Made by a program: the position numbers and the translations under genes. The notes beneath the pieces were generated by a model. That model was not told the origin of the DNA, ran no database searches, and saw only the letters and a list, made by a program, of their open reading frames with translations. Positions 1 to 11,839 of a stretch of 11,839 bases of DNA are shown here, piece after piece. Positions within the stretch are counted from its first letter, which is position 1, and each line of letters opens with the position of its first letter. Source of the stretch: Halomonas sp. (lineage in GTDB: Bacteria > Pseudomonadota > Gammaproteobacteria > Pseudomonadales > Halomonadaceae); assembly GCA_003560175.1 (NCBI GenBank), contig PWIZ01000047.1:1-11839 (forward strand), given 5' to 3'.

Positions 1-536
1 AGCAGCCGGGTGTCCAGGGTCTCCACGGTGAGATACTCCTCGAAGGTCCACAGGCGTACGAAGCGGTGGCGCTGCTGCTCGTCGCCGCCCCAGGCCGCAA
101 AGTCCAGAGGGGCCGAGGGCATGCCCTCGGCCAGCTGCCCCTGCCACCATTCGGCCATCTCATCCGCCCAGGGCTGGCCGTACTCATCCATGAGCTGCGC
201 CTTCACCGCGGCGTGGTCGGCCACCTCGGGGTGGAAGGCCACCACCAGAGCGAGCCGCTCGCTGCCCGCCGGGAAGACATAGCGCAGATCGGTTTCCACC
301 GCCGAATCCCCCCCCAGGCGGCCGTCGATCAGCAGATCACCAGCGGCGGTCTGCTCCTCGGTCACCTCGGCGACACCGTCCGCGACCAGACGCTCGCGAA
401 CCTCGTCGGGGGACATGCCGAGCTCGACGCTGCCGTAGCCGGTGATGGCCGGGGCAGCCAGTGCCGCCCCGGCGGCCAGCAGCAGGGCCGGCGCCAGGGC
501 GCCGATCCATCCGCGGAGTTGCTTCACTTGTGTCAT
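1..536 (-). CDS. Secreted protein of unknown function, 3' end missing at window edge
   Basis: This is the N-terminal 178 codons of a minus-strand gene that stays open to the left edge, so its stop lies outside the window. I read the frame codon by codon and found no stop. The start ATG at 536 has a strong ribosome binding site (GGAAGGAG, 6 bases upstream) and begins 14 bases after the stop of the multihaem cytochrome gene, so the two are very likely co-transcribed. The protein opens with a Sec-type signal peptide: basic start (MTQVKQLRGW), an Ala/Leu core, and a likely cleavage at ALA-AP near residue 27. The mature part starts with GYGSVELGMSPDEVRERL, is acidic and rich in Trp, Glu and Ala, and shows no CXXCH motif in the visible part. 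I do not recognise the family. Its place after nirS and the multihaem gene suggests a periplasmic accessory protein of nitrite respiration, which is inference only. Confidence 0.8.
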   Translation of the reverse strand, partial: MTQVKQLRGWIGALAPALLLAAGAALAAPAITGYGSVELGMSPDEVRERLVADGVAEVTEEQTAAGDLLIDGRLGGDSAVETDLRYVFPAGSERLALVVAFHPEVADHAAVKAQLMDEYGQPWADEMAEWWQGQLAEGMPSAPLDFAAWGGDEQQRHRFVRLWTFEEYLTVETLDTRL

Positions 537-550
537 GCCATCTCCTTCCG

Positions 551-2212
551 TCAGCGCTCGATACGCATGGCGTTGATCTCGACCATCTCGTCGTCTATTT
601 CTTCGGCGCCGAACATCAGGCCGAACTGCCAGGAGACGTGATGGAAGCGTGAGGCCGCATGGTCATCATGTAGCGCGAAGTTGACATTGTACTTCCCGTC
701 CAGGGTCAGCGGCTTGTCGCCGGGGGCCCCGGTGCGCAGGGCGCGAGTCATGTGGGCGGTCCAGACGCCGTCTTCCTTGCTGGCGCTGAACACCACCGCC
801 TCGCTGTCGCCAAAGTGCCGCTCCTCGAGGATGTAGCCGGACTCGGTGCGCTCGCTGCCGCTCTTGTAGCGGGCCATATCCAGGTAGACGCCGCCGCTGA
901 ACAGCTCCTCGATCTCTTCGTCCTCCTTGAGCTTGTCCCAGCCCCCGCGGGCGGCGCCGCGACGTCCGCGAACCTCGACCTCGGTGCGACTCTCGGTGAG
1001 GTACTTGGTCACGCCGCTCATGAGTGCCAGGCGCTCGGACAGTTCGCTCTCCTCCAAGGCCGCCTGCTCGGGGGCATCCGGCATGTAGGTGGAATCGTGG
1101 TGACAGCTGGCCCAGCAGCCACCGCGGTCGGCCATGTCGACGCGATCGTCGGCGAAGCTTACGGTGAGCTTGATCTCGTTCTCCGGGTCCATCATGCCGC
1201 CGTCCACGAAGGGCAGCGGACTATGCTCGGCGTCCTCCCACTGGAAGCGCATATAGAGGTAGTCGTCGTCGAAGGCGGCCTGAACGGCCATCGGCACGTG
1301 GCCGCGCTTGTCGCCCAGGTCGTAGGTCTCGATCTTCTCGGCGCTGGTGGCCAAGGCGCCGATATCGGCCTCCTCGTCCTGGTGACACCAGATGCAGCGG
1401 TCACCGAAGCTGAAGGCGCGACCGCCGCCGTGCTCGCTGCCGTCCTGGATCCACTCGATGGAGGCCTGGCCCGGCAGGAACAGTGTCACGTCCAGCGCCG
1501 GCACCTCGTCCCAGGCCAGGGTGGCGGCGATATCGCCCTCGGCGGCCACGGCATCGCCCAACTCCTCGGCCTCAAGCGGCAGTTCGGGGTCACCGCGGTC
1601 CAGGTCGGCCTCGGTGTCTTGCTCGAAGCGAGCGGCCCAAACGGGAGACTCATCCCAGGCCTCGGGAAGCTCGTGGGCGATGCCCTGGTGGCACTCGATG
1701 CAGGTCTGACCCTGCTCGAAGCCGCGGGCGTGCTCGCGGGCGGCGCGGGCCGGCTGCTGCTCCAGGTCCATGGCGGACCAGTCGTGGCAGTTGCGGCACT
1801 CGCGGGAATCGGTGCGCAGCATGGAGCGCCAGACATTCTCGGCCAGGTGCAGCCGCTTGCCCTCGAACTTCTCCTTGGTATTGATGGTCCCCAGCATCCA
1901 GTGCCACACCTCCCGGCTGGCCTCGATCTTGCGGATCATCTTGGGCCCCCAGGCGTCGGGCACGTGGCAGTCCGAGCAGGTCGCCCCCACGCCGGACTTG
2001 TTGTGGTAGTGAGGCCGGTCCTTGTACTCCTCATAGACCCAGCTCATCTCGTGGCAAGCCGAACTGCAGAACTTCATGTTGTTGGTGGCTTCCATCACCG
2101 TGTTGAAGCCACCCCAGAAGAGGATGCCGGCCACGAAGAAGACCGCCACGGCCCCCAGCGACGCCCCCATGATCGTGATCTTGCGCCAGTTGCGCAGGCG
2201 TTCCCTAAGCAT
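551..2212 (-). CDS. NapC/NirT-type multihaem cytochrome fused to an ethylbenzene-dehydrogenase-like haem-binding domain
   Basis: A 553-residue membrane-anchored c-type cytochrome. Residues 12-35 form the single N-terminal helix of NapC/NirT proteins, ending in the family's FWGGFNTVMEATN segment. Residues 40-180 are the NapC/NirT module with four haem sites: C49-C53-H54 (spacing CX3CH), C79-C82-H83, C139-C142-H143 and C171-C174-H175. NapC/NirT proteins take electrons from quinol and pass them to periplasmic reductases. After an acidic linker (about 195-235), residues 238-550 resemble the haem-binding domain of ethylbenzene dehydrogenase gamma subunits (segments such as AAFDDDYLYMRFQW and NVNFALHDDHAASRFHHVSW). 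This part adds C273-C276-H277 and C366-C370-H371 (again CX3CH), giving up to six c haems. Typical NirT/NapC proteins are about 200 residues and lack this extension. The ATG has GGGAG about 8 bases upstream. It follows nirS by 143 bases, so electron supply to NirS is a reasonable inference; the exact partner is unknown. Confidence 0.87.
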   Translation of the reverse strand: MLRERLRNWRKITIMGASLGAVAVFFVAGILFWGGFNTVMEATNNMKFCSSACHEMSWVYEEYKDRPHYHNKSGVGATCSDCHVPDAWGPKMIRKIEASREVWHWMLGTINTKEKFEGKRLHLAENVWRSMLRTDSRECRNCHDWSAMDLEQQPARAAREHARGFEQGQTCIECHQGIAHELPEAWDESPVWAARFEQDTEADLDRGDPELPLEAEELGDAVAAEGDIAATLAWDEVPALDVTLFLPGQASIEWIQDGSEHGGGRAFSFGDRCIWCHQDEEADIGALATSAEKIETYDLGDKRGHVPMAVQAAFDDDYLYMRFQWEDAEHSPLPFVDGGMMDPENEIKLTVSFADDRVDMADRGGCWASCHHDSTYMPDAPEQAALEESELSERLALMSGVTKYLTESRTEVEVRGRRGAARGGWDKLKEDEEIEELFSGGVYLDMARYKSGSERTESGYILEERHFGDSEAVVFSASKEDGVWTAHMTRALRTGAPGDKPLTLDGKYNVNFALHDDHAASRFHHVSWQFGLMFGAEEIDDEMVEINAMRIER

Positions 2213-2309
2213 GTCGGTCTCCCGAAACAGTCATGACAGTCGATATTCTGGTCTTGTAGTGGCATCCGGCCCCTTGCCCGGCCACTCGCCGCCTAACCGG
2301 CGGGAAGCG

Positions 2310-2347
2310 GCCGAGAAAGAGGCCGGAGCACCCGCAGGCGCTCCGGC
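2310..2347 (-). terminator. Hairpin after nirS, terminator or attenuator
   Basis: On the minus strand, 8 bases after the nirS stop, the arms GCCGGAGC and GCTCCGGC (2340-2347 and 2322-2329) pair perfectly. The spacer can add three more pairs around a TGCG loop. The T-rich tract that follows is short and broken (CCTCTTTCTC). This looks like a leaky intrinsic terminator or an RNA-stabilising 3' stem that would separate nirS from the downstream cytochrome gene. Confidence 0.6.
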
Positions 2348-2355
2348 GGGTTGGC

Positions 2356-3975
2356 TTAACCGCGCGTGTACTTTGCCTTGCGGTTGTAGACGTTGAACTT
2401 GCCGGTCGGCGTGTTCAGGTTCTCGACCCGGGCCTTCTCTTCCAGGGTCTTGTCGTCGTAGATAACCAGGGCGCCATCGTCCTGATGGCCGCGGCCGCGG
2501 GCCCAGATGGAGACCCACACCTCGGTACCGGTCTGGTCGTACTCCATGTGCACTGCCACGGCGTCATGCTCGGGGGGACGGTCGGCCACGTGGATCGGGG
2601 TCAGTTCGCGGGTCTCCTTGTTCATGACCATGACCCACTGGTTGGCGAAGGCCTCGGGGTGCATGGCCTGGTCGATCCAGACATTGTCGGAGTCCGGGTG
2701 GCTACGCACGAACAGCCCTGGGCCGTCGGTTTCCACGGTGTCGCAGATTTCCCAGGCCTGGTCCGGATAGTTCTCCGGGTCAGTACCCCAGAAGGTCATG
2801 AGGCCCTGGCCCAGGTGGGTAGTGCCGGCCACTGGCCCGCACTCGGGGTCGATCCAGTTGGCGCCCGGCCCCGGGTGCGGAATTTCCCCGGTATTGAGCA
2901 GGCCGACGAGCTTGCGCTCAACGGTATCGATGAACGCCATCTTGTTGCTGAAGTTGGCGGCGATCATGAAGTAGCGACCGGTAGACTCGAAGAAGCCGTC
3001 GTGCAGGTACTCGGCAGACTCGATGTGATCGATACGCAGGTTTTTCAGGTCACTGTAGTCGACCTGCCAGACCTGGCCGGTCTCCTTGACGTTGACAAGG
3101 AAGGAGGGCGCCAAGGGCGTATCGTAGAGCGCTGCGACCCTGGCCTCGTGGACGTAGTTGCCCTCGGTGTCATAGCCGCGGGTGGAGACAACCTTCAGCG
3201 GCTCCATGGTTTCGGCGTCGGCGATCACGAAGTGGGGCGGCCAGTAGCCACCGCCGATGACGTACTTGTCCTTCCACTCACCGTACTTGGAAACTGCGAC
3301 GTCGCGAGCGTCGATGCCGATAAACACCTCGGCGGTCACCTGGGGCGGATCCATCCACAGGTCGATCTTGGACAGGCGGCCGTCGCGGCCCTGGACATAC
3401 CAGAAGCGACCGTCGGAACTCGACTTGGCCACGTGCACCGCGTAGCCGGTTTCAGCCTCGGTGAACAGCTCCTTGGTGTCGCCGTCGATGATGCCCATGG
3501 CGCCACGATCACGCAGGATCGTGACCATGAAGTTTTCCCAGTTGCGGTCGTGCTGGGGCTCGGTAGGCCACTCTTCCTGGGGGACAAGAATCTTCCAGGT
3601 GTCGCGGATGTCGGTCAGGGACATCTCCGGCGGCTCTTCAGGTGTCTGCTGGATATACTTGGAGATGAGGGTGATCTCCTCTTCATCCAGGATGCCGTCG
3701 TGGTTGTTCATGCCGCCTTCGGTACCGAAGGTAATGATGCTCTCCAGACGACGCTGCCCCATGGCGATAGTGTCTTCTGGCAACAGTCCCGGGCCGGTGG
3801 CGCCTTTGCGCAGGGTGCCGTGGCAGCCAGCGCAGCGCTGGAAGTAGACCTCCCCGGCGCGATCCATCTCCTCGGCGGTCATCTCCGGCGCATCGGCCTG
3901 CACGCCACCCGCCAGCATGGCGGCCAGCGGGAAGCTGAAGGCAAAGATTCCCTTGCTCAGTGATCTCTTGTACAT
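2356..3975 (-). CDS. nirS: Cytochrome cd1 nitrite reductase (NO-forming)
   Basis: NirS reduces nitrite to nitric oxide in the periplasm, the defining step of denitrification. The 539-residue product has a Sec signal peptide (likely cleaved after VQA, residue 27). A cytochrome c domain follows at about 33-115, with the haem site C48-A-G-C51-H52 inside the family segment YFQRCAGCHGTLRKGATG and a candidate Met ligand in GGMNNHDG. The rest is the eight-bladed haem d1 propeller: TGYAVH (H181) matches the d1 iron ligand, EYLHDG (H325) and PHPGPGANW (H367) match the two catalytic histidines of the Pseudomonas enzyme, and the C-terminus has the conserved TPTGKFNVYN. I chose ATG 3975 because it gives the signal peptide and has a GAGG about 8 bases upstream; a longer open frame to 4293 runs through the promoter. 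The d1 propeller departs from the Pseudomonas sequence at many positions, but the active-site residues are intact. No d1-biosynthesis gene is visible. Confidence 0.96.
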   Translation of the reverse strand: MYKRSLSKGIFAFSFPLAAMLAGGVQADAPEMTAEEMDRAGEVYFQRCAGCHGTLRKGATGPGLLPEDTIAMGQRRLESIITFGTEGGMNNHDGILDEEEITLISKYIQQTPEEPPEMSLTDIRDTWKILVPQEEWPTEPQHDRNWENFMVTILRDRGAMGIIDGDTKELFTEAETGYAVHVAKSSSDGRFWYVQGRDGRLSKIDLWMDPPQVTAEVFIGIDARDVAVSKYGEWKDKYVIGGGYWPPHFVIADAETMEPLKVVSTRGYDTEGNYVHEARVAALYDTPLAPSFLVNVKETGQVWQVDYSDLKNLRIDHIESAEYLHDGFFESTGRYFMIAANFSNKMAFIDTVERKLVGLLNTGEIPHPGPGANWIDPECGPVAGTTHLGQGLMTFWGTDPENYPDQAWEICDTVETDGPGLFVRSHPDSDNVWIDQAMHPEAFANQWVMVMNKETRELTPIHVADRPPEHDAVAVHMEYDQTGTEVWVSIWARGRGHQDDGALVIYDDKTLEEKARVENLNTPTGKFNVYNRKAKYTRG

Positions 3976-4035
3976 AATGTGCCTCGCTTGATTTCCCCTT
4001 GGGGTGTGCCTGGCGGGTGCAGGGCTTGACCCTTC

Positions 4036-4056
4036 CAACCCCGTTCGATCATCACC
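4036..4056. repeat. Tandem 10-bp near-repeat in the nirS leader
   Basis: GATCATCACC (4037-4046) is followed at once by GATCGTCACC (4047-4056), differing at one base. The same stretch holds an inverted repeat, CGATC-N6-GATCG (4036-4051). It lies between the predicted nirS transcription start (about 4070) and the nirS ATG. It could be a regulator site or a leader stem, or it could be chance. Confidence 0.3.
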
Positions 4057-4104
4057 GATCGTCACCCTGCGCATAAGTAGTAGCAGCTTTACCTCTTTGC
4101 TCAC

Positions 4105-4118
4105 TTGACCGCTGTCAA
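4105..4118 (-). promoter_or_regulatory. FNR/DNR-type binding site of nirS (proximal)
   Basis: TTGAC-CGCT-GTCAA is a perfect inverted repeat with the architecture of FNR/DNR/ANR sites (TTGAT-N4-ATCAA). It is centred at 4111.5, about 136 bases upstream of the nirS ATG. If it sits at the usual class II position (-41.5), transcription would start near 4070. A weak -10 candidate (TACTAC, minus strand, 4077-4082) lies at the expected distance. The neighbouring regulator carries the matching E..SR recognition helix. Confidence 0.8.
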
Positions 4119-4134
4119 TTGGTGCACCGGAGTG

Positions 4135-4148
4135 TTGACCTAGGTCAT
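4135..4148 (-). promoter_or_regulatory. Second FNR/DNR-like palindrome upstream of nirS (distal)
   Basis: TTGAC-CTAG-GTCAT contains the perfect 12-bp palindrome TGACCTAGGTCA and matches the proximal site's half-sites at 9 of 10 positions. Its centre (4141.5) is exactly 30 bases from the proximal site, close to three helical turns, so two bound dimers would face the same side of the DNA. It lies between the dnr terminator and the proximal site. Confidence 0.6.
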
Positions 4149-4154
4149 GGGTTG

Positions 4155-4184
4155 AGTGGAGAAAGGCCCCAGGATCCCGGGGCC
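4155..4184 (-). terminator. Rho-independent-type terminator of dnr
   Basis: The arms GGCCCC (4165-4170) and GGGGCC (4179-4184) pair around a short GATC-containing loop. On the minus strand they are followed by TTTCTCC. The hairpin begins 3 bases after the dnr stop and lies before the nirS regulatory sites, so it would close the ccmFGHI-dnr transcript and insulate the nirS promoter. The U-tract is short, so read-through into nirS is possible. Confidence 0.65.
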
Positions 4185-4187
4185 GCT

Positions 4188-4958
4188 TCAATGGCCGTTG
4201 AGGCGTGGAACCGGCGGGGTACAGAGGTCGCGGCCGTTGAGGCCAGGGCAGGCGGGAAGGGAGCGTGACTCGCCGCCACGGGCGAAAGCGCATAGCGCCG
4301 GCAGATCATCCAGATGCACGCAGCTGCGCTCACAGCGCACGCCGAACGCCCGCAGGCGTGCCATGGCTCGGGAGAAGCTCTCCGGCTTCATGCCCAGGCG
4401 GCCGGCGATCAACATCTTGTCGCAGGGCAAACAGATCGTGGCGCGGGCGACGTCATCGGGGCATAGTGAAATCAGGAAGGCCGCCAGTCGCTGGTGAGTC
4501 GACTGATTAGTGAGCTGGTCGAGCTGCATCACCAGCGCCCGCAACATGCCGGTGAGATTGGCCAGCAGGTTGAGGGTCAGACCATGATGCTGGTGCAGGG
4601 TGTCCAGGAAGGGCTCCGCTGGAAAGACCAGCAGCCGGGCATCCTCGGCAACACCGCCGTTCACCGGAAAACCCTCGCGATCGAACATCGCCGCCTCGGC
4701 GAAGGACTCGCCGCAGCTGAAGAGTCCCACCATGCATTCACTGCCATCGGGGCTGTCGCGGTAGAGCTTCACCCAGCCATCCAGCACCACGTAGAAGCGA
4801 TCCGCGGGCTCACCCTGAGCGAACAATCGAGTACCTCGCGGGCAGTATCGCTCTTGGGCACCCCGAGCCAGCAGCGCCAGGGTATCGTCGGCGAGGCCCC
4901 TGAACAGTGGCACCTGTCGCAGCGTGTTCAGGGTCTCCTGGGTGAAGTGGACTGTCAT
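4188..4958 (-). CDS. dnr: Crp/Fnr-family transcription regulator, DNR-like
   Basis: A 256-residue regulator. Residues 15-130 form the cyclic-nucleotide-binding-like sensor domain (VPLFRGLADDTLALLARG, with GEPADRFYVVLDGWVKLYR and SFAEAAMF characteristic of the group). A dimerisation helix spans about 130-165, and a winged helix-turn-helix follows at about 172-220. The recognition helix carries E193-S-F-S-R197, the E..SR pattern that reads TTGA half-sites, and KPESFSRAMARL closely resembles the DNR helix (QPETFSRIMHRL in Pseudomonas, from memory). The N-terminal cysteine cluster that holds the 4Fe-4S centre in FNR is absent, which favours the NO/haem-sensing DNR class. Oddities are eleven cysteines and a tail of about 29 residues beyond the usual DNR end. 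AGGAGG 5 bases before the ATG makes the start firm. It begins 25 bases after ccmI and is probably in the ccm transcript. Likely targets are the sites before nirS and ccmF. Confidence 0.85.
   Translation of the reverse strand: MTVHFTQETLNTLRQVPLFRGLADDTLALLARGAQERYCPRGTRLFAQGEPADRFYVVLDGWVKLYRDSPDGSECMVGLFSCGESFAEAAMFDREGFPVNGGVAEDARLLVFPAEPFLDTLHQHHGLTLNLLANLTGMLRALVMQLDQLTNQSTHQRLAAFLISLCPDDVARATICLPCDKMLIAGRLGMKPESFSRAMARLRAFGVRCERSCVHLDDLPALCAFARGGESRSLPACPGLNGRDLCTPPVPRLNGH
4193..4243. repeat. 12-bp direct repeat in the 3' end of dnr
   Basis: GGCCGTTGAGGC occurs at 4193-4204 and again at 4232-4243. The copies are 39 bases apart, a whole number of codons, and both encode Leu-Asn-Gly in the protein's C-terminal tail. 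This suggests the tail arose partly by a small in-frame duplication. Confidence 0.5.
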
Positions 4959-4983
4959 CTCGGCCTCCTGGACTCGTTCTCGC

Positions 4984-5868
4984 CTAGCGCAGCGTCAGTT
5001 CCGTCAGGTTGCCTCGGATCACCTCGGCCTCGGGCGACTCCGCCGGCAATATTGTCAGCAGCCGTCCCCAGTAGGCGCGAGCCTCGTCGAAGGCTTCCTC
5101 CTGATAGGCCCGGGTGCCGGCCAGCCACAGCCCCTGGGCGTGCTCGGGGTCGATGGCCAGAGCCCGCTCGATCAGTGCCGCCGGCTCCCCCGAAAGGTCG
5201 CCCTCGATCTCGGCCAGCACATCGGCGTAGCGGACCAGCACCTCGGGGTCGCGGTCGCCGCCGTGACGCAGCGCCTCGCCGAAGGCGCGGCCCGCGGCCT
5301 CGAACTCGTCGAGGAAGGTCAGCGTGCGCCCCAACAGCACCCAGCCCTGGAGGTCGGCCGGATCCTGGGCCAGACGCACCTGAAGCCCCTCCACCAAGTG
5401 GGTGAATTCGCGGGTCATCTCCTCGTCGCTGGGCTCAGCCTGCGGGAGCGCTGACATTGCCTGGCCGGCAGGTGCACGGGCGGCGAACACCTCATCGCTG
5501 TAGCCCACCGAGAAGTAGGTACCGATGGCCAGGAAGGGCAGCAGTGCCATGCTGGCCACGGCGGCGACCCGGGGCAGACGACGGTCACTCCGGCCCTCTC
5601 CCGCCGCATCGGCACCGGCTTCCAGCACCTCACTGTCAAGCAGCTCGCGCTCCAGATCGGCCAGGGTGCGGGCGTGGCGTTCCGCAGTCAGGGTGCCGCT
5701 GGCCAGGTCCTGGTCCAGTTCGGCGACACGGTCACGGTGCACCGCCAGCACCCCCTCACGACGGCTCGGTCCGATGGCATCGCGGGGGTCGCGCAGCAGC
5801 GGAATCAACACGAAGGCCAGGGCCAGCAGGCACAGGCCCAGGGCCAGCAGCAGAAAGACGCCATTCAT
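4984..5868 (-). CDS. ccmI: Cytochrome c biogenesis protein CcmI (TPR apocytochrome chaperone)
   Basis: CcmI binds apocytochrome c in the periplasm and delivers it to the CcmF/CcmH haem-ligation complex. The 294-residue product has two membrane helices (about 3-24 and 100-121). Between them is a charged loop with the family-typical heptad-like segment around HRDRVAELDQDLASGTL. A periplasmic TPR domain follows from about 150 to 280 (helical repeats such as GWVLLGRTLTFLDEFEAAGRAFGEAL and ALAIDPEHAQGLWLAGTRAY). Many CcmI proteins are near 400 residues; this one is shorter, with a compact TPR region, but no break is seen. The ATG lies 18 bases after the ccmH stop with GGAGG about 9 bases upstream. 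Its place after ccmH and before dnr fits a ccmFGHI-dnr transcript. Confidence 0.9.
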   Translation of the reverse strand: MNGVFLLLALGLCLLALAFVLIPLLRDPRDAIGPSRREGVLAVHRDRVAELDQDLASGTLTAERHARTLADLERELLDSEVLEAGADAAGEGRSDRRLPRVAAVASMALLPFLAIGTYFSVGYSDEVFAARAPAGQAMSALPQAEPSDEEMTREFTHLVEGLQVRLAQDPADLQGWVLLGRTLTFLDEFEAAGRAFGEALRHGGDRDPEVLVRYADVLAEIEGDLSGEPAALIERALAIDPEHAQGLWLAGTRAYQEEAFDEARAYWGRLLTILPAESPEAEVIRGNLTELTLR

Positions 5869-5886
5869 CTCGTCGTACCTCCGGGG

Positions 5887-6363
5887 TCAGTCACCACGGC
5901 GCAGGCGCTCCAGCGCCGCACGCTCCTGATCGGTGAAATGGGGCTCGTCATCGGGCCGGGAGCGCCGGCGCATCACCTGCCACCAGACCAGCAGACCGCC
6001 AACGAACAGCAGGAAGGGACTGGCCCACAGCAGGGCGGTATTGGCCTGCAGCGGTGGCCGATAGCGCACGTAGTCGCCGTAGCGGGCCACCATGAAGTCG
6101 ACGATGGCATCGGCGGACATGCCGTCCCGGGTCATCCGGTAGACCCGCCGGCGCATGTCGGAGGCCAGCTCCGCGTTGGACTCGTGGATCGTCTCGCTCT
6201 GGCACACGGTGCAGCGCAGCTCCCGGGTCAGGGTCTCGTACTGCTGACGCTGGGCCTCGCTATCGAATTCCAGTGGCTCGCCGAGAGCCAGCGCCAGGGC
6301 AAACCCGGCTGGCAGCAGCGCCAATACCAGCATGGCGAGGACGAGGTGCACCCAGCGGCTCAT
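5887..6363 (-). CDS. ccmH: Cytochrome c biogenesis thiol-oxidoreductase CcmH
   Basis: CcmH works with CcmG and CcmF to keep the CXXCH cysteines of apocytochrome c reduced and present them for haem attachment. The 158-residue product has an N-terminal hydrophobic signal or anchor (about 5-27). The signature LRC51-TV-C54-Q is in a short periplasmic helical bundle (to about 102), followed by a membrane helix (about 107-130) and a charged cytoplasmic tail. The RYGDYVRYRPP segment just before the helix is typical of the family. The length matches the single-domain CcmH type, with CcmI encoded separately rather than fused as in E. coli. The start codon overlaps the ccmG stop (ATGA), showing translational coupling. 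Confidence 0.95.
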   Translation of the reverse strand: MSRWVHLVLAMLVLALLPAGFALALALGEPLEFDSEAQRQQYETLTRELRCTVCQSETIHESNAELASDMRRRVYRMTRDGMSADAIVDFMVARYGDYVRYRPPLQANTALLWASPFLLFVGGLLVWWQVMRRRSRPDDEPHFTDQERAALERLRRGD

Positions 6364-6935
6364 GACGTCCTCCTCGCCTGCTTGGCTTTCGTTTTCTCTG
6401 CTCTCAGCTGTTCCGCTCTCAATTTCTCCACCAGGGGCAGCACCTCGTCGAGGAGCAGCTGCCGGCTGAGGGGGCCGATGCGCTTGTAGCGGATCACGCC
6501 TTCGGCATCGAGCACATAGGTCTCGGGAGTGGCGTAGACGCCCCAGTCGATGCCGGCATCCCCCGCGGGGTCATAGGCGATGGTGCGATAGGGGCTCTCG
6601 GTCATCTCCAGGTAGCGTAGCGCCGCATCGCGCTCGTCCCGGTAGTTGAAGGCGTGGATGGGGATGCCGCCGCGGGCCAGCTCCATCAGCAGCGGCTTTT
6701 CGGCGCGGCAGGTGCTGCACCAGGTGGCCCAGACGTTTACCAGCGCCACCTCGCCGATAAAGTCCTGCTCGGTCAGGAGCACCTCGGGATCTTCCAGGGC
6801 CTCCAGTGTGAAGGCCGGCGCCGGCTGGCCCACCAGCGGCGAGGGCAGGTCGCGGGAGTTGAGCCCCAGGCCCAGCAGCAGCAGGCCGAGCAGGGCCATC
6901 ACCGCCACCAGCGGAATCAACAGTTTGAGCTTCAT
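6360..6935 (-). CDS. ccmG: Thiol:disulfide interchange protein CcmG/DsbE
   Basis: CcmG is a membrane-anchored periplasmic thioredoxin-like protein that supplies reductant for cytochrome c haem ligation. The 191-residue product has an N-terminal membrane helix (about 4-25), the PSPLVGQPAPAFTL entry segment of the family, the active site W72-C73-S-T-C76 and the cis-proline in YATPETY (P137). The active-site dipeptide is ST rather than the more common VP or GP type seen in many CcmG proteins. The C-terminus carries an Ala/Glu/Lys/Arg-rich helix (LRAEQLRAEKTKAKQ) that looks like a small extension. Start and stop overlap ccmF and ccmH by 4 bases each, so the three are coupled. Confidence 0.94.
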   Translation of the reverse strand: MKLKLLIPLVAVMALLGLLLLGLGLNSRDLPSPLVGQPAPAFTLEALEDPEVLLTEQDFIGEVALVNVWATWCSTCRAEKPLLMELARGGIPIHAFNYRDERDAALRYLEMTESPYRTIAYDPAGDAGIDWGVYATPETYVLDAEGVIRYKRIGPLSRQLLLDEVLPLVEKLRAEQLRAEKTKAKQARRTS

Positions 6936-8923
6936 GAGGCAGTCACCTCGCGGCTAGGATCCGCCGCGGGCACCGTGTCGCTTTCACGGCGCCGAACCAG
7001 CCGGTAGCGCTTGTCAGAGGCTGCCAGCAGGCCCCCCAGGCCGAGCAGGATGGCCCCGCCCCACATCCAGGCCATGTAGGGCTTGTAGTAGAGGCGGAAG
7101 CTCCAGGCGTCCCCCACCAGCCGCTCACCCAACGACACATAGACGTCCCGGGTCGCGGCGCGATGCAGCGAGGCCTGATGCATGGGGTTCTGGGGCTGGG
7201 TGTCGTAGTAGCGCCGCTGGGGCAGCAGGGTGGCCACCGGACGGCCGTCACGGGTCACCTCGACCACCGCCTGGTCGGCGTCGTAATTGAGGCCGCGCAC
7301 CGTTTCCATACGTCGCAGGGTGAAGTCGAAACCCGCCGCCGAGGTGGTCTCGCCCGGCTCCATGCGCACATCGCGCTCCACCTCGTAGGTGTTGACCATG
7401 GCGATGGCGATGACCACCATCGCCAGGCCGATATGGGCCAGGTGCATCCCCAGGAAACCCGGGCGCAGCACCCGGCGCAGCCGAGTGGCCAGGGGCTGGC
7501 GGCCGGCCAGGCGTTTGCGGATGTCGAGTGCTGCGGTAAGGATGATCCAGGTGGCCAGCATCAGCGACAGCGCGGTCAACGGGCGCCAGGCGCCCATGGT
7601 CAGCGGCCAGAGGCCACCGGCCACCACGCTGACCAGCAGCACCCAGCGCAGCTGGCGCACCACCTCGGCGGGGCTGGACTGCTTCCACATTACCGTAGGG
7701 CCGAGGCCCATCAGCAGCAGCAGTGGCAGCATCAGTGGGGCGAACACGGCATCGAAGTAGGGGGGGCCCACCGAGATCTTGCCCAGCCCGAAGGCGTCGA
7801 GCACCAGCGGGTAGAGGGTGCCGATGAAGACCGCGGCGAAGGCCACGGTGAGCAGCACGTTGTTGGCCAACAGCAGGGATTCCCGGGAGAGCCAGTGAAA
7901 GCCGCCACCCAGCCCCACCCGGGGCGCCCGCCAGGCGTAGAGCGTCAGTGAACCGAGCAGGGTCACCGCCAGCATGGCCAGCAGGAAGACGCCCCGGTCC
8001 GGGTCGGTGGCGAAGGCGTGCACCGAGGTGATCACCCCGGAGCGCACGATGAAGGCAGCCAGCACGACCAGCGCAAAGGTGATGATCGCCAGCATCAAGG
8101 TCCACACCTTGAAGCCACCGCGCTTCTCGGTCACCGCCAGGGAGTGAAGCAGCGCCGTGGCGGTGAGCCAGGGCAGGAAGGAGGCGTTCTCCACCGGATC
8201 CCAGAACCACCAGCCGCCCCAGCCCAGCTCGTAGTAGGCCCACCAGGAGCCCATGGCGATGCCCAGGGTCAGGAACACCCAGGCCACCGTGGTCCAGGGC
8301 CGCGACCAGCGCGCCCAGGCGGTATCGAGTCGCCCCCCCATCAGTGCCGCCATGGCCAGGGCGAAGACCACCGCGGTGCCCACGTAGCCCATGTAGAGCA
8401 GCGGCGGATGCAGGATCATCCCCGGGTCCTGGAGCAGCGGGTTCATGCCGCGGCCATCCAGGGGACCGGGCACGATGCGGTCGAAGGGGTTGGAGGTGAA
8501 CACCGTGAAGGCGATGAAGGCCACCGAGATCATGCCCATCACCGCCAGCACCCGGGCCAGCATCTCACGGGGCAGCGAGCGACTGAAGCGCGCGCCCGCC
8601 ACGCCCCAGGCGCCGAGGATCAGCACCCAGAGCAGCAGCGACCCCTCGTGGCCGCCCCACACCGCGGTGACCTTGTACATCAGCGGCTGGCTCAGGGCCG
8701 AGTGGCTGGCTACGTAGCGCACGCTGAAATCACTGGTCAGGAAGGCCCAGGTGAGCACCCCGTAGGCGATGGCCAGGAAGACGAACTGGCCGCTGGCCAG
8801 GAAGCGCCCCGTGCGCATCAGCTGCAGGCTGCCGGTCCGAGCCCCCACCAGGGGCAGCACGCTCTGGATGAGCGCCAGGCAGAGCGCCAGGATCAGCGCA
8901 AAGTTACCGAGTTCTGCCACCAT
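6932..8923 (-). CDS. ccmF: Haem lyase subunit CcmF
   Basis: CcmF is the large membrane component of system I cytochrome c maturation; it receives haem from holo-CcmE and ligates it to apocytochrome with CcmH. The 663-residue product has the usual length and many hydrophobic segments. The tryptophan-rich WWD domain is WGGWWFWDPVEN at about 235-246. Conserved histidine positions are visible in WGGHEGS (H92), LHPPLLYMGYVG (H172), LLHSLAV (H260) and VHAFATDPDRG (H302), as expected for its haem sites. I chose ATG 8923 because MVAELGNFALILALCLAL is the family's usual start and has AGGAGG 10 bases upstream; an in-frame ATG at 9004 would add 27 unlike residues. It is the first gene of the block. The ccmABCDE genes normally found upstream are replaced here by a divergent ppiA, so those functions must lie elsewhere. 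Confidence 0.96.
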   Translation of the reverse strand: MVAELGNFALILALCLALIQSVLPLVGARTGSLQLMRTGRFLASGQFVFLAIAYGVLTWAFLTSDFSVRYVASHSALSQPLMYKVTAVWGGHEGSLLLWVLILGAWGVAGARFSRSLPREMLARVLAVMGMISVAFIAFTVFTSNPFDRIVPGPLDGRGMNPLLQDPGMILHPPLLYMGYVGTAVVFALAMAALMGGRLDTAWARWSRPWTTVAWVFLTLGIAMGSWWAYYELGWGGWWFWDPVENASFLPWLTATALLHSLAVTEKRGGFKVWTLMLAIITFALVVLAAFIVRSGVITSVHAFATDPDRGVFLLAMLAVTLLGSLTLYAWRAPRVGLGGGFHWLSRESLLLANNVLLTVAFAAVFIGTLYPLVLDAFGLGKISVGPPYFDAVFAPLMLPLLLLMGLGPTVMWKQSSPAEVVRQLRWVLLVSVVAGGLWPLTMGAWRPLTALSLMLATWIILTAALDIRKRLAGRQPLATRLRRVLRPGFLGMHLAHIGLAMVVIAIAMVNTYEVERDVRMEPGETTSAAGFDFTLRRMETVRGLNYDADQAVVEVTRDGRPVATLLPQRRYYDTQPQNPMHQASLHRAATRDVYVSLGERLVGDAWSFRLYYKPYMAWMWGGAILLGLGGLLAASDKRYRLVRRRESDTVPAADPSREVTAS

Positions 8924-8950
8924 CTGCTGCACCCTCCTGCCGCGGGTGAC

Positions 8951-8970
8951 GCCCGGCCGGGCGGCCGGGC
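8951..8970 (-). other. GC-only hairpin in the ccmF leader
   Basis: GCCCGGCC and GGCCGGGC pair perfectly over 8 bases around a 4-base loop. The stem sits 27 bases upstream of the ccmF ATG and just before its Shine-Dalgarno. There is no T-run on either strand, so it is not an ordinary terminator. It could affect translation or RNA stability of the ccm transcript, or be a by-product of high GC. Confidence 0.4.
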
Positions 8971-9042
8971 CTGGATTGAACAAGCCGGCGGTTGGCGCCG
9001 ACACCCATGCAGGGATGGTCGGGGAATACCCTCATAAGATCC

Positions 9043-9085
9043 ATGCTAGATACCTCTTTTTGCGCCGACCTGTGACCCACGTCAA
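9043..9085 (-). promoter_or_regulatory. Putative FNR/DNR-controlled promoter of ccmF
   Basis: On the minus strand TTGAC-GTGG-GTCAC (9072-9085) matches the nirS site half-sequences at 9 of 10 positions and is centred at 9078.5. TAGCAT (9043-9048), a 4/6 match to the -10 consensus, is centred 33 bases downstream, close to the class II spacing seen with FNR-type activators. Transcription would start near 9037, about 115 bases before the ccmF ATG. The site also lies upstream of the divergent ppiA, which it could influence. Confidence 0.55.
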
Positions 9086-9126
9086 ACATTGCCGAACGCT
9101 GCCTCGACGCCCACATCAGACGGACG

Positions 9127-9155
9127 CTGACAGAGCCGCAGCGGGGCCTTATGCT
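9127..9155 (+). promoter_or_regulatory. Sigma70-type promoter of ppiA
   Basis: CTGACA (9127-9132, 5/6 match to the -35 consensus) and TATGCT (9150-9155, 4/6 match to the -10 consensus) are separated by the ideal 17 bases. The predicted transcription start is near 9162. This makes the ATG at 9151 untranscribed and supports the GTG at 9190 as the ppiA start. Confidence 0.55.
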
Positions 9156-9189
9156 GGGGCCTGTTTTCCTGACCCTGGTGACCCATCCC

Positions 9190-9771
9190 GTGAAACGTCC
9201 GCTGATTCCCGCCCTGCTGCTCGCCGCTGCCCTCCCCCTGGGTCTCTCTACCGCCCAGGCCGAGGAGGCCACTCCCGACGTCATCCTGCACACCAGCCAC
9301 GGCGCCATCGGCATCGAGCTGTTCCAGGCCGAGGCCCCCGAGAGCGTCAACAACTTCCTCACCTATGTGCAGGACGGCCACTACGACGGCACCATCTTCC
9401 ATCGGGTGATCGACGGCTTCATGGTTCAGGGCGGCGGCTTCGACGCGGAGATGCGCCAGAAATCGACCCGCGACCCGATCACCAACGAGGCGGATAACGG
9501 CCTGAAGAACCGCCGTGGCACCCTGGCCATGGCCCGCACAGGCGCGCCCCACTCCGCCACCGCCCAGTTCTTCATCAACGTGGGCGACAACGGCTTCCTG
9601 GATCACGTCAGCCCCCAGTCCGGCCAGACCTGGGGCTATGCGGTATTCGGCCAGGTGGTGGAGGGCATGGAGATCGTCGACGCCATCCGCCGGGTGCCCA
9701 CCGGCAGCCAGGGCCCCTTCCAGGACGTGCCCCGTGAACCGGTGGTGATCGAGCGCGCCGAGCTGCCCTGA
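9190..9771 (+). CDS. ppiA: Periplasmic peptidyl-prolyl cis-trans isomerase, cyclophilin type
   Basis: Cyclophilins speed cis-trans isomerisation of prolyl bonds; this one acts on exported proteins. From GTG 9190 the 193-residue product has a signal peptide (KRP, then a Leu/Ala core, cleavage after STAQA near residue 24). A complete cyclophilin domain follows. The catalytic segment FHRVIDGFMVQGGGFD contains the active-site Arg, GTLAMARTGAPHSATAQFFIN matches the substrate-binding core, and NVGDNGFLDH and WGYAVFGQVVEGM complete it. It lines up with E. coli PpiA end to end. An in-frame ATG at 9151 would add 13 residues, but it overlaps the predicted -10 element and would precede the signal peptide with a non-typical segment, so I prefer GTG; neither start has a strong Shine-Dalgarno. 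It is divergent from ccmF and followed after 23 bases by the DUF6164-like gene. A role in folding exported cytochromes is possible but unsupported. Confidence 0.92.
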   Translation: MKRPLIPALLLAAALPLGLSTAQAEEATPDVILHTSHGAIGIELFQAEAPESVNNFLTYVQDGHYDGTIFHRVIDGFMVQGGGFDAEMRQKSTRDPITNEADNGLKNRRGTLAMARTGAPHSATAQFFINVGDNGFLDHVSPQSGQTWGYAVFGQVVEGMEIVDAIRRVPTGSQGPFQDVPREPVVIERAELP

Positions 9772-9794
9772 ACCACCCACTCAAGGAGCAAGAT

Positions 9795-10160
9795 GTGGCA
9801 AAGCTGCTGTTCCGGCTGGGCAACGTGCCCGACGCCGAGGCCGAGGAGGTGCGCGCGCTGTTCGAGGCCCGCGGCTTCGACACCTACGAGACCCGGGCCG
9901 GCTTCTGGGGACTCGGCGTGGCAGCCATCTGGCTGCGCGATGAGGGCCAGTACGAGGCGGCTCGAGAGGCGCTTGACGCCTACCAGCAGGGGCTTAGCGA
10001 GCGAATGCGCCAGGAACACAGTGACCTGGCCGAGCGCGGTGAAGCGCCGACCCTTTGGAAGCGCCTGATGCACCATCCCGTTCGGATGCTGCTGGTTGTC
10101 ATTGCGGTAGGGGTGATCCTGGCCATCACACTGCTGCCCTTCCTGGGACTGATGGACTGA
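9795..10160 (+). CDS. DUF6164-like small protein with C-terminal membrane anchor
   Basis: A 121-residue protein. Residues 1-65 form a small alpha/beta domain resembling DUF6164/DUF2007-type folds (MAKLLFRLGNVPDAEAEEVR, then YETRAGFWGLGVAAIWLRDE and an amphipathic helix). A charged linker spans about 66-90, and a single membrane helix about 97-118 runs almost to the C-terminus. No catalytic or metal-binding motif is visible, and no function is known to me. The start is GTG 9795, with AAGGAG 6 bases upstream. The ATG two bases earlier (9793) belongs to another frame and gives an unlike Cys-rich peptide. It lies 23 bases after ppiA, probably in the same transcript, and is followed by a strong terminator hairpin. 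Confidence 0.8.
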   Translation: MAKLLFRLGNVPDAEAEEVRALFEARGFDTYETRAGFWGLGVAAIWLRDEGQYEAAREALDAYQQGLSERMRQEHSDLAERGEAPTLWKRLMHHPVRMLLVVIAVGVILAITLLPFLGLMD

Positions 10161-10199
10161 CGCCTCGGCGGAGGCGGTGACGAAGCCATCATGAAAATG

Positions 10200-10236
10200 A
10201 CAACGCCCCCGCCGGCAGTGCCGGTGGGGGCGTTGT
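10200..10236. terminator. Bidirectional intrinsic terminator between the DUF6164-like gene and ahpF
   Basis: ACAACGCCCCCGCCGG (10200-10215) pairs with CCGGTGGGGGCGTTGT (10221-10236) over 16 positions, with one G-T wobble, around the loop CAGTG. It is flanked by TATTG on the plus side and TCATTTTCAT on the minus side. The two genes converge on it, so it probably serves both. A smaller hairpin, CGCCTC-N4-GAGGCG, lies just after the DUF6164-like stop (10161-10176). Confidence 0.85.
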
Positions 10237-10265
10237 ATTGAGATGCGCGGGTCGAACCCCGCGGA

Positions 10266-11822
10266 TCAGCTGCGGATCAGGTGGTCGAAGGCGCCCAGAG
10301 CGGCCTTGGAGCCCTCGCCCATGGCGATGATGATCTGCTTGTAGGGCACGGTGGTCACGTCACCGGCGGCGAAGATGCCGGGCACGCTGGTGGTGCCATG
10401 GGCGTCGGTGATGATCTCGCCGCGCTCGGACATCTCCACCGGGGAGCCCTTGAGCCACTCGGTGTTGGGGATCAGGCCGATCTGCACGAAGATCCCTTCC
10501 AGGTCGAGGCGCTTGATCTCACCGCTGGCGCGCTCTTCAAAGGTGAGACCGTTGACGCGGGTGCCGTCGCCGTTCACCTCGGTGGTGCGGGCGCCGAGGA
10601 TGATGTCGACGTTGGTCAGGCTCTTCAGCTTCTTCTGCAGCACGGCGTCGGCGCGCATTTCGTCCATGAACTCGATCAGCGTCACATGGCCGACGATGCC
10701 GGCCAGATCGATGGCCGCCTCGACGCCGGAGTTACCGCCGCCGATCACCGCCACGCGCTTGCCCTTGAACAGCGGGCCGTCGCAGTGGGGACAGTAGGCC
10801 ACGCCCTTGTTGCGATACTCGGCCTCGCCGGGCACGTTCATCTCGCGCCAGCGAGCGCCGGTGGCCAGCACCAGCGTCTTGCTCTTGAGGCTCGCCCCGG
10901 ACTCGAACTGCACCTCGTGCTCGCCGCCCGGCTGGGATGCCGGTACCAGCTTGACCGCACGCTGCAGGTTCATGATGTCGACCTCATACTCCTTGACGTG
11001 CTCCTCCAGGGCCGCGGCCAGCTTGGGGCCCTCGGTATGGGACACGGAGATGAAGTTCTCGATGGCCATGGTATCCAACACCTGACCGCCGAAGCGCTCG
11101 GCGGCCACGCCGGTACGGATGCCCTTGCGAGCGGCATAGATCGCCGCCGCGGCACCGGCCGGGCCACCGCCGATCATCAGCACATCGAAGGCGGCCTTGT
11201 CGTTAAGCTTGGCGGCCTCGCGCCTGACAGCACCGGTGTCCACCTTGGCCAGGATCTGCTCCAGGCTCATGCGGCCCTGGTCGAAGGGCTGGCCGTTGAG
11301 GTAGATGCTGGGCACCGACATCACCTGGCGCTCCTCGACCTCGTCCTGAAACAGGGCGCCATCGATGGCCACGTGGCTGACATTCGGGTTGAACACCGCC
11401 ATCAGATTGAGTGCCTGAACCACATCCGGGCAGTTCTGGCAGGAAAGCGAATAGTAGGTCTCGAAGTGCAGCGCGTCCTCGAGGCCCTTGATCTGTTCGA
11501 GCACTTCGTCGCTGACCTTGGGCGGGTGGCCTCCCACCTGCAGCAGCGCCAGCACCAGGGAGGTGAACTCGTGGCCCATGGGGATGCCAGCGAAGACCAC
11601 ATCGGTCGCCTCTCCGCCACGGCTGAGCGCGAAGGAGGGACGCCGCGGGTCCTGGCCGTCGAGCTTGAGGGAAATCTTGTCACAAAGGCCGTCAATATCG
11701 GTCAGCAGACCGTGCAGCTCCTGAGACTTGGCGCCGTCATCGAGGGAGGCGACGATCTCGAACGGCTGAGTGACCTTTTCCAGATAGGCTTTGAGCTGGC
11801 TTTTCAGAGTGTCGTCCAACAT
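10266..11822 (-). CDS. ahpF: Alkyl hydroperoxide reductase subunit F (flavoprotein reductase)
   Basis: AhpF passes electrons from NADH through FAD and two disulfide centres to the peroxiredoxin AhpC, which reduces hydrogen peroxide and organic peroxides in the cytoplasm. The 518-residue product has the complete layout. A tandem thioredoxin-fold N-terminal domain (1-195) carries the redox pair C128-Q-N-C131. The FAD-binding part has [10 protein letters not shown] (218-227). The thioredoxin-reductase-like site is C344-P-H-C347-D, the NADH-binding loop is GGGNSG (361-366), and the FAD-binding C-terminal motif is [13 protein letters not shown]. Length and spacing match E. coli AhpF closely. The ATG at 11822 has AAGGAA about 9 bases upstream. 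ahpC, its usual upstream partner, would lie just beyond the right edge and cannot be seen. It converges with ppiA and the DUF6164-like gene and is not clearly linked to the nitrite block. Confidence 0.97.
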
Positions 11823-11839
11823 GACAGCGGGTTCCTTCA

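Follow-up and report, generated by a model that had tools for sequence, protein, structure and literature searches.

The window analysed here is a whole contig of 11,839 bases from a 72%-complete Halomonas genome. Its minus strand carries, in this order, ahpF, ccmF, ccmG, ccmH, ccmI, a gene for a Crp/Fnr-family regulator (4188..4958; PF00027, PF13545), nirS, the fusion gene described below and a 178-aa ORF (3..536) that is cut by the contig end, while a peptidyl-prolyl isomerase gene and a DUF6164 gene lie on the plus strand. nirS, encoding the cytochrome cd1 nitrite reductase, occupies positions 2356..3975 (PF02239, Cytochrom_D1, 2.1e-115); the nirS queries spanned 2356-3978, the ATG at 3975 being one codon further in.

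Upstream of nirS lies an FNR/DNR-type palindrome, TTGACAGCGGTCAA (4105..4118, minus strand). Such a box in the window alone is not above chance, but 28 of 36 loci have one in the stretch searched, and a Crp/Fnr regulator precedes nirS in the Halomonas loci. A sigma-70 promoter scan of positions 1-5200 returned no site, and no Rfam match in the window rose above the gathering score. The 99-base tRNA-Arg called by ARAGORN (4781-4879) lies inside the Crp/Fnr gene, is probably false and was discarded. The 178-aa ORF of the window matched no Pfam or NCBIfam family and its copy in locus L002 likewise had no Pfam match; a conserved ORF of about 180-215 aa stands close behind the fusion, or behind the cupredoxin gene that may follow it, in 23 of 24 Halomonas/Billgrantia named-genome loci, the 24th (L018) having no DNA there.

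The fusion gene (551..2212, minus strand) encodes 553 residues with six c-haem motifs. Its NapC/NirT domain (PF03264; residues 19-184; 1661..2158; 1.2e-66, 224.2 bits against a cut-off of 24.1) bears four of them, i.e. CSSACH49 (2051..2068), CSDCH79, CRNCH139 and CIECH171. It is followed by a linker that is acidic by residue composition (residues 185-232; 1517..1660), with 16 D/E against 2 K/R and a pI of 4.05 over residues 185-235, and by a domain of the EB_dh fold (PF09459; residues 233-527; 632..1516; 3e-26, 93.3 bits against 33.3), which we read as NirB (cytochrome c-552-like) and which bears the motifs CIWCH273 (1382-1396) and CWASCH366 (1100-1117). Pfam, with both domains over their cut-offs, and the motifs agree with an earlier note on this DNA, which had described an anchored tetrahaem NapC/NirT module joined through an acidic linker to an EB_dh-like domain with two more c-haem motifs. 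The motifs at positions 49 and 366 have the form CX3CH instead of CX2CH, and each of these two may or may not carry haem.

The N-terminal membrane helix was placed at residues 19-43 by a structure model, which is weak over the NirT half (ten-residue pLDDT means of 47-75). The fusion did not reach the NCBIfam cut-off of TIGR02161 (237.5 against 310.6 bits), and its single sequence gave no match to solved structures up to E 1; the structure matches reported below were obtained with profiles. The Cys and His residues of motifs 3-6 are kept in all 65 aligned fusion proteins and those of motifs 1 and 2 in 64, the remaining row having a gap there. As the best 21 homologues are full-length (542-561 aa, 97-100% query cover, 70-92% identity) and come from several sources, the fusion is not an assembly artefact. 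Its nearest named relatives are Halomonas and Billgrantia proteins, and the source annotation of one of these begins with "Denitrification system component".

Based on neighbourhood, motifs and an identity of 33-38%, with the split form seen in one genome (G362), the most fitting reading of the C-terminal half is NirB, a dihaem cytochrome whose gene comes after nirT in operons of the Stutzerimonas type, and that of the whole gene is a joining of two neighbouring genes of a known operon, nirT and nirB. In G362 (locus L152) nirS is followed by nirT (202 aa), nirB (292 aa) and ORFs that are c551-like, nirC-like and nirF-like, the last three being named by sequence reading without a profile. The split NirT exceeds the TIGR02161 cut-off (317.2 against 310.6 bits), while the NirB, taken as 292 aa, matches PF09459 at 1.3e-35 and aligns along the C-terminal half of the window's fusion with both haem motifs in register. 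We thus found the NirB pattern, i.e. PF09459 with a CxxCH and a CWxxCH motif, encoded right after nirT behind nirS when split. The split nirT and nirB of Stutzerimonas/Pseudomonas stutzeri (nirSTBM) represent the same two modules in the same order behind nirS, likewise with four plus two haem motifs and CWxxCH as the second NirB motif (seen in L152), whereas the window has a single polypeptide with an acidic linker and no adjacent nirM or nirC. Moreover, the NirS of L152 sits in another NirS clade than the fusion-linked NirS.

The likeness of the second half to ethylbenzene dehydrogenase (EBDH), proposed in the earlier note, holds for the fold, since profiles matched the EBDH gamma subunit (2ivf_C) and Kuenenia NxrC (7b04_C), which share the EB_dh fold, but not for the identity, which neighbourhood, motifs and sequence assign to NirB. 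It seems highly improbable that the EB_dh half functions as a separate redox enzyme subunit, comparable to the haem-b gamma subunit of DMSO-reductase-type molybdoenzymes, and lies in the vicinity of nirS for historical reasons only. Unlike EBDH gamma and NxrC, the domain holds two c-haem motifs and has no molybdoenzyme partner in the window, none being found by Pfam and NCBIfam among its scanned proteins, and the protein pairs with one NirS clade (see below). The cut-off of TIGR03477, the NCBIfam model of the haem-b gamma subunit, was not reached (18.9 against 169.85 bits). The residue aligned to EBDH Lys150, the haem-b ligand, is not conserved, in a weak alignment (E 0.22) that was read by eye.

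In a NirB tree of 92 rows (quick method; three of the rows are long), standalone NirB proteins of the Stutzerimonas type group in one clade (support 100), whose position among the fusions is weakly supported (84). Three proteins listed as standalone NirB, from Marinobacter (P0174), Alkalimarinus (P0170) and Roseibium (P0211), start inside linker-like sequence, and fused forms are present in genomes of the same order; these three may be fission products or annotation pieces.

Linkage of the fusion to one NirS clade

In 31 of 32 named-genome loci the fusion is the next gene downstream of nirS and shares its strand (L026 starts at the fusion). The same position was found in 19 of 19 family-survey loci, in 20 of 21 class-survey loci (L094 starts at the fusion; nirS of L097 is present as an end piece only) and in all five order loci (L169, L195-L198). 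The surveys are samples of genomes whose sets overlap in part; the named-genome and class sets, in which L094 and L026 look like one locus, are not independent. Four plasmids matched most of the query, and both of those opened (Ruegeria sp. THAF33 and Aliiroseovarius sp. M344) have the fusion directly behind nirS; the other two are Ruegeria plasmids. The co-occurrence expected in the earlier note is therefore borne out, as the fusion adjoins nirS in all loci opened whose contig extends far enough and is not found mostly elsewhere.

Within the family, the fusion is present in 19 of 201 genomes, which are exactly the 19 bearing the NirS type of the window (identity of at least 80%; 18 full copies and one piece, in G147). 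It was found in none of the 25 genomes with only the second nirS type (44-47% identity), while G151 and G155 carry both types. In a NirS tree of 72 rows (quick method, midpoint root as drawn, long-branch warning), a branch with support 100 parts 53 rows on the fusion-linked side from 19 others. On the former side the fusion was seen for 49 rows, with one row cut, one unknown and two labelled "none", i.e. L049, where the fusion is adjacent (it equals L081), and L140_2, the first of two tandem nirS genes; on the latter side, 18 rows are without the fusion and one has a split nirT. The fusion is co-inherited with one NirS clade, and its single-chain form offers a clean object for study: one gene, one protein. 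In L140 (genome G419) the two tandem nirS genes, at zero distance from each other in the tree, stand ahead of one fusion gene.

Between nirS and the fusion lies a terminator-like hairpin of 11 bp with a T-rich tail (2322..2347, minus strand). A scan of positions 1-5200 gave 4 terminator-like sites where 2.0 were expected, so that the window taken by itself is little proof of it. However, a stem of 9-16 pairs with a T-rich tail occurs in 45 of 54 distinct gaps behind nirS, against 0.6 expected from dinucleotide shuffles (40 per gap). All but one of these gaps (53) precede a fusion, and the remaining one, before the split nirT of L152, has no hairpin by the same criteria. The stem sequence varies among lineages while the hairpin is retained, and we infer partial termination after nirS, which would leave NirS in excess of its donor.

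Proposed electron delivery to NirS

What the sequences show directly is the domains and motifs, the order of the genes, the shared inheritance with a single NirS clade, the hairpin and the cupredoxin neighbour. Delivery of electrons from quinol to NirS by the fusion appears plausible. We suggest that the NirT-NirB fusion is probably a membrane-anchored hexahaem cytochrome c serving this transfer. The NirT half would draw electrons from quinol at the membrane, the linker would tether the dihaem NirB half, a cytochrome c-552 of the EB_dh fold, on the periplasmic side, and the NirB half would hand electrons to NirS either directly or, in most relatives, via the adjoining cupredoxin; all six motifs would be occupied by haem. 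The fusion may also reductively activate NirS, and the hairpin would hold the level of the donor below that of the enzyme. The proposed role resembles that of NrfH and the NapC/CymA quinol dehydrogenases, in which an anchored tetrahaem NapC fold passes quinol electrons to a periplasmic partner, and the fusion profile matches NrfH (2j7a) at 7.1e-6. In contrast to these proteins, the partner cytochrome is here fused, and the first motif is CX3CH in Halomonas.

A NirT-like protein, ImoA, oxidises quinol in vivo, according to the accessible part of PMC9600427. In the portion of PMC13086519 available to us, nirT and nirB are said to accompany clade-1b nirS in Stutzerimonas, nitrite reduction in S. 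perfectomarina (strain ZoBell) is said to require NirT, and what NirT and NirB contribute when nitrate halts NirS activity is treated as an open question. In the mutant-fitness table of P. stutzeri RCH2, as excerpted from PMC5554334, the values of Psest_0817, labelled "Ethylbenzene dehydrogenase", resemble those of NirS (Psest_0815); Psest_0817 would correspond to nirB. The fusion itself is not new, as fused NirTB is already in print for Halomonas sp. 2A (PMC13086519, citing Li et al. 2018, in the same portion) and is presumably of the same protein family, in the same genus; that portion devotes one sentence to it and gives no data on neighbourhood, motifs or maturation. No other title or abstract opening listed by our searches of the open-access literature describes the fusion, and in these searches we did not find descriptions of the nirS-fusion hairpin, the cupredoxin neighbour, the eight-motif NirT-NirB-NirB form, the second ccmFGHI set upstream of nirS with CX3CH in Halomonas, or the clade-wide pairing of the fusion with one NirS lineage.

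Of the 31 named-genome loci with downstream DNA (L018 has none), 26 have a small cupredoxin gene behind the fusion; it is absent in L002, L003, L014, L020 and L021. It was also found in 17 of 20 class loci (L104 was too short to count), though not after L209, L210 and L211, the last with only 508 bases, in all six of L164, L165 and L195-L198, and directly behind the fusion in 16 of the 19 fusion-bearing family genomes. The C..H..M copper motif is kept in 64 of 64 cupredoxin matches, and three of three cupredoxins tried reached the PF00127 cut-off. The window lineage has no cupredoxin beside the fusion. In the window, L002, L003 and L021, the fusion is immediately followed by the ORF that elsewhere stands behind the cupredoxin. 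We read this as a loss of the cupredoxin, which argues against soluble copper carriers having been bypassed ancestrally.

The earlier note had gone further and suggested that this one polypeptide could carry electrons from quinol to NirS, bypassing bc1 and soluble c551/azurin; in its full form, this would make the fusion the sole donor. The note's remark that neither nirM nor nirC lies nearby applies to the whole contig, and it is in keeping with this view that no more than 3 of 19 fusion genomes yielded a c551/NirM-like protein and that the window, L002, L003, L014, L020 and L021 lack a cupredoxin beside the fusion. Nevertheless, such a bypass seems unlikely and is not supported by the survey, because a NirC-like cytochrome and cytochrome c1 of bc1 were each detected in 19 of 19 fusion genomes (44 of 44 genomes in all), and because of the cupredoxin next door in the 16 family genomes and 26 named-genome loci mentioned above. 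In the window genome, the NirC-like match lies on another contig (C312), which also bears d1-type matches. As NirM-like proteins, searched with G362 as the positive control, are scarce also in nirS genomes without the fusion (7 of 25), their absence is not special to the fusion, and the idea that the fusion replaces NirM was dropped. Marinobacter hydrocarbonoclasticus, which according to the accessible part of PMC6152468 has no nirM and encodes its donor c552 far away, indicates that a missing nirM near nirS is no proof of bypass.

Less probable than quinol-to-NirS delivery is the alternative that the fusion acts as a reductive activator of as-made NirS, with turnover electrons coming from bc1 via the cupredoxin or a c-type cytochrome. 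The omnipresence of cytochrome c1 in the 19 fusion genomes and the cupredoxin adjoining the fusion in 16 of them are consistent with such a role, as are the hairpin, suggesting less donor than enzyme, and the activation of cd1 by NapC, as told in the available portion of PMC13086519. On the other hand, the window lineage keeps the fusion without a neighbouring cupredoxin, and c551-like proteins are scarce in the fusion genomes (3 of 19).

The nirS-linked ccmFGHI set and the CX3CH motif

The ccmF-G-H-I cluster of the window (4984..9004, minus strand; Pfam/NCBIfam), composed of ccmF (6932-9004), ccmG (6360-6935), ccmH (5887-6363) and ccmI (4984-5868), is a second haem-lyase set in fusion-bearing Halomonas. 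Two CcmF are encoded in all 18 near-complete fusion-bearing Halomonas genomes; in 17 of these one copy (78-83% identity) shares a contig with nirS and lies some 5 kb upstream of it, and in G147, whose nirS is a contig-edge piece, that copy is on another contig. The other CcmF of these genomes shows 51-53% identity, and in the incomplete genome of the window the linked CcmF alone was seen. Of the 25 nirS genomes that lack the fusion, 24 encode a single CcmF, and the remaining one, G193, encodes two (52-53% each). Each of eight fusion genomes from outside the genus encodes one full CcmF (G325 with a weak extra piece); by their coordinates none of these copies lies near nirS, and the fusion loci searched outside Halomonas showed no CcmF. 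A CcmF tree without the unlinked copies of the fusion genomes unites the linked CcmF in one clade, whose sister is the single CcmF of G508.

The named Halomonas/Billgrantia fusions that were examined have CX3CH as their first NirT motif, and the other sequences have CX2CH (80 and 234 sequences, duplicates included, 10 unread); CX2CH is found also in the close relatives P0015, P0016 and P0019-P0021 (70-72% identity). Where the upstream DNA suffices, all 22 CX3CH loci have a linked ccmF, and none of the eight CX2CH loci does. As both traits are confined to one clade, this amounts to a single event, and the tie between them is suggestive only.

E. coli NrfEFG is a dedicated haem lyase. In Shewanella, as far as the available text of PMC6976685 goes, SirE is required for SirA, which bears an odd haem motif; the accessible part of PMC6295460 describes CX3CH next to a membrane helix in two CymA homologues and ImcH. 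SirE/SirG (PMC6976685, same excerpt) and NrfEFG resemble the present case in that a second CcmF-type lyase occurs beside an odd-motif cytochrome; here, it is CcmFGHI beside a CX3CH motif, for which it is a candidate requirement. We tentatively propose, while considering it rather doubtful, that the nirS-linked ccmFGHI set might be a dedicated haem lyase for CX3CH at the first NirT haem, a system-I counterpart of NrfEFG/SirE. Our searches of the open-access literature listed no title on a lyase for CX3CH.

The linked ccmF frame is whole in 21 of 22 named-genome loci. In L012 (3054-5231; the same as G163), from Halomonas faecis, it is split by one in-frame stop, which could be either genuine or a sequencing fault. 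Because the linked ccmF is broken there while the fusion keeps CX3CH, which speaks against a strict need for the lyase, the odds of a dedicated lyase are slightly lowered; furthermore, the NirB of G362 bears CWASCH, also CX3CH, yet this genome has one CcmF. If the proposal were true, ccmFGHI, the regulator, nirS, the hairpin, nirT-nirB and the cupredoxin would constitute one inherited nitrite-respiration module with its own haem-attaching machine. Together with CX3CH, the linked second haem lyase provides a testable case of haem-lyase specialisation.

Tandem NirB forms and NapC-EB_dh pairs away from nirS

Among the 337 matches listed, 101 have a NirT domain with one CWxxCH motif, 96 a NirT domain with two, one a NirT domain without a motif of the CWxxCH pattern, and 139 no NirT domain. 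The proteins with NirT and two CWxxCH motifs are 887-963 aa long among the matches listed, and each of the nine inspected holds eight haem motifs (NirT-NirB-NirB form); by Pfam, P0027 and P0047 have two EB_dh stretches each and P0120 has three. The named sources of this tandem form include Sedimenticola, Thiodiazotropha, Magnetovirga and a Gigantopelta symbiont, and all five tandem loci opened (L104, L106, L107, L112 and L114) adjoin nirS. In the NirB tree, both NirB copies within a tandem protein often pair with each other, a pattern that points to either repeated duplication or homogenisation, for which the tree would look alike.

Other arrangements occur apart from nirS. Loci L200, L201 and L204 (L202 and L203 partly) contain a four-motif NapC-type gene, then a ten-motif EB_dh-type cytochrome, a ten-motif MtrA-like protein and a large motif-free protein resembling an MtrB-type porin, without nirS, and an additional ten- or eleven-motif protein is present in L200 and L201. 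By their look, L200, L201 and L204 may encode an Mtr-like extracellular electron conduit with a NapC + EB_dh pairing. L153 (7185-8741), from genome G379, in which no nirS match was found, has a split nirT (191 aa) and nirB (319 aa), then a CxxCH-containing ORF without a Pfam match and a two-component system. The occurrence of NapC + EB_dh away from nirS in L153, L200, L201 and L204 means that the pairing as a kind is not NirS-specific. In L194 (7733-11840), the gene for a NirB-like protein (483-aa frame) has in its vicinity an ORF resembling a molybdopterin oxidoreductase and one for a small cytochrome c, the latter two resembling, by their look, a sulfite dehydrogenase pair.
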